From NCBI GenBank assembly GCA_016937345.1, contig JAFGWE010000017.1, positions 1 through 64,000 of the forward strand: a stretch of DNA of 64,000 nucleotides. The letters run 5' to 3'. Source of the stretch: Methanomicrobiaceae archaeon. GTDB lineage: Archaea; Halobacteriota; Methanomicrobia; Methanomicrobiales; Methanomicrobiaceae. The notes beneath the pieces were generated by a model that saw only the letters and a list, made by a program, of their open reading frames with translations, was not told the origin of the DNA and made no database searches. Shown here one piece after another: positions 1 to 64,000 of the stretch; the first letter of the stretch is position 1, and every line of letters starts with the position of its first letter. The position numbers and the translations under genes are program-made.

Positions 1-41
1 TAAATGTACCTGAAGATGTCTTGAAAAATGGGACTGACTGA
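1..41 (+). CDS. possible 3' end of an upstream gene (partial)
   Basis: One plus-strand frame is open from the window edge to a TGA at 39-41 and would end in ...EDVLKNGTD. The length is too short to recognise a family or to prove coding. The following ~190 bases are A+T-rich and look like a promoter region for the next gene. It could equally be non-coding sequence. Confidence 0.25.
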   Translation, partial: NVPEDVLKNGTD

Positions 42-239
42 TTTTAGAGTTAATTTTATATGCAAAAAGGCTGGTTGGACAAACTCTGATATACTTAAAA
101 GAACAGAATAAAAAAATAATATCAGTCATTAGTTGAGAAAAGATTATAATTAATAATTTTGCATATCGGTTAAACTTAATCTTTAAATTGTATGGATCTT
201 TTTAAAAATCAGGTAGATATCAGGAAAGAGGCAGGATAT

Positions 240-863
240 ATGAATAAAATTATGATTGTGGATGACACAAGAGCCCTTACCAATCTCTACTGCAATTTTT
301 TAAACAAACTTGGATATGAATCCATGGTTGCCTATGACGGGCTGGAATGCCTGGAGGTCCTCGCCTCTAAAACGCCTGATCTGATCTTTCTTGATATTAT
401 AATGGAGCCTATTGACGGCTGGAAAACTCTTCAGATAATAAAAAAGAATCCTGTGACAAAAAAAATTCCTGTTGTAATGATGACTGCAAAAGCCCCAGTT
501 CCTGGTGATTTTATGAACTATGGAACTCTTCTTGAAGGCTATGTCATGAAACCTGTAAAGCCTTCAGAACTTGAAGATATTATAAAAATGGTGTTCGGGC
601 GAAGAAAAAAAGCAGCAGAATCAGCAGCTCTGCTAAGAGAAGCAGGATTATGTGAGGAGAAGCAGAGACGGTTCTCCGAGCTTTTAATACAGCAGGATGT
701 TCTTTTCAGTCTTAAGGATCTGATCTGTGACACATATACTCCGCAGGTCAGCGGGATGGACTTCAGAGATCTGTTTGAGGCAGAACTGGATCCTGTTTTT
801 AGTATACTTGAAGAGAATCAGCAAGAAATTTCCTCCCTTAAAGATAAGATTGGTCTTAGTTAA
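240..863 (+). CDS. response regulator, receiver domain plus helical tail
   Basis: Receiver (CheY-like) protein of 207 residues. Residues 1-~115 form the REC fold: acidic pocket D8-D9, phosphoacceptor D52 in LIFLDIIMEP, T82 and the invariant K104 in VMKP. Residues ~120-207 are a charged helical extension with no DNA-binding motif, so output is probably protein-protein contact. I chose the ATG at 240 because a GAGG-type ribosome binding site sits just upstream; an upstream ATG at 192 would add 16 unconserved residues. It is a close paralogue of the regulator at 27042: D52, T82 and K104 fall at identical positions and both carry MEP after the phospho-Asp. No kinase gene lies beside it, so its partner is unknown. 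Confidence 0.88.
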   Translation: MNKIMIVDDTRALTNLYCNFLNKLGYESMVAYDGLECLEVLASKTPDLIFLDIIMEPIDGWKTLQIIKKNPVTKKIPVVMMTAKAPVPGDFMNYGTLLEGYVMKPVKPSELEDIIKMVFGRRKKAAESAALLREAGLCEEKQRRFSELLIQQDVLFSLKDLICDTYTPQVSGMDFRDLFEAELDPVFSILEENQQEISSLKDKIGLS

Positions 864-992
864 CAAACAATTTTATTCAAAAAGTTTCTATTAATTTCCT
901 GTTTATAGAATTATTTTTTTTCAGAAATACTCTTTAATTATTAATGGCTATTTCTAAATCAGTACAATATAATCTAGGAAGAGGTTTTTGTT

Positions 993-1544
993 GTGGGAAT
1001 TTTAGAGGCAGAAAAGGAACTTTCAAATTTTATGGCAGGTCTTGGGGATAAAATTCCGATGGTTTCAGATAATACCGGTCATCTAATTGCATCTATGCTT
1101 ATAGGCTACCGGACAGGGTTTTATGACAGGGCGATAGGAAGAGCGGATAAAATTATAGCCAGGCTTGATGGGGATAAGGAAAGAAAAGCCCTGAAATGCG
1201 CTGTTGAAATAATCAGAACCCATTCAGTTGAGCTTTTGCCATCACAAAAATCAGTAATATCCGAGTTTAACTGGGAGGGCGGCGACCCGACAAAGACATA
1301 TGGATATGAAATGCCTGAAGAGACGGAATGCAGGTTTTCAGGAGAAGATAAAAAATATTATGCTATTCCCCCCAAAAAAGAAAATCTTAAGGTACCTCTT
1401 GAGTTTGAGCGTGATAATGCCTTAATATTTGCATATGCCTGTGCATATCTCTCTTCTCCGGAGGACAGACTTCCGCTTGAAGAGCAGGTTTTAGGCCATA
1501 TACTCCAGAGAATTGAATATTACCAGAAGGAAGACAGCTTATAA
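993..1544 (+). CDS. conserved-looking hypothetical protein, 183 aa
   Basis: I do not recognise this family. The start is GTG, supported by GGAAGAGG at 978-985. The protein is soluble, acidic-to-neutral, with no signal peptide or membrane segment. The N-terminal half (to residue ~75) looks mostly helical, the middle is rich in Pro, Tyr and Glu (around PEETECRF and YYAIPPKKE), and the C-terminal ~40 residues are helical (ALIFAYACAYL). It stands alone between two signalling genes and ends near a convergent terminator hairpin. Codon use and the good ribosome binding site support a real gene; function is open. Confidence 0.7.
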   Translation: MGILEAEKELSNFMAGLGDKIPMVSDNTGHLIASMLIGYRTGFYDRAIGRADKIIARLDGDKERKALKCAVEIIRTHSVELLPSQKSVISEFNWEGGDPTKTYGYEMPEETECRFSGEDKKYYAIPPKKENLKVPLEFERDNALIFAYACAYLSSPEDRLPLEEQVLGHILQRIEYYQKEDSL

Positions 1545-1596
1545 CTCTTACAATAAGAAGGTGCTTAAAAGGCTTCTCTCATCCAAAAACACCCTT

Positions 1597-1617
1597 AAAA
1601 GAGAGTTACTCTCTTTT
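1597..1617. terminator. hairpin between convergent genes
   Basis: A perfect 9-bp stem AAAAGAGAG / CTCTCTTTT with a 3-base loop lies between the convergent stops at 1544 and 1648. Its arms are A-rich on one side and T-rich on the other, so each strand ends in a T-run after the stem. This suits bidirectional termination; the role is inferred. Confidence 0.5.
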
Positions 1618-1647
1618 CTGCAAAAAAAGACTTTTTTTCCTGATTTA

Positions 1648-2217
1648 TCACTCGCTTTTTTCATCGCCGTCCATATTGATGACCTTGTCTGTGAATGTCA
1701 GAAGCTGTGACATGATTACAGGGTCAAGACCGCTTTCTGCTGCAAGATAAATTCCTGAAAGATTAAAAATTCTAAGTTTGTTTGTTACAAAATGAATGAA
1801 TTTTGTTATGTTTGTTGAAGGAAGGTAGATAAGCATTGCATTTACAGAATCTATGAAAATGCATGGCTTTTTACCCTCCATTTTTTTTAAAGTCTCTGAA
1901 ACAGCTATCGAAAGTGATGTAAGATCGGCCGGATTATTTAAAAATATGCATTGCGGGATGTCATCATCAGCTTTTCCCATTGCATATTTTGTAATTGCAT
2001 CAATGAATGTGACTTTCTCCAGATCGATTCCTTTTATTGAATAGAGCTCTCTGAGATATTGTGCCGGCTGATTTATTGTAATTATTATTACAGCACTGTG
2101 ATCACTCTCTTTGGTAATCTCTTTTATAATTTCAATATTGTTCTCCTTAAGTTTCTCAGGCGGTGAGAGTATAAGGGATATCTGTGCCCTGCCAGGATTA
2201 TCGTCTGAAATTATCAT
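1648..2217 (-). CDS. KaiC/RecA-like signalling protein without Walker A
   Basis: This 189-residue protein has the alternating strand-helix order of a KaiC/RecA-type core. A Walker-B-like strand ends in FIDSVNAM (D123, S124), as in KaiC, but no GxxxxGK(S/T) P-loop is present: the first strand runs into LILSPPEKLKEN instead. It therefore probably does not hydrolyse ATP in the usual way. P-loop-less KaiC relatives are known as sensory domains in methanogens (MEDS and DUF835/DUF7504-like groups); which one this belongs to cannot be settled by eye. It starts 12 bases after the PAS-GAF gene and shares blocks with the protein at 23921: FIDAIT.YA.G, NPADLTS-like, DSVNAMLI and TKFIHF...KLRI. Both copies sit directly downstream of a sensor with the same C-terminal domain, which implies a functional pair. 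Confidence 0.72.
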   Translation of the reverse strand: MIISDDNPGRAQISLILSPPEKLKENNIEIIKEITKESDHSAVIIITINQPAQYLRELYSIKGIDLEKVTFIDAITKYAMGKADDDIPQCIFLNNPADLTSLSIAVSETLKKMEGKKPCIFIDSVNAMLIYLPSTNITKFIHFVTNKLRIFNLSGIYLAAESGLDPVIMSQLLTFTDKVINMDGDEKSE

Positions 2218-2229
2218 TTTTAACCTTGC

Positions 2230-3390
2230 CTAACGTGAAATGAAATCCCTGTAAGCATCAGGAATCTCACTTCTTTTCTCAACTATTGCTATATTGAGAT
2301 CTCTGAGGTTTTTAATTATCTGATCCATGTTTTTCACCTGAATGTCAATTCTTGTCATTATACTCTCCTTTGAGATTATATTTTCAGTCAGGTCATTTTT
2401 AATCTGCTTTATATTGTCTCTGACGATTATCACAGGCTCTTTTAACCTTAATGCAGACTCGGCTATATATGCGGTAAGTGCCTCATAGCTTTCCTGCTTA
2501 TAAATTGCGCTTCCGATTATTCCTGCTGCTGCTCCCAGTGTGTCAATCTCTGCATCAGTCCATTCCCTGTCTTCTCTTGTCTCATCAAACCCTACAAACC
2601 CCCACCATCTGTCATTTAAAAATATCGGAGCAATGACTGATGATCTGACTCCGAGCATCTCCATATTCTTTTTTTCTTCTTCATCTACCGAGATTATATC
2701 TGCATATATTGTTTTTCCTTTACCGAGGCTCTTTTCCCACCTTAAAACTCCTGCCTCTTTATATGATAGCTTCTGCATTTTTGGATTGTTAATCTGGCCC
2801 TCTTTTTTGTTATATGCCCATTCAAATCTCTCATTCATCAGGATTTCTCCTGTCTTCTCATCAACAGAGTTCTCAAAGCAGTATATCCTTGCAACTCCGG
2901 ATGCCTCTCCGAGAGCCTTTAGTATGTCAGGCATAACATCCTTCCAGTCTTTTGTTCTCAAAAAAATGTTTGAGGCGTAATTTATCGCTTCTAAAATTGA
3001 ATCCCGTCGTCTGAGTGACTGTGTAATCTTCTTTTTATCGGATATGTTAAGAATAGTTATAATGGCAGAATCTGTTTTGGGATCAAAGGAGAATGTTGCT
3101 GCAACATCAATTGTTTCTTCGTTCTTTTTAACAAATCTGAATTCATGTATGGAATCGTCTGAGATTTTAGACTTTGTAAGCTCACTGAATTTTTTATTAA
3201 CTCTCTGTGAATCTTCTTTATAAATGAATGAGCTGATTTTTATTTTATTGACAAGCTCTTCCAGACCGTATCCCGAACGATCGCAGAAGGTTTTGTTTGC
3301 GGCAAGAACAATCCCTTTTGAATCAGCAACCAGAAGGCCCGTCCCTGCACGATCAAAAACCAGTTTATAATAATCTCCTGTGTTGCCCAT
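2230..3390 (-). CDS. PAS-GAF sensor with His-less DHp-like C-terminal domain
   Basis: Soluble sensor of 386 residues. A PAS domain spans ~8-120 (FCDRSGYGLEEL is the typical helix), a GAF domain ~130-300 (APIFLNDRWWGFVGFDE), and a helical C-terminal domain ~304-386. That last domain resembles the HisKA dimerisation helices around P319, but L314 occupies the position of the phosphoacceptor His, and no HATPase domain follows. It ends on the tail EIPDAYRDF shared with the proteins at 6029 and 22948. It is the first gene of a pair with the KaiC-like gene, 12 bases downstream. Signals sensed are unknown. TATA-like stretches lie at ~3412-3432. Reduced histidine-kinase-like architecture is what I see; loss of phosphotransfer is inference. 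Confidence 0.8.
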   Translation of the reverse strand: MGNTGDYYKLVFDRAGTGLLVADSKGIVLAANKTFCDRSGYGLEELVNKIKISSFIYKEDSQRVNKKFSELTKSKISDDSIHEFRFVKKNEETIDVAATFSFDPKTDSAIITILNISDKKKITQSLRRRDSILEAINYASNIFLRTKDWKDVMPDILKALGEASGVARIYCFENSVDEKTGEILMNERFEWAYNKKEGQINNPKMQKLSYKEAGVLRWEKSLGKGKTIYADIISVDEEEKKNMEMLGVRSSVIAPIFLNDRWWGFVGFDETREDREWTDAEIDTLGAAAGIIGSAIYKQESYEALTAYIAESALRLKEPVIIVRDNIKQIKNDLTENIISKESIMTRIDIQVKNMDQIIKNLRDLNIAIVEKRSEIPDAYRDFISR

Positions 3391-3528
3391 GAACTCTTAT
3401 AAGAATTTTACATATAAAAAGCTACTTTATATGTCCCCCTGTGGCATTTTTTTTTTAAATGTTTTAAATGCTATAAATTTTTGAAAAAAAGTAATTCTGT
3501 TAAAATATATTTTTATTTTTGGATCTGT

Positions 3529-5043
3529 TCAGGAATGCGTATAATGCTCCGGCTCACTGTATGACTGGAGTTTTCCTTCTTCATTTAATATAGAAACTGT
3601 TCCGTGGCCGCCGCATATGAGGCATTTTTTTCCGGTATCCTCTTCATATTTCTTTACAATTTCAAGAATACCTTTTCTCTCCTCACGTGCAAGTGTGCTG
3701 TCAACATTAACCGATGTCACAAGAAAATCTGCAATTGAGTTGTATCTGCGACGTTCTTCTGTAAAGCTTGAAAAATTCATCAGACTGTCTGCGGTAAACA
3801 AAAGCCCCGCCTCCCTGCAGAATATTATGAGCTGGCCGAACTGGTGGCCTCCCATACTTAGAAAAATTTCAAACAAAAGACCTCCGATTGACAATCCTGC
3901 AAGGATGGGAAATCCATAAAAGGTTTCTTTTGAAGTCTCAGGAAACATGCGTATATTTTCTTCTTTTGGAGGATTCCAGTGAGAAAACAGTGCAATCATA
4001 GTGGTGTAAACCTTTTCAAGGACTGACTTTTCACTTTTTGATCCCCAGGCACGGTTTCCACACTTAATTATCTCAAGAGTTGCAGGATGCATATAGGCAG
4101 TGACATCATATGCTCCTCCTGCACCGCAGTGGTCTGCATCCCCGTGCGTTATAATGATATACGAGAGTTTCTTTTCAATGTCAAGTCCGTAATATGAAAA
4201 CATCTTCTTTGCGTCATCAGCGTAGATTCCGTATCCCGTGTCTGTCATTACAATCTCGTCTGGTGTGTCAAGGATGAATATGCTGCCTCCGCCCGGCATC
4301 TGGAAACAGAAGAGTGTCATATCCGGAGTTATCTGAATCTCCTGAACATCTGCATAAAAACCGTTTCCTTTGGTTGATTTTAAAAATTCCCCGCATTGTA
4401 TGTAATTATCAAAGATCTCACCCGGGTTTTCGCCAAGCTTTGTAAGCTCCTGGACTGTATGATTTATGTCTTTTAAAAAGTCTATTAAGAGCTTTTCGTC
4501 ATCATCCTCGAGAAATTGTCTTAGCTGGCGGGCAAACCTGACGTAAAAAACCGTTTTGTCAAGAGTCCCGCCGGTTGTATCATAATCGATTATATCTATC
4601 CTGTAGCGGTTTTTTAATGTATCAAGAAGCTCTTCTGCTCTGTTCTCCTCTTCAAGATTCATGCTTACAAATACTGTTTCAGGAAAACTTCCGGTATCAT
4701 CAAAATCTATTGATCCGATATACGCACCTGCATCTGATACCATCTCTAAAAACTCTTCAAGTGCACCGGGCTGGTTGGGAAGATTTACACTGAACTTCAG
4801 GAAAGGAAGACTTCTCAGTGAATTTCTAAGATAACCTACCGAAGAAAGCTTCTCTTTTATCATACTGTAGGCATCTTCCGAGCATGTAACCTCAAAAAAT
4901 GCGGTCTGAGAGTCTATCTGCCTGTCGTAATGTATTCTGTTGATATTTCCATCAAGTTCTGTTATTATTCCTGCAGCAAGATTGAGTGCACCGGGCCTGT
5001 TTGGTATATATGCTACAAATGAATATTTATTGAAATTATTCAA
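3529..5043 (-). CDS. ACT-ACT-metallo-beta-lactamase fusion protein
   Basis: Two tandem ACT-type domains occupy the first ~150 residues; each opens on a pattern like PNRPGAL or PNQPGALEEF, typical of amino-acid-sensing ACT domains. After a helical linker, residues ~230-480 form a metallo-beta-lactamase fold with the metal motif THGDADHCG, a GGHQ loop, the metal Asp in FTADSLM and a late CGGHG. This predicts a metal-dependent hydrolase or oxidoreductase under small-molecule control. I start it at TTG 5043, because the sequence just upstream holds GGTGAT with correct spacing; an in-frame GTG at 5055 would add four residues and would place that site inside the gene. It begins just after the methyltransferase stop at 5065 and is surely co-transcribed with it. 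Substrate unknown. Confidence 0.78.
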   Translation of the reverse strand: MNNFNKYSFVAYIPNRPGALNLAAGIITELDGNINRIHYDRQIDSQTAFFEVTCSEDAYSMIKEKLSSVGYLRNSLRSLPFLKFSVNLPNQPGALEEFLEMVSDAGAYIGSIDFDDTGSFPETVFVSMNLEEENRAEELLDTLKNRYRIDIIDYDTTGGTLDKTVFYVRFARQLRQFLEDDDEKLLIDFLKDINHTVQELTKLGENPGEIFDNYIQCGEFLKSTKGNGFYADVQEIQITPDMTLFCFQMPGGGSIFILDTPDEIVMTDTGYGIYADDAKKMFSYYGLDIEKKLSYIIITHGDADHCGAGGAYDVTAYMHPATLEIIKCGNRAWGSKSEKSVLEKVYTTMIALFSHWNPPKEENIRMFPETSKETFYGFPILAGLSIGGLLFEIFLSMGGHQFGQLIIFCREAGLLFTADSLMNFSSFTEERRRYNSIADFLVTSVNVDSTLAREERKGILEIVKKYEEDTGKKCLICGGHGTVSILNEEGKLQSYSEPEHYTHS

Positions 5044-5064
5044 AAAAATCACCACTATTATGCT

Positions 5065-5811
5065 TTATTGGAGAGGCGAAATCAGGTACATTGCCCATCC
5101 GATATATTCCCTTCCATATGCAAGATATTCCTCCTGAATTCTTCTGAAATAGTTCAGGACATCTTCATAGTCCGGATTTTTTAAGTTTTCTTCATCTGAG
5201 AGCCACTCCTGGCAGTTTCTCCAGATTGCAGACTCATATATGTCCCAGTCATCATCGCTGGCCCTTATTACTGACTTAAGCTCAAAACCTGTGTTTCTTA
5301 TTATCTGAAGTATCTCATATTCCGTAAGAATTTCTGACCACTGGCGGCAGAATTCAGGTGCGACCGCATCTTTTTTCCAGTAGCGCTCTCCGATTATTAT
5401 TGAGCCTGTCTCTTTTATAAATCCGGATAAAGCGTCAAGGGTCTCTTCAAATCCTCCCCAGATCTGTGATGAACCGAGAGCCGATGCAAAATCGTATAAC
5501 TCTGCCTCCTCTTTTTCATATTCTGATGCATTGGCAAAGAAAATTGAGATCTTATCTGAAAGGCCGAGCTCCTCTATTGTCATAACGGCTGTTCTGCAGG
5601 CATCTTCCCGTATCTCTATTCCCACACCTGATATGCCAAAATTATCCCCCCAGACTCCAAGAACGGTTCCGTTGCCGCATCCGAAATCAATAACCGAGGT
5701 GTCTTCCGACATACCTGCAATCTCACCCATGTATACAGCTTTTTCAAGGCTTAATGGGTTCATTATGCTTAAAGGGCCCTGTGAAACAGACACAATCTCA
5801 CGAAATTCCAT
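5065..5811 (-). CDS. class I SAM-dependent methyltransferase
   Basis: Residues ~35-120 hold the Rossmann SAM-binding core: motif I DFGCGNGTVLG, then an acidic strand end in GVGIEIRED that would bind the ribose. The C-terminal ~80 residues are helical and rich in Trp, Tyr and Glu. The N-terminus (MNPLSLEKAVYMGEIAG) resembles methyltransferases of methanogens that are annotated only generally. No signal peptide. The ACT-MBL gene follows directly, so the two may act on the same small molecule. The acceptor is unknown. Confidence 0.8.
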   Translation of the reverse strand: MEFREIVSVSQGPLSIMNPLSLEKAVYMGEIAGMSEDTSVIDFGCGNGTVLGVWGDNFGISGVGIEIREDACRTAVMTIEELGLSDKISIFFANASEYEKEEAELYDFASALGSSQIWGGFEETLDALSGFIKETGSIIIGERYWKKDAVAPEFCRQWSEILTEYEILQIIRNTGFELKSVIRASDDDWDIYESAIWRNCQEWLSDEENLKNPDYEDVLNYFRRIQEEYLAYGREYIGWAMYLISPLQ

Positions 5812-6028
5812 TATATACCGCCATAATTTTAAAACCGGATATCATTTAATTTTTAATACTGCACTATCTGGTTGTCGCTTTACAGGCATCTAATTTATGG
5901 TAAAATGAAAAAAAGGCAAAGTCCTTAATATAAGTCATAAGAGAGATTTTTCTCTTTAATTCAGAGAATACCTATGTATTAATATCTGAATATCCGGGGC
6001 AGCAAAAAATTGTCTGAAAAGATTTATT

Positions 6029-6604
6029 TTATGAATTTTTTGTCAGAAATTCCCTGTATGCATCAGGGATATCATTTTCTTTCTCAACAATATTTCTGTT
6101 AATCTCCTGTATATTGTCTATAATCTGTGAAGCGTTTTTGATCTGGATGCCAAGGACTGTCTTTAAGTCCTCATCGTCTGTTTGTTCGGATATCTCTTCC
6201 AGATTATTTTTTATTGAGGCTGCAGGGCTTTTAACACGCATTGTTGCCTCACTTATGTATGCAATCAGGGCATTGTGTTCTTTTTCAACATTATGCGATA
6301 ACTCCCCGACAACCATCGCGACAAGCACAAACATAAGACCTCTTATTAAAGAATCAGGGCTGAATCCGCCTGTGAGAATAAAAGTGTTTGAAAGAGTCAT
6401 AATTGCCAGAAAAATTCCTATAAATACAACTTTCCGTCCGTACCAGAAACCACAGATTGCTATTAAAACATAAAAAAACTGTGTATATATTATTGTTATG
6501 CCAAGATACAGGTGAACATAATATTCGAGAAATATTGAAAATAGTACAACAAATGTAAGAATAACTGCCTTAGGATTTTTTAATCTGCCCCTTAAACTTT
6601 CCAT
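6029..6604 (-). CDS. small membrane sensor with His-less DHp-like domain
   Basis: A 191-residue protein with about four hydrophobic segments in residues 12-105, joined directly to the helical domain also found at the ends of the proteins at 2230 and 22948 (residues ~112-191). M122 is at the place of the phosphoacceptor His, before P127; the tail is DIPDAYREF. The membrane part shares the TQFFY...W pattern with the sensor at 22948, so this looks like that protein without its PAS domain. There is no ATPase domain and no KaiC-like partner next to it. It may form mixed dimers with its relatives, but that is inference. Confidence 0.72.
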   Translation of the reverse strand: MESLRGRLKNPKAVILTFVVLFSIFLEYYVHLYLGITIIYTQFFYVLIAICGFWYGRKVVFIGIFLAIMTLSNTFILTGGFSPDSLIRGLMFVLVAMVVGELSHNVEKEHNALIAYISEATMRVKSPAASIKNNLEEISEQTDDEDLKTVLGIQIKNASQIIDNIQEINRNIVEKENDIPDAYREFLTKNS

Positions 6605-6826
6605 ATTGCATCCCTTTGAATTCTGAAAGATTTAATCTTAACCTGTTAAACCAAAAAGTCTTTCATTTACAGCAGGTGTCATCTGCTTTTAAAAAATCTT
6701 TATTTTCAGATAAAAAGTTTAAAAACGAATCTCGAGTTATTTGGGGATTTCAATCAAAAAAACCTCATTAAATCTCTATTTTTTAAAAAGTAACATAATT
6801 ATATCAAAAAAACAAATCTGTTAATT

Positions 6827-8353
6827 ATGAAAAAAACAGTGGGCCGGTACATTGGGATCCTGGTATTTCTTTTAGTACTGATAATTCCTGTTGACCCGTC
6901 TGTTTTTCCTGTTGATGCAAAATACGTTGCTGCTGCCACAATCCTGATGGTTATATGGTGGATAACAGAAGCAATTCCGATTCAGGTAACAGCTTTAATG
7001 CCGGTAATTCTTTTTCCGCTCCTTGGTGTTCTGAGTCCTGCAGAGGCATGTTCTCCTTATGCAGACAAGATCATCTTTTTGTTCATGGGCGGATTTATAA
7101 TCGCAATGTCAATGCAGAGGTGGGGTCTGCATGAAAGAATTGCTCTTCACATAATCAACAGGGTTGGAACATCGCCCAGAATGCTGATATTGGGATTCAT
7201 GGTCGCAACCGCCTTTCTCTCAATGTGGATATCAAACACTGCAACAGTAATGATGATGATTCCGATTGCAATTGCAATAATACTCACCATTCTCCCCAAA
7301 ACGGCTTCGGGTACTGAGGATATGACAGAGAGCCAGAGGGATTTTTCGATATGTCTTGTTATATCAATTGCATATGCGGCAACAATCGGCGGCCTTGCAA
7401 CAATAATCGGAACTCCTCCAAATGGCATATTTGTTGCCCAGATGGAGACAATATTTCCACAGGCGCCTTCTATAGACTTCTTTACATGGATGGAATTCGG
7501 TCTTCCGCTTGCCTGTGTTTTCCTCCCTCTTTCATGGATCTGGCTTGTATACGGACCATACAGGCATATGCCTGAAAGAATCAGCGGCGGAAAGGAGATA
7601 ATCCACGAAAAATTAAGGAATCTCGGGGAGATGAGCCCGGGAGAAAAATGGACACTGATTGTGTTTGTATTGACTGCCGCAGCCTGGATAATGAGGTCTG
7701 AAAAGCAGATAGGTGATATATTAATCCCCGGAATAACCACATATCTCCCGTTTGTTGATGATTCCACAATAGCAATTGCCGGTGCGGTTTTGCTCTTTTT
7801 ACTTCCTGTGAATCGTGAGAAGAGAATTTACACTATGGACTGGGAATGGGCAAAAAAGATCCCCTGGGGGATTCTCATACTATTCGGCGGTGGAATCTGT
7901 CTTTCAACAGCCTTTATAAAAAGTGGTCTTGCAAATGTCATAATGGGCTATATGGGCGTCATGCACGGACTTCCGATTGTTGTAGCGGTTTTGGTTGTTG
8001 CAATTTTAGTCTCTCTTTTAACCGAGGTCACATCAAACACTGCAATAGCGTCTGTTATGATGCCGATTCTGGCAGTAACCTCAATAAGTATGGGTATTCA
8101 TCCCTACTTTTTGATGCTTACAGCTGCATTTGCATGCTCTATGGCATTTATGCTCCCTGTGGCAACCCCTCCGAATGCTGTTGCATACGGTTCGGGATAT
8201 GTTACAATGAGGGATATGATAAGGACAGGCTGGGTTTTAAATATAATCGGAGTTGTAATTCTGACAATATTCATGTTTACAATAATTACCTGGGCACTCG
8301 GATTCTCTCCTGAGATGCCTTCCTGGGCGCTTGAGCCTGCAACAGGACTTTAA
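6827..8353 (+). CDS. SLC13/DASS family sodium-coupled anion carrier
   Basis: Integral membrane protein of 508 residues with 11-13 hydrophobic segments. Family features are the early WWITEAIPIQVTALMP region, the first SNT signature (MWISNTATVMMM) and the second one (EVTSNTAIASVMMP), followed by PVATPPNAVAYGSG. These SNT motifs bind Na+ and the carboxylate in the DASS family, whose members carry dicarboxylates, tricarboxylates or sulfate. Which anion this one takes cannot be read from the sequence. The length matches the family. It is a single-gene unit with a TATA-like AATTATAT about 30 bases upstream and probably a very short leader. Confidence 0.9.
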   Translation: MKKTVGRYIGILVFLLVLIIPVDPSVFPVDAKYVAAATILMVIWWITEAIPIQVTALMPVILFPLLGVLSPAEACSPYADKIIFLFMGGFIIAMSMQRWGLHERIALHIINRVGTSPRMLILGFMVATAFLSMWISNTATVMMMIPIAIAIILTILPKTASGTEDMTESQRDFSICLVISIAYAATIGGLATIIGTPPNGIFVAQMETIFPQAPSIDFFTWMEFGLPLACVFLPLSWIWLVYGPYRHMPERISGGKEIIHEKLRNLGEMSPGEKWTLIVFVLTAAAWIMRSEKQIGDILIPGITTYLPFVDDSTIAIAGAVLLFLLPVNREKRIYTMDWEWAKKIPWGILILFGGGICLSTAFIKSGLANVIMGYMGVMHGLPIVVAVLVVAILVSLLTEVTSNTAIASVMMPILAVTSISMGIHPYFLMLTAAFACSMAFMLPVATPPNAVAYGSGYVTMRDMIRTGWVLNIIGVVILTIFMFTIITWALGFSPEMPSWALEPATGL

Positions 8354-8448
8354 GTCCTGTTTTAATTCTTAATCTTTTTATGTGAAATATAAGCAATTTT
8401 TTTCTCTGCCTCAAAATTAATAAGATTCTAAAGCCATAACTCTACAAC

Positions 8449-9153
8449 ATGCCAAGAGAGAATATAATATCCGGTGGTCTTGAAGGCGACGGAATAGAGG
8501 GAAAAAAAAGGAAAATAAAAGATAAATCTCTCTTAAATGAATTAAAAACTTCAGGCGGATCCGGTGACTTAAAAGATTATGAGAGAGGGGATTCCTTTGA
8601 TATGGATTCGGACTCTTCAGATAATGAGAAAAAAACAGATCCAGGCCTTAAGAAAGAGAGGAATAAAGATATTTTTGAGACTGATTTCGGGTCTTTACGT
8701 TCAACAAAAAAGTATCGTGAAAGCTCTTCAATCGGCACTGACTCCGATATCTTTTCAAACGGATTCGGCTCAAAAGATGCCGGGTGGATGTCGGGGAGAG
8801 GGAAAAAAGCAGCTGAAAAACTCCCTGAATCAGAGACAAGCTTTAAAAGTAGTTCACCTGCCTCAAAAAAGGAGACTTCGGATATATTTGAAACAAATAT
8901 TGCCACACATCCTCTTGAAACAGGAGAGACTCAACAGGCCGCATCTTTGCCTGTTAAATCCACGGATCAGAAAAAAGAAAGTAATGATCCATTCTATACC
9001 GGATTTGGATATACTGATCAGAGAAAGCCTAAGAGCTCACCCCCGCGTTCTGCTGTAAACCCCGGTCATGAAAAGGCCGTTTCCGTTAAAAAATCAGAGG
9101 AGCATAAGAAAAGCAGTTATCTGGATGAAGACGATGATGATCTCTTCAGCTAA
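8449..9153 (+). CDS. disordered protein with repeated D(I/P)F-x-x-x-FG motifs
   Basis: A 234-residue, highly charged protein (Ser, Lys, Asp, Glu) with no predicted globular domain, signal or membrane segment. Against this low-complexity background one short motif recurs: DIFETDFG (74-81), DIFSNGFG (100-107), DIFETNIA (145-152), DPFYTGFG (180-187) and a final DLFS at the C-terminus. Such regularly spaced hydrophobic motifs in a disordered chain usually are docking sites for a folded partner. The coding strand is supported by methanogen-like codon use and because the repeats exist only in this frame. No known family recognised. Confidence 0.65.
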   Translation: MPRENIISGGLEGDGIEGKKRKIKDKSLLNELKTSGGSGDLKDYERGDSFDMDSDSSDNEKKTDPGLKKERNKDIFETDFGSLRSTKKYRESSSIGTDSDIFSNGFGSKDAGWMSGRGKKAAEKLPESETSFKSSSPASKKETSDIFETNIATHPLETGETQQAASLPVKSTDQKKESNDPFYTGFGYTDQRKPKSSPPRSAVNPGHEKAVSVKKSEEHKKSSYLDEDDDDLFS

Positions 9154-9161
9154 ATGATAAT

Positions 9162-9539
9162 TTAAGAATCGATCCTGAAATACTGAATATCATTAATATC
9201 ATCAACAATTATCTCATTTTTACCGTTGTAAACAGAAACTTCGCCTGTTGCTTTTATCCCGTCACCTTCATTTATTAAATCCTTTAAAAAAGCCCCCTTT
9301 GCAATAAATATAACAGGGCCGTCAGTTTCAATGATAAGGTGCCCTCCTGTTTTTGTCTCAAGGATATCTGATGCAAATCCCTCATAATATACAAATTCCC
9401 CTTCTTCAGAGGTGTTTTTATATTCTTCAGCAAAAGATGATTTATCAATACCTGACAGAATAAAATGTGATCCAAGAATTATTGCAAAGACTAAAAAAAG
9501 AATTATTAGTGCAAATTTCTCCTCTTTTCCGGAAAACAC
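9162..9539 (-). CDS. membrane-anchored OB-fold protein
   Basis: A 125-residue protein with a single hydrophobic segment at residues ~9-29 (FALIILFLVFAIILG) and a short exported domain of beta-strands (residues ~45-120). The pattern GxGIKATGEVSVYNGKNEI is typical of OB-fold domains of the tRNA_anti/YdeI-like type. The domain probably faces outside. It lies 18 bases downstream of the pilin-like gene on the same strand and is likely co-transcribed. Ligand unknown; assignment rests on strand pattern only. Confidence 0.6.
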   Translation of the reverse strand: MFSGKEEKFALIILFLVFAIILGSHFILSGIDKSSFAEEYKNTSEEGEFVYYEGFASDILETKTGGHLIIETDGPVIFIAKGAFLKDLINEGDGIKATGEVSVYNGKNEIIVDDINDIQYFRIDS

Positions 9540-9557
9540 TTCTCTTCCTCCTGATTT

Positions 9558-10202
9558 TTATATGGGAAGTTCAACAATTCTGTGCTTTGTTATCTCCGGA
9601 GGAACAACTGTTTTTACAACAAACGGATGAACTGATTCGGGTGTAATGGAGACTGAGAACTCTTCGTGTGCGGGAACATTTGTCTTTGGGTATACAAGCA
9701 CTGTAAAGATCTCGTTTGGTTCAAGCACATTGTCTTCATCAGCAGATGACAGGGGAATCATACTGGATTTGTCTGCGATAGTCCAGCATGGGCTTATTAA
9801 TGGCCTTTTTTCAGAATAATAAAGTGTTTCTGTAATTTCATTATATTTGAATATTATCTCTGCCGTGCTGAGGTCAACTGCGACCTGCCGGCCTATAAAA
9901 AGTTTTATAGGTATTGTACAGCTTCCCAAATCTGTATTTGACTGTTCTTTTGGGTTTAGCTCCACACTCAGAAAGACACCTCCTGTATTCTGGGCGCCAT
10001 AGGATGTGCCGTCAGTCATAAGTATCTCATCTGATTCATCCACGGCAAAACCCACAAGTCCTCCGGGGCTCTCCGGACTTTTGCCTGGCATTACAGCATT
10101 GAATACAATACTTCCGGAGATATATAAAAAAATGCACAGAATTGCGATGACAATAATTAACTCCAGTCCTGTCATCGCTTCGCTTCTGTTAAAATCCCGC
10201 AT
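9558..10202 (-). CDS. archaeal type IV pilin/archaellin-like protein
   Basis: The N-terminus carries a class III signal peptide: a short charged leader (MRDFNRSEA), then MTGLELIIVIAI, a hydrophobic helix like that of archaellins and archaeal pilins. A FlaK/EppA-type peptidase would cut close to the MTG. The remaining ~170 residues are beta-rich and low in charge, as in pilin head domains. It has the size of an archaellin but no other fla gene is nearby, so a pilin or pseudopilin role is more likely. The OB-fold gene follows. Confidence 0.72.
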   Translation of the reverse strand: MRDFNRSEAMTGLELIIVIAILCIFLYISGSIVFNAVMPGKSPESPGGLVGFAVDESDEILMTDGTSYGAQNTGGVFLSVELNPKEQSNTDLGSCTIPIKLFIGRQVAVDLSTAEIIFKYNEITETLYYSEKRPLISPCWTIADKSSMIPLSSADEDNVLEPNEIFTVLVYPKTNVPAHEEFSVSITPESVHPFVVKTVVPPEITKHRIVELPI

Positions 10203-10376
10203 ATAATATATAATAAATTATCCCTGATTATATAATCCTGTCCCTTTTTGCACGGTTTTTTGCATTAAATGCAGCATGGCGTAGAAATGAGAGATTTTAA
10301 AGAATAAATACTATTTTCAGATAAAGAAAATTTGATAAATAAAAAGAATATTATAGTTAAAAAAGCAGGTTTTCTC

Positions 10377-11198
10377 ATGAAAGTTAAGACAGTCATATAC
10401 ACGGTTTTTATACTTCTGCTGCTTTATTTTGCGGTATCAACCGTTATCGCATCTAATCAGGGCTTAAAAGAGCAGACGGCTGTTTTAATTGCAGATTACG
10501 GTCTTGAAAACGACAGATACGAATGGGGTCTTTCTGCCTGTGACTGGGTTTTGGAGGATTCACCATACAATACTGAGATTCTTAAGAGAAAGGCAAAACT
10601 TCTTGCTGCCGCAGGAGAATATGAGAAAGCCCTGTCTGTCCAGGAGTCTCTTGTATTATACAGCCCTGAGTCAATGTCAGCGGATGACTGGGATACGCTC
10701 GGGGGTCTTTATGTGCAGACAGGGGACTATAAGAATGCTTATCTTTCATATGACGAGGCTTTGGCTGGGTATGGCAGCAATTCGGTCTCCGACAGTCAGG
10801 AGGAATATGCTGATGCTATGGAAAAGGCAGAGCTTCTTTTAAAGCTTCAGCGCTATGATGAGGCTGTTGATGTATATAACTCTGTTATTGAAGCCGATCC
10901 GGAAAATACTGCAGCATGGATTGGTATTGGTGATGCATACCTGTACAAATCGCTTCTTACAGAAGGCCAGATAGAGGATATGTACGCCTCTCTTGACATA
11001 ACACGCTCAAAGGATTCCGGCATGAAGGAGTCAGCTACTGACGCCTTAAAGAGTCATAAAAAAGCAATTGATGCATACAACAAGGCTGTTGAGATAAATC
11101 CCATGTTATACCCTGTTGTGGCCGGAAAGATTCTTGGCAATTATGAAAAGACGATAAGCAGCTATCAGGACATACTTGAAGGGCTGAATAATCAGTAA
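10377..11198 (+). CDS. membrane-anchored TPR protein
   Basis: From the ATG at 10377 the protein begins with KVKTVIYTVFILLLLYFAV, a signal anchor, followed by ~240 residues of helical pairs. At least four tetratricopeptide units are visible, with the usual G-Y/A-P spacing: YEWGLSACDWVL..P, EKALSVQESLV..P, DEAVDVYNSVIEADPEN and KAIDAYNKAVEINPM. A TTG at 10332 would add 15 residues but would bury the anchor behind a charged stretch; I prefer the ATG. TPR arrays scaffold protein complexes; the partner is not evident from the neighbours. Confidence 0.8.
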   Translation: MKVKTVIYTVFILLLLYFAVSTVIASNQGLKEQTAVLIADYGLENDRYEWGLSACDWVLEDSPYNTEILKRKAKLLAAAGEYEKALSVQESLVLYSPESMSADDWDTLGGLYVQTGDYKNAYLSYDEALAGYGSNSVSDSQEEYADAMEKAELLLKLQRYDEAVDVYNSVIEADPENTAAWIGIGDAYLYKSLLTEGQIEDMYASLDITRSKDSGMKESATDALKSHKKAIDAYNKAVEINPMLYPVVAGKILGNYEKTISSYQDILEGLNNQ

Positions 11199-11235
11199 TC
11201 CTAAAAAAATTTTATATTTCCAATGTCTGATTAAT

Positions 11236-12165
11236 TCATACTGCAACAGATGAATCAATGGATTCACTGTATGCAGGGTCCGTTATTGTCAGATATATAA
11301 GGAAATCTTCTCCTGTGTTATACAGGCTCTGGTATGCACCGGGAGGAATATATGCCGTACGACCTTCTTTTACAATCATAGCCCTTTCATTTACGTTGAG
11401 AATCCCCTCTCCTGAAATAAAATACATGACTTCGGTGGTGCCCTCAAGAATATGCGGGGCTGTCATGCTCCCTTTGGGAATTTTCGCGAGGGCAAGACCT
11501 TGGTTAAACGAACAGTCAGTAATGTGTGCCGATAATATATCAGGATTTAAAATATTGTATATCCAAACATCACTGAAAAAAACCATTTTTCCAGTTTCGT
11601 TTTTGCTGATTAACAATGCATTTTCAGAGATGTCTTTTTCATATGAGGTGTTGTCAGGTATGATTTCATTATCCTCTTTATATGGAGGGTATGTGAGTGA
11701 AAGATATACAAGCTCTGTATCACCTGTATTTCTTATCTCCTGAATAAGGTCTTTTGGGATAAAAAGGGTGTCTCCGGCATTAAGATTGTATAATTTATCA
11801 TTCACAAAGGCATCTGCCTCACCTGATAAGATGTACATTGTTTCAGTAGTATCTTTAAGAATATGCGGGGGATTTCCTTTTCCTGCTGGTATCAGTATTT
11901 TCGACATTTCATAACTTATCTGTGGATAATGGCCGAGGCTTTTTAAAATATCCGGTGATATTATATTTTCAACAATTGTACTACTGAAGACCTCGATTTT
12001 GAGCCTTTTCTCTTCATCAGATATGAAAAATCCGGAATCGGAGACAATGACTGCTTTATCTTCTTTTATTGTAATTTTTTTATCAGTTTCCGTATTTATA
12101 CAGCCTGAAACCGCAGCTATGCATATAAGAAAAATTATGATTGCATAACGGAGTAAATTCATCAT
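11236..12165 (-). CDS. double-cupin lipoprotein
   Basis: The first 20 residues form a lipoprotein signal with a lipobox ending in AVSGC, so the mature protein should be anchored at the outer face of the membrane. Two cupin domains follow (residues ~75-155 and ~210-300). Each has the pattern PHIL...TE.MY..SGE and a later Y(I/N)..G..LFIPK or AYIPPGAYQ. The usual second metal-binding His of cupins is replaced (in repeat 2 by GAYQSLYN), so metal binding may be weakened. Function unknown; extracellular cupins can bind sugars or metals. Stands alone on the minus strand. Confidence 0.75.
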   Translation of the reverse strand: MMNLLRYAIIIFLICIAAVSGCINTETDKKITIKEDKAVIVSDSGFFISDEEKRLKIEVFSSTIVENIISPDILKSLGHYPQISYEMSKILIPAGKGNPPHILKDTTETMYILSGEADAFVNDKLYNLNAGDTLFIPKDLIQEIRNTGDTELVYLSLTYPPYKEDNEIIPDNTSYEKDISENALLISKNETGKMVFFSDVWIYNILNPDILSAHITDCSFNQGLALAKIPKGSMTAPHILEGTTEVMYFISGEGILNVNERAMIVKEGRTAYIPPGAYQSLYNTGEDFLIYLTITDPAYSESIDSSVAV

Positions 12166-12398
12166 CGGATTATTATCCTTTTTTCTATTTAATCTGCATT
12201 AATGGCTTTGTTCTTTATTTTGTACACAGGAAATTTTGGGCATACAGATATGCATATCAGTTGATATAAAAAACCGCAATCTCTCCAAAAAAAGAACTAC
12301 CTTATATATACAGAGATCTGAAAAATCTGCTAAATTAATAATTAGAAAAAGTTTGAAAAAGATCGGTTTTCTCAAAAAAACCCATCTTCACCCCTGTT

Positions 12399-13346
12399 TT
12401 ATAATAATCCAAATGACTTTAATACGACATCAGGATTGACAGCACCTGTGCGGTAGACTTTTCCTTCGGAGAGTTCGTTTATGATGACCTCTGCCGGAGA
12501 GAAGAGTGATGTGTCAATCTTGTAGAAGTCAAAGCCTGCCGCCTTGAAAGTGTCATAGAACGGTTCACCGTATGAGCTTGACTTATTTGACGGGATCTTG
12601 TCGAGATAATCAACAATCTCAGGAGCATTCATTGTAAGGTAAATCTGACCGTGATAGATTGTTGCATCATTTGTGCATCCCATTGCCTGTGTTGAATCCT
12701 TCTTGACAGGAGGAATTGGTGCTGTACCCATTGCAGACTCGATCTTTTTGGTGTCAAATCCGAGTTCGTTTAACTTGTAGATGGCTGTCTCAACACAGCG
12801 TCCTGCAACCTGGATTGAACCGACGATAGATGCTGTCGGCGCAACAACTGCACACACATTTGCGACATCCACATTGCACTTGTCTGCAATCATCTGCATT
12901 ACTTCCCCGTTTGGAAGTTTGTCGGATTCAAGGCATATTACAGCGTAGTCAGACTCATCCTCATACTCGATTACTTCAAATGTGTGCTTAGGCATAAGTG
13001 AGAGTGCACGTGCAGGTCCGCTGCCCATTGCAAAGAATCCGCCTGAGTTTACAGTCCATCCCGCCTTCTGTGAACCGAGGCATGAGACTGACGGAAAGTC
13101 AGTGTTTACATCGATAAACGGCATCGGGATGCCTTTAATCTGTCCGTTTCTGAATGTGACCTCTCCAAGTCCTCCCATACATATTTCTGTAAAACGTTTT
13201 CCTGCAAGGTAGCCGCCTCTTGTGCTTACACCACAGTCAACCATACGGGCGCCGTTGTCGAGCTGATGGAATTCTACATTGTAGTCTTCCGGATATTCTG
13301 CAAGTTCCTCGAAGATATCAAGGGCAAGTTCATTAACACTAATCAT
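12399..13346 (-). CDS. mch: methenyl-tetrahydromethanopterin cyclohydrolase
   Basis: Mch converts N5,N10-methenyl-H4MPT and formyl-H4MPT into one another, the third step in reducing CO2 to methane, in the cytoplasm. At 315 residues it has the family length, and the N-terminal DCGVSTRGGYLAGKRF and the GLGEVTF stretch are highly characteristic, as is the central MGSGPARAL. AGGAGAG lies at the right distance before the ATG. It has its own promoter, although cdc6 lies upstream on the same strand. A key diagnostic gene for a methanogen. Confidence 0.96.
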   Translation of the reverse strand: MISVNELALDIFEELAEYPEDYNVEFHQLDNGARMVDCGVSTRGGYLAGKRFTEICMGGLGEVTFRNGQIKGIPMPFIDVNTDFPSVSCLGSQKAGWTVNSGGFFAMGSGPARALSLMPKHTFEVIEYEDESDYAVICLESDKLPNGEVMQMIADKCNVDVANVCAVVAPTASIVGSIQVAGRCVETAIYKLNELGFDTKKIESAMGTAPIPPVKKDSTQAMGCTNDATIYHGQIYLTMNAPEIVDYLDKIPSNKSSSYGEPFYDTFKAAGFDFYKIDTSLFSPAEVIINELSEGKVYRTGAVNPDVVLKSFGLL

Positions 13347-13384
13347 CAGAGTTCTCTCCTAAAATAGTAATGAACAAACAAAAT

Positions 13385-13398
13385 AGATAAGTATTGTT
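13385..13398 (-). promoter_or_regulatory. TATA box of mch
   Basis: On the minus strand AACAATACTTATCT lies ~40-50 bases before the mch start codon, with the ribosome binding site AGGAGAG between them. Position and composition fit an archaeal TATA box with a short leader. The stretch lies in the cdc6-mch gap. Confidence 0.45.
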
Positions 13399-13418
13399 AA
13401 TTGTCGCACATGGCTTAT

Positions 13419-14543
13419 TTAAGCCAGAATGGCTGTTATGCGGGCCGGATCGTAACGGAGGGTAATCACCCTTGTCCTGCCTTTTCCTTCCCTGTAATTA
13501 AGATTTATAAGTCTCATTGCATCAAACTTTTTTATCATCTCATAAAAGCGGGTATAGCCTGTTGCCGTCTCTTTTTTGACCTCTTCAAAAACAAAACCTG
13601 CAGACATCTCTTTTTCATCCTGTGCAATTTTTGCAAGAATCCTAAGAAGCCTCTTCTCGTCATCGCTTAAGGTTTTCACAGTATGTGAGAGATGTACATA
13701 CTTTGAAACCAGATATGCGCGGCAGATATCATCTTTTTCCACCCCGTGCCTTGCATCCATCTCTGCATTAAGAACAGAGCGTTTTAAAAGATCGATTCCG
13801 ACTCTTAAATCCCCGCTCTTTAATGTCTGCTCAACAATCAGATCCAGCATTGCATTAGAGAGTACTCCCGGATATAAGCCCTGCATTACACGCTCTTTTA
13901 AGATTTCGGATATCTCTTCCTCTTCATAAGGCGGGAAATAGATCTCTGACGGTCTGAATACAGACGATACCCTCTGATCAACCTCCTGCATGAGATCAAC
14001 ATTCATATCTGATATTACTGTTATAATTCCGATTCTGACACCTTCATTTGATTCGTGGGATCTTAAAAGCGTGTATAAAACCTTGTTAATCTCTTTTTCA
14101 TAGAGCAGGTAGTTTGCATCGTCAAGGCATACTAAAAGAACAGCCTCCCTGTCATTTACAAGCTTGCAGACCATATCAAAGAGATTTTTAAATGAAGTCC
14201 CTGATGCGGGCGGCGGACGGTTTGTGAGCTTCTTATATATCTGTGAAAATATTGCGAATTTTGTATTGTCTATCTGGCAGTTTATATAGACCGGTATCAG
14301 TTTTTTTGTCTTCTCTTCAATCTGCTCAAAGAGTTTTTTTACGGATGTGGTCTTCCCTGTTCCCGGAAGGCCTCTGCATATTGTGTTTAAGGGTCTTGCA
14401 CCCTTCATCCCCGGTTTTATATTGAATGCTAACTCACGTGTCTGGCTGTCACGGTGGTTGAACTGCTCCGGAATGTAGTCTATTTCAAAAACCTCAATAT
14501 CGCGGAAGAGTGTCTCATCCCACATGAGCAGATCCTTTTTCAT
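13419..14543 (-). CDS. cdc6: Orc1/Cdc6 replication initiator
   Basis: An AAA+ ATPase of 374 residues that in archaea binds origins and loads the MCM helicase. Walker A is GLPGTGKTTSV, Walker B VLLVCLDDAN; the sensor-2 region reads SGDLRVGIDLLKRS. The C-terminal ~90 residues form the winged-helix DNA-binding domain (TGYTRFYEMIKKF). Length is usual for the family. Upstream lie 252 bases that contain a long inverted repeat, so an origin here is possible but unproven. Neighbours are mch and apgM on the same strand. Confidence 0.93.
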   Translation of the reverse strand: MKKDLLMWDETLFRDIEVFEIDYIPEQFNHRDSQTRELAFNIKPGMKGARPLNTICRGLPGTGKTTSVKKLFEQIEEKTKKLIPVYINCQIDNTKFAIFSQIYKKLTNRPPPASGTSFKNLFDMVCKLVNDREAVLLVCLDDANYLLYEKEINKVLYTLLRSHESNEGVRIGIITVISDMNVDLMQEVDQRVSSVFRPSEIYFPPYEEEEISEILKERVMQGLYPGVLSNAMLDLIVEQTLKSGDLRVGIDLLKRSVLNAEMDARHGVEKDDICRAYLVSKYVHLSHTVKTLSDDEKRLLRILAKIAQDEKEMSAGFVFEEVKKETATGYTRFYEMIKKFDAMRLINLNYREGKGRTRVITLRYDPARITAILA

Positions 14544-14609
14544 ATAGAATTTTATTGCCCTGAATTGTATTAATTTATGTCATCAGTCGCGTCCCTGAAA
14601 AAAGAGATC

Positions 14610-14640
14610 AGCCATGTTTATTTTTTAAATAAATTTGGCT
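14610..14640. repeat. inverted repeat upstream of cdc6
   Basis: Two 14-base arms starting AGCCATG and ending TTTGGCT pair with two mismatches around a TTT loop. The region is very A+T-rich. It lies between the end of apgM and the start of cdc6, where it could be the apgM terminator, a regulator site, or part of a replication origin. About 90 bases further, the minus strand reads TTTTCAGTGGGGGT, which loosely recalls an origin recognition box without its central part. Confidence 0.5.
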
Positions 14641-14795
14641 GTAAAAATTTTCAGGATAGATTATTCTGCTATCGGCTACAAAATGTGTATAAACATTTAT
14701 GTTTTAAGGGCAGATGATGAGAGTTACCCCCACTGAAAAGTCTCTTTTATGATGAAGCAGGGTACTGATGCTCTTAAAAAGAATAAAAGATGTTT

Positions 14796-15974
14796 TTAGA
14801 TATTTTTCTGTCCGAAAAAGATGCTTAAAAAGTCCCCGGCATCAATCGTTTTAAAACCGCCCTTTTCTTCTGCCTCTTTTTCAGAATAAACAGTGCACCC
14901 GTCAGTTCCCATGCCAAGTATAGCAAAAGGAACAGGATCTTTTGTATGTGTCTTAAGTGCAACCGGTGTAGGGTGATCGGGAAGAACGGCGATGCATGCC
15001 TCTGTATTTTCAAGGTTTTTGAGGATAAACCCGATGACCTCATCAAGACGCTCAATTGCAAGCACCTTCTCCTTTATGCTTCCAAGATGGCCTGCCTCAT
15101 CAGGGGCTTCAACATGCATATAGACAAAATCAAGCTCTTTTAATGCTTCTATTGCATAAGCCGCCTTTGCAGCATAATCGGTGTCAAGATATCCGGTTGC
15201 ACCCGGAACCGGGATTATCTTCATTCCTGCACACTTTGCGATTCCGTTTAACAGGTCAACTGCAGATATCATCCCGCCGGAGACTCCGTATTTATCTTTG
15301 AAATTTTCAAGTGCCGGTTTTTTCCCGCCGCTCCAGGGCCAGATCTGAGTTGCCGGTTTTTTCCCGTCTGCAACTCTCTTTTTGTTTACCTGATGGTTTT
15401 TAAAGACTTCACGGCTTATTCCCATGCACTTTAGAAGAATCTCTGAATCTTTGCCTTTCGGTATGTACTCTGCAATATTTTCGCCGACGATGTCATGCGG
15501 GGGTTTTGACTCAGAACCTGCTCCTCTCTCTAAAACAAGGAGATTTCTGTAGCTTATTCCGGGATAACCGCGTACTGATTCCGGAAGGTTTTCATTAAGG
15601 GTTTTAAAAAGCTCTTTTCCTTCTTCTGATGTGATGTGGCCTGCTGAAAAATCCTCCATGACTCCGCCGTTTATTGTTACAAGGTTGCAGCGGTATGCAA
15701 TATCATCATCTTTTAAGTCAATTCCCATGCTTACCGCTTCAAGAGGCCCTCTTCCGGTATAGCAGTCTTTTGGGTTGTATCCGAGAACAGAAAGGTTTGC
15801 GATATCACTTCCGGGTTCAAATCCCTCCGGGACTGTCCTGATCATACCGCACTTGCCCTCGCGGGCAATTCGGTCCATATTGGGTGTTTTTGCATATTCT
15901 AAAGGTGTCTTTCCCTCAATTTCACAACAGGGCCAGTCAGCCATTCCGTCTCCGAGAATTACAATATATTTCAT
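14796..15974 (-). CDS. apgM: 2,3-bisphosphoglycerate-independent phosphoglycerate mutase, archaeal type
   Basis: Interconverts 2- and 3-phosphoglycerate in glycolysis/gluconeogenesis. The alkaline-phosphatase-superfamily core is clear: the metal Asp in VILGDGMADWP, the catalytic-Ser region GSDIANLSVLGYNP, the late metal cluster HVEAPDEAGH and DHPTPVALKTHT. At 392 residues it fits the archaeal ApgM group rather than the longer bacterial GpmI. The start codon ATG is clear. A separate transcription unit from cdc6 is likely, given a 252-base gap. Confidence 0.94.
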   Translation of the reverse strand: MKYIVILGDGMADWPCCEIEGKTPLEYAKTPNMDRIAREGKCGMIRTVPEGFEPGSDIANLSVLGYNPKDCYTGRGPLEAVSMGIDLKDDDIAYRCNLVTINGGVMEDFSAGHITSEEGKELFKTLNENLPESVRGYPGISYRNLLVLERGAGSESKPPHDIVGENIAEYIPKGKDSEILLKCMGISREVFKNHQVNKKRVADGKKPATQIWPWSGGKKPALENFKDKYGVSGGMISAVDLLNGIAKCAGMKIIPVPGATGYLDTDYAAKAAYAIEALKELDFVYMHVEAPDEAGHLGSIKEKVLAIERLDEVIGFILKNLENTEACIAVLPDHPTPVALKTHTKDPVPFAILGMGTDGCTVYSEKEAEEKGGFKTIDAGDFLSIFFGQKNI

Positions 15975-16025
15975 AATTTCACTTTTTTATTTTGTTTTTA
16001 ACAGCTGTTCTCTTCCTTTTTTTGT

Positions 16026-16991
16026 TTAGCTAAAAGATTCGGTCTGATTTTTCTCTTTCATCTCGGAAATTAAGGTTTTTACAGCAGATCTTACAGACTC
16101 TCCGGAATCTGTCATCGGTTTCCATCCGAGATTTTTGAGTTTGTCAACTGAAAGCTGCATCTTTGGGACGTCTCCGACCCAGCCGCGGTCTCCGCCTGTG
16201 TAATTAAATTTCACATCTTTTAAATCTGATTCTGATACTACGATCTCTGCAAGTTCTGTAACGGAGAGCCAGTCTTCTGATCCTATATTAAAGAAGTTGA
16301 AATTTTCATCCGAATTTTCGGTTGCAAACAAAACCGCATCAACACATGCCTCTATTGAGAAGTATGACTTTGACTGTTTTCCATCTCCAAGTATCTCAAG
16401 CTCTTTCGGATTATCTTTTAGTTTATGCACAAAATCCCAGATTACGCCGTGGTTGCTCCTTTTTCCAATGATGTTTGCAAACCGGAATACCCATGCTTTC
16501 ATATCAAACGTAGCGGCATAAGATGATATCATCGCTTCTGCGGCAAGCTTGGTTCCGCCATATATTGATATCGGAATCATCGGGGAATAGTCTTCAGGTG
16601 TCGGAATAACCTTTGCCTCTCCATAGACTGTGGATGTCGATGTGAAGACAATCTCTTTAACGCCGTGTTCACGCATTGCTTCAAGAACATTTATTGTTGC
16701 CGTCACATTGCTTTCGTAGACGGGCTTTGGAACACCGGCACTTGCCCTTACATCCGGGTCTGCTGCGAGATGATACACCCTGTCGGCACCTGAAAAACTC
16801 TTTTCCCAGCCGCAAGTGAGCAGGTCGGCCTTTAAAAATTCAACTTTTCCGCCGTCTATGTGCTCTTTTATATTGTCCGTTTTTCCTGCGGAGAGGTTGT
16901 CTATTACAAGAACCTTATCGCCTCTTTTAACAAGTGCATCAACAAGGTTTGATCCGATAAATCCGGCACCGCCTGTAACGATTGAAAACAT
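16026..16991 (-). CDS. NAD-dependent nucleotide-sugar epimerase (GalE-like)
   Basis: An extended short-chain dehydrogenase of 321 residues. The NAD-binding GGAGFIGSNL is at the N-terminus, the ribose-binding Asp in VLVIDNLSAGK, and the catalytic YxxxK is IYGGTK with a Ser/Thr-rich TSTSTVYGEA strand before it. It resembles archaeal UDP-glucose 4-epimerases; the exact sugar cannot be fixed. It lies 35 bases before apgM on the minus strand and is apart from the glycan clusters further right. Confidence 0.86.
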   Translation of the reverse strand: MFSIVTGGAGFIGSNLVDALVKRGDKVLVIDNLSAGKTDNIKEHIDGGKVEFLKADLLTCGWEKSFSGADRVYHLAADPDVRASAGVPKPVYESNVTATINVLEAMREHGVKEIVFTSTSTVYGEAKVIPTPEDYSPMIPISIYGGTKLAAEAMISSYAATFDMKAWVFRFANIIGKRSNHGVIWDFVHKLKDNPKELEILGDGKQSKSYFSIEACVDAVLFATENSDENFNFFNIGSEDWLSVTELAEIVVSESDLKDVKFNYTGGDRGWVGDVPKMQLSVDKLKNLGWKPMTDSGESVRSAVKTLISEMKEKNQTESFS

Positions 16992-17287
16992 TGTAATTAT
17001 TCTTTTTGTGCTCCTATGCTTTTGATTTTATGTAAAGGTTGCATTCAGGGATTTTGAGAATCCTGTCTCTACTTATCCCGGTATTTTAAGATGCACAATT
17101 ATTCGGTCTGATTTTGGGATTTAAAGTTAAGGGGGAGTCTGGAAGTAAAATCTGGTAAATTATAATCTATATGCCGCTCTTATAGGAATTATAGCCAAAA
17201 GTGGCTTTTTTAAAGCAGAAAAATTATATGTCATTACTAAAAAAATTTGCTTATATTAATGTGATATGTTTAAGAGGAGTTTTGAGT

Positions 17288-20203
17288 GTGTTTAAAAATT
17301 TTTTTCTTCTTCTCAGAGCGATAATTTTTTTTATAATCGTTATTTTTCTGATTGTTGGAATATCGCCTGTTTCTGCCTGCGATTTTCAGATGCCTCTGGG
17401 TAAAGAGACATCTGATCTGAAAGCAATTTTTTTGCAGAATGAATTGCCTGATCAAAATCTCCCGGATTTTGTTTATGACCGGAATACAAATGTGTGGTCT
17501 GCATTTAATTCCGCACAGTCTCTTGAAATCAGGTCAGATAAAACGGGAACTTCGATTATTTCCCCGTATGGTTATGTAAAATTTAGTCTTTCATCCGTCG
17601 GAAGAGAAGACAATTTAATTGTGGCGGAGAAGGGTGTCATATATGCTGACGGGCGGATGCTTGAAATTATCCGGCCTGACTACAGGGAATGGTATCTGAA
17701 CGGGGATATGTCTCCTGAACAGGGAATGACAATAAACAAACGTCCGGATGGTCAGAGCAGCCTTCTGGTAACATTTGATATCTCGGGAGATCTACTGCCT
17801 GTCTTAAATGCAGGTGATCTGATATTTTGTGACGAATCAGGAGAGGTGTTAAGATACAGCGGGCTTAAGGCATGGGATGCAGAAGGAAGAGTCTTAAAAT
17901 CGGGTTTTGTTTTTACCGGGGATATTATATGCTGGGAGATCGATGATACAGACGCGGTCTATCCGGTAAAAATTGATCCTGTGTTTGGACTAATAAAAAG
18001 ATTACAGTCCACAGAATATATTGCGGTGGATGACTGGTTTGGGCATTCTGTCTCTATAAGTGGCGATTATGCTATTGTCGGTGCATCCCAGAATAATACT
18101 TGCGGTAACGATGCCGGTGCCGCCTACATCTTCAAAAAAGGTGAGGGAGGAGTTGACAACTGGGGTCTTTTAAAGAAATTACATTCCACAGAATATATTG
18201 CGGCGGATGACTTGTTTGGGTATTCTGTCTCTATAAATGGCGATTATGCTATTGTCGGTGCATCTCGTAATGATACTTGCGGTAACGTTGCCGGCGCCGC
18301 CTATATCTTCAAAAATGACGGTTTAGATAACTGGGGTCTTTTAAAGAAATTACAGTCCACAGAATATATTGCGGCAGGTGACAATTTTGGCAGTTCTGTC
18401 TCTATAAACGGTGATTATGCTATTGTCGGTGCATATGAGAATGATACTTACGGTAACATTGCCGGCGTCGCTTATATCTTCAAAAATGACGGTTTAGATA
18501 ACTGGGGTCTTTTAAAGAAATTACAGTCCACAGAATATATTGCGACAGGTGACAATTTTGGCAGTTCTGTCTCTATAAACGGTGATTATGCTATTGTCGG
18601 AGCACAGGAGAATGATACTTGCGGTAGCAGTGCCGGTGCCGCTTATATCTTCAAAAAAGGTGAGGGAGGAGTTGACAACTGGGGTCTTTTAAAGAAATTA
18701 CAGTCCACAGAATATATTGCGATTTATGACAGATTTGGGAAATCTGTCTCTTTAAGCGGCGATTATGCTATTGTCGGGACATATATGAATGATACTTGCG
18801 GTAACGATGCCGGTGCCGCCTATATCTTCAAAAAAGGTGAGGGAGGAGTTGACAACTGGGGTCTTTTAAAGAAATTACATTCCACAGAATATATTGCGGC
18901 GAATGACGAATTTGGTGTTTCTGTCTCTATAAACGGCGATTATGCTATTGTCGGAGCACAGGAGAATGATACTTGCGGTAGCAGTGCCGGTGCCGCCTAT
19001 ATCTTCAAAAAAGGTGAGGGAGGAGTTGACAACTGGGGTCTTTTAAAGAAATTACAGTCCACAGAATATATTGCTTTGGGTGACAGATTTGGTAATTCTG
19101 TCTCAATAAATGGCAGTAATGCGATTGTCGGGGCATACCTGAATAATAGTTGCGGTAGCCATGCCGGTACCGCCTATATCTTCAACGAAACCACATTTGA
19201 ACCTATATTCTCAGCTATCTCTCCTTCATCCGGTTCAACAGCCGGCGGTACTTCAGTGACAATCACCGGTACAAATTTCACATCAGGAGGTTTGTTTGGT
19301 GTTGCCATCGGAGGTCTTGATGCGACGGGTGTCTATGTCAGTGCCACAACAATTACTGCAACAACACCTGCCCATGCAGCCGGAGCTGTTAATGTTGTTG
19401 TCACCAATAATGACGGCCAGACTGCAACCGGGACAGATGCATTTACATATACTGCGCCAGCACCGACAGCAGCTCCTACATCATCCGGCGGAGGTACTTC
19501 CTCCGGCGGCGGATCAAACACCAATACGGGTGTCGGTGCCTCACAGAATATGAAAGCCGGAGATACTGCATCGTTTAGTTTTGAGGGCAAAGGTGCGGTC
19601 GACGAACTCTCGGTGAAAGTCGCTGATGATACACCAAACCTGATGGTGACTGTTAAAAGGCAGAGCTCTCTTCCCTCATCGATAGCAAATGCACCTGAGA
19701 CAGATGTGTATGAGTACGAGGAGGTAAAGACATATCATGCCGATGCATCAGATATCTCAGGCGGAGTTTTTGAGTTTGAGGTCTCAAAGAGCTGGCTCTC
19801 CCAAAACGGCTATACAATGGGCGATGTCGTTATGCTCCACTACGTTGAAGGAGTCTGGGTATCCCTTCCGACAGTGTTTGTCAGGGAGGAGGGCGGCAGC
19901 TACTATTACAGTGCAGAAACACCGTCCTTTTCCTGGTTTGCAATAGGAATAGAGGAGGGAGAGACGATTATTTTGGAAGAGAAAGCAGAAACACCTGCCC
20001 CTGCCACAACTGAAATAACACCTGCTGCAGCCACCCTGCCTGTTCAGACAGAAGCACCTGTTCCGGCGGCAGAGAGTCAGCCCTCATCATTAATGCCGGT
20101 TATTCTGGCCCTTGTAATAATTCTGCTGATAATTATCGGAGCCGGATTGTGGCAGAGAAGACAGAAGAGTAAATATCCGGAATGGTGGGATAAAAAACTT
20201 TAA
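17288..20203 (+). CDS. secreted seven-bladed beta-propeller surface protein with IPT/TIG domain
   Basis: From the GTG at 17288 (AAGAGGAG at 17272-17279 gives 8-base spacing) the protein starts with a clean signal peptide ending near SPVSA. An upstream GTG at 17201 would put ~29 residues before it. Order: N-terminal beta region, seven FG-GAP-like repeats, an IPT/TIG immunoglobulin-like domain (SPSSGSTAGGTSVTITG), a Ser/Gly linker, a domain resembling the PGF-pre-PGF domain of archaeal surface proteins (MKAGDTASFSF... SFSWFAIGIE), a Pro/Ala/Thr-rich stalk, one membrane helix and a basic tail. The C-terminus is a plain TM anchor, not PGF-CTERM. Topology: outside, anchored in the membrane. Probable adhesin or S-layer-associated protein, likely glycosylated; ligand unknown. 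Confidence 0.85.
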   Translation: MFKNFFLLLRAIIFFIIVIFLIVGISPVSACDFQMPLGKETSDLKAIFLQNELPDQNLPDFVYDRNTNVWSAFNSAQSLEIRSDKTGTSIISPYGYVKFSLSSVGREDNLIVAEKGVIYADGRMLEIIRPDYREWYLNGDMSPEQGMTINKRPDGQSSLLVTFDISGDLLPVLNAGDLIFCDESGEVLRYSGLKAWDAEGRVLKSGFVFTGDIICWEIDDTDAVYPVKIDPVFGLIKRLQSTEYIAVDDWFGHSVSISGDYAIVGASQNNTCGNDAGAAYIFKKGEGGVDNWGLLKKLHSTEYIAADDLFGYSVSINGDYAIVGASRNDTCGNVAGAAYIFKNDGLDNWGLLKKLQSTEYIAAGDNFGSSVSINGDYAIVGAYENDTYGNIAGVAYIFKNDGLDNWGLLKKLQSTEYIATGDNFGSSVSINGDYAIVGAQENDTCGSSAGAAYIFKKGEGGVDNWGLLKKLQSTEYIAIYDRFGKSVSLSGDYAIVGTYMNDTCGNDAGAAYIFKKGEGGVDNWGLLKKLHSTEYIAANDEFGVSVSINGDYAIVGAQENDTCGSSAGAAYIFKKGEGGVDNWGLLKKLQSTEYIALGDRFGNSVSINGSNAIVGAYLNNSCGSHAGTAYIFNETTFEPIFSAISPSSGSTAGGTSVTITGTNFTSGGLFGVAIGGLDATGVYVSATTITATTPAHAAGAVNVVVTNNDGQTATGTDAFTYTAPAPTAAPTSSGGGTSSGGGSNTNTGVGASQNMKAGDTASFSFEGKGAVDELSVKVADDTPNLMVTVKRQSSLPSSIANAPETDVYEYEEVKTYHADASDISGGVFEFEVSKSWLSQNGYTMGDVVMLHYVEGVWVSLPTVFVREEGGSYYYSAETPSFSWFAIGIEEGETIILEEKAETPAPATTEITPAAATLPVQTEAPVPAAESQPSSLMPVILALVIILLIIIGAGLWQRRQKSKYPEWWDKKL
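17990..19186 (+). repeat. seven tandem 171/177-bp repeats coding propeller blades
   Basis: Seven units encode blades built on STEYIA..D.FG.SVSINGDYAIVGA...DTCG..AGAAYIF. Units 1, 4, 5 and 6 have 59 residues (with KKGEGGVDNWG), units 2 and 3 have 57 (KNDGLDNWG), unit 7 is partial at the end. The units are nearly identical at DNA level; units 4 and 6 share the whole second half. That points to recent duplication or gene conversion. Confidence 0.92.
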
Positions 20204-20278
20204 TTTTGAAATTTTTTAATATAATATTTCTCTCTTTTTTTTGTATCTCTGCTCTTTTTCTCCATGCCTGGACCCTTG

Positions 20279-20546
20279 CGATTCACGGAAAACCGTAAAT
20301 GAAAAAAATGTTGCCTGTCATATCGCAAGCAGACGTTCCTCCCCGAACTCCTCGTCCTTATCTTTGATAGCTTCCGTGACACCGTCCGTGCAGAGTACCA
20401 AAAAGTCGCCCGGTTTTAAGTCCGCCTTAACAGACTAAAGATCAACATCGTCCATGACCCCAGGAGCAATTCCTTCGGCCTTGAGATCTGATGCGAATTG
20501 GTTAATATCGGATTATCTGCATTGAAAAAAAAGTGAACGTGAATCG
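20279..20546. repeat. short inverted repeats flanking a gene remnant
   Basis: CGATTCACG (20279-20287) and its exact complement CGTGAATCG (20538-20546) enclose the phosphatase remnant. The right copy is part of a tandem CGTGAATCGTGAAT, and GAAAAAAAAGT occurs twice around it (20523 and 20551). The arms are short, so chance cannot be excluded. Confidence 0.35.
20318..20523 (-). pseudogene. remnant of SpoIIE/RsbU-type PP2C phosphatase (C-terminus only)
   Basis: On the minus strand, one frame reads LKAEGIAPGVMDDVDL, a TAG stop at 20437-20435, then [20 protein letters not shown] and, further on, [11 protein letters not shown] before a TGA at 20320. This is the conserved end of SpoIIE-type PP2C phosphatases, including the metal-binding TDGVTEA. 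Just upstream the match jumps to another frame (NADNPIL, for the usual NAGHNPP). All N-terminal parts are missing. So this is a truncated, frameshifted, stop-containing relic. No protein is expected. Confidence 0.75.
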
Positions 20547-20589
20547 TGAATGAAAAAAAAGTCTGGCGGAATCAGAGATCGCCGGAATA

Positions 20590-21034
20590 TTATTTACGGA
20601 CTCCGTTCCAGAGATACGTATTCTTACTTGCGTCATCTGCGTGTTCCCATGTTCCGGTGAAGGAATTTCCGTCAGCTGATATTACAAATTCTATTGTACC
20701 GGATGTTTTGGTGATACCATTCTCAGACTCAGACCAGGTTCCGGTCAGTGTATCTCCGTCAACATTACCTGTTATTGACCCTGTGGAATTTTATTCGGGA
20801 TTAGTATAGGTTCCGGTTACCGATTTACCTGTCTGGGTGAACGTAATGTCATCCCCCGGCATCAGGGTTGCGTAATCCGCAGATGTAAATGTTGTACTCC
20901 ATATACCGGACCAGGAGGACATTTCTTCAGCAGCAGGTGTTGCCGGTGTTGTACCGGATGTGCTTGTGCAGCCGGCAGCCATCATCATGAGACAAGACAA
21001 GGCCGGCAAGAATAATAACCATTGATTTTTTCAT
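20590..21034 (-). pseudogene. lipoprotein gene broken by a frameshift and a stop
   Basis: A perfect GGTGAT ribosome binding site (21043-21038) precedes ATG at 21034, which starts MKKSMVIILAGLVLS; the frame is then lost near 20991-20984. Removing one base restores a lipobox MMMAAGCTSTSG and a mature part reading SWSGIWSTTFTSADY. That frame meets TAA at 20793-20791, after which it continues without loss as STGSITGNVDGDTLTGTWSE and DGNSFTGTWEHADD to a final TAA at 20590. Intact length would be about 148 residues, an all-beta repeat lipoprotein. Two independent lesions beside another relic argue for true decay, not a sequencing error. Confidence 0.75.
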
Positions 21035-21043
21035 AAAATCACC

Positions 21044-21406
21044 TTTTAATTTTATCACTTGCCTTTGTAATTATACTTTTTTAAATAATGTTTTAAGATG
21101 CCTGATGCCGCCTCCTGCACCGGGATCCGCTGCAATCTTTTTCATGTCCGTCTGATTATGCCCTTCTGCTCTTCTGTTGAGCCTTTCATTTCTGTGAGTT
21201 TTTTGCAGATCCATTTTACGTTCCGTTTTGTCTCGTTAATCATATTGGTGCTTTTATCAGCTGGTAACAGGTGATAAGTGCGACTTTGTTTTGGGCTTTA
21301 TAGTGAATAGATCAAATATTGAAAGATCAATATATCCGTTGCAGGAGGATTTTTTCATTCCGATAGTCATCAGAAATATGTTCTATTATTTTCAAATAGT
21401 ATTACA
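21044..21406. other. intergenic region before thiM
   Basis: No convincing gene. A short minus-strand frame (start near 21239, 33 codons, Lys-rich) has no ribosome binding site. A palindrome ATATTGA-AAGA-TCAATAT lies at 21316-21333, ~75 bases before thiM, and AGGAGGA at 21344 is not followed by a start codon in range. I see no TPP-riboswitch consensus. Confidence 0.4.
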
Positions 21407-22216
21407 ATGGATAAAAAGACTGCAGCAGAGCTACTTACAAAATTACGGGAGGAAAAACCTGTAATTCATCATATAACCAATTATGTGACAGTAAATGACT
21501 GCGCTAATATTACTATATGTGCGGGCGCCTCGCCTGTTATGGCAGATTCCAAAGAGGAGGTAGAAGAGATGGTTGCAGTAGCAGGAGCACTTGTCCTAAA
21601 CATAGGAACTCTCTCACCCGCTCAGATTGAGTCCATGATTCTTGCCGGAAAGAGGGCAAACGAACTTAATATACCTGTAATTTTAGATCCTGTCGGTGCC
21701 GGCGCAACTGCCCTCCGGACAAAAAGCGCCTTAAAACTCACAGAAGAACTTAAAATTTCAGTAATAAAGGGAAATGCCGGTGAGATTGGTGTGCTTGCCG
21801 GCGCAAAGGCAACAGTCAGGGGTGTTGATTCGGGTTCACTTGAGGGTGATGCATTTGAGGTTGCAAGAAGATGCTCTGAGTTGACAGGCGCTGTTGTGGC
21901 TATGAGCGGTGCAACGGATATCGTAACAGACGGCAAAAAAACTCTTATTGTGGAGAACGGACATCCCATGATGGGAAATCTCTCAGGTACCGGTTGTATG
22001 GCGGCGTCTTTAACAGGTGCTTTTGCAGCGGTATCCGATGATTATCTGGAATCAACCGCATCCGCACTTGCTTTGTTTGGTCTTTGCGGTGAGAAAGCCT
22101 CTGTATATTCAAAAGGCCCGTATTCTTTCAGAACAGGACTATGTGATGAGCTTTTCAGGTTAAAGTCAGTTGAACTTGGTGTTGATGCAAGGATAAAAGA
22201 CAAAGATGGCATATGA
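21407..22216 (+). CDS. thiM: hydroxyethylthiazole kinase
   Basis: Phosphorylates 4-methyl-5-hydroxyethylthiazole with ATP, supplying the thiazole half of thiamine phosphate. At 269 residues it has the family length. Typical are the N-terminal PVIHHITNYVTVNDCAN, ILDPVGAGAT, VIKGNAGEI and the ribokinase-fold catalytic GTGCMAASLTGAF. The stop overlaps the start of thiE by 11 bases, so the two are translationally coupled. Substrate is probably salvaged thiazole. Confidence 0.96.
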   Translation: MDKKTAAELLTKLREEKPVIHHITNYVTVNDCANITICAGASPVMADSKEEVEEMVAVAGALVLNIGTLSPAQIESMILAGKRANELNIPVILDPVGAGATALRTKSALKLTEELKISVIKGNAGEIGVLAGAKATVRGVDSGSLEGDAFEVARRCSELTGAVVAMSGATDIVTDGKKTLIVENGHPMMGNLSGTGCMAASLTGAFAAVSDDYLESTASALALFGLCGEKASVYSKGPYSFRTGLCDELFRLKSVELGVDARIKDKDGI

Positions 22217-22850
22217 TCTTTATGTTGTAACGGATGAGGAGATATCAGGCGGAGTCTCACATGCAAAGGTTGCAGAACTCTCTCTGGCCGGAGGAGCGGA
22301 CTGCATACAGTTGCGGGATAAGAAAAAAACTCCTGAAGAACTTCTCTTTGTTGCAGAGGAGATATCTGCGGTCTCAAAAAGATACAACTCCCTTTTTTTC
22401 GTTAATGACTACCTTGATGCTGCGATTGACTCCGGTGCCGACGGAGTTCATCTCGGACAGGATGATATGTCCGTATATGAGGCAAGAGAGGTTGCACCCG
22501 CCGGATTTTTAATCGGTGTTTCAGTCGGAGATCTGAGTGAGGCAAAGGCTGCGGTGAAAAACGGAGCTGACTATATTGCATTAAGTCCGACGTTTGATAC
22601 AGATTCAAAACATGATGCAGGCCCTGGAAACGGCATTTTTGAGCTTAAAAGGATCTGTGAAAATGTATCTCTGCCTGTTATAGGTATAGGAGGAATTGGT
22701 CTTCATAATGTCCGTGATGTGATAAGTGCAGGTGCATCGGGCTGTGCTGTAATATCTGCGGTTGTGGGAAAAGAGGACATAACAGCAGCCGCTGCTGGGA
22801 TTAAAAGAGCAATTTCTGATGCAAAAAAAGATATGAAAAGGTTTCTGTAG
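22206..22850 (+). CDS. thiE: thiamine-phosphate synthase
   Basis: Joins hydroxymethylpyrimidine pyrophosphate and thiazole phosphate to thiamine phosphate. TIM-barrel of 214 residues with the family signatures LRDKKKTPEE, FVNDYLDAAIDSGADGVHLGQDDM, the phosphate-binding SPTFDTDSKHDAG and GIGGIGLHN. The start ATG lies inside the last codons of thiM. Together they form a thiamine salvage operon; no other thi gene is in the window. Confidence 0.96.
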   Translation: MAYDLYVVTDEEISGGVSHAKVAELSLAGGADCIQLRDKKKTPEELLFVAEEISAVSKRYNSLFFVNDYLDAAIDSGADGVHLGQDDMSVYEAREVAPAGFLIGVSVGDLSEAKAAVKNGADYIALSPTFDTDSKHDAGPGNGIFELKRICENVSLPVIGIGGIGLHNVRDVISAGASGCAVISAVVGKEDITAAAAGIKRAISDAKKDMKRFL

Positions 22851-22947
22851 GGTATTTTCTCCCTTATCTTTCCGGAAAAGATAAAATCCTTAATTCTGGA
22901 GCTTTTTTTCAGAGAAATATATAAAGTACTGATAAATATATCATAAT

Positions 22948-23910
22948 ATGGAGTTTGCCATCTCACAGAAATGGTCCGGTATTACAACTAAACTCATTGT
23001 GACTCTTTCACTAACATTAATAGTTGTAGCCTTAACAATCATCTCTCTTATCAATAACATTCAGGTAGTCTTCACGCAGTTTTATTACATACCGATTATT
23101 CTCACTGCATACTGGTTTAATAAAAAAGGCGTTTTATATACAATATTTCTCAGTGCATTCTATATCACCGCTGTTTACGTATTCAGTCCTCAGGATGAAC
23201 AGGTTCTGCTTGCAGCATCAGGAAGGATTGTCTTCTTCATCGGAATATCGCTGGCCAGTGCATATCTTGCCATAAAAATCAACCGGCAAAAGGAGCAGAT
23301 AACCAGATCGGAAGAAAGGCATCGGGCTATATGGGATAGTATTCAGGCAGGCATCATTCTGATTGATGCAAAAAACCACACTATAATTGCGGCAAATCCT
23401 GAAGTTCAGAAGATGACAGGTTTCTCTGAAAGCGAGATGGTCGGTCACATCTGTCATAAATTCATCTGTCCGGCAGAAGAAGGAAAATGTCCTATAGGAG
23501 ATCTCGGACTCAAAGTAGACCGGTCAGAACGCATACTTCTGTCCAGGGAAGGAGTCAGAATACCGGTTCTTAAAACTGTAACAGAGATGCGGGTAGGAAA
23601 CAATGAATTTTATGTTGAAAGCTTCATCGACATAACATCGCTTAAAGATGCGGAAAACACTCTCCTTGCATACCTTCGCGAAGCAACACTTCGTGTTCAA
23701 AACCCGGTGGAGCTGGTGCGGGACAATTTACAGGAGCTCTCAGATGCCCTTAAAGATGAGGATACAACACCTGAATATATCTCCACAGCACTTGCAATCC
23801 AGCAGAGGAACATGGATGACATAATCAGCAATCTAAAGGAGATCGAACACGCAGTTGCAGAGAAACGGACTGAGATCCCTGATGCGCTAAGGGAATATCT
23901 CAAGAGGTAA
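22948..23910 (+). CDS. membrane PAS sensor with His-less DHp-like domain
   Basis: Of 320 residues, ~12-110 are membrane-embedded (about four helices; shares TQFYY...W with the protein at 6029). A PAS domain spans ~122-235 and holds an unusual cluster H167, C169, H170, C174, C181 (GHICHKFICP...KCPI), which could bind a metal, haem or act as redox switch. The C-terminal domain (~238-320) matches those at 2230 and 6029: L248 stands where the phosphoacceptor His would be, before P253, and the tail is EIPDALREY. No ATPase domain exists. The KaiC-like gene starts 10 bases later, as in the pair at 1648-3390. Confidence 0.8.
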   Translation: MEFAISQKWSGITTKLIVTLSLTLIVVALTIISLINNIQVVFTQFYYIPIILTAYWFNKKGVLYTIFLSAFYITAVYVFSPQDEQVLLAASGRIVFFIGISLASAYLAIKINRQKEQITRSEERHRAIWDSIQAGIILIDAKNHTIIAANPEVQKMTGFSESEMVGHICHKFICPAEEGKCPIGDLGLKVDRSERILLSREGVRIPVLKTVTEMRVGNNEFYVESFIDITSLKDAENTLLAYLREATLRVQNPVELVRDNLQELSDALKDEDTTPEYISTALAIQQRNMDDIISNLKEIEHAVAEKRTEIPDALREYLKR

Positions 23911-23920
23911 TGACAGGGCT

Positions 23921-24484
23921 ATGACAAATTTCACAATTCAGGAAGATGACAAGCGAATAATCATTGCATTGTCTCCATCAAAGACCTATAGGGAGAATAT
24001 CTTCCGGATGATAAATGAGATCCAGAAAAAAAGCAGTCTGTTAATAATTATAATATGTGTTAATCAGCCCGCAACATTTCTGATGAATTTGTACAAAAAA
24101 AACGGGATTGATACAAGCCGGATCTATTTCATAGACGCGATAACACAGTACGCAACCGGCACTGCCCCAAAAAATGTTGAGAACTGCATATTTGTCTCAA
24201 AACCAAGTGACCTTACCTCAATGGGAATCGCAGTCACCAAGACATTGCATAAATTTGAAGGGGATAAATCCTTGATCTTTCTTGACTCAGTCAATGCAAT
24301 GCTAATCCATTCAAGTTCTTTGGATCTTACGAAATTTATCCATTTTATCATCAGCAAACTTCGTATAATGAATATTGCAGGAATTCTCCTTGCAATTGAG
24401 AACGGAATTGATCCGGTACTTTTCACACAGCTCACGACATTTGCCGATGATATCGTTGAATTCCCCGAAGAAGATGCAGGATGA
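23921..24484 (+). CDS. KaiC/RecA-like signalling protein without Walker A (second copy)
   Basis: Paralogue of the protein at 1648: 187 residues with the Walker-B-like LIFLDSVNAM (D122, S123) and no P-loop; the first strand continues into ALSPSKTYREN. Shared blocks are FIDAITQYATG, PSDLTS, DSVNAMLI and TKFIHF..SKLRI. No signal peptide or DNA-binding motif. It follows a sensor gene by 10 bases, making the second sensor/KaiC-like pair in the window. Most likely it receives the signal by direct contact with the sensor's helical domain; this is inference. Confidence 0.72.
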   Translation: MTNFTIQEDDKRIIIALSPSKTYRENIFRMINEIQKKSSLLIIIICVNQPATFLMNLYKKNGIDTSRIYFIDAITQYATGTAPKNVENCIFVSKPSDLTSMGIAVTKTLHKFEGDKSLIFLDSVNAMLIHSSSLDLTKFIHFIISKLRIMNIAGILLAIENGIDPVLFTQLTTFADDIVEFPEEDAG

Positions 24485-24762
24485 AAAAATCTGTAAATAT
24501 TCTGAATAAAATTTATCACTATATGATTTCAATTAACCACTATGGGGGGAAAAAAGAGGATTTTTTCAATACCTGACAGGTAAAACTTAATTTTTTTGCT
24601 TGTTCTTGGAATAATACTCATTTTATTTTCTCTGACCTCACTATAGGCTGCCTGCTTTTCCTGCCCAAAGGAAACAGGGAAATTTTATCATCTGATACCA
24701 GGAAGGATAAAGATGACGGATTGTTATATATTAAATTTGGTCAGGATTCGGGGGGTTTACGG

Positions 24763-27045
24763 ATGAATCTTAAATATAATGGAAAAATCGCAGAATATAC
24801 AGCTTCAGACAGACCCGGAAAAATTAAAGTTCTGTATATGGATACCGATCTCAAATATCTTGAGTCAGGAAAACTTCTGCTTGAGCAGAGCGGGGAATTT
24901 GAGGTTACAGTATGCGGGAATGCAGCGGATGCGACAGAATTAATCTTGAGGAAATCTTTTGATGCAATCATATCGGATTTTCAGATGCCGGGTTGTGACT
25001 GTCTTCGGATGTTTCGTGAATTTCGTGAAAAAGGCAATATTACGCCCTTTATCATCTTTACCGGAAAGGGCCGTGAGCAAGTTGTCATTGAAGCACTAAA
25101 CAGCGGTGCGGACTTTTATCTTCAGAAAGAGGGAGATAAAAAATCAGAGTTCTCCAGACTTTCTGCTCATATAAAATCTGTTATTTCAAAAAGAAGGAAT
25201 GACAGTCTGGTAAAGTCATTTTTTTATTCGCATTCTGATATGATGTTTGTCAAGGATGAAAAACTGAGATATATAATAACCAATGAGGCAATCCAGAACT
25301 TTTTCGGGCTCAAAAGAGAAGAGCTGTTCTATAAGACTGATTTCGAACTTATGGATTCATATGCTGCGGGGAAATGTTTTGAATCTGATATAAAGGCAAT
25401 TGAAACCGGAAAAAAAGTTATCTCCGAGGAGACTGTTGGTGAAAGGATCTTTGAAACAATAAAATTTCCGATGGAGATTAGTGATAATAAGACAGGGGTA
25501 GGCGGAGTTATCAGAGATATTACAGAACAAGTACGGGCAGGAGAGAGTCTTAGAAAGATAGAGGACTTAAACCAGCATATTATTGATGCCATCCCGGACA
25601 TCTTAATCCGGTGCAGTGGAGACGGAACATTAATTGACATCAGAACACCGGATGAAAGCATTCTTATTGCTCCTATATCAGAAAGCCTTGGCAGGCTGGT
25701 GTCTGATGTAATCCCCGGAGGTCTGGGTCTCTTTTTAATGGAAAAAATCCGTTCCGCACTTGATATGAAGGAGATGGAGATAGTTGAATACTCCCTTCCT
25801 CTTCCCGGAGGCCTCGCATATTATGAGGCTCGTATAATGCCTTATCTTGAAGATGAGATTATTGCACTCATCCGGGATATAACAGACCGTAGAGAGGCCG
25901 AGGAAGAGCTAAAAATGAAAAATGAAAAGCTTAAAGCCGCAGAGGAAGAGCTCAGACAGCAGCTTGATGAAAATGTTTTGGTGCAGAAGACACTCAGTAG
26001 AAATGATGCCTTCATAAGAAGTGTCCTTGAAAATATTCCTGTGGGAATTGCTGTAAATTCAGTCATCCTTGGCGTAAACTTTGAATATTTCAATCAGAAT
26101 TTCCTTAAATATTACAGGATAAGTGCTGAAGAGCTAAAAAATCCGGATTCATTCTGGGATGTAGTCTATAAGGACCCGGTTTTCAGGGAAAAGATCAAAA
26201 AAAGGGTCCTAAAAGACTCTGAAAGTGAAGATCCTAAACTGATGCACTGGGAGAATATTCCTCTCACACGTGAAGGAGAGGAGACGACATATATAAATGC
26301 AAGAAATATCCCCCTCCCGGAAAAGGGCCTTGTTATTTCGATTGTCTGGGATGTGACTGATCAGAAAAAAGCGGAAGATGAAATCAGGCGGGAAAAAGAG
26401 CTTTTCCACAGAACATTTGAGTCACTTCAGGATGCTGCTTTTGTTATTGATGCAGAATCTGAATATATCGGGGCCGTAAATGGAGCTGCGTTATCAATCT
26501 TTGGGTATAGCCGGGATGAGATTATAGGGCAAAAATCTGACATTCTGCATGTAGATAAAGACTCGCTTGAGCGTTTCCGCAGTCATATCCTCCCCTATCT
26601 TAAAATTAATAAATCAGTACCCCGTTTTGAATTCAAAATGAAGCGAAAAGACGGCACTATATTTCCAACTGAGCATTCTATCAACCCTCTGTTTGACTCA
26701 TCCGGCAATTTTGCCGGACGTGTATCAATTTTACGTGACATCTCTGAGAGTAAAGAGGCGGAAAAGCGTGAAAAAGCAGCACTGGTTCAGATAGAGGATA
26801 ATCTTGAGCAGCTTGCAACCTTAAACGATCAGATAAGAAATCCGCTTGCTGTAATTACCGGAATTGTGGATTTAAAATGCCCTGATTCGTCAGTCCCTAT
26901 AATCGAACAGGTAAAAAGAATTGATAATATAATTTCAATGCTGGATGCCGGATGGGTACGCTCTGAGAAGGTCTGGGAATTTTTAAAGACAAATTACGGG
27001 ATTGGTGCAGATGAAAGAGAGAATAAATTGGAGGAAGTGAAATGA
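24763..27045 (+). CDS. REC-PAS multi-domain sensor lacking a kinase domain
   Basis: Large soluble protein (760 residues from ATG 24763, preceded by GGGGGG; a TTG at 24721 is less likely). Order: receiver domain ~20-130 (D27, phospho-D72, T100, K124), then about four PAS-type regions to ~680 separated by a Glu/Lys-rich coiled coil near 375-410, then a short helical end. That end, LNDQIRNPLAVITG, looks like HisKA but has D689 at the His position, and no HATPase follows. The final LDAGWVRSEKVWEFL recurs, from memory, in many Methanomicrobiales PAS proteins. The response-regulator gene overlaps by 4 bases (ATGA). Confidence 0.85.
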   Translation: MNLKYNGKIAEYTASDRPGKIKVLYMDTDLKYLESGKLLLEQSGEFEVTVCGNAADATELILRKSFDAIISDFQMPGCDCLRMFREFREKGNITPFIIFTGKGREQVVIEALNSGADFYLQKEGDKKSEFSRLSAHIKSVISKRRNDSLVKSFFYSHSDMMFVKDEKLRYIITNEAIQNFFGLKREELFYKTDFELMDSYAAGKCFESDIKAIETGKKVISEETVGERIFETIKFPMEISDNKTGVGGVIRDITEQVRAGESLRKIEDLNQHIIDAIPDILIRCSGDGTLIDIRTPDESILIAPISESLGRLVSDVIPGGLGLFLMEKIRSALDMKEMEIVEYSLPLPGGLAYYEARIMPYLEDEIIALIRDITDRREAEEELKMKNEKLKAAEEELRQQLDENVLVQKTLSRNDAFIRSVLENIPVGIAVNSVILGVNFEYFNQNFLKYYRISAEELKNPDSFWDVVYKDPVFREKIKKRVLKDSESEDPKLMHWENIPLTREGEETTYINARNIPLPEKGLVISIVWDVTDQKKAEDEIRREKELFHRTFESLQDAAFVIDAESEYIGAVNGAALSIFGYSRDEIIGQKSDILHVDKDSLERFRSHILPYLKINKSVPRFEFKMKRKDGTIFPTEHSINPLFDSSGNFAGRVSILRDISESKEAEKREKAALVQIEDNLEQLATLNDQIRNPLAVITGIVDLKCPDSSVPIIEQVKRIDNIISMLDAGWVRSEKVWEFLKTNYGIGADERENKLEEVK

Positions 27046-27641
27046 AAGATATTTTGCTGGTGGATGATGAGCCGGATATTCTTCACCTTTTTCAGGAATT
27101 AGTGGAAAATTTGGGTTTTTCTGTAAGGTCTGCCGAAAACTGGGATGCAGCTTTTTCAGCTCTTTCGGATCATCTTCCTGATCTTGTAGTCCTGGATATC
27201 ATGATGGAGCCGGTTAATGGATGGGAGGTGCTGCGCCGAATACGGAATGATGCAGGAACACAAAATGTTCCTGTGATTGTTCTGACCGGAAAAATGCCTC
27301 TTACAAAAGAGGTTTTAATTTATGAGGACCTTCTGAATGGATTTGCGATGAAGCCTCTTCGCAAGAGTGAATTTGAGAAACTTATCAGCGGATTCTTTTC
27401 CGAAGAGGAGAGGGTTTCTGCAAAGTGTGAGAATGCCCTGAAATCCGGCGCTGATGAGGCTTTAGTAAGAGAGTATTCTAAACTTTCAACAAGTGTCCGT
27501 GTCCTCGGTGAGATGATCGGCTGCCTTCACAGGATAATGAAGGCCGATTCGGCCGGTAACAGCAAAGATGCGTTTTCAGGAATAATTAATCTCCTGGATG
27601 CTAAAAGAAAACGCCTCTTAGAACTTGAAAAAATTATATGA
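27042..27641 (+). CDS. response regulator, receiver domain plus helical tail (second copy)
   Basis: A 199-residue protein: REC domain with D8-D9, phospho-D52 (VVLDIMMEP), T82 and K104 (AMKP), then an ~85-residue helical extension without a DNA-binding motif. Paralogous to the regulator at 240, with the same residue numbering. Its ATG overlaps the TGA of the REC-PAS gene, so they are translationally coupled and surely form a pair. As the neighbour has no kinase module, phosphate must come from another kinase or from a small phosphodonor, or the REC domain acts without phosphorylation. Confidence 0.9.
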   Translation: MKDILLVDDEPDILHLFQELVENLGFSVRSAENWDAAFSALSDHLPDLVVLDIMMEPVNGWEVLRRIRNDAGTQNVPVIVLTGKMPLTKEVLIYEDLLNGFAMKPLRKSEFEKLISGFFSEEERVSAKCENALKSGADEALVREYSKLSTSVRVLGEMIGCLHRIMKADSAGNSKDAFSGIINLLDAKRKRLLELEKII

Positions 27642-27751
27642 TTTTTATTATTAATACATCTGAAAAAAAGTCATGATAATCTCAAATTAGAATCTGTCAG
27701 ATAAAAATCAGGAGAATAAATTACAGTCATCTTTTTTCCATGTAAAATCCT

Positions 27752-27967
27752 TACCCAATAATTAAATACTATCCTGCACCGGATGAAAAAGCTGCAATAA
27801 ATATGGTTTTAAAGCGTGTAGATCGTATGTAAATTGAGATAATGGCCGCAGTTCCTGCTGATTACAAAAATCCTTACGGGCCTGTATAACCTGATTAGTG
27901 AAAAAATGTGGCACTTGTGGGAAATTCATCAGGAAAAAACATAATTTTAGGTAATATCTCAAAGTAA
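27752..27967 (+). pseudogene. possible decayed coding remnant
   Basis: One plus-strand frame reads protein-like text broken by four stops: YYPAPDEKAAINMVLKRVDR, stop, IEIMAAVPADYKNPYGPV, stops, then VALVGNSSGKNIILG before a last TAA. I cannot name the family. The rest of the 555-base gap (27642-28196) holds no gene that I can support; CCCCTGT (28058) and ACAGGGG (28104) could form a stem in the leader of the permease gene. Confidence 0.3.
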
Positions 27968-28196
27968 AAAATGTGTTATATGATCTTTAATTTTAATAAA
28001 AATCCGAAATTGAGATTTAAATCTTAATTCAAGACCCTGTAAATAAAAGAATAGATATATCCCCTGTAAGAAAAAAATTTTAGATGATATATCTTCTGTA
28101 CAGACAGGGGGATGTCGAGTGGAAATGATAGTGCTTTCTGGTTTTTCTTAATTGCCGAATCCCTGGCAGCACCGGCATTTCAATGGAGAATTTTAT

Positions 28197-29456
28197 ATGG
28201 AGTCTTTTAATCTGTCGGATTTTTTTAAAAGGTCGGTATCCGGTCTTCAAATTCTTTTTGTAGCATTTGGAGCACTGGTTTTAGTGCCATTAATAACAGG
28301 GCTTGACCCGAGTGTGGCTCTTTTCACCGCCGGTATCGGTACACTCATCTTTCAGGTGGTTACAAGATGGAAGGTCCCGATATTTCTTGCATCGTCGTTT
28401 GCATTCATACCCGCAATAACATACGGGGTTTCAGCATGGGGAATTCCAAGTACAATGTGTGGTCTTGCAGCAGCAGGTTTGTTTTATGTTGTACTGAGTA
28501 CAGCAATCAGATACTTTGGTGTGGAGATCGTTCATAAAATATTCCCGCCTATTGTCGTGGGACCTGTTATTGCCGTAATCGGTCTTTCCCTTGCACCTGT
28601 TGCCGTTGCAGAGGCGCTTGGAAGATCAGGCGACACACAGGTTATCCCTGTTGAAATTGCACTTATTCTTGCAGGAATTTCACTTCTGACAACAATAGCC
28701 GTATTTGCATATGCAAAGGGGTGGATGAAGCTTGTCCCGATTCTGTGTGGTATTGCGGTAGGATACATTGCATCAATTGTACTCGGAGTAGTCAACTTTT
28801 CAGGCCTTTCCGAGAGTGCATGGATTGCAGTTCCCCAGTTTGTCCTTCCGGAATGGAATCTTGCAGCAATAATATTCATCGTTCCGTTTGCAATTGCACC
28901 TGCAATTGAGCATTTCGGCGATATACTTGCAATAGGTTCTGTTACAGGAAAGGACTACCTAAAAGACCCGGGTATTCACAAGACAATGCTCGGTGACGGT
29001 ATTGCGACATTTATTGCATCTTTTATCGGAGGTCCGCCAAACACAACCTATTCTGAGGTAACCGGTGCTGTTGCACTCACAAAGGCATACAATCCTTTAA
29101 TCATGACTTCAGCTGCAATATTTGCAATTATATTTGCTTTCATCGGAAAGATAGGCGCATTTCTCCTGACAATTCCGCTGCCGGTTATGGGGGGTGTCAT
29201 GATTTTATTATTTGGTCTTATTGCAAGTCTTGGAATTGATCAGCTTGTTCGAAACAAGGTGAATTTAAGAAGCAGCAAGAATCTCATCATTCTTTCAATT
29301 GTTCTTGTAACAGGAGTCGGCGGCCTTTTCGTTCCTATCGGAGATGCCCAGATTGCAGGTGTCGGTCTTGCAGCAATTCTTGGTGTTATCCTAAACCTTG
29401 TTCTTCCTGAGCCGAAAGATGAGGTAAACGAGGATAAAATGGGAGTTGATTTCTAA
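28197..29456 (+). CDS. uraA: uracil/xanthine permease (NCS2 family)
   Basis: Membrane carrier of 419 residues with ~12-14 hydrophobic segments. NCS2 signs are the early GLQILFVAFGALVLVPLITG, the QVVTRWKVPIFLASSFAF stretch (residues ~55-75), the substrate-binding Glu in AIAPAIEHFGDI and GGPPNTTYSEVTGAVALTKAYNP split over two helices. The ATG at 28197 follows ATGGAGAATTTT; an upstream frame extension to 28152 lacks support. It lies one base before upp, so imported uracil is converted at once to UMP. Specificity for uracil is inferred from upp. Confidence 0.92.
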   Translation: MESFNLSDFFKRSVSGLQILFVAFGALVLVPLITGLDPSVALFTAGIGTLIFQVVTRWKVPIFLASSFAFIPAITYGVSAWGIPSTMCGLAAAGLFYVVLSTAIRYFGVEIVHKIFPPIVVGPVIAVIGLSLAPVAVAEALGRSGDTQVIPVEIALILAGISLLTTIAVFAYAKGWMKLVPILCGIAVGYIASIVLGVVNFSGLSESAWIAVPQFVLPEWNLAAIIFIVPFAIAPAIEHFGDILAIGSVTGKDYLKDPGIHKTMLGDGIATFIASFIGGPPNTTYSEVTGAVALTKAYNPLIMTSAAIFAIIFAFIGKIGAFLLTIPLPVMGGVMILLFGLIASLGIDQLVRNKVNLRSSKNLIILSIVLVTGVGGLFVPIGDAQIAGVGLAAILGVILNLVLPEPKDEVNEDKMGVDF

Positions 29457-29457
29457 A

Positions 29458-30087
29458 ATGGCAGTAATTCCTGTATCCCACCCGCTTGTAACACACAAGC
29501 TGGGAATGCTTCGGAACATTGAGACAAACTCCAAGGATTTCAGGGAACTTATAACCGAGCTTACCACATTCCTCACATATGAGGCGACAAAAGACTGGGA
29601 GCTTGAATCCGCAGAGGTCCCCGGATGGGAGGGAAAACCTGTTCCGGTCAGGAAGATGGCCGGAACCGACCCTTCAATTGTCCCAGTCTTTCGTGCCGGA
29701 ATCGGGATGCAGGAAGGTTTCATGCAGGTTATTCCGACAGCAAAGATAAGCTATATCGGGTATTACCGTGATGAAACAACCTTAAAGCCAAAGCTTTACT
29801 ATTCAAAGCTTGCGGCAAATATCAGCCAGAGAAGGGTGTATGTTCTTGATCCCATGCTTGCAACAGGAGGAACAACCTCTGCTGTATGCACAATACTCAA
29901 AAAAGAGGGATGTAAGGACATCAAGGTCCTCTGTATTCTTGCAGCGCCGGAGGGTATTTCAAAGATGGCAGAGGAGCACCCTGATGTTGATATAATGCCT
30001 GCTGTAATTGACAGTCACTTAAATGAGAACGGTTACATTGTTCCCGGTCTTGGTGATGCCGGTGACAGGCTTTTTGGAACAAAATAA
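29458..30087 (+). CDS. upp: uracil phosphoribosyltransferase
   Basis: Makes UMP from uracil and PRPP (pyrimidine salvage). The PRPP-binding loop VLDPMLATGGT, the N-terminal HPLVTHKLGMLR and the uracil-binding GYIVPGLGDAGDRLFGT at the end are all present in a 209-residue protein. I start at ATG 29458, one base after the permease TAA; a TTG at 29446 would overlap it. Operon uraA-upp. Confidence 0.96.
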   Translation: MAVIPVSHPLVTHKLGMLRNIETNSKDFRELITELTTFLTYEATKDWELESAEVPGWEGKPVPVRKMAGTDPSIVPVFRAGIGMQEGFMQVIPTAKISYIGYYRDETTLKPKLYYSKLAANISQRRVYVLDPMLATGGTTSAVCTILKKEGCKDIKVLCILAAPEGISKMAEEHPDVDIMPAVIDSHLNENGYIVPGLGDAGDRLFGTK

Positions 30088-30196
30088 TTAACTTTTTTAT
30101 TTTTTGGTTATCCAGATTATATCTGTCTTTATAAATCAGATTCATTCAGAAAGGTTTTACAAACCATAAATAAGGTAATGAACAATAAATAATCAG

Positions 30197-31081
30197 ATGT
30201 CTGTCAGCTCAAAAACAGAATATATTTTCATATTTTTAAAAGGCCTTTTTATGGGCACCTGTGATATAATTCCGGGAGTTTCCGGAGGAACAATAGCTCT
30301 TATCACAGGAATTTATGAAAGGCTTATAACAGCTATTGGAAATATCCGTCCGGAGATCTTCATATCACTTCTAAGGTGTGATTTTGGCTCATTTGAGGAA
30401 GAGTTAAAAAGAATTGACTATCTCTTCCTAATATCCCTTGTTGCAGGAATAGGACTTGCTGTTGTGACACTTGCAAGGGTAATTCTCATATTTTTAAACG
30501 ATTACACTGCACTTACATACTCGTTCTTCTTCGGCCTGATTGTGGCCTCATCAGTTCAGATAATACTTGAGATCGAGCATGATTCAAGGAATAAAAAGGC
30601 ACTTTTGTTTGTAATTTTCGGCTTTATTGCAGGTTATCTGATTTCCGGATTAAACCCTGCAGCACTTGGACATTCCCTGCCTGTTCTGTTTGTTACAGGA
30701 ATGATCGCAATCTGTGCGATGATTCTTCCGGGAATTTCAGGTGCGTATATCACGCTTTTAATGGATCAGTATGAATATCTTCTGGCGGCTTTAAAATCAG
30801 TCTCCCTTCCGGAGATCATATCATATGTAACCGGAGGATTAATCGGCCTGTTGCTCTTTACAAAAGTCCTTAAATATCTCCTAAAAAATTATCATGCGGT
30901 GATGCTTGCATTCCTGACAGGTCTTATGCTTGGTTCGACAAGGATGCTTATCAGCAGAATCGAGGTTTCCGGAGGTTTTTCATTAAGTGTGATAATTCTC
31001 TTTTTAACAGGCATTGCAGTTATTCTTGCAATGGAGGCTGCAAAGCGCAAATACAGTGCAAAATCATTAAAATCACCCTGA
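30197..31081 (+). CDS. DUF368 membrane protein, PopT-like polyprenyl-phosphate transporter
   Basis: Polytopic membrane protein of 294 residues. The family signature is at the N-terminus: GTCDIIPGVSGGTIALITG, with a repeat-like second copy MILPGISGAYITLLMDQYE near residue 175. Bacterial DUF368 (PopT) proteins return undecaprenyl phosphate across the membrane. In an archaeon the lipid would be dolichyl phosphate, matching the AglB glycosylation genes further right; that transfer of function is inference. It stands 110 bases after upp. Confidence 0.85.
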   Translation: MSVSSKTEYIFIFLKGLFMGTCDIIPGVSGGTIALITGIYERLITAIGNIRPEIFISLLRCDFGSFEEELKRIDYLFLISLVAGIGLAVVTLARVILIFLNDYTALTYSFFFGLIVASSVQIILEIEHDSRNKKALLFVIFGFIAGYLISGLNPAALGHSLPVLFVTGMIAICAMILPGISGAYITLLMDQYEYLLAALKSVSLPEIISYVTGGLIGLLLFTKVLKYLLKNYHAVMLAFLTGLMLGSTRMLISRIEVSGGFSLSVIILFLTGIAVILAMEAAKRKYSAKSLKSP

Positions 31082-31204
31082 AAAATCCTTTTTATCTTCT
31101 TTGCAGGCAGTTTATCCTGCAGTATATTTCTGTATAACCTTTTGGTTATACCATCTCTCTTAACGGATTTTATTCATTTATATGTATACGGGATGACTTC
31201 TTAG

Positions 31205-31350
31205 TATCAAAAACACCCTTGTGGAGGTGGTCTGATAAAAAGAAGAAAAGTAAAGACTAAGCCCCCAAAGGTTTTGTGAACAAAACCTGCGGATTTAAAC
31301 CCCCAAAAACATACGAAAACGAGGCAGAAAACTGCCCCATTCTTTTTTAA
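31205..31350 (+). ncRNA. candidate small RNA with two hairpins and terminator
   Basis: In the 436-base gap 31082-31517 no gene fits, but the pieces of a transcription unit do: TATA-like ATTTATATG at 31176-31184, an expected start near 31205, a hairpin AGGTTTTG-TGAA-CAAAACCT at 31269-31288 flanked by CCCCC runs, then GGCAG-AAAA-CTGCC and a T-run. An upstream perfect stem TATAACC-TTTT-GGTTATA (31133-31150) may end the DUF368 transcript. A GGAGGTGG at 31221 suggests a possible very short peptide, but no good ORF follows. Confidence 0.4.
31323..31348 (+). terminator. stem-loop plus T-run
   Basis: GGCAG (31323-31327), AAAA loop, CTGCC (31332-31336), then CCATTCTTTTTT. It ends the putative small RNA and lies ~170 bases before the marker-12 gene. 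Confidence 0.5.
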
Positions 31351-31517
31351 ATTTCAGATTTCAATTCAGGGAATTACAGGACTGAATTTAATCAGGCCAT
31401 ATAATGCGTGATTTACTGCTGGAAAATATCATATTTTATCTTTTACTGTAAGCTCAAATATGATTTTTTTTGCTATACCTATTTGTGAGTCTAATGCGAA
31501 TATAAATTAAGAGTTTC

Positions 31518-32390
31518 ATGTTTATCGGAATTGATCACGGAACAACGGCTATAAGATTTTCAGCCGGAGATTCGCATTTTAAAATTTCCAGAAAGGATGC
31601 TGTTTCCTTTGAATATCCGGATTTAAACAGGATTTGCGACCTTAAAGACATTGAGGGAATTGCTGTATGCTATTCAATGGGTGACGGAATTTCTGAGATA
31701 ACAGATATAAATAAGGTAAAAAACCGGGGTGTCATTACAAGGGAGGGTGCCGGAGAGCACATCGGCGGTGGAACAAAGGTATATGATGAGATTTTAAAAA
31801 GCGGTGCTCCTGCTGTTGTAATCCCGGGAATTCACAGGAATTCCCCGACAGATCCGCGTTTTAAGGTGTATTCCCATCAGACAAGTCCGGAAAAAATAGG
31901 GATTGCATATGAGGTTTCAAAAGATCTTGGAAGTGATTTTATCGTCTGTGACGCAAGCTCAAACACTGTAACACTTCTTATATCCGACGGAAAGATTACA
32001 GGTGCATTTGATGCATGCATATTTGCCCCGGGAACGACGCACGGTGCAATTGACGTTGACGGTATAAGAAAGATAGATGAAGGCCTTTGGACTGCAAACG
32101 AGGCCTTTATGCATGCCGGTGTGCGTGAGAATACTCCTGCTGAAATACAGAATAAAACAGTTGCCATGTTTGCAGCAATGGAATGCGCCTCAATGCGGCT
32201 TCTTAACAAAAAGGCAAAGACTGCGCTTGCAGGATCGCTTGCACCTGTAATACATGAAGAAGTTTCCCTCCTTCTTGAAGAAAACGTGAGTGTCTATGAT
32301 GAGTGGTGCGCTTCAATTGGTCTGTCTTCGATTGCAGGGGATGTATTTAATGGCAAAAAAGAGATCCTGGGGCTGAATGTGTCACTCTGA
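31518..32390 (+). CDS. methanogenesis marker protein 12 (ASKHA-fold)
   Basis: A 290-residue protein whose start MFIGIDHGTTAIRF is the phosphate-binding loop of sugar/acetate-kinase-fold (ASKHA) proteins; a second glycine-rich phosphate motif is in AGSLAPV. The sequence, with EYPDLNRICDL, HIGGGTKVYDE and FAPGTTHGAIDVDGIRKID, matches what I know of the methanogen-only family marker 12 (TIGR03281). Biochemical role unknown to me. The last 9 bases overlap the end of the convergent histidine-kinase gene. Confidence 0.82.
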   Translation: MFIGIDHGTTAIRFSAGDSHFKISRKDAVSFEYPDLNRICDLKDIEGIAVCYSMGDGISEITDINKVKNRGVITREGAGEHIGGGTKVYDEILKSGAPAVVIPGIHRNSPTDPRFKVYSHQTSPEKIGIAYEVSKDLGSDFIVCDASSNTVTLLISDGKITGAFDACIFAPGTTHGAIDVDGIRKIDEGLWTANEAFMHAGVRENTPAEIQNKTVAMFAAMECASMRLLNKKAKTALAGSLAPVIHEEVSLLLEENVSVYDEWCASIGLSSIAGDVFNGKKEILGLNVSL

Positions 32391-34280
32391 ATTCTCATCT
32401 GACTTTTTTAAGGTTATGCAAATTCTAAGTCCTTTTTCAGGCATATCCGGAATCCTGTCTGTAGTTGACACAATGCCGCCGTATTTTTCAACAAGACTCT
32501 TTACAATATAAAGACCCAGACCCTTTCCGGTTTCACCTGATTTGCCATCCTCCCTGAAGAAACGGTCAAATGCATTATCCTTTGCCCCATCAGAAATTCC
32601 GGGTCCGTTGTCATCTATACAGACAATTATATCTCCATCTTTTTCTTCTGCCTTAATCTCAATTTTGCAGTCAGGACCTGCATATTTCTTTGAATTGCCA
32701 ATGATGTTTGAGAATACTTCTCCCAGAAGTTTGTCTGCCATTACGTAAAATCCCGAATCATTGTAATTTATATTCATATCAGGGAAATGGGCGATCTCTT
32801 TTTTTATTGTATCATCAAGGGAAACAGGCCTGAGGCTAACATCTTTATTGTGTATTGTCCGGATCAGGGAGACATTTGATATAATATCTATACTGTGACT
32901 TATTGATGATATGAGCTTTTCAGAGAGTTCTTTTATATTTCCTTCCGAACTGTCGTTTATAAATTGTGCATATCCAAAAGCCGCCATGTTTGCATTGTTG
33001 ATGTCGTGCGTCATCATGTCGATATAGAAGTTTGCCTCGTTATTTGCCTCTTTTAAATCTTTTGTACGTTTATGGATTATCTCCTCAAGCTCTTCGTTAT
33101 ATTTTATTATGGTCGCCTCTGACTCTTTTAAATCATCAATAGTTGATTTAAGGCGTTCTACCATATTTTCGATGCTCTTGCCAAGCTTTATGAACTCCTT
33201 TCCGCCTGATACCCTGATTTTATGGTCAAGGTTGCCCCTTCCTATATCATCGACATCCTCAACAAGGTTTTTAACCGGTCTTGTAACGATATCAGTTGCT
33301 ATATAGAATACTGATGCCAGAAGGATCATAAAGAGCAGGAAAGAGATGACTTTTGAGAAGAGAATTTTGGTTAATTCCTTTTCGATTGCGGCATTGGAGT
33401 AGGTAAATGCGATTGCAACACTTGTGTCAGTGCCTAAATCCGGAGTGTACAGATCAACATAGCGGTATCTTGTAACAGTATTATCCTTTGGATTATTTAT
33501 GGTTAAATCTGACTTCTTTTCAATTATATTTTCAATTATGAATTTTTTAGTCGGGTTATCAACAACGTTCGGTTCATCTACTGTAACACCATAGATATCG
33601 TATATTTTTACTGACATGAGATACGGATTCATATTCATCATGGTGTCTGCCGCAGTTTTGAACTGCAGAAGATCTCTTTTCTCACGGTAATCTTTGATGT
33701 CAAATGAGATTTCGAGTATGTATTTTCCGTCAGGTGAAGGATAATATGCATATTTGCTGATTGTTGCTGTATCCCTTACACTTCTTACTATCTTGTCGCC
33801 TTTGTATGCGTCAGATAAAAATATTTTATCGAGATGTTCGGAGAAATCTTTGTTTTTACTGAAATTAAGACCTATATCAAGCTCTTTTGTTGAGTACCAT
33901 ATGGTATGGTTTCTGTCAATCAGGTAGAGATCGTATTCTGGTCCGAGTTTTTCCTTTATGGAATAAAGATCAAGCCTTTTTGGATCTCCTCCTGAGTTAT
34001 TATAGGCCTCAATGAACGGGACGAATGCATATTTCATCCTGTCGTCAAAAGTTTCATCATATATGCCAAGACCGGTATTAACAATTTTTATGCTCTCAAT
34101 AATGCTTTCTTCGGTATTATTCTGAAGCTGGTTATAATTTTCATAAAAATTATCCTTAAGAACACTGTAATCAGAAACACAAATATAAAAAAGTACAGGA
34201 ACAACAATGAGGATACATACTATTAAAATATAAGATGAGAATGAAAGATTTTCTTTTAATTTCCCCCCTTTTATTTTCAT
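32382..34280 (-). CDS. membrane histidine kinase with extracellular sensor, HAMP, HisKA and ATPase domains
   Basis: The only complete kinase of the window (632 residues). TM1 at ~12-32, an external sensor of ~280 residues resembling a double Cache domain, TM2 near residues 310-335, HAMP, coiled coil to ~400, then the DHp domain with the phosphoacceptor H425 in MMTHDINNAN, of the type common in methanogens. The ATPase has N-box NIIGNSKKY, G1 DDNGPGIS, F FDRFFRED and G2 GKGLGLYIV. GGGGGGT sits close before ATG 34280. No response regulator is adjacent; it could serve the orphan regulators elsewhere in the window. Confidence 0.92.
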   Translation of the reverse strand: MKIKGGKLKENLSFSSYILIVCILIVVPVLFYICVSDYSVLKDNFYENYNQLQNNTEESIIESIKIVNTGLGIYDETFDDRMKYAFVPFIEAYNNSGGDPKRLDLYSIKEKLGPEYDLYLIDRNHTIWYSTKELDIGLNFSKNKDFSEHLDKIFLSDAYKGDKIVRSVRDTATISKYAYYPSPDGKYILEISFDIKDYREKRDLLQFKTAADTMMNMNPYLMSVKIYDIYGVTVDEPNVVDNPTKKFIIENIIEKKSDLTINNPKDNTVTRYRYVDLYTPDLGTDTSVAIAFTYSNAAIEKELTKILFSKVISFLLFMILLASVFYIATDIVTRPVKNLVEDVDDIGRGNLDHKIRVSGGKEFIKLGKSIENMVERLKSTIDDLKESEATIIKYNEELEEIIHKRTKDLKEANNEANFYIDMMTHDINNANMAAFGYAQFINDSSEGNIKELSEKLISSISHSIDIISNVSLIRTIHNKDVSLRPVSLDDTIKKEIAHFPDMNINYNDSGFYVMADKLLGEVFSNIIGNSKKYAGPDCKIEIKAEEKDGDIIVCIDDNGPGISDGAKDNAFDRFFREDGKSGETGKGLGLYIVKSLVEKYGGIVSTTDRIPDMPEKGLRICITLKKSDENSE

Positions 34281-34531
34281 TACCCCCCATATTTTTGATC
34301 TAGTGATTAAACCGGAATTTTGTTTTTATAATCATATATAGATTTTGATTAAATGCCCGGTTTTGTGAAATAAAAAATCCAAAATCTCTCTAAAAAAAGA
34401 AATATTATTTCTAAAAAGGGAGGAATATTAAATATTATTGGATAAATGATATCCTAAGGATTTATTTTTTCAAGTGAGAAATATCTGACAGTCGCAATGA
34501 AAAGACTGGACTCTGCTGCTTATATATATTT

Positions 34532-34555
34532 AAAAAAAGGAACAGAACAAAAAAA
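34532..34555 (-). terminator. oligo-T terminator after the thermosome gene
   Basis: Read on the minus strand, two T7 tracts (CTTTTTTTG and CCTTTTTTTA) occur 30-50 bases after the stop at 34584. Archaeal RNA polymerase stops at such T-runs without a hairpin. The rest of 34281-34583 holds the kinase promoter with TATA-like CTATATATG near 34330-34340. Confidence 0.5.
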
Positions 34556-34583
34556 GTTTTGGTATATTATTTGGGGGGTGTCT

Positions 34584-36242
34584 TTACATCATGCCGGGCA
34601 TTCCGCCCATGCCACCCATACCGCCCATGCCACCCATCTCCTCAGGTGATGGCATGCCGCCGCCACCCATCTTGGATGCTGCGATGACGTCATCAATTCT
34701 TAAGATCATAACAGCTGCCTCTGCTGCGGATGCAATTGCCTGTGTCTTAACACGCATTGGCTCAATAACACCAGCTTTTAACATGTCAACTGCTTTTCCT
34801 TCGAATACGTTGAGACCAAATGTCTTGTTGCCGTTTTCATGCTCTGAACGGAGTTCAACAAGCATGTCAATCGGGTCAAGACCTGCATTCTCTGCAAGTG
34901 TGCGTGGGATAATCTCAAGAGCTGCTGCAAATGCCTCGATTGCAAGCTGTGCACGCCCTTCCTGGGTTGCTGCAAATTCTCTGAGTCTGAGTGAAAGCTC
35001 AACTTCAGGTGCTCCTCCGCCTGCAACAAACTTCTTGTCTTCGACTGCGACTGATACTACACGGAGTGCATCTTCGAGTGCACGGTCAAGTTCATCAACA
35101 ACGTGTTCTGTACCGCCACGGACGATAAGTGTGCATGCCTTCGGGTTGTCGCACTCTGTGACAAAGATCATATCCTCGCCGCCGACCTTCTTCTCTTCAA
35201 CAAGGCCTGCCTTTCCAAGCTCTGCTGCATCGATTGCATCGATTGATGAGATGACTGATGCGCCTGTTGCACGGGCAAGTTTTTCAAGGTCTGACTTTTT
35301 GACACGGCGTACTGCAAGGACTTTTGCCTTTGCAAGGTAGTGCTGTGCGATGTCATCAATACCTTTCTGGCACACGAGCATGTTTGCACCGGATTTGATG
35401 ATCTTGTCAACCATTCCCTTAATCATCTTCTCTTCCTCATCGAGGAACATCTGAAGCTGATCAGGTGATGTGATTGAGATCTCTGCATCAACTTCTGTCT
35501 TCTTAAACTCTACTGGAGCGTTTAAGAGGAGAATCTTTGCGTTCTCAACCTTCTTTGGCATTCCCGGGTGGACACGTTCCTTATCGATTACAACACCCTC
35601 GATAAGTTCTGAGTCTTCGATTGTGCCGCCGACCTTCTTCTCAACTTTAACAAAGTCTGTGTCAACTGTTCCGTCATCATCTGCAACCATTGTGATTGCC
35701 TTTACGACAAGTTCGTTGAGCTTATCTTTTGCAGCCTCGGCACCTTTTCCGGTCATTGCTGTGTCTGCAATCTTCTTTAACATCTCAATATCGGTTGGCT
35801 TGATATCGATTGCAATATCCTTTATGATAAGCTGAGCCTTGTCTGCTGCAAGTCTGTATCCGTGTGCAATAACAGTCGGATGGACGTCCTGTTCGAGGAG
35901 GTCTTCCGCACGTTTCAGAAGTTCGCCTGCAATGACAACTGCGGATGTTGTGCCGTCTCCGACCTCATCGTCCTGTGTCTTTGCAACTTCGACCATCATC
36001 TTTGCTGCAGGGTGCTCAATGTCCATCTCTTTCAGGATTGTAACACCATCGTTTGTAATTACAACATCGCCGATTGTGTCAACGAGCATCTTGTCCATGC
36101 CCTTTGGCCCGAGTGTTGTACGAACTGCACCTGCAACAGCCTTTGCTGCCGCAATATTACCGCTCTGCGCATCGCGTCCGCGTGTGCGCTGGCTTCCTTC
36201 TTTCAAAATGAAAATTGGCTGTCCGCCAAGATTTGCTGCCAT
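34584..36242 (-). CDS. thsA: thermosome subunit (group II chaperonin)
   Basis: A 552-residue subunit of the archaeal chaperonin that folds proteins in an ATP-driven double ring. Equatorial-domain motifs: [21 protein letters not shown], the ATP loop GDGTTSAVV, and late GGGAPEVEL. The C-terminus is a Gly-Gly-Met repeat that fills the ring cavity. TAGGAG lies before the ATG and a TATATATAT box further up. Only one subunit gene is in the window; others may be elsewhere. Symbol chosen by custom. Confidence 0.96.
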
Positions 36243-36285
36243 AATTATTTTCTCCTACTAATGTCTTAAAAAAGTGGTTTGTGGT

Positions 36286-36300
36286 TCTATATATATGTTA
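36286..36300 (-). promoter_or_regulatory. TATA box of the thermosome gene
   Basis: Minus strand TAACATATATATAG, 45-55 bases before the start codon, gives a predicted transcript start near 36263 and a ~20-base leader holding TAGGAG. It touches the stop of the upstream HTH gene. One of the clearest promoters of the window. Confidence 0.65.
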
Positions 36301-37227
36301 TTACTCGTCAATGAGCTCTATAAGATCAGAGCCTTCTTTTAAGGTGGAGAGTTCCTCTTCACCAATTATCAGGGTTTTGCCTATCTTCTTTCTTTTTCTG
36401 TAGTCTGTTAAAACACAGACCGCTTTTGAATTGGTGATGTCGGATATGTTTCCTATGAGTGCGGCGCGTCTCAGGGTTTTCTGCGCAGTACCATAGCCTG
36501 TCAATATTGTTTTTTCCTCGTATACGCAGAGCGCCTCAAAAGGTGCTCTTTGCATGGGGTGGGTCTGCATCCCCATTCTCTCAAAGTCTCTTGGGATATT
36601 TTCCTTTCCGGCGTGTTCACCGGCCTTCTCCTCTTCCAGGTCGGTTATATAATTGTGTGACAAAAGATTGATTGCCTCAGCTATTGCAGTGTCAAATATC
36701 TCCTCGAGTCTGATTGCAATATCAAGTGTTGTGCTCATCCCGCCCTCATATTTTGATATTGTTCTTCTGGAGACGCCAAGCGATCCTGCGAGATCGCCCA
36801 GGGACATGCTCTGCCGTTCACGCAGCTCCCTTAGTTTTCCGCCATTTATTTTTACATACAGACCGCCGGGCTGTGCATAAACAAGAGGAGGAACATCATC
36901 AACAAAAAAGTCATACAGTGTTGTGGCACTTGTTGCGATAATGCCGTATCTTAAATAAACCGCTCCACGTTCAAGCTCAAAGTCCCTTGCCTTTTCCCCG
37001 ATAATAAACGGCTTTGCATTGAGATGCTTTGCGATAATTGCAAGATCCCTTGCACTCTCCTCACCCACGCTGTCGATATGCGGCACTATCTTTATGATTA
37101 GTATATTCTCGCCTTTTCGCGCAATCAGATCAAAACTGCGCGGACGCATGCCGCAACGCTCGGAAACGTTGTATCCCGCCATTATAAGCACGCTTACAAC
37201 TGTCTGAAGGAGTCTCTCATGGGACAT
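36301..37227 (-). CDS. archaeal HTH transcription regulator with nuclease-like N-terminal domain
   Basis: 308 residues. The N-terminal ~115 resemble the Mrr-type endonuclease fold (SFDLIARKGENILIIKIV is the D-x..-x-I/E-x-K-like strand pair), probably without cleavage. A Cro/CI-type helix-turn-helix follows (~130-185: MSLGDLAGSLGVSRRTISKYE). The C-terminal ~110 residues are of mixed fold (KTILTGYGTAQKTLRRAA). This order matches a single-copy euryarchaeal family annotated as putative HTH-type regulator. It lies immediately upstream of the thermosome gene; whether it controls it is open. Confidence 0.85.
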   Translation of the reverse strand: MSHERLLQTVVSVLIMAGYNVSERCGMRPRSFDLIARKGENILIIKIVPHIDSVGEESARDLAIIAKHLNAKPFIIGEKARDFELERGAVYLRYGIIATSATTLYDFFVDDVPPLVYAQPGGLYVKINGGKLRELRERQSMSLGDLAGSLGVSRRTISKYEGGMSTTLDIAIRLEEIFDTAIAEAINLLSHNYITDLEEEKAGEHAGKENIPRDFERMGMQTHPMQRAPFEALCVYEEKTILTGYGTAQKTLRRAALIGNISDITNSKAVCVLTDYRKRKKIGKTLIIGEEELSTLKEGSDLIELIDE

Positions 37228-37300
37228 TTTTTGTTAAGGTTTCTTTAGAGGATGTAACTATATAATTAGTACTGTATTATTACAAACCGGGAGCTTTCAT

Positions 37301-38554
37301 TTGGGGTTTATCAGAATAGGAATTGACGACACGGATTCACCTGGCGGGATGTGTACAACTTACCTCGGGGCACTTCTCTGTGAAAGACTTGAAGAGGCCG
37401 GCTTTTGTATAACCGAAAGAATTCTTGTCCGCTTAAATCCAAATGCTCCCTTTAAAACAAGGGGAAATGCCGCAGTATGCATTGTTGCGGAGGAAAAAAA
37501 TCCGGATGATCGGGAGAGGGCCTTTTCTGTTGCCTGTTCTCTTGTTGATGAATACGCGGAGTTTGAATGCGAAAAAACAAATCCCGGGGTTGTCGTATGC
37601 AATTCCTTAATATCCACAGAGTTCTACAAAAAGGCACTAAGGGATTTCTGCACAATTGAGGAGGCAGAAACTCTTCTCTTAAACTCAGGTGCTCTTTATA
37701 GGGGATGGAAGGTTAAACGAGGTCTTATAGGCGCAACTGCGGCGGTTTCAGCAGAATTTGAGGATTTCACATTTGAAATCTTGGCATACAGAAGTCCGTT
37801 TTCAAAGGAAATTCGCAGGGTGGAAAAAGATACCATATTTTTGGCGGAAGAGAAAACGTATCCGCACACCTGGGACTCTGTTGATTTTGAGAACAATGTT
37901 GTTGTATGTGTTCCGCACACCCCTGATCCTGTTCTCTTTGGAATCAGGGGTGAGTCTCCGGAATGGGTGTTAAAGGCACGTTCATATATCATCTCTGAAG
38001 AGCCTGAGAGGGAGATTGTCTATATTACAAATCAGGGAACTGATGCGCATCTCATCGACTCTGATATTTTGCATATACTTGACGGCCGCTCTTACAGGCT
38101 GAAAGGGATCGTTTCAAAAGAGGCGTCAACAGGCATCGGCGGGCACGTATCATTTGAGATAACTGATTCTGAAAAATCTGATGAGGCCTCCAAAACGCCT
38201 CTTCGCTGTATGGCTTATGAACCGACAAAGGGATTTCGGGATATTGTAAGGGGTCTTCGCTGCGGGGATCGGATTCTGGTCTGCGGGAGTTTTAAAAACA
38301 CCAGCATAAATCTTGAAAAAATTTTTGTTGAATCTCTTGCGGATGATTTTATAAAAAAGCCCCCCGTATGCCCGAAATGCCATAAAAGGATGACAAGCGC
38401 AGGTAAAAATAAGGGATATAAGTGCCGTATCTGCGGTATTAAAGCCTCTCTTCCCGAGACTTCTGTTGTTCCAAGGACTATCACTCCCGGATGGCATGAG
38501 GTGCCGCCGGTTGCAAGGCGGCATCTTTCAATGCCGCTTGTGAGGAGAAGTTGA
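37301..38554 (+). CDS. tiaS: tRNA(Ile2) 2-agmatinylcytidine synthetase
   Basis: TiaS attaches agmatine to C34 of the AUA-reading tRNA(Ile). 417 residues from TTG 37301, supported by GGGAG at 37289-37293. Motifs: GIDDTDSPGGMCTTYLG at the N-terminus, FKTRGNAAV, the central nucleotide-binding part, an OB-fold near 270-340 and a zinc ribbon (CPKCH...CRICG). The last residues EVPPVARRH.SMPLVRR are repeated in a diverged copy at 45309-45398, which marks the borders of an inserted island. Confidence 0.95.
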   Translation: MGFIRIGIDDTDSPGGMCTTYLGALLCERLEEAGFCITERILVRLNPNAPFKTRGNAAVCIVAEEKNPDDRERAFSVACSLVDEYAEFECEKTNPGVVVCNSLISTEFYKKALRDFCTIEEAETLLLNSGALYRGWKVKRGLIGATAAVSAEFEDFTFEILAYRSPFSKEIRRVEKDTIFLAEEKTYPHTWDSVDFENNVVVCVPHTPDPVLFGIRGESPEWVLKARSYIISEEPEREIVYITNQGTDAHLIDSDILHILDGRSYRLKGIVSKEASTGIGGHVSFEITDSEKSDEASKTPLRCMAYEPTKGFRDIVRGLRCGDRILVCGSFKNTSINLEKIFVESLADDFIKKPPVCPKCHKRMTSAGKNKGYKCRICGIKASLPETSVVPRTITPGWHEVPPVARRHLSMPLVRRS

Positions 38555-38711
38555 CTTTTAAGTGATTTTTTATGTAAATCAGGGGATCCTGACTCTTAAG
38601 TATGAAAGCAGAAAATATGAACATTTTATTTTTTTTGGAAATTCTCTTATATCTGTCAAATCAATTGATAATTAAGAAACTTTGATGATTAAAAGTAAAT
38701 TGGAGAAAAAT

Positions 38712-39653
38712 ATGAAAGATGACGGGCTTCTTTTTTCTGTTGTGATTCCTGTGTATAATGCAGAACATACACTGACTGAATTAATAAACAGACTGGAGAA
38801 TGTATTCTGTGATCTTAATAAATCATTTGAGATAATTCTGGTAGATGATAATAGTCAGGATAATAGCTGGAATGTCCTGAATGATCTCTATCAGAAAAAA
38901 GAAAATTTAAAAATAATTCACCTTGCCCGGAATTTTGGTCAGCATAATGCAACCCTTTGCGGGTTTAAATATGCCAATGGAGATTATATAATTACACTTG
39001 ATGATGATCTGCAGCATCCGCCTGAGGAGATACCAAAACTCATAGAGCGTATCAATTCCGGATTCAATGTTGTTTACGGCAGATATGAGCCAAAAAACTT
39101 CAACTGGGTTGCTAATATCCTTAGTAAGGTGTTTCAGAACAGAATTCATAAATTACTTAACATACCCTGTAATATTTTTCTTTCCTCATTTGGTATATAC
39201 AAACATTCTGTTGTTCAGAACATGATTGCTATTAAAAGCTCATATCCATTTATTTATGGTCTGGTAATACAATCAACAACAAGTAAAAAAATTGGAAATG
39301 TAGATGTTATTCATCATGAACGAAATATTGGAAAAACCAATTACGGAATAATAAAATACTTTAAATATTCATTAAACCTTTTCATCAATTATTCTTCCTG
39401 GCCTCTTTTGCTTGTTTCTTACATTGGTATCCTAACAAGTATTATCAGCATTTTTTTCTCATTATGGATTATATATAAGAAGATTGTTGATCCCTCATAC
39501 GGGTTAATGGGATGGAACTCTTTAATAGTTGCAGTTACGTTTATCGGCGGTCTGTTATTACTTTCTATGGGGATAATCGGGGAATATTTAAGGAGAATTT
39601 TAATGGAAACCTCCTATGGTCAACAATATGTCATTGAGGAAATGGAATTATAA
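38712..39653 (+). CDS. GT2 polyprenol-phosphate glycosyltransferase (ArnC/GtrB-like)
   Basis: Family-2 glycosyltransferase of ~313 residues. The GT-A core starts FSVVIPVYNAEHTL, has the acidic ILVDDNSQD and the DDDLQHPPEE metal site, followed by two membrane helices near the C-terminus (SWPLLLVSYIGILTS and the FIGGLLLLSMG segment). That layout is typical of enzymes that put a sugar on polyprenol phosphate. I start at ATG 38712, six bases after GGAG; TTG 38682 and ATG 38685 lie upstream in frame. The two small membrane genes after it complete an ArnC/E/F-like set. Confidence 0.88.
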   Translation: MKDDGLLFSVVIPVYNAEHTLTELINRLENVFCDLNKSFEIILVDDNSQDNSWNVLNDLYQKKENLKIIHLARNFGQHNATLCGFKYANGDYIITLDDDLQHPPEEIPKLIERINSGFNVVYGRYEPKNFNWVANILSKVFQNRIHKLLNIPCNIFLSSFGIYKHSVVQNMIAIKSSYPFIYGLVIQSTTSKKIGNVDVIHHERNIGKTNYGIIKYFKYSLNLFINYSSWPLLLVSYIGILTSIISIFFSLWIIYKKIVDPSYGLMGWNSLIVAVTFIGGLLLLSMGIIGEYLRRILMETSYGQQYVIEEMEL

Positions 39654-39654
39654 A

Positions 39655-40029
39655 ATGGTTCATCCCAAATATTTCATCTTTATATTATTATCAATTATTT
39701 TTCAGGCATTAGGAGGTATCTTTGGGAAGTATGCCGCTTTAATATCTGTTGATCTTCCATTATCTGCTCTAATTCTCAATCCTTTTTATTTTCTTTTTAT
39801 TTTCTTTCTCTTTCTTCAGGCAATCGTCTGGCAGCAGGCATTGATACATTATCCTCTCTCTTTTGCTTATCCTTTCACGAGTCTTTTCAATTTTATCATT
39901 CTTTTGGCATCGGCAATTCTCTTTCATGAAGGGATTACTCTAGCAAATGTCATTGGTCTTGTAATCATATCGGTTGGGATTGCTGTACTCTCTCATAAAT
40001 ACGGGGGTGATTTATGCTCATCCCCATAG
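39655..40029 (+). CDS. EamA/SMR-type small membrane protein (flippase subunit 1)
   Basis: 124 residues, four hydrophobic helices, beginning one base after the glycosyltransferase stop. The pattern HYPLSFAYPFTSLFNFIILLAS and a last helix LVIISVGIAVLSHK fit the small multidrug resistance/EamA half-transporters. Together with the next gene, which it overlaps by 16 bases, it resembles the ArnE/ArnF heterodimer that flips a lipid-linked sugar. Substrate inferred from context. Confidence 0.75.
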   Translation: MVHPKYFIFILLSIIFQALGGIFGKYAALISVDLPLSALILNPFYFLFIFFLFLQAIVWQQALIHYPLSFAYPFTSLFNFIILLASAILFHEGITLANVIGLVIISVGIAVLSHKYGGDLCSSP

Positions 40030-40358
40030 TTTTGGTTCTCCTTGCGGTCCTGTTTACAGGCTTTGGTCAGGTTCTTTTAAAAAAGGGCTCAAAAAGTGGA
40101 TGTAATGCATCTGCAGGTTTCCTTGCACCCTATCTGAACAGGTATACGATCAGTGCTTACGGGTTGCTTCTGGCAACAACTATTATCTCGGTCATTGCAT
40201 TGCAGGCAGTGCCTCTGAAGCTTTTCTATGCCATTGCATCACTCAACTTTGTGGTGGTTGCGGGGTTGTCGTGGGGATTGTTAAAAGAAGAGATTTCGGG
40301 AAAAATGCTCGTTGGGATTGGGTTGATTGTTGCAGGCATTCTGGTTTTTAATTTATAA
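40014..40358 (+). CDS. EamA/SMR-type small membrane protein (flippase subunit 2)
   Basis: 114 residues in four membrane helices. Typical are the opening LLAVLFTGFGQVLLKKGSK and the end GKMLVGIGLIVAGILVFNL; the third helix holds the conserved LKLFYAIASLNFVV. Start ATG 40014 lies within the previous gene, so expression is coupled. The two halves are not alike in sequence, as expected for an obligate heterodimer such as ArnE/ArnF. Confidence 0.75.
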   Translation: MLIPIVLVLLAVLFTGFGQVLLKKGSKSGCNASAGFLAPYLNRYTISAYGLLLATTIISVIALQAVPLKLFYAIASLNFVVVAGLSWGLLKEEISGKMLVGIGLIVAGILVFNL

Positions 40359-40378
40359 ATTATTGATAAATCTATATT

Positions 40379-40981
40379 CTAAATATTTTTTTGAGAATTT
40401 TTGGTTATTTCACATATAATGTAATAATACGGGATTATCAGATTGGATCTTATGACATTACATTTCACATCAGGAAATTTAGAGAACAGAGCCAGATATT
40501 CATTTTTATCTCTTATGAATTTACCTCTGTCAAGATATAATGCAATTTTATTGATTACACCAATCCAGTCTCCTTTGACATTATCAAGAGTAACAAGTTT
40601 ACCTCCTTCTTTTAGACAGCGGTACCCGTCATTAAGCAACTTTATTGCATGCTGGTCCGGCAAATGGTGTATAACGCCAAGTGAGAGGACTAAATCAAAT
40701 GATTCTTTGAAGGACAGGTCATAATCTGCTATATCACCTACAATAAAAACTCCCTTTTCCCCGAATTTTTCCTGTGCGGATTTTATATATCTCTCATTGA
40801 AATCAATACCTGTATATTCGATATCAGAAGGAAGATTCAATAAGATATCTGCGGGTCCGCATCCGATATCCAGTATTTTATCTCCTTTTTTAGGCTTTAT
40901 ATATTGATCCAGCTCTTGTCTGTCCGCTCCTAAAAATTTCATCAGGCGGGAGTAAAAGTATGGGTGATCAAGAACTTTCAT
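40379..40981 (-). CDS. class I SAM-dependent methyltransferase
   Basis: 200 residues with motif I DKILDIGCGPADILLNL, the acidic YTGIDFNERY, the GDIADYDL post-II strand and LSLGVIHHLPD after it. It is on the minus strand, converging with the flippase genes at a 20-base gap. No signal or membrane segment. In a glycan island it could methylate a sugar, but the acceptor is unknown. Confidence 0.85.
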   Translation of the reverse strand: MKVLDHPYFYSRLMKFLGADRQELDQYIKPKKGDKILDIGCGPADILLNLPSDIEYTGIDFNERYIKSAQEKFGEKGVFIVGDIADYDLSFKESFDLVLSLGVIHHLPDQHAIKLLNDGYRCLKEGGKLVTLDNVKGDWIGVINKIALYLDRGKFIRDKNEYLALFSKFPDVKCNVIRSNLIIPYYYIICEITKNSQKNI

Positions 40982-41180
40982 AAGCCAGTATTTTAGGGGT
41001 TTTTTATATTTACAGATGTCGTATCACTATCCGGGCATTTATACAACAATATTTGGTAATAACCGGATAATAGCCATTTTCAGGTTGATACTGACATAAC
41101 CTTGAAGTATGATAAGACCTCATTTTAGTAAGGATTCTTTTAAAAAATTAATTTTGTTTTGTTCATTTAGAGGTCAAGGG

Positions 41181-41912
41181 ATGAGTAAAAAAGGGGATAA
41201 AGAGACTGATACAGATCAGGCTGATTTCGATGTATTTGTAGATAAATATGATGCAATCCTGAAAGAAGATCTATCCCTTATTGCAAAAAGTAATGAACTG
41301 CATTTTTTTCCACAATCAAAGGCAGATATTTTAAAGCAGATTACAGACCGTATGAATATTGAACCGGAGAATATTCTGGAGTATGGCTGTGGAATTGGGA
41401 ATAATCTTTCTTTTATTAAAAATAAATACCCTCATTCAAAAATATTCGGCTGTGATGTATCAGAAAAAAGTCTCGAAGTTTCGAGAGAGAGATATCCGGA
41501 TATGGATTTTTTTGTTATTGGAAAAAATAACGAGATGAAAGATATGTTTGATGTTATACTAGTCCCTGATGTATTTCATCACATCGAACCCGAGGATCAT
41601 AAGTATTTTTTAGATACCATCAGTTCATATCTGCGCAAAAACGGTATTGTTGTTGTACTGGAGCATAATCCTTACAATCCGGTAACGCAGCATATCGTCC
41701 GTAACTGTTCGCTTGATAAAAATGCAACATTATTATCCCTAAAATATATGAAATCCTTGTTTATATCATCAGGTTATTCGGCATGCCTTAAAGGCTATTT
41801 TATGTTTTTCCCCCCGAAATATCAAAAACTCAGCCCGTTAGAGAGATATATTCAAAAAATACCATTTGGTGCAAAATATTTCGTGTCATTTGAAAAAAAA
41901 TCGAATCTTTAA
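41181..41912 (+). CDS. class I SAM-dependent methyltransferase
   Basis: 243 residues from ATG 41181, with GAGGT at 41170-41174 six bases before; an in-frame ATG at 41109 would add 24 residues without a ribosome binding site. SAM motifs: ILEYGCGIGNNLSF, IFGCDVSEKSLE, VPDVFHHIEPED and then VVLEHNPYNPVT. Different from the neighbour at 40379, so not a recent duplicate. Likely acts on a sugar or lipid of the island. Confidence 0.85.
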   Translation: MSKKGDKETDTDQADFDVFVDKYDAILKEDLSLIAKSNELHFFPQSKADILKQITDRMNIEPENILEYGCGIGNNLSFIKNKYPHSKIFGCDVSEKSLEVSRERYPDMDFFVIGKNNEMKDMFDVILVPDVFHHIEPEDHKYFLDTISSYLRKNGIVVVLEHNPYNPVTQHIVRNCSLDKNATLLSLKYMKSLFISSGYSACLKGYFMFFPPKYQKLSPLERYIQKIPFGAKYFVSFEKKSNL

Positions 41913-42023
41913 AATCTTTTTTGATCTATTTTTTTGGAACATAAGTTTTCAGTTAACAATGCGATATACTTCTTTTTTATCTTATATTGCCTTCCGATGT
42001 GTCTTGTAAAAGTGAAATGCGGG

Positions 42024-42953
42024 TTAATAATCTTTTTTTAACCAGTTCCATGTTTTTAAAATTCCATCGTGTATACTGACCTTTGGTGTCCAGCCTGTAG
42101 CATTCGATATCCTGGAAATATCAAGTACGATTTTAGAGATGTTGTTCCCGGAATCATCTGTGTATACCGGACTTATATTTCTGCCTGTTATTTCGGACAT
42201 AATGTTAATCAACTGGTTTAAAGAATATCCATCTCCGCTGCCAACATTAAATATGGTCTCTTTTGTTTTACTCTCTAAAACGGCAAGAGTTGCGTCAATG
42301 GCGTCATCTATGTAAATATAGTCCCTTACTGCAGTCCCGTCACCGAAAATTACAGGACTTTCACCGTGCAGTATTTTATTGAGAAATACCGGAATTACTC
42401 CCTGATTCCCATGTGGATTTTGCCGTTCTCCAAAGGGATTGGAATAACGGATAACGGAGTACTTCATGCCATAGTTTCTGTGGAAATATTCAAGATATCT
42501 TTCGATTGTAAATTTTGATATTGCATAGGGACTTACAGGATTTTTAGGTTCGTCCTCACTGACCGGTTTTCCGTTAGTCTCACCATATATTGTCCCGCCG
42601 GATGAGGGGTATATGATTTTTTCAACATAATTATCAAGAGCGGCCTGAAGAAGTCTGACAGAACCAATTATATTTGTCTCTATCTCAAAAACGGGATTTA
42701 GAGGTTTTGTTGCATTATTTGTATTGGAAATGTAATGAAACAGAATATCAACGTCTTTTAATGCAGAAGAAACATCGTGAGAATTCAGATAATCACCTTT
42801 GATTATTTCCACATCATTGATACAATCTGACAGATTCGAAGTACCATTACGAAACGATCCAAATATTTTTACTTCATATCCTTGTCGGAGCAGTTTTTCA
42901 GCCAGATGGGATCCAATAAATCCATTGCCTCCAAAAATTATGCATTTAGCCAT
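42024..42953 (-). CDS. NAD-dependent epimerase/dehydratase
   Basis: Extended SDR of 309 residues: GGNGFIGSHLAEKL, then the strand end VKIFGSFRNG without the usual Asp, the Ser/Tyr/Lys triad SSGGTIYG and PYAISK, and the RYSNPFGERQNPHG substrate loop. It is closest in pattern to UDP-glucose 4-epimerase-like proteins. On the minus strand ahead of it, 66 bases away, lies rmlA. Probable reaction: epimerisation of a nucleotide sugar. Confidence 0.86.
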   Translation of the reverse strand: MAKCIIFGGNGFIGSHLAEKLLRQGYEVKIFGSFRNGTSNLSDCINDVEIIKGDYLNSHDVSSALKDVDILFHYISNTNNATKPLNPVFEIETNIIGSVRLLQAALDNYVEKIIYPSSGGTIYGETNGKPVSEDEPKNPVSPYAISKFTIERYLEYFHRNYGMKYSVIRYSNPFGERQNPHGNQGVIPVFLNKILHGESPVIFGDGTAVRDYIYIDDAIDATLAVLESKTKETIFNVGSGDGYSLNQLINIMSEITGRNISPVYTDDSGNNISKIVLDISRISNATGWTPKVSIHDGILKTWNWLKKDY

Positions 42954-43019
42954 TTTTTATAACCTTTTTTAGATACCCTGGGACAATAATTTATGATTTT
43001 TTAGATCGGAATGCTCATT

Positions 43020-43889
43020 TCAGTTTAGACCTGCAAGAATCTGAAGATATTTGCCGTAATCTGTTTTATTCAGTTTTTTACTTCTCGCAATAAGTGCGTC
43101 TTTATTGATATATCCCTTGTTATATGCAATTTCTTCGAGGCATGCGATGTAAAGTCCCTGCCTTTTCTGGATTGTTCCAACAAAATTTGATGCTTCAAGG
43201 AGACCGTCATATGTTCCGGTATCAAGCCATGCAAATCCTCTTCCTAAAAGCCTTACGTTTAACTTTCCCATCCTGAGATATTCCCGGTTTATATCAGTAA
43301 TTTCAAGCTCTCCCCGTGCTGAGGGTTTCAACTGTTTTGCAATATCAACAATGGATTCATCATAGAAATAAAGTCCCGGGATTGCATAATGTGATTTTGG
43401 ATTCTCAGGTTTTTCTTCAAGAGAGACAACAGCCCCATTGTTGTCGAATTCAACAATCCCAAACTCCTGCGGGTTATGGACATAATATCCAAAGATTACC
43501 GCACCGCTGGTTAATGCTGCCGCCTCCTGCAGTAGTGGTGAAAAACCCTGGCCATAGAAGACATTATCTCCTAAAATAAGTGCGACCTTATCTCCGGAAA
43601 TAAATTCCTCACCTACAATAAATGCATCCGCAATTCCCCTGGGTTTTTCCTGTATAATATACGAGATATTGAGACCTAACCAGGATCCGTCACCAAATAA
43701 TTTTTTATAAAGATCTATATGATCAGGAGTTGAGATAATGAGAATATCCCGTATTCCTGCCAGCATAAGCACTGATAGCGGATAGTAGATCATTGGTTTA
43801 TCGTAAACCGGGATCAGTTGTTTACTCATTGCCAGAGTTATTGGAAAGAGTCTTGAACCGCTCCCGCCTGCAAGAATGATGCCTTTCAT
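43020..43889 (-). CDS. rmlA: glucose-1-phosphate thymidylyltransferase
   Basis: Makes dTDP-glucose from dTTP and glucose 1-phosphate. 289 residues from ATG 43889; a GTG at 43895 sits two codons further up. Motifs: [36 protein letters not shown] and [11 protein letters not shown], then the [20 protein letters not shown] loop (written here as two parts: EEKPENPKS and [11 protein letters not shown]). Start and the rmlB stop are 6 bases apart, so the order rmlB-rmlA is an operon. Confidence 0.94.
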
Positions 43890-43895
43890 ATTCAC

Positions 43896-45101
43896 TCAGC
43901 TTTTTGTTTTTGATCCATACAGAGACTGCATGAAAACCTTATATTCACTGTCATAATCAATAATCTGCTGCCACCATTCCTGGTTGTCAACGTACCATTG
44001 AATTGTTGATGCCATCTTGTCTTCAAAATTTCCTGTATGGCTAAAACCAAGCTCCTCACAGATTTTGGTATCATCCAGAGAATATCGTCGATCATGTCCC
44101 GGACGATCATCAATATGGCGTATGAGGGTCTTTGGTTTGTCAAGTTGCATCAGGATAAAATGAACTATATCAATATTCTCTCTTTCATTCCTGCCTGCGA
44201 TATTATATACCTCGCCGATATTGCCCTTTTTTATAATGCAGTCAAGTGCTCTTGCAGTGTCTTTGACATAAAGCCAGTCACGAATTTGTCGTCCGTCACC
44301 ATAGACTGGCAGAGGTTCGTTACGTATTGCCTTAATTGTCATCAGCGGGATTAATTTTTCCGGGTACTGGCAGGGGCCGAAATTATTTGAAGGCCTTACT
44401 ATTGTTGCCGGTAGTCTGTATGTCTGGTTATATGCATATACCAGCCTATCCGCTGCAGCTTTACTTGCTGAGTAAGGGTTACGCGGATTGATTGGATCAG
44501 ATTCTGTAAAACTGTGATCTGTTGCAACACCATAAACCTCATCTGTTGAGATATGAATAAATTTTTTGAGATTTTCAGATTTTCGTGCAGCCTCAAGGAG
44601 GATATAGGTTCCATACATATCTGTCCGGATAAACATATCCGGCTCCAGAATTGATCTGTCAACGTGTGTTTCTGCTGCAAAATTGACTACATAATCGGAT
44701 ATCTGCATAAGTTCTGAGACAATATCAGAGTCACAGATATTTCCATAGACAAAGACCAGAGCATTCTTTATAAGTAAATGCTTAACTTCATCAGTCAATG
44801 ATTCCATTCTAATCTGCTTTGTATGAAAGCAGGCAGTTTTATCTGCAAGACGTTTCTTTTCTGCAATGATATCATAATCAAAATCTATGGATGCTGACTC
44901 AGCCTCAATACGGATCGATGAGAGTCGTTTTTGGGTTGCAGGTATCAGAATGTTATCTTCATTAAGGTGCAGAGATATATTCTTCAGGTTGCCTGCATAT
45001 GTGAGTGAATCAAGAATAATCACCTTTTGATTACTGGCGATAAGATGATTGACATAATTGCTACCGATGAAACCGGCGCCGCCTGTTATGAGGTAGATCA
45101 T
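43896..45101 (-). CDS. rmlB: dTDP-glucose 4,6-dehydratase with extra internal segment
   Basis: Converts dTDP-glucose to dTDP-4-keto-6-deoxyglucose. SDR motifs ITGGAGFIGSNYVNHL, DSLTYAGNL, TDEVYGV and PYSASKAAAD (catalytic Tyr and Lys) are all intact. At 401 residues it is ~50-60 longer than usual: the excess lies at residues ~50-112, between the second and third strands of the NAD domain (charged, DYDIIAEKKRL...). rmlC and rmlD are absent, so the product may feed a sugar other than rhamnose, or those genes lie elsewhere. Confidence 0.9.
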   Translation of the reverse strand: MIYLITGGAGFIGSNYVNHLIASNQKVIILDSLTYAGNLKNISLHLNEDNILIPATQKRLSSIRIEAESASIDFDYDIIAEKKRLADKTACFHTKQIRMESLTDEVKHLLIKNALVFVYGNICDSDIVSELMQISDYVVNFAAETHVDRSILEPDMFIRTDMYGTYILLEAARKSENLKKFIHISTDEVYGVATDHSFTESDPINPRNPYSASKAAADRLVYAYNQTYRLPATIVRPSNNFGPCQYPEKLIPLMTIKAIRNEPLPVYGDGRQIRDWLYVKDTARALDCIIKKGNIGEVYNIAGRNERENIDIVHFILMQLDKPKTLIRHIDDRPGHDRRYSLDDTKICEELGFSHTGNFEDKMASTIQWYVDNQEWWQQIIDYDSEYKVFMQSLYGSKTKS

Positions 45102-45308
45102 GGTTTTTTAAATCCTTCTCTGATTTTTATCGATATTTAATTGATATATATCATTTGGCAGATATGAAATAAATATCTGTGTGGATATCCCGACCGGGTA
45201 TCAAAAAGTCTCCTGTATACCTAAAATCTCATAAAAATGATGTAAACAGTTACAAATAAGAGATATAAGTGAAGTATTTGTGAAAAAATTGATTTGTCTT
45301 AAAATTAT

Positions 45309-45398
45309 GTCGTGGAAAGAATGGCTGGCCCCGGACTTTGTGAAGTCCCGCCGGTTGCCAGAAGGCATTTTTCAATGCCGCTTGTGAGAAGAAAGTAA
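45309..45398 (+). pseudogene. diverged second copy of the tiaS 3' end
   Basis: This stretch encodes VVERMAGPG, then EVPPVARRHFSMPLVRRK and a TAA, matching the last 29 codons of tiaS (EVPPVARRHLSMPLVRRS). Differences are mostly at third codon positions, so it is the end of another tiaS allele, not a simple repeat. There is no start or upstream tiaS sequence. The remaining part of the gap 45102-45456 holds only A+T-rich sequence with the promoters of rmlB and the next gene. Confidence 0.75.
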
Positions 45399-45456
45399 GA
45401 ATACTTTTGGGAAATAAACAATTTATAACAATATTTTTTCAGAGGCTAAAAACAAT

Positions 45457-46596
45457 ATGAAAATACTGCTTGTATCGACCCAGGACTACATTCATCATCC
45501 AATTCCTTCAAGACATCATTACATCTTTGAGTACCTGGCAGAACGCCATGAAGTGCATGTGCCGCATTTTCATGTGAGTGAGGGTCCTGAAAGAAAAACA
45601 GCCCTGAAAGTTCATGAGGCAACCAAATACTACACAAAGAATCCTGTTCTGCATTATTCACTAAATGCCCCACATCATTTCAGAGTAATGAACAGAATAA
45701 TTGAAGATGAGGGTATTGATGTTGTTGTTGCAGGAAATGTTCTTGCAGGAACAGCAGTAATAAAGGCTGCAAAAAAACATAATATCCCTGTTCTTTTTGA
45801 TTTAAAAGACTGGTTTCCTGATTCTGCGGCAATATATTACAAAAACCGTCTTATGAAAAGAATAATTCATGATACTGTTTTTTTTATCACAAAATACAAT
45901 TTAAAAAATAGCGATAGAGTGACAACAGTTTCTCCGGCTCTTCAGGAAATGATAAGAGAAACAGGCCTTGAAAGCACTGTAATCCCAAACGGAGTTGCAA
46001 CCGATTATTTTAAGTCCATGGACACATCTGTCGGAAGAGGGCTTTGCCATATTCCATCTGATAGTTTTGTCATCGGTTTTCTTGGGGGTATAGAGAGAAG
46101 ATTTGAGCTTGATGAGGTTATTAAAACCCTGCCTGAGCTGATTAAATACAATGAAAAGACTATGCTTCTGATTGTCGGAGGCTCACTTTTCACTGATTAT
46201 CTTGATGAATTAAAAACGCTTGTAAAAGATATGGATCTCTCAGACAGGGTTATTTTTACAGGTCTCATTGAACATGCAAGGCTTCCTGAATATATATCTG
46301 CAATGGATGTCTGCACAATTCCGCTCTCATCACCTGAATGGTATGGGATATCAATGTCAAACAAGTTCTTTGAATATTCGGCCTGCGGAAAACCTGTTCT
46401 TATCAAACCGTCTCCGGGAATAATTGAAATTGGGTGGGATAATACCTTTGTTTATGAAAACAACAGTCAGTTTATTGAAAAAATAAAAATTATTATGGAT
46501 AATCCCCGTGAATATCATCCTGATGTTGAGCCTTACAGCTGGAAGAGACGTGGCGATGAAATAGAAGATATTCTTGAAAGTTTGTTAAAAAAATGA
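45457..46596 (+). CDS. GT4 glycosyltransferase
   Basis: 379 residues of the GT-B fold. The C-terminal donor domain has GFLGGIERRFELDEVI, LLIVGGSLFTDYL, VIFTGLIEHARLPEYISAMD and the E-x7-E-like SNKFFEYSACGKPVL. N-terminal acceptor domain: LVSTQDYIHHPIPSRHHY. No signal peptide or membrane helix, so it works on the cytoplasmic side. It begins just right of the tiaS remnant, and is convergent with the acetamido-sugar operon. Confidence 0.87.
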   Translation: MKILLVSTQDYIHHPIPSRHHYIFEYLAERHEVHVPHFHVSEGPERKTALKVHEATKYYTKNPVLHYSLNAPHHFRVMNRIIEDEGIDVVVAGNVLAGTAVIKAAKKHNIPVLFDLKDWFPDSAAIYYKNRLMKRIIHDTVFFITKYNLKNSDRVTTVSPALQEMIRETGLESTVIPNGVATDYFKSMDTSVGRGLCHIPSDSFVIGFLGGIERRFELDEVIKTLPELIKYNEKTMLLIVGGSLFTDYLDELKTLVKDMDLSDRVIFTGLIEHARLPEYISAMDVCTIPLSSPEWYGISMSNKFFEYSACGKPVLIKPSPGIIEIGWDNTFVYENNSQFIEKIKIIMDNPREYHPDVEPYSWKRRGDEIEDILESLLKK

Positions 46597-46608
46597 TTTA
46601 TTGGCTAT

Positions 46609-47616
46609 TTAAGGGCTGATATATTCCGGTCTGAAAAAACCGTCTTTTAAGCACTTCTCGACCATTTCAACAGCACGAAGACCGGAATGCATATCTGAGA
46701 CAGGCTGCTTTCGGGATTTAATGCTTCTCACAAAATCACAAAGTTCTTCTTTCAAAGGTTCTTTTTCTGGTATTGCCAGAGTTTTAACCTCTCCTTCTGA
46801 TACGACCGGTATCATTCCATTGTCTTCTTCTTTTGATTCAATCACGCCGTCAAAAACATATATCTCATTATGCTTCATGTAATCGACTTTTACTGATTTT
46901 TTACTGCCAACTATTGTTAAATTTCTCATCTTTTTATCAAAGGGTGAGATCCAGCTTTCAATTGCATACCCTGAGATATTATTGTCAAATTCCATCAGAA
47001 TGCTTGCAAATTCCTCAATATTGGGCTGAAGAAAAGTTCCCCGGGTGATTTTTGCCTGGTTTGGATAATCTACGCCCAGAAGATAGCAGTACAGATCGAG
47101 TTCGTGAACTCCAAGGGCATACATGACTCCCATGTCCCTTCTTGGTGTAGAGTATGCCATCCTGTTTGTATAGAGGTAATATATCCTTCCAAATTCTCCC
47201 TCTTTAATCATATCCCTGACTTTTGAAACTCCCGGGTGATACCTGAACAGATGCCCGGGCATAAGGATCTTTTTCTTCTCTTCTGCAAGTTTTACAAGAG
47301 CCTGTGCCTCAAATGTACTCATTGTCATTGGTTTTTCTACAAAGACGTCCTTTCCTGCCAGAATTGCATCTCTGCCAAGTGGTGAGTGAGTATTTGAAGG
47401 TGTTACTATGTCGACTGCGTGAATATCTTCATCACTTAAAAGGGATTTGTAATCGGTTGTGTAAGAAACATCTCCGCCTGCAAGCTCTTTGACCCTTATC
47501 TCGTTGATATCGCAGAAAACAAGTTTGTCTATGATGCCTTCATTTAGCATCTCCCTCCAGTTTCGGGCATGATTTTTGCCCCAGTATCCTGTTCCTATTA
47601 ATCCTATGCCTACCAT
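46609..47616 (-). CDS. Gfo/Idh/MocA sugar-nucleotide dehydrogenase (WlbA-like)
   Basis: 335 residues: Rossmann GIGLIGTGYWGKNHARNW, the VFVEKPMTMS motif with its conserved Lys, and the C-terminal beta-sheet half (GVHELDLYCYLLG). In this company (aminotransferase, LbH acetyltransferase) it matches the set that makes 2,3-diacetamido sugars: oxidation at C3, transamination, acetylation. It is last in the operon and followed by a convergent glycosyltransferase. Confidence 0.88.
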   Translation of the reverse strand: MVGIGLIGTGYWGKNHARNWREMLNEGIIDKLVFCDINEIRVKELAGGDVSYTTDYKSLLSDEDIHAVDIVTPSNTHSPLGRDAILAGKDVFVEKPMTMSTFEAQALVKLAEEKKKILMPGHLFRYHPGVSKVRDMIKEGEFGRIYYLYTNRMAYSTPRRDMGVMYALGVHELDLYCYLLGVDYPNQAKITRGTFLQPNIEEFASILMEFDNNISGYAIESWISPFDKKMRNLTIVGSKKSVKVDYMKHNEIYVFDGVIESKEEDNGMIPVVSEGEVKTLAIPEKEPLKEELCDFVRSIKSRKQPVSDMHSGLRAVEMVEKCLKDGFFRPEYISP

Positions 47617-47681
47617 ATTGCAACTCTTTTTTTTGTAAATTTCTAAAAATTTGTAATTTAAATCTTCAAAGACTTCGTCTT

Positions 47682-48785
47682 TTATTTTATTCCGTTATAA
47701 AATTCCTGAATACTCTTTGCAATAAATTCACGTTCTTCTCTCTTTAGGAACGGATGGACTGGTATTGAGAGAATTTCATCAGCAAAACTTTCTGTCACAG
47801 GAAGACTTACCGGGTCTGAATAATCTTTCATTGCCGGCTGAAGATGAACCGGAAGCGGATAATGAATTCCGGTAGAAACACCTCTCTCACTAAGATAATT
47901 CCTGAGTTTCTCCCGGTTTTTTACTCTTATTACATACTGGTGGTATACAGCCTCTGCCCATTCTGTCTCTGCCGGGGTGATTACATTTTCACAGTCACTG
48001 AAAAATCCTGAATAATAATGAGCATTCTCTCTTCTTTTAAGATTCCAATCCGAGAGGTGCTTTAACTGTATCCTTCCGATTGCGGCATGAATTTCACTTA
48101 GCCTTAAATTCAGGCCCGGGTAATCATGGTGATATTTCTCACCGTCTTTTCTTCCCTGGTCACGAATTGCGCAGGCCAAATCTGCAATCTCATCATTATT
48201 GGTTGTGACTGCGCCCCCGTCACCTGCGACTGTCATATTTTTGGAAGGGAAAAAACTGAATGCAGCGACATCTCCCAAAGAACCGGCTGTTTTGCCATAA
48301 TATTTAGCACCATGGGCCTGACATGCATCTTCAATAATATAGAGATCTTTTTCCTCAGCAATTTCTTTTACAGGGTTCATGTCACACGGGTGACCGTAGA
48401 TGTGAACAGGAATAACAGCCTTTGTCCTGGGAGTGATTTTACTTTTTATGTCACTGACATCAATTGTGTAATTATCGCTGTTTATGTCCGCAAAGACCGG
48501 TTTTGCACCGCAGAAGATAACAGAGTTTGCCGTTGCAATAAATGTGTGTGAAGGTACGAGAACCTCATCACCGGGTTTTATTCCCAGACATTTCAAAGCG
48601 AGTATGAGAGCGTTTGTGCCTGAATTGACAGCAATGGTGTGCCTGACGCTACAGAATCCGGAAAACTCAGCCTCAAATCCGATGTTATTCTCTCCTTTGA
48701 TGTAATTCCCGCTGGTTAATACCGATAAAACTGCGTTCTTAATTTCATCATCGCAAAACATCTCAGCCATATTAATTTTATTCAT
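47682..48785 (-). CDS. DegT/DnrJ/EryC1 PLP-dependent sugar aminotransferase (WlbE-like)
   Basis: Type I fold aminotransferase acting on nucleotide keto-sugars. The PLP Lys is in FFPSKNMTVAGDGGA, the cofactor Asp/Gln region reads IIEDACQAHGAKY, and VLVPSHTFIATANSV is typical. I favour ATG 48785 (367 residues) with GGGAG 8 bases before; an ATG at 48800 overlaps the acetyltransferase stop. Middle gene of the operon. Confidence 0.92.
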   Translation of the reverse strand: MNKINMAEMFCDDEIKNAVLSVLTSGNYIKGENNIGFEAEFSGFCSVRHTIAVNSGTNALILALKCLGIKPGDEVLVPSHTFIATANSVIFCGAKPVFADINSDNYTIDVSDIKSKITPRTKAVIPVHIYGHPCDMNPVKEIAEEKDLYIIEDACQAHGAKYYGKTAGSLGDVAAFSFFPSKNMTVAGDGGAVTTNNDEIADLACAIRDQGRKDGEKYHHDYPGLNLRLSEIHAAIGRIQLKHLSDWNLKRRENAHYYSGFFSDCENVITPAETEWAEAVYHQYVIRVKNREKLRNYLSERGVSTGIHYPLPVHLQPAMKDYSDPVSLPVTESFADEILSIPVHPFLKREEREFIAKSIQEFYNGIK

Positions 48786-48790
48786 CTCTA

Positions 48791-49402
48791 TTACTCCCAT
48801 ATGTATGGTCTTTCAAAAAAATTCATAACGCATTTAAGTTCTTTTTTTGATTTTATCACTCTTGCAGGGTTTCCAACTGCAACACTATTTTCCGGAATAT
48901 CGGATGTGACAACAGATCCAAATCCGATGAGAGAACCTGTGCCGATTGTTGTTTTAGGGCCAATTGTTACATTACCTCCGATTTTTGCCCCTTTTTTTAT
49001 GACGACGCCTTTTGCACAGTCGGAAAATCTTGGACAGGGGGGATGAAGAGTATTTAAGATTGTAACAGAAGGGCCTATCCAGACATCATCTTCTATAATA
49101 ACAAATTCCGGTATGAAACAGTTTGAATGTATCCTGACATTATTGCCGATATTGTTGTCGCACTCTAATATAGTGTGTGATCCAATACTGACATTGTCTC
49201 CGATTACATTATTCTCTCTTATTAATGCCCCATGTCCTGTCTGAAAATTATCTCCTATAGTAGTGCCTTTATAGATTACTGTATGCGATCTGATTGTGGA
49301 ATTATCACCAATTTGAAGTCTCCCTTTTTCTTTTAGGGGTTCTTCGCCAAGTGAAAGGTATTTTCCCTGTCTGCTGTTTTTGCCAATAATGAAGTTTTCC
49401 AT
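48791..49402 (-). CDS. left-handed beta-helix N-acetyltransferase (WlbB/WbpD-like)
   Basis: 203 residues of hexapeptide repeats (IGDNSTI, IGDNFQT, IGDNVSIG, IGNNVRIHS, KIGGNVTIGPKT), ending with VGNPARVI, the family hallmark. It should acetylate the 3-amino sugar made by the aminotransferase. First gene of the three-gene minus-strand operon, which is divergent from aglB with a 137-base gap. Confidence 0.92.
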   Translation of the reverse strand: MENFIIGKNSRQGKYLSLGEEPLKEKGRLQIGDNSTIRSHTVIYKGTTIGDNFQTGHGALIRENNVIGDNVSIGSHTILECDNNIGNNVRIHSNCFIPEFVIIEDDVWIGPSVTILNTLHPPCPRFSDCAKGVVIKKGAKIGGNVTIGPKTTIGTGSLIGFGSVVTSDIPENSVAVGNPARVIKSKKELKCVMNFFERPYIWE

Positions 49403-49539
49403 TATGAATACCCTGAATATTCTCTATAAATTCTCACTAAATTTTTTAGTTTTTAAGTATGTTTATTCTTTGTAAGAAATTTATCTTTGCGCAATAATAT
49501 AATATTCATAAAGTCAGACTAATTAGATAAGGAGACAAT

Positions 49540-52119
49540 ATGGATTTTAATTTGTTAAAGGATCATAAAAATTACATTATTGCGCTTATTATTTTTGTTC
49601 TCGCGATATTTGCCCTTTGGGTCAGACTTATTCCTTCAGGAGGACTTGTTACAGAGGCAGGCGTCAACCTCCTTGGAAACGATCCATGGTATAATCTCAG
49701 GCAGATAGAGGTCATGGTTTCAAATTCACTCCAGTATCCGTGGTTTGACCCGATGACATACTATCCCTATGGAACCGACAACTTCTGGGGTCCGCTTTAC
49801 CCTCTGATTGGAGCACTTATGTGTCTTATTGCAGGTGCTTCAACAAGAACTGATATTATGTATGTCTCATGCTGGCTTCCGGCCCTGATGGGCGCACTTA
49901 TGGTTCCTCTGATGTACCTTATCGGTTCAAAGGTTTCAGACTATAAAACCGGCATTGTTGCAGCTCTTTTTACTGCTGTTGTTGCCGGACAGTATTTATA
50001 CCGCTCGCTCTTTGGCTTTGTTGATCACCATATAGCCGAGGTTTTATTTGGGGCTCTTTTCTGTTTTGTTTTCCTTTATTATCTTGTATATATAAGAGAG
50101 AATCCGGTAGACTTCAGATCTTCTGATACATTGAAGGTACCTGCATTAATTGCAGTGTTCTGTGGAATTTCCTATACTCTTGGTCTTGCAAACATGCCGA
50201 CAATGGTTTTGTTTGCATTGATTGCGGCAATATATACCGGCCTTCAGTTTGTCTGGGACAGATTAAAAGGAAATTCAACTGAATATCTTGTCCTTTTAAA
50301 TTTGGTTACATTTATTGTTGCAGTTATTGGGGTTTTTATAATTGGAATTCATCATGAAGGCATGAGTTTAGCAAGATATTCACTTGGTCATGTCTTTGCA
50401 TACTTAGCAGTAATTGTTGCCACACTTGGACTTTATGGACTTGAAAGAGGGCTTAAGGATAAGTCTTTTTCATATTATCTAGCGGCGCTTTTTGGCCTTA
50501 TTGTTGCGGGAATTTTGTTCATGATCTATTTCGTCCCTGAATTCTTCTCCTTCTTTATTTCCGGAATAAGTTCTTTTTTTGGCTACTCAACGACACTTAC
50601 AACAATTCAGGAGGCAAAACACTGGGATTTTGCAGGTGCATGGCAGGCATTTAACTATGGAATTATACTGCTTGTATTTGGTTTTATTGTAGCTGTTTAC
50701 AGGTTTATAAAAGAATCGCGCCAGACATACCTTTTCATAATTGTCTGGTCATTTGTAATTCTTTACTCAACAACAGTTCAGGTGAGATACGAATACTATC
50801 TGGCGGCAAATATTGCACTTTTGGGTTCTTTATTTGTGGCATGGGCAGTTGAGTACGGAATAAATGATATTCTTAAATTCGCCGGCATTGACCTTTCAGA
50901 AAAACCTGCTCCTTCTTCAGAAAAGTCAGCGGATTCTTTAAGATCAAAGAAAAAAGCTGAGAATAAAAAGCAGCCTCCAAAGAAAAAGTCTGCTAATGGT
51001 TTAAAGGCCCTTGTTGCAGTATTGGCAATTGTTCTTGCAGTTCTGTTTGTATATTTCTCTGCAGGTATGGCCATTGCAACCGGAGATGCTATGAAAAACG
51101 ACGGAATGACTCCTGACTGGCAGGAATCGCTGGAGTGGATGAGTTCAAACACACCTGAAACGGGAATCGATTACTACAGCGTTTATAACCGTAATACATA
51201 TCAAAATCCGGCGGAATCATATGGCGTTATGAGCTGGTGGGACTACGGCCACTGGATTACATTCACTGCAAAAAGGCCCCCAAATGCAAATCCATTCCAG
51301 GAAGGTGTTGCAGGCCCTGATGGTTCTGCGTCTTTCTTTATCCAGCAGAATGAGTCCGAATCAAATGCAGTTCTGGACCATCTTAATACACGCTATGTTA
51401 TAACAGATGTTGAGATGGATGTTGCCAAATTCTGGGCTATGGCGACCTGGTATAATACTGATCTTATGCAGGCACCTTATCAGGCAGACTTTGGGCAGAT
51501 TATGCAGGATGGAAGTATAAATCCGGTGAGGCTTAACACTGATAATTATTACCAGACGATGATCTCAAAACTGCATAATTTCGACGGCTCAATGGCAGAA
51601 CCGGACATGGTCTATTATATTGAGTATGTAGACGGTGCAATGTATGGTGCTTCTCTTCCGGTAATTGCAGCAGCAGAACCTCTGTCATATACTGATGCAA
51701 AAGAAAAGGCTGATGCATATAATGCAAATGCAAAGGCAGGCTACGGTGCAGTATTATTGAGCGTGGATCTTTTCTCTCCCGTATCTGAGGTGCCTGCACT
51801 TCATAATTACCGCCTTATCCATGAATCCCCGACAAATGTTGCGGGAGAGGGATCTGATCTTCGTTATGTAAAGACGTTTGAATATGTGAAAGGGGCACAT
51901 ATCAAAGGTGAAGGAATAATTGAACTTCAGCTCATAACTGATCAGGGAAGAGAGTTTACATATAAGCAGAGAAGCACAGATGGTGAGTTTGTTGTCCCGT
52001 ATTCCACAACGGGCGACAACTATGGTACAAAAGTCCCCGGGGATTACAGGATACAGGGAACTGATAAGACATTCTCTGTAAGCGAGGATGCAGTATTAAA
52101 CGGCCTGTACATAAATTAG
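49540..52119 (+). CDS. aglB: oligosaccharyltransferase
   Basis: Catalytic enzyme of archaeal N-glycosylation: moves the lipid-linked oligosaccharide to Asn in exported proteins. 859 residues: ~12-13 membrane helices in residues 12-~445 with the early catalytic Asp (D48 in LGNDPWYN), a charged Lys-rich loop near 455-490, one more helix, then the large outer domain with WWDYG at 566-570. A DVEMDVAKFWAM segment may be the DK/MI-type helix. SD TAAGGAG lies before the ATG. Next to the acetamido-sugar operon that presumably builds part of its substrate. Confidence 0.96.
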   Translation: MDFNLLKDHKNYIIALIIFVLAIFALWVRLIPSGGLVTEAGVNLLGNDPWYNLRQIEVMVSNSLQYPWFDPMTYYPYGTDNFWGPLYPLIGALMCLIAGASTRTDIMYVSCWLPALMGALMVPLMYLIGSKVSDYKTGIVAALFTAVVAGQYLYRSLFGFVDHHIAEVLFGALFCFVFLYYLVYIRENPVDFRSSDTLKVPALIAVFCGISYTLGLANMPTMVLFALIAAIYTGLQFVWDRLKGNSTEYLVLLNLVTFIVAVIGVFIIGIHHEGMSLARYSLGHVFAYLAVIVATLGLYGLERGLKDKSFSYYLAALFGLIVAGILFMIYFVPEFFSFFISGISSFFGYSTTLTTIQEAKHWDFAGAWQAFNYGIILLVFGFIVAVYRFIKESRQTYLFIIVWSFVILYSTTVQVRYEYYLAANIALLGSLFVAWAVEYGINDILKFAGIDLSEKPAPSSEKSADSLRSKKKAENKKQPPKKKSANGLKALVAVLAIVLAVLFVYFSAGMAIATGDAMKNDGMTPDWQESLEWMSSNTPETGIDYYSVYNRNTYQNPAESYGVMSWWDYGHWITFTAKRPPNANPFQEGVAGPDGSASFFIQQNESESNAVLDHLNTRYVITDVEMDVAKFWAMATWYNTDLMQAPYQADFGQIMQDGSINPVRLNTDNYYQTMISKLHNFDGSMAEPDMVYYIEYVDGAMYGASLPVIAAAEPLSYTDAKEKADAYNANAKAGYGAVLLSVDLFSPVSEVPALHNYRLIHESPTNVAGEGSDLRYVKTFEYVKGAHIKGEGIIELQLITDQGREFTYKQRSTDGEFVVPYSTTGDNYGTKVPGDYRIQGTDKTFSVSEDAVLNGLYIN

Positions 52120-52241
52120 GTCTAATTCTTCTCTTATTTTTTTAAAAAATATTGTGCAGGGATATTGCATTAAAGATTTCAGACTTTCATTTGTCTGAGC
52201 AATAGAAAAAAATGTTTTTAATATAAAAAAGAAATTTCTTT

Positions 52242-53432
52242 TTAAAATGTCTTTTGGCCTGATGTTTTCTTGCGTGAGGAGTCCACATATGAGACTTCAA
52301 ATCCCGGGATTACAACTCTTACAACAGGTATCTCTGTTTTGGAGAGATCATAGACAAAGACATGGTCTGTGTGGCCTTTGAGCTCTTTTAATATAACTCT
52401 TATATCCTCATCGATGTAATCCGTGCTTTTATCAGGGATGTCTGAAAGGTTTATCTCGTCTTCCGCCTCTTCAAACCACATCCTGTTTATTCTTTTAAGC
52501 CTCTCGTAACCTGCCTTTTCAAGAATCATTCTGCGATTGTCATTTTCACGGTACCCTTTTATGGTGCTTCCCCTGCTCTGTGCCACTTCTGTTAATGCCC
52601 GGAATGCTGCAATCCCGGGATTTAAGTGGGTGCCTGATCCCATAAGCAGAAAAGCCGGGTCTTTTGCAACAGTATCATCTGCTGCCGCTGCAACAGTATG
52701 GATGCCTGTTTTTCCATGGAGATACCAGAGATGTATTTTGATGCCGGCATTCTCAAATGTTCTGACGAGATCCAAAAGCGGCCCCTCTCTGTCGATTATA
52801 AGTCTTCTTCCAAGTGTGTGGATTTTCTCTGCATTGCTGAGGCTGTCTCTTTCTATTACCTCATAAATTCCGTGGAGGATGGCTTCTTCCATTACATTTC
52901 CGGCGGCAAGACCGTTTGTGTCACTCCTGAAGAGATGCCTGGCATTTCCAAGCGGATCATAGGGATGAAATACTGCGTTTGCAGGTATATATAATTCAAA
53001 TTCGTTAAGAATGTCCCATGCCGGCAGCCAGTGGATTTCTTCACCGATCTCCGGTTCCTGCGGTAGTATCAGCTCTCTTGGATCCAGTGCCTTTGTCAGC
53101 CCCATCTGTTCATAACCCGCAAATTCCATCCTTTCTCCGCGGTATTCCGCGCTGAAACGCTCTATTGCTCCCATCATGGCGGAGACTTCTGCCAGAACCG
53201 GAAGAATTCCTTTTCCCATATGGATTCTTGTTCCGCCCCATTTTGCACCAGGTCTTATTGCGGAGTATATCGGAATTCCGAGACGGTCAATATCTGTGAG
53301 ATCTGTAATTTCTGCAACGCCTATCTCATTCATCAGCGGCCGTATTCTCTCCAGGGTTTTTTGCGGTTCAACTGCCCTGTGAGTCCCTGTCAGATATTCT
53401 TTTTTTACTTTGTTTATGGGGATAACCGTCAT
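52242..53432 (-). CDS. ycaO: YcaO protein, methanogenesis marker 1 (McrA thioglycine)
   Basis: 396 residues of the YcaO fold. In methanogens this protein, with TfuA, puts the thioamide on a glycine of methyl-coenzyme M reductase using ATP and sulfide. Signs: GTHRAVEPQKTLERI start, KGILPVLAEVSAMMGAIERF, the ATP-binding GIYEVIERDSLSNAE and TEVAQSRGS. The C-terminus ends shortly after VVRVVIPGFE. TfuA is not in the window. MCR genes also are not here. Confidence 0.92.
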   Translation of the reverse strand: MTVIPINKVKKEYLTGTHRAVEPQKTLERIRPLMNEIGVAEITDLTDIDRLGIPIYSAIRPGAKWGGTRIHMGKGILPVLAEVSAMMGAIERFSAEYRGERMEFAGYEQMGLTKALDPRELILPQEPEIGEEIHWLPAWDILNEFELYIPANAVFHPYDPLGNARHLFRSDTNGLAAGNVMEEAILHGIYEVIERDSLSNAEKIHTLGRRLIIDREGPLLDLVRTFENAGIKIHLWYLHGKTGIHTVAAAADDTVAKDPAFLLMGSGTHLNPGIAAFRALTEVAQSRGSTIKGYRENDNRRMILEKAGYERLKRINRMWFEEAEDEINLSDIPDKSTDYIDEDIRVILKELKGHTDHVFVYDLSKTEIPVVRVVIPGFEVSYVDSSRKKTSGQKTF

Positions 53433-53490
53433 TGCAGAAATTTTTAGACTCCCAATGTTTATATTTTAGCCGCACACAAAAGTATTCGTT

Positions 53491-53775
53491 ATGCAGGATG
53501 AGGAGATATCTGTAGGTGATGTTGTAAGATACCCGCGTACAGGAACGACAGGCAGGGTTTCAGAGGTTAAAAAATCAGGTAAATTTTATTTTGCAAAGCT
53601 TGACTCAACCGGACTTTTATACAGGACAGACCTGCTTATTCCTGCAAAATCTGTAAAGAAATTAAGGGAAAGCGGTGAAAAGACTGATATTGACAGACTA
53701 ATAAGGCCTGAAGATTTAAGTTCCGAGGATATCAGCGATGCCTTTGATGATGTAACAGGTGTGGGTGCAGGATAA
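53491..53775 (+). CDS. DUF2098 protein
   Basis: Small (94 residues) beta-rich protein: ISVGDVVRYPRTGTTGRVSEV and FYFAKLDSTGLLYRTDLL look like an SH3/KOW-like barrel, followed by an acidic tail. I recognise it as the methanogen family DUF2098. It is divergent from the ycaO gene, sharing the 58-base gap. Role unknown. Confidence 0.75.
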   Translation: MQDEEISVGDVVRYPRTGTTGRVSEVKKSGKFYFAKLDSTGLLYRTDLLIPAKSVKKLRESGEKTDIDRLIRPEDLSSEDISDAFDDVTGVGAG

Positions 53776-53848
53776 GGTTGAAGAAATAATAAGTTAAAAA
53801 AAAGAAAAAATAATTTTATTAAAACGCTTTTTTCTTTTATTAATAGTT

Positions 53849-54280
53849 TTAATGATGGTGCTCTTCTATCGGTATTGTGGTGAGTTTTACTGAATCAACG
53901 CCTTTCTGCGCCATAAGTGTCTCTGCAATCTTTTTGATCTTTCCTGCATCGCCGCGGACAAGTATCACTTCAAGGCATTTATCATGGCTTACATGTGAGT
54001 GAAGGGATGACTGAATAATGTCGATATGCTCGTGCTGGATTTCGGTTAAAACCTGCAGAAGACCGCGGTGCTCATGATCGTAAACCATTGTTATTACGCC
54101 CTGCCTTTCTCCTGTTACATCAGACATCCACTGGTAGTATGTGATGTAGCTTCTTATTGCATCGCGGATACCCTCAGAACGTGACGAATACCCTCTGTAA
54201 TTAAGGATTTCATCAAATTTGTCCAGAAGATTTTTCGGAAGCGATATTCCAATTCTTGAAAGGTCTGATTCATGTACCAT
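53849..54280 (-). CDS. nikR: nickel-responsive regulator
   Basis: 143 residues. N-terminal ribbon-helix-helix (RIGISLPKNLLDKFDEI, RSEGIRDAIRSYI) binds DNA; the C-terminal ACT-like domain holds the Ni ligands within EHIDIIQSSLHSHVSHDKC and the earlier HEHRG. The natural tail EEHHH may bind further metal. GGTGAT gives the ribosome binding site. A methanogen needs Ni for F430, hydrogenases and CODH, so NikR probably controls nickel uptake. No uptake genes are adjacent. Confidence 0.93.
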   Translation of the reverse strand: MVHESDLSRIGISLPKNLLDKFDEILNYRGYSSRSEGIRDAIRSYITYYQWMSDVTGERQGVITMVYDHEHRGLLQVLTEIQHEHIDIIQSSLHSHVSHDKCLEVILVRGDAGKIKKIAETLMAQKGVDSVKLTTIPIEEHHH

Positions 54281-54334
54281 AATTAATCACCGGATAGTCA
54301 TGAAATAAGCAGAAGTGTTTCCTCTGATAATTCA

Positions 54335-54350
54335 TACATATATATGGTTT
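54335..54350 (-). promoter_or_regulatory. nikR promoter with NikR-like half site
   Basis: Minus strand ACCATATATATG is the TATA box. Directly after it comes GTATGA, the half site of the E. coli NikR operator (GTATGA-N16-TCATAC); the matching second half is missing. TCATAC occurs again at 54402. Position would suit autorepression. Confidence 0.35.
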
Positions 54351-54447
54351 TACTTTTTGTGTTCTTTGTTATAATTGTTTCTTACTAGATATGTGCAAAA
54401 GTCATACTTTAAGTTTAAACGAGTAAGAATTATTTTTCTCAGGACCT

Positions 54448-54462
54448 GATTTTTATATACAC
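54448..54462 (+). promoter_or_regulatory. TATA box of the aIF2-gamma operon
   Basis: GATTTTTATATACAC has the look of an archaeal TATA box. It would start transcription near 54485 and give a leader of ~115 bases before GTG 54602. The 321-base gap 54281-54601 contains nothing else that I recognise. Confidence 0.45.
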
Positions 54463-54601
54463 TTATACCAAAGTTTATTGAATTTACAGTATAAATATGT
54501 ACAAAGATCATTTGCAATTCTGTAATATTTTTCTGGATTTTGTTATCACAGAGCAGATATGGGAATTGTTGAAATATATCAATAAGGAGGTTTGAGAAGT
54601 A

Positions 54602-55834
54602 GTGAGCAGCGAATTTATCCCCGATGTGAATATTGGTCTTGTGGGCCATGTGGATCACGGAAAGACCACACTGGTTTCAGGAATTACAGGTCAGTGGACA
54701 GACAGGCACAGTGAAGAAATAAAAAGGGGTATATCCATCCGTCTCGGGTATGCCGATGCAACAATATACAGATGCCCGGACTGCGAAGGCCCTGATTCCT
54801 ATTCAGTATCAGAGGACTGTCCGGTATGCGGCGGTAAGGGCGAACCATATCGAACATTCTCTTTTGTGGACGCACCGGGCCATGAGACACTGATGGCAAC
54901 GATGCTTTCAGGATCGGCTTTAATGGACGGAGCAATGCTTGTTATTGCCGCAAATGAAAAATGCCCGCAGCCGCAGACAAAAGAGCACTTGATGGCTCTT
55001 GAGCTTGTGGGGATTAAAAATATCATAATTGTTCAGAACAAGATAGATGTCGTTTCACAGGAACAGGCACTTGCTCACTATAATCAGATTAAAAAATTTG
55101 TTAAGGGGACTATTGCAGAAAATGCCCCTGTTATTCCTGTTTCTGCACAAAAAGGTATCAATATCGGAGCTTTGCTCCTGGCAATTGATAAGTACATACC
55201 GGCTCCAAAACGTGATCCGAATGATGATCCGCTAATGCTTATAGCAAGGTCTTTTGACATAAACAAACCCGGGTGCAGCTGGCGTGATGTAAGGGGCGGT
55301 GTTATCGGAGGTTCGCTTATAAGTGGTATTCTTGTCGAGGGTGATGAGATAGAGATTCGTCCGGGAAGAAAGGTTGAGGCTGAAAATCAGATACACTGGG
55401 AGCCTATTACAACCAAAATAACGACGATGAACGCAGGCAACAGGAAGGTTTCTGAGGCAACCCCCGGCGGCCTTATGGGTGTCGGCACAAAACTTGACCC
55501 GGCAATTACAAAGAGTGATGCACTTGCCGGCCAGGTTGCCGGACATGTCGGCAAACTTCCGCCTGTATGGAGCCGCCTCTCCTTTAAGGTCTCCTTAATG
55601 GAGAGAGTTGTAGGCGCAGATGATGAGTTAATTGATCCTTTAAGACACAAAGAGCCGCTCATGCTCTCTGTCGGAACAGCAGTGACTGTCGGTGTTGTTG
55701 TAAACAGCAAAAAAGATGTAGTGGATGTTGTTTTAAAGAGGCCTGTGTGCGCCGCTGTCGGCTCAGGTATTGCTATCAGCAGACAGGTCGGCGGTCGCTG
55801 GCGTCTTATCGGTATGGGAACACTGGTAGAGTGA
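54602..55834 (+). CDS. eif2g: translation initiation factor aIF2 gamma subunit
   Basis: GTPase that brings initiator Met-tRNA to the ribosome. 410 residues from GTG 54602 (AAGGAGGT at 54583-54590). G1 GHVDHGKTT, switch [12 protein letters not shown], a zinc knuckle (CPDC...CPVC), G3 DAPGHE, G4 QNKIDVV, G5 SAQKG, then two beta-barrel domains. It opens an eight-gene run of information-processing genes. Confidence 0.96.
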
Positions 55835-56211
55835 AAGTACTTTTTGATGCCAATGCACTGATGATTCCGGGGCAGTTCAATGTGGATGTCTTCTCGGAAA
55901 CAGAGGCTCTTGTAGGCTCTTATGAGCCTGTGACTCTTGAAGGTGTGGTATCAGAACTTGAAGGAATTTCGCTTGGAAAGGGGCGCGATGCCTCGGCTGC
56001 AAAGGTCGGGGTGTCCCTTTCAAGACGGTGTAAGGTGGAAAAAAACCCGGATAACAGTATTCCTGTTGATGATATGATAGTAAAATATGCAGACGAGAAT
56101 AACTGCACCGTCATGACAAATGATCGGAGGCTTAGAAATAAGCTTCTTGAATTTCATATTGATGTGATAGTATTAAGAAATCAGAAGACTCTTGAAATTT
56201 TAAAAGGTTAA
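55831..56211 (+). CDS. PIN-domain nuclease (FAF1/Fcf1-like)
   Basis: Start GTG overlaps the aIF2-gamma TGA (GTGA), so they are coupled. 126 residues with the PIN acidic residues in [24 protein letters not shown] and [10 protein letters not shown]. This euryarchaeal PIN family sits next to aIF2-gamma in many genomes and may act in rRNA processing, like Fcf1/Utp24. It lacks an antitoxin gene, so a toxin role is unlikely. Confidence 0.85.
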
Positions 56212-56237
56212 AACAGGCAGAAAAGGTGAATTAAAAG

Positions 56238-56810
56238 ATGTATTATAAGATGAAACTTCAGGACAAGGTGCGTGTACCGCCTCTCAGGCTCGGGGAGGAT
56301 TTAAAGGTAGTTGTTCTTGACGAACTCCAGAAGCAGCTTGAAGGGAGTATTGATAAGGAGATTGGAATTTTCATAGCAGTAACCGAGATTCATGATATAG
56401 GTGAAGGCGACATCATACCTGGTGACGGTGCTGTATATTACTATGTTGAGTTTGATGCTGTGGTTCTCCGTCTTGCAATGCAGGAGATAATTGAGGGCGA
56501 GGTTGTTGAGACAACAAGCTTTGGTGCATTTGTATCCTTAGGACCTATCGATGCAATGCTCCACGTAAGTCAGATCTCTGATGACTACATCAACTACGAT
56601 GAGAAGAACGGGAGACTTATCTGCCAGGAAACAAGGCGCCAGATTGCTGTTGGCGACGGCATACGCTCCCGTGTTGTGTCCTTAAGTCTTTCTGAACGTG
56701 ATCCGCGTGAGAGTAAAATTGGCCTTACAATGCGTCAGGCGGGTCTTGGAACCGAAACCTGGATAGAGGAAGATCTGGAAGGAGCAAAAGCCGATGGCGC
56801 CAAAGAGTAA
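56238..56810 (+). CDS. rpo7: RNA polymerase subunit Rpo7 (RpoE')
   Basis: 190 residues, stalk subunit of archaeal RNA polymerase. N-terminal RNP-like half (KLQDKVRVPPLRLGEDL), then an S1/OB domain (EVVETTSFGAFVSLGPIDAM, HVSQISDDYI). AAAGGTGA lies before the ATG. The last 17 bases overlap spt4. The long acidic C-terminus is common in Methanomicrobia. Confidence 0.95.
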   Translation: MYYKMKLQDKVRVPPLRLGEDLKVVVLDELQKQLEGSIDKEIGIFIAVTEIHDIGEGDIIPGDGAVYYYVEFDAVVLRLAMQEIIEGEVVETTSFGAFVSLGPIDAMLHVSQISDDYINYDEKNGRLICQETRRQIAVGDGIRSRVVSLSLSERDPRESKIGLTMRQAGLGTETWIEEDLEGAKADGAKE

Positions 56811-56997
56811 GAAACAGGCAAGGGTCTGCCGTAACTGCCATCATGTTGTTGACGGGGAGTCCTGCATGACCTGCGGCAGCTCAAATTTAAGTGATGACTG
56901 GTCGGGTTATCTGTATATTGTCGATCCTAAAAATTCGATGATTGCCAAAAAGATGAATATTGATATGCCCGGAAGATATGCATTAAAAGTACGCTGA
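56794..56997 (+). CDS. spt4: transcription elongation factor Spt4 (RpoE'')
   Basis: 67 residues with the zinc site CRNCHHVV...CMTCGSSNLSDDW and an Ig-like end that binds Spt5 (NGN). It overlaps rpo7 by 17 bases. With Spt5 it forms the processivity clamp of RNA polymerase. Confidence 0.95.
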   Translation: MAPKSKKQARVCRNCHHVVDGESCMTCGSSNLSDDWSGYLYIVDPKNSMIAKKMNIDMPGRYALKVR

Positions 56998-56999
56998 AA

Positions 57000-57485
57000 A
57001 TGTGGTTCTTGCCGGAAAATGAGAGAGTACATTTTAAAGAGCCATTCGGGGCTCTTTTTCCGGATATAGATAAGGCTCTCGAATATCTTGGCAGCGCACC
57101 TGTATATGCAGTAGGTGACGTTGTCACAAGAAACCTCATCAGGCGTGGTGTCGTTCCCGAGCTCTCTGTTATTGACGGGAATACCATGCGTGAGCCCTGC
57201 CGGTGTACGCCTCTTCTGCCTGTAAAAAGAATTGAGGTGAAAAACCCTGCCGGGTTTATTACAGAAGAGCTTATATGTGCGCTTCGCACAGGAGCTGATA
57301 ATTCTCCTGCGCTTGTACATGTTGACGGAGAAGAGGATCTGGCGGTAATCCCGCTTGTTATGATGCTTTCTTTGGGAAGCGCAGTTTTGTACGGACAACC
57401 GGGTGAGGGGGTTGTCGTAAAAATTGTTGATTCCGAGTCAAAAAAGCGTGCAGAAGAGCTTTTTTCCCTTTTTGTGAAGGTCTGA
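57000..57485 (+). CDS. GTP-dependent dephospho-CoA kinase
   Basis: DUF359 protein of 161 residues; catalyses the last step of CoA synthesis in archaea using GTP. Typical: AVGDVVTRNLIRRGVVPELSV, DGNTMREP, PAGFITEEL and VDGEEDLAVIPLVM. It starts two bases after the spt4 stop. This gene order (spt4, DPCK, S24e) recurs in euryarchaea. Confidence 0.9.
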   Translation: MWFLPENERVHFKEPFGALFPDIDKALEYLGSAPVYAVGDVVTRNLIRRGVVPELSVIDGNTMREPCRCTPLLPVKRIEVKNPAGFITEELICALRTGADNSPALVHVDGEEDLAVIPLVMMLSLGSAVLYGQPGEGVVVKIVDSESKKRAEELFSLFVKV

Positions 57486-57566
57486 GACAGGACTTTGCAT
57501 AATTTTTTTAATGATTTCAGGCTGTTGGTTTTAAATAAATTTGTAGACAATATTTGAGGGATATCG

Positions 57567-57872
57567 ATGGACTTCGAATTTACCAGAGATGAGGAAAACG
57601 GGCTTCTTAACCGCACAGAGCTTGATTTTGTCCTTAAATATGACGGCGCAACACCTTCACGAAAGGAAATTATGGGCAAACTCTGTGCACTCCGCAATGT
57701 GAATCCTGCCAATTGTGTAATTGATTCACTTATCGGAGAGTTTGGAAAGCAGGAAGTAGTTGGTCAGGCACGCATTTACGAAAGCGAAGAAGAACTTAAG
57801 GCAACAGAGCTTGATTACGTAATCAAACGCTGCAATTCTGAAGAGAAATCTGAAGAAGAAGCGGAGGCCTGA
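57567..57872 (+). CDS. rps24e: ribosomal protein eS24
   Basis: 101 residues, small-subunit protein. [20 protein letters not shown] and [13 protein letters not shown] are typical, as is the acidic tail. Start ATG 57567 preceded by GAGGGAT. Five bases from the next ribosomal gene. Confidence 0.95.
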
Positions 57873-57877
57873 AGAAT

Positions 57878-58060
57878 ATGGCAGCAAAAAAACCGGTGAA
57901 ATCAGAAGCTGTAAAGCGCTCCTCACTGTATAAGGTTGAGGGTGACAAGGCTGTTGCACAGCGCAGACACTGTCCACGCTGCGGGCCGGGTGTATTTATG
58001 GCACAGCACAGCGATCGTGTTGCATGCGGTAAGTGCGGATATACAGAATTCAATAAATAA
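57878..58060 (+). CDS. rps27ae: ribosomal protein eS31 (S27ae)
   Basis: 60 residues, with a Lys-rich N-terminus and one zinc finger (CPRCG...CGKCGYTEF). It is the archaeal form without ubiquitin fusion. Between eS24 and kae1-bud32 as in other euryarchaea. Confidence 0.95.
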
Positions 58061-58066
58061 GTGATA

Positions 58067-59662
58067 ATGCCTGGAAATGGGCAAATACTGGGTATTGAGG
58101 GGACAGCCTGGAACCTCAGTGCCGCTGTTTTTGGAGAAAATCTAATCTCCCTGTATTCAGATCCCTATAGTCCGCCCAATGGCGGTATTCACCCGCGTGA
58201 GGCGGCACAGCATCATGCAACTGTTTTAAAAGATGTTGTTTCAAAGGCTTTGTCCGGACAGGATCTGGATAATATTTCAGGAATCGCTTTTTCAAGAGGC
58301 CCGGGTCTTGGTCCGTGCTTAAGAACTGTGGCAACAGCCGCCCGATCTCTTGCAGTGGCACTTGACGTGCCTTTAATTGGTGTCAATCACTGTGTGGCCC
58401 ATGTTGAGATAGGGAGATTTGCATGCGGGTGTGATGATCCGATTGTTCTTTACGCGAGCGGTGCGAACACGCAGGTTTTGGGATTTTTAAAGTCAAGGTA
58501 CCGGATTTTTGGTGAAACCCTGGATATCGGCCTTGGAAATGCGCTGGATAAGTTTGCAAGAAGCAGGGGGCTTCCGCATCCCGGCGGCCCTCTTGTAGAA
58601 ACTTATGCAAAAGAAGGAACTCCTGTTGAATTTCCATATACTGTCAAAGGTATGGATCTTGCTTTTTCAGGTCTGATGTCTGCGGCAAAGGACTCAAAAG
58701 CATCTTTGGAGGATACCTGTGCAGGTTTTCAGGAGACTGCCTTTGCAATGTGTGTTGAGGTGACAGAGCGTGCTCTTGCACATTCAGGCAAGGATGAGGT
58801 GCTTTTAGTCGGCGGCGTCGGTGCCAACTCACGCCTTCAGGATATGCTCAAATCCATGTGTGAGGAGAGAGGAGCTGAATTTTTTGTTCCCGAAAGAAAA
58901 TTTATCGGCGACAACGGAGCGATGATAGCATATACCGGAAAAATTATGCTTGAGGCAGGCCAGATTCTGCCCGTATCTGATTCGGTTGTAAATCCCTCAT
59001 ACCGTTCTGATGATGTGGAAGTCCTCTGGAGAAAGGATACCGGAGACATCTCCTACGGAAAGGCAAATCTTATTGAAAACGGTTCTGCAAGGGGCGCTGA
59101 AGCAGTTGTAACAGTATGCGGCAATAATGTTATAAAAAAGCGCCTTTCAAAGGGTTACAGAAATTCTGCACTGGACAGAAGACTTATTGCGGAAAGAACC
59201 CGGGCAGAAGCACGTCTCATCTCACTTGCGAGAAGAAGCGGTGTTTTAACACCCATAATAAGGGATGTTACGGATGATTCGGTTGTGATGGAGAATGTCG
59301 CAGGCGATATGCTTAAACTCGTCTTATCAGAGGAGAATGTCTTCAATGCAGGGATTGCTGTGGGCCGGCTGCACAACGGGGGGATTATCCATGGTGACCT
59401 TACTACATCAAATATTATTGTGGGGGGTGGCGCCCCGGGGAAGTGTTATCTCATTGATTTTGGCTTGTCTTACATATCTTCAGAGACTGAGTCGCGCGGT
59501 GTTGATGTTCATGTTTTCTTCCAGACTCTTGAGAGTACGGCACCTGGCCGTGATAACCTCGTTTTTAAGTTTTCCGAAGGCTACAGGGCGGCTTTCCGGG
59601 ATGCAGATTCTGTTCTGGAGCGTGTTTCGGAGATAAAACAGAGAGGCCGCTACCTCCACTGA
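58067..59662 (+). CDS. Kae1-Bud32 fusion (KEOPS complex, t6A synthesis)
   Basis: 531 residues. The Kae1 part (~1-325) makes t6A on tRNAs that read ANN codons: the metal His pair H108 and H112 in NHCVAHVE, ASGANTQVLGF, and the nucleotide-binding LVGGVGANSRL. The Bud32 part (~330-531) is a small atypical kinase: AEAVV strand, catalytic IIHGDLTTSNIIV (D444) and LIDFGLS. The fusion is usual in many euryarchaea. I use ATG 58067; GTG 58061 is also possible. Last gene of the superoperon; a gap without gene to 59790 follows. Confidence 0.95.
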   Translation: MPGNGQILGIEGTAWNLSAAVFGENLISLYSDPYSPPNGGIHPREAAQHHATVLKDVVSKALSGQDLDNISGIAFSRGPGLGPCLRTVATAARSLAVALDVPLIGVNHCVAHVEIGRFACGCDDPIVLYASGANTQVLGFLKSRYRIFGETLDIGLGNALDKFARSRGLPHPGGPLVETYAKEGTPVEFPYTVKGMDLAFSGLMSAAKDSKASLEDTCAGFQETAFAMCVEVTERALAHSGKDEVLLVGGVGANSRLQDMLKSMCEERGAEFFVPERKFIGDNGAMIAYTGKIMLEAGQILPVSDSVVNPSYRSDDVEVLWRKDTGDISYGKANLIENGSARGAEAVVTVCGNNVIKKRLSKGYRNSALDRRLIAERTRAEARLISLARRSGVLTPIIRDVTDDSVVMENVAGDMLKLVLSEENVFNAGIAVGRLHNGGIIHGDLTTSNIIVGGGAPGKCYLIDFGLSYISSETESRGVDVHVFFQTLESTAPGRDNLVFKFSEGYRAAFRDADSVLERVSEIKQRGRYLH

Positions 59663-59790
59663 TTTTGCCTGACAATTTTGACAAAATAAGTTCAATTTAT
59701 CTTTTTTATGGACGTTAATTGCCACATTATTTTAATTTAATTATTTTAATATCCAAAAGGCGTAAATACTTAATCTGAGTATGATGTCTT

Positions 59791-59904
59791 ATGGGAAAAA
59801 ACCAGAAATTTGAAGCACAGAACGTAAAAAACGTTAAAAATGAAGTAAAACCAAAAGAAGCAGCACCGGCCCCGAAAGGCAAAGCCCCGAAAGGCAGAAA
59901 GTAA
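59791..59904 (+). CDS. small basic protein, 37 aa
   Basis: ATG 59791 opens 37 codons to TAA 59904, coding a Lys/Pro/Ala-rich chain: NVKNVKNEVKPKEAAPAPK, then GKAPKGRK. TAAATACTTA at 59762-59771 has the right distance for a promoter with a leaderless start. The frame is the only one open and the low-complexity basic tail looks like that of nucleic-acid-binding peptides. No known family. Too short for many gene finders. Confidence 0.55.
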   Translation: MGKNQKFEAQNVKNVKNEVKPKEAAPAPKGKAPKGRK

Positions 59905-59934
59905 ATTTAAAAAAACCCATCCGGAGTTTTCAGT

Positions 59935-60022
59935 GCAGGGGGATTGGACAACTCACTTTTTTCCCTGCCATAATCAGTATTCACGCATGAAACCCGTTGA
60001 AGCGGGCTGAAAAAACCATGCG
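59935..60022 (+). ncRNA. candidate structured RNA, two stem-loops
   Basis: GCAGGGGGA (59935) pairs with TTTTTTCCCTGC (to 59968) with G-U pairs. Then ACGCATG (59983) pairs exactly with CATGCGT (60017-60023), enclosing an inner stem CCCG-TTGAAG-CGGG. The A-rich internal loop (CTGAAAAAAC) looks functional. It may be the 3' end of the small-protein transcript, a stand-alone RNA, or an end of a lost IS605-type element. Beyond it, 60023-60399 is A+T-rich. Confidence 0.35.
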
Positions 60023-60104
60023 TTTAAATTCTGTTGACAATATGTATTCCTCTTAACCGGTATTTTTTAAAATCAAAATAAAGTATACCTGCTTTTTTTT
60101 AAAT

Positions 60105-60230
60105 TCAGATAAAAAATAAAGGGTTTTTAATCAGATCCAAAAAATCCGAAGAAGAACCTGACTTTTGCATCGCAATTATTCTGAACATGGGGGAGTTTTT
60201 CGTTCCTGTAATCGCATAAGAAAATTTCAC
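60105..60230 (-). CDS. possible small ORF, 41 aa
   Basis: GTG 60230 is preceded by AAGGTGA at correct distance and opens KFSYAITGTKNSPMFRIIAM to a TGA at 60105. The frame stays open upstream to an ATG at 60266. No family recognised, and it may be chance. Confidence 0.2.
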   Translation of the reverse strand: MKFSYAITGTKNSPMFRIIAMQKSGSSSDFLDLIKNPLFFI

Positions 60231-60399
60231 AATCTTCACCTTCCTTCTGATATCAAAATCCTGCATCAGAGTATTTATGGTTTTTACAGCCGGCAGTTTA
60301 AAGAAGAATGCAGCCCGATATGTTCATTTATCCTTTTATAATCTCGTTTTTCAGTAAAAAAGAATGTATTATTAGTGATTATGATTAGTATCTTTTATT

Positions 60400-60975
60400 A
60401 TGATCTCTGAAGAGCAGGTTTTGGAATGTATTCTGACACGCAGAAGTGTAAGAAAATACAGGCCGGATAAAATTCCGGCTGAAATTCTTGATAAGATTAT
60501 TAATGCCGGAATTCATGCTCCATCTGCTCTTTCAAAACAACCGTGGAGATTTCTTGCTGTTTCTGATGCAGATCTTTTAAACAGAATATCAGATTACGTA
60601 AAGCCTCTTATATATGAAAAATTAAAAGATGTCAGCTCCTCTTCGACGAAAAGATATCTTGAACTGATTGGTTCAGAGAACTTCTCGCTTTTTTTCAGCG
60701 CACCACTTCTTGTAGTGGTCCTCGGTGACAATAAAAACCCCCTGAGTGATATAGACTGTTCTTTGTGTGCTGAAAATATGATGCTTGCAGCACATGCAAT
60801 GGGTATCGGAAGCTGCTGGATAGGTTCTGCCAGAATGGTTGAATACAGTATGGATCTTATGAGTGAACTTGATATTCCTGAGGGATTTCATATTGTTGCA
60901 CCGGTTGTCTTCGGCTATCCTGACGAAAATCCCGGAAAGCCTGAAAAAAACAGCCCCGTAGTATACTGGCGCTGA
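60400..60975 (+). CDS. nitroreductase-family flavoprotein
   Basis: 191 residues, FMN-binding oxidoreductase fold: LTRRSVRKYRPDKIP, then AGIHAPSALSKQPWRF for FMN binding, and later AAHAMGIGSCWIG. The end lacks the Cys of ferredoxin-like fusions. Such proteins reduce nitro or quinone compounds or flavins; in methanogens the true substrate is not known. Single-gene unit. Confidence 0.88.
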   Translation: MISEEQVLECILTRRSVRKYRPDKIPAEILDKIINAGIHAPSALSKQPWRFLAVSDADLLNRISDYVKPLIYEKLKDVSSSSTKRYLELIGSENFSLFFSAPLLVVVLGDNKNPLSDIDCSLCAENMMLAAHAMGIGSCWIGSARMVEYSMDLMSELDIPEGFHIVAPVVFGYPDENPGKPEKNSPVVYWR

Positions 60976-61106
60976 TCTAATTTTTAGTTTATTTTAAAAA
61001 TAATCCGGTTAATAGTATTCTTTTAATGGCCGGTTAATCTTATGAAAACAGAATACTGCGGGCATAGCCTTACATTTTCATATATTAATGAGGAGGATCT
61101 TTTTTT

Positions 61107-62081
61107 TTATTTTAGGATCTCCCCTGTTGTCTTAAAGTGAATTTTTGCATATTTTGAGAGTTTATCCCTGCCTTTCTCCCCAACAATCTTTCTGCCGGCG
61201 ACAATTACAGCATGTGAGGCACCTTTCGGGAGAATTATTCCGGCATCCTTTGACAGTGACTCCATCTTTTCAAGGAATCTGTCCCTTGCGAGAATGGATG
61301 CTGCTGCAACAGCAATATTTCTCTCTGCCCTGTGCATCTGAATCAGCCGTATTTTTTTTCCTCTGGTCTGGAGTCTTCCGAGGATGTACCTCTCGTCTGC
61401 AAACTGATCTGAAATTGCTGTATCACATTCTTTTTTGGCGAGAACATCCTCTATTGCCTTTGCATGCGCCCAGGCAAGAAGTGAGTTTAAATTTTTGTTT
61501 TCACATCTTAACTGCTCATAAAGGCGGTTGTACCTTTCAGGAGAAATCTCAATTATTGAATAGCTCCCGGGGCATTTTTCCCTGATCTTTTTTGCAATCG
61601 CTTTTATCTGACTGTCGGTTAAGAGTTTACTGTCTGTTACGCCAATATTTTTTAAGAAAAGTGCTGAATCCTCATCAACATAGATTCCTGCAGCAACGAG
61701 AGGGCCGAAATAGTCTCCCTTGCCTGATTCATCCGTTCCTATTACCGGAAACTCAATGTATTTTAAGATATTTTCTTCTTTTGAATTTTTATTATCGTTA
61801 CAGTCTGTCCGGCTTTTATATTTTTTATTCTTACTTACGCTTTTTTGTTCAGGCAAACCTGAATTATTGATTATTTTGGTTAAAAGATCTGAATTAGGAG
61901 TATTTTTTATCTGTGAAAAATCGTATTTTATATCGCCTTTTTTGTTTTTGTATATCCTGAAAAGCTCAGGTTTGTCTTTGAAGTCAATTCTGAACTGAAT
62001 GCCGTATGAAATATCTTTTGGATCGGAGATGTAAATGCCCTCTTTTAATAGCCGGGCTTTAATGAGTTTGTATATTCCCAA
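61107..62081 (-). CDS. rnhC: ribonuclease HIII
   Basis: Cuts RNA in RNA-DNA hybrids. 324 residues: an N-terminal ~80-residue TBP-like substrate-binding domain, a Lys-rich linker (82-105), then the type 2 RNase H core starting IGTDESGKGDYFGPLV (D117, E118), TDSKLL, and HRAERNIAVAAASILARDRF. The Lys-Gly-Asp-Tyr-Phe stretch and the extra N-terminal domain separate HIII from the HII that is usual in archaea. HIII is mainly known from Firmicutes and a few other bacteria. Possible transfer. Confidence 0.88.
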   Translation of the reverse strand: MGIYKLIKARLLKEGIYISDPKDISYGIQFRIDFKDKPELFRIYKNKKGDIKYDFSQIKNTPNSDLLTKIINNSGLPEQKSVSKNKKYKSRTDCNDNKNSKEENILKYIEFPVIGTDESGKGDYFGPLVAAGIYVDEDSALFLKNIGVTDSKLLTDSQIKAIAKKIREKCPGSYSIIEISPERYNRLYEQLRCENKNLNSLLAWAHAKAIEDVLAKKECDTAISDQFADERYILGRLQTRGKKIRLIQMHRAERNIAVAAASILARDRFLEKMESLSKDAGIILPKGASHAVIVAGRKIVGEKGRDKLSKYAKIHFKTTGEILK

Positions 62082-62431
62082 AAGAGAATCATCCCTGATA
62101 TTTTCTGTTATTGCTTCTCCTCCTCTTTGTTCTATAATCAGATTTTATTGTTTTACCATCTTAAACGGCTTTGTGGCTGTAAACTTTATTGCCATTAATA
62201 TCCATAAATATTAAGCCCTCCGGAGTAATAATTTCGGGTATTATAGAATTGCAGAAGTCCAGAATATTGTTCAGTATAAAAAAGCCATATAGCATCCGGA
62301 TAAATCCCGTAAATAAACCTGCGGCTTATTTATACTTTTTTTTGCAGACGGGCCGTTTTTTTATCCGGCCTGATGGTCCTTTTGTTCAGTGCCCGGATTT
62401 GTCCTGAAAAATTTAAATAAAGAGTGTATAT
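62082..62431. other. intergenic region with possible structured leader
   Basis: No gene seen in these 350 bases. CCGGATAAA (62296) and TTTATCCGG (62360) form a perfect 9-bp stem around an inner AAATAA...TTATTT hairpin, ahead of the MATE gene. TTATTTATAC at 62327 could be a TATA box, which would put the first arm outside the transcript. Confidence 0.35.
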
Positions 62432-63883
62432 ATGTCAGAAAATTCTAAAGAAGATATGTCAAATAAAATTTCACAGCCCTTTGACGGGGCAGATTCGGAT
62501 TTTAAAGCCGGAATGACAGAGGGCGTTACTCTTCTGACAGGAGATCCCAAATCCGCAATAATCAAACTTTCCATGCCGATGATTGTTGCAATGCTTCTTT
62601 TTTCTGTTTATAATCTTGTGGACGGGATATGGGTTGCCGGACTTGGCCCGGATGCGCTTGCGGCAGTCGGGTTTGTGATGCCTGTATTTATGATCTTAAT
62701 AGGCCTTGGAAACGGCCTTGGCGCAGGTGTCAATTCAACAATCTCAAGGCTGATTGGATCTAAAAACAAGGCGGCTGCAGATAATGCCGGCGTTCATTCA
62801 CTGATATTTGTAACAGTGCTGTCCGTTATCATAACAATTCCATTAATCCTTCTGCTTGAGCCGATTATGGTTGCGATGGGTGCTGACAGTGCAACCGGAC
62901 AGGCTGTAATATACGGGCAGATAGTATTTGCAGGAACCATCCTGTTTCTCTTTACAAATATCGGTTATGCCATGCTGAGGGCTGAAGGTGATGCAAAAAA
63001 ACCGATGTATGCTATGACTATCTCTGCTGTTTTGAATATGATTCTGGATCCTGTTATGATATACTGGATGGGATGGGGAATTGCCGGTGCAGCGTGGGCT
63101 ACCATAATTTCGGTATCAATAGTATCTTTAATAATGCTTTACTGGTTCTTTGTTAAAAGAGAATCATATCTTTCTCTTCGCCTCAGGTATTTCTCATACA
63201 GCAAAAAAATTCTAAAGGACATTCTGGGTGTAGGAATACCTGCAAGTTTTGAGTTTTTCTTAATGTCAATTGTACTTGTCATTATAAATCTCATACTTGT
63301 GGATGTGTCCGGTACTGATTCGGTTGCGGTTTACACCGGCGGCTGGCGTGTTGTGATGTTTGCAATAATTCCAATGGCTGCTATTGCCACCGCATCAGTA
63401 TCTGTTTACGGGGCGAATTTTGGTGCAAGAAGGTTTGAAAATTTAAGGACCACCCTTAATTTTTCAGTGAAAATCGGAATTCTGATAAGCCTGATAACTG
63501 CGGTGGTAACATGGGTGTTTGCACCTCAGATCACTCTGCTATTTACGTATACTCCTGAAAGTGCAAATCTGGCACAGTTTTTCATCGGATTTTTACAGAC
63601 AATGTGTCTGTTTTATCCTTTTGTAGCTCTTGGTATGATGTCGTCATCACTGTTTCAGGGAACAGGGAAGGGTGTAACATCTTTTGTTATAAATCTCTTC
63701 AGAAACCTTGTTTTTATAGCCGTATTTGCGTATGTGATGGGTGTTGTGCTTGAAATGGGCCAGGTGGGCGTCTGGTATGGTATTGTTCTGGGAGATATTT
63801 TCGGTGGAATTTTAGGTTATGTGTGGGCAGTTTTGTATCTCAGGGTACTCATTAAACATGAGGCCTGCATCAATTCTGCATAA
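62432..63883 (+). CDS. MATE family efflux transporter
   Basis: 483 residues with 12 membrane helices in two similar halves. Hallmarks: PMIVAMLLFSVYNLVDGIWV, VGFVMPVFMILIGLGNGLG, NSTISRLIG, LRAEGDAKKPMYAM and NMILDPVMIYWM in the first half, GIPASFEFFLMSI in the second. MATE proteins export drugs or metabolites in exchange for Na+ or H+. The ~45-residue charged N-terminus is longer than usual. Substrate unknown. Confidence 0.92.
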   Translation: MSENSKEDMSNKISQPFDGADSDFKAGMTEGVTLLTGDPKSAIIKLSMPMIVAMLLFSVYNLVDGIWVAGLGPDALAAVGFVMPVFMILIGLGNGLGAGVNSTISRLIGSKNKAAADNAGVHSLIFVTVLSVIITIPLILLLEPIMVAMGADSATGQAVIYGQIVFAGTILFLFTNIGYAMLRAEGDAKKPMYAMTISAVLNMILDPVMIYWMGWGIAGAAWATIISVSIVSLIMLYWFFVKRESYLSLRLRYFSYSKKILKDILGVGIPASFEFFLMSIVLVIINLILVDVSGTDSVAVYTGGWRVVMFAIIPMAAIATASVSVYGANFGARRFENLRTTLNFSVKIGILISLITAVVTWVFAPQITLLFTYTPESANLAQFFIGFLQTMCLFYPFVALGMMSSSLFQGTGKGVTSFVINLFRNLVFIAVFAYVMGVVLEMGQVGVWYGIVLGDIFGGILGYVWAVLYLRVLIKHEACINSA

Positions 63884-63938
63884 TTTTAATTACAGGATGT
63901 TTATCAGGACTCCTTACAAATTTTAAATGAGATTTATT

Positions 63939-64000
63939 ATGCTTCAGATTACGGTTGTCACAGGTAACGCCAATAAAGTAAGGGAAGTTGCGTCATTTTT
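63939..64000 (+). CDS. XTP/dITP pyrophosphatase (HAM1/RdgB), 5' part
   Basis: The first 20 codons, ITVVTGNANKVREVASF, hold the TGNxxKxxE nucleotide-binding signature of the HAM1 family, which removes non-canonical purine triphosphates. The gene runs out of the window. In many euryarchaea it lies near kae1-bud32, which agrees with the context here. Confidence 0.85.
   Translation, partial: MLQITVVTGNANKVREVASF

Follow-up and report, generated by a model that had tools for sequence, protein, structure and literature searches.

A recurrent gene pair of tail-bearing sensors and P-loop-less KaiC-fold proteins in Methanomicrobiales as a probable phosphorylation-independent sensor-adaptor cassette

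A role as signalling hubs has been proposed for the KaiC-family proteins of archaea, with the route by which signals reach them still open. Inactivated KaiC-like ATPases of archaea have been termed iKaiC, and the same work lists histidine kinase-like proteins of the type "HisKA, no HATPase" from Methanomicrobia and Archaeoglobi, which are defined by a conserved histidine residue (PMC5847659). A DUF7504 protein encoded twice in the window, i.e., the whole stretch of 64,000 nucleotides analyzed here, agrees with iKaiC in fold and loss of the P-loop and differs from it by a fixed pairing with a sensor bearing a particular C-terminal tail. A report on this pairing was not found in the literature searched, which left out a 2017 paper on KaiC hubs. 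The sensors share PAS/GAF inputs, a HisKA-like C-terminus and the lack of a detected HATPase domain with the "HisKA, no HATPase" proteins, whereas the tail has no conserved histidine and is accompanied by the DUF7504 partner. Likewise, modular inputs and a helical hairpin are common to these sensors and two-component histidine kinases, but neither a phospho-acceptor histidine nor a detectable HATPase is present.

The first pair of the window occupies positions 1648-3390 of the minus strand. Sensor 1 (2230..3390, 386 aa) is a soluble PAS-GAF-tail protein with PAS_3 and GAF_2 matches above the Pfam cut-offs, the GAF domain (PF13185, residues 147-296) being encoded at 2503..2952, while HATPase and HisKA gave no Pfam match in this protein. 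Its C-terminal end is formed by the conserved tail, a putative helical hairpin (2233..2502, minus strand, ending in EIPDAYRDFISR), which was delimited by alignments and is re-matched by the resulting profile at 128.7 bits. From the sensor stop codon TAG, an in-frame gap of 12 bases (2218..2229, minus strand) leads to the ATG of partner 1 (1648..2217, minus strand, 189 aa), a P-loop-less KaiC-fold protein assigned to DUF7504 (PF24336, 30.0 bits versus a cut-off of 27). Partner 1 carries the Walker-B-like motif FIDSVNAM (Asp 123 and Ser 124, 1834..1857, minus strand), and a Walker A motif GxxxxGK[ST] is absent from it. The second pair lies on the plus strand and consists of sensor 2 (22948..23910, 320 aa), combining membrane segments, a PAS domain (PAS_9, 39.5 bits) and a tail recognized by the profile (23641-23907), and partner 2 (23921..24484, 187 aa), again a P-loop-less KaiC-fold protein of DUF7504 (27.9 bits versus 27). 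Identity between partners 1 and 2 amounts to 51% over 169 aa, and sensors 1 and 2 resemble each other mostly in their final 82 aa (44%). All this bears out the original prediction, which had described a PAS-GAF sensor followed after 12 bases by a KaiC-like gene with the Walker-B Asp-Ser and without Walker A, and a recurrence of the pairing at 22948-24484 in the same order, with a gap of 10 bases and a different, membrane-PAS input.

A third tail, not noticed previously, is found at 6038-6286 (92.5 bits) at the C-terminus of a membrane protein of 191 aa (6029..6604, minus strand) which has no Pfam match and no DUF7504 gene in its vicinity. The architecture of this orphan is of the same type as in the paired sensors L068 and L076 of other genomes. 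Directly after the second module, 24721-27045 of the plus strand encodes a multi-domain REC-PAS protein that lacks HATPase and terminates with a degenerate stretch resembling HisKA (NDQIRNPL), and proteins similar to it occur elsewhere in the same genome. A scan for promoters and terminators gave signals no higher than those of shuffled sequences. Affiliation with an anti-phage defence system was dropped, as none of the five proteins submitted matched a PADLOC model.

In the complete assembly of this archaeon (2.1 Mb in 52 contigs), seven genes encode P-loop-less KaiC-fold proteins of DUF7504, and all seven are located directly downstream of a tail-bearing sensor, at a distance of 0-13 bases. 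Hence, the pairing is not a matter of chance, for which a rough estimate gives about 1e-17. The same helical tail of about 90 residues ends the sensor at each of these loci, the inputs being PAS-GAF, membrane-PAS, REC, REC-PAS, PAS-PAS (twice) and a longer PAS/GAF chain; the eighth tail of the genome is the orphan. Among 40 relatives, a tail is present at most 400 bases upstream of 62 out of 69 strong partner matches, and several of the remaining matches are contig fragments. Counting co-occurrence across Methanomicrobiales, named in advance as a check, strongly favoured the pairing, with both components present in 98, only the partner in 2, only the tail in 4 and neither in 128 of 232 genomes. 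A scan of named genomes revealed 70 loci, nearly all from Methanomicrobiales, with Methanoregula, Methanolinea, Methanogenium, Methanoculleus and Methanocalculus among the hosts. Overall, 151 distinct adjacent pairs from about 100 genomes were obtained, showing a median gap of 8 bases (range -4 to 104) and one of at most 20 bases in 131 pairs. Co-directional genes separated by a few bases are, however, also what dosage-matched genes look like, and sensor and DUF7504 protein might share an operon without binding each other, both addressing one target in matched amounts. The orphan tails would fit with this explanation by indicating that a sensor is possible without a neighbouring partner, and so would the lack of any natural sensor-partner fusion among the 151 pairs. 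Nevertheless, an operon of mere convenience appears rather unlikely to us, as the pair is kept together even where the gene order is reversed (read directly at locus L087, inferred from coordinates only at L140 and L149) and the two proteins show a pair-specific co-evolution.

The latter becomes evident from comparing the 151 pairs. Regarding inputs, PAS_9 is matched in 67, a receiver domain in 15 and GAF in about 6 of 85 sensors, and 28 of 90 sensors possess at least two membrane-like segments. In 82 of the 368 pairings of partners that are at least 55% identical, the inputs of the associated sensors can be aligned over less than half of their length. The clearest case of swapping is a REC-coil sensor (L003) versus sensors with several membrane segments (L068 and L076), where the partners are 67-68% and the tails 56-61% identical while the inputs are unalignable. 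With this direct example and the 151 pairs, the proposed modular system of constant tail and constant partner with exchanged inputs is supported. Moreover, the correlation between tail distances and partner distances is 0.647, as against 0.395 ± 0.032 (maximum 0.489) upon shuffling of the partners inside each genome. Tail and partner are inherited as a matched pair, whereas input domains are swapped. The distance correlation alone is no proof of contact between tail and partner, and it amounts to -0.20 when only the seven pairs of the own genome are considered.

For the tail, the AlphaFold model of tail plus partner 1 described below predicts a helical hairpin followed by a short third helix, with Glu 23, Arg 27 and Pro 31 being near-invariant (numbering of the 151-pair alignment). 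Comparison with a HisKA profile built from the own genome resulted in an E-value of 1.3e-4 and a probability of 53%, versus E-values of 0.11 and 0.0088 for reversed controls, and 6 out of 44 tails weakly match the Pfam HisKA family (PF00512, best E-value 0.0035). Judged from these alignments, the tail may be a relative of HisKA, with a resemblance that is weak, albeit above the reversed controls. Membership in MetOD2 (PF18548) was considered as well and rejected, this family not appearing among the 25 most frequently matched of the 96 families obtained for the 44 tails. The REC-tail protein L003 matches only Response_reg in Pfam. In none of the 151 tails does the aligned column hold a phospho-acceptor histidine, the position being mostly occupied by Leu or Met, and histidine does not exceed 24% in any tail column. 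HATPase is not among the best 25 of 30 families listed for the 85 sensors, leaving room for such a domain in at most one of them. A divergent phosphorelay with a cryptic kinase or phospho-acceptor hidden within the pair, as might be suspected from the histidine kinase-like sensor architecture and the receiver domains serving as inputs, is consequently hardly credible; we ruled it out on the missing histidine, the HATPase not found and the absence of Walker A from all partners. Resemblance to HisKA would also be expected if the tails were dimerization decoys, with the sensors joining genuine histidine kinases in mixed dimers or binding response regulators, gated by the partner, and the own genome offers 21 HisKA matches, 8 of them over the cut-off. 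Yet, the partner accompanies the sensors almost as regularly as the tail does and no kinase is consistently adjacent, making the decoy improbable.

DUF7504 (PF24336) is matched by all 43 partners scanned (E ≤ 0.01). For partner 1, AlphaFold gives a well-defined model of the protein alone (pLDDT 88.9, pTM 0.86), for which the best Foldseek matches, all at a probability of 1.00, are Elp456, KaiC, PH0321, PH0284 and FlaH, with fold similarities (TMq) of 0.55-0.69 to KaiC, PH0284, PH0186, PH0321 and FlaH. A search of solved structures by sequence did not return a meaningful match for either partner or tail. Partner 1 reaches only 17.0 bits with the active KaiC ATPase family (PF06745, cut-off 26.6), and membership in DUF835 was rejected at 19.5 bits versus a cut-off of 33.1. 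The RecA/KaiC core is shared with KaiC, ArlH/FlaH and PH0284 (TM-score 0.57-0.67), whereas the partner is a single small domain without Walker A and catalytic glutamate. Walker A is missing from all 151 partners, and the usual position of the catalytic Glu is taken by Asn in 139 of them, while the Walker-B Asp is found in 146 and the Ser in 139. Because of this combination of a KaiC fold, no Walker A and mostly Asn in place of the catalytic Glu, the partner is inferred to have a KaiC fold but not the equipment needed to hydrolyse ATP in the ordinary way. The earlier statement that Walker-B is kept holds for the motif and should not be taken to imply ATPase activity. The highest TM-score (0.69) is that to PH0321 (PDB 3bs4), an uncharacterized KaiC-like archaeal protein crystallized with an unknown peptide bound, for which we know of no paired sensor. 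Elp456 (Elp4/5/6), the best Foldseek match, is a hetero-hexameric ring involved in tRNA modification, the subunits of which have a P-loop-less RecA fold like the partner. With the Elong_Iki1 (Elp5) family, partner 2 scores 29.3 bits, above the cut-off of 22.5, and partner 1 20.3 bits, with 5 of 43 partners matching at E ≤ 0.01; ring formation, however, has not been shown for the partner. The presence of FlaH/ArlH among the structural neighbours and the known role of KaiC-family proteins as archaellum regulators could point to motor control through the KaiC-like ArlH. This is highly improbable, as archaellum genes adjoin none of the seven modules of the own genome. Nor does the phyletic distribution link module and archaellum, given that each of the 40 relatives encodes archaellin whether or not it has the module.

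The in-frame gap in the window allowed for folding tail and partner 1 as a single chain by reading TAG as Q (AlphaFold), using an alignment with 17 further read-through rows in addition to unpaired rows. The resulting model (pLDDT 88.2, pTM 0.78) is disordered only in the linker and the last residues. By rough estimate, domains not placed relative to each other should give a pTM of 0.55-0.60, and an inter-domain error of around 4 Å would correspond to 0.77. Modelling the complex had been named in advance as a check as well, and the linked model indeed suggests docking, which speaks against two proteins merely sharing an operon, while the contact itself is only inferred. As the interface was not seen in coordinates or PAE and covalent linking can favour docking, the model supports docking without proving it. 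Taken together with the pair-specific co-evolution, a contact between tail and partner is likely. No information on contacts could be drawn from a mean-field coupling analysis (about 95 effective sequences), in which scores between the proteins were as high as those within them.

The reading we prefer, and hold to be probable, is a sensor-adaptor cassette that works independently of phosphorylation, with an inactive KaiC subunit in place of the kinase half. It is founded on the observed pairing, conservation, loss of catalytic motifs, KaiC fold, input swapping and pair-specific co-evolution, while contact, a dimeric hairpin, conformational relay and a KaiC-type target are inferred. A signal would be received by the sensor via its interchangeable input domains and passed on through the C-terminal hairpin resembling the HisKA/DHp dimerization half, on which the DUF7504 protein would dock in the role of the kinase half. 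A change at the input might then influence the retention, exposure or oligomeric state of the adaptor, so that conformation and assembly rather than phosphate would carry the signal. As the genes downstream of the seven modules of the own genome differ, action of the adaptor in trans is probable, its common target being most plausibly a further ring of KaiC-family or RecA-like type. Against the cassette stand the weak homology to HisKA, the orphan tails, the negative correlation in the own genome and the lack of a known target. More tentatively, and rather as a possibility than as an expectation, many sensors with swapped inputs may feed a single class of inactive ring subunits and thereby signals into a mixed KaiC-family ring, constituting a phosphorylation-free sensor branch. 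The cassette would represent a concrete and repeated link of sensors to an inactive KaiC subunit and explain sensors otherwise annotated as incomplete kinases, with about 150 matched pairs being usable for testing specificity.

In a phylum sample of 394 genomes, the tail is restricted to Methanomicrobiales while partner homologues are present in 195 genomes, and a tail was not found beside the DUF7504 genes read outside the order. More distant DUF7504 homologues of small-genome archaea lack the tail as well. One family outside the order has its DUF7504 genes tightly clustered with genes for P-loop KaiC proteins and for a degenerate KaiC, and since they lie within KaiC-family clusters, descent of DUF7504 from a ring subunit is suggested. 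By inference, an inactive KaiC subunit that already existed might have been recruited in Methanomicrobiales to serve as the partner of a new sensor tail. The gene order is P-loop KaiC, DUF7504, degenerate KaiC and P-loop KaiC at L320, L321, L325, L326, L328 and L331, where genes mostly overlap by a few bases and the degenerate KaiC carries VGAGGREFA or similar, and the last three genes of the cluster are found at L322, L324, L327, L330 and L334.

Some loci deviate from the common arrangement. Within Methanomicrobiales, a second DUF7504-like gene that matches more weakly (62-68 bits) is located at L344, L345 and L346, next to a degenerate KaiC-like protein and without a tail. In a Parvarchaeota genome (L129), two membrane genes and a complete PAS histidine kinase come after a DUF7504 homologue. 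PAS-PAS tail sensors without partner are encoded at L040 and L041. A hypD-like gene adjoins both L041 and L007 of the own genome, the latter with partner, pointing to a partner lost or gained at one site. Some genomes lacking the module encode short REC proteins without partner, the tail of which has diverged and matches only weakly (L061, L062 and L063). Finally, three modules can be located within about 8-9 kb on a single contig, as seen at G128:C280 (27262-35270) and G129:C149 (9658-18541).
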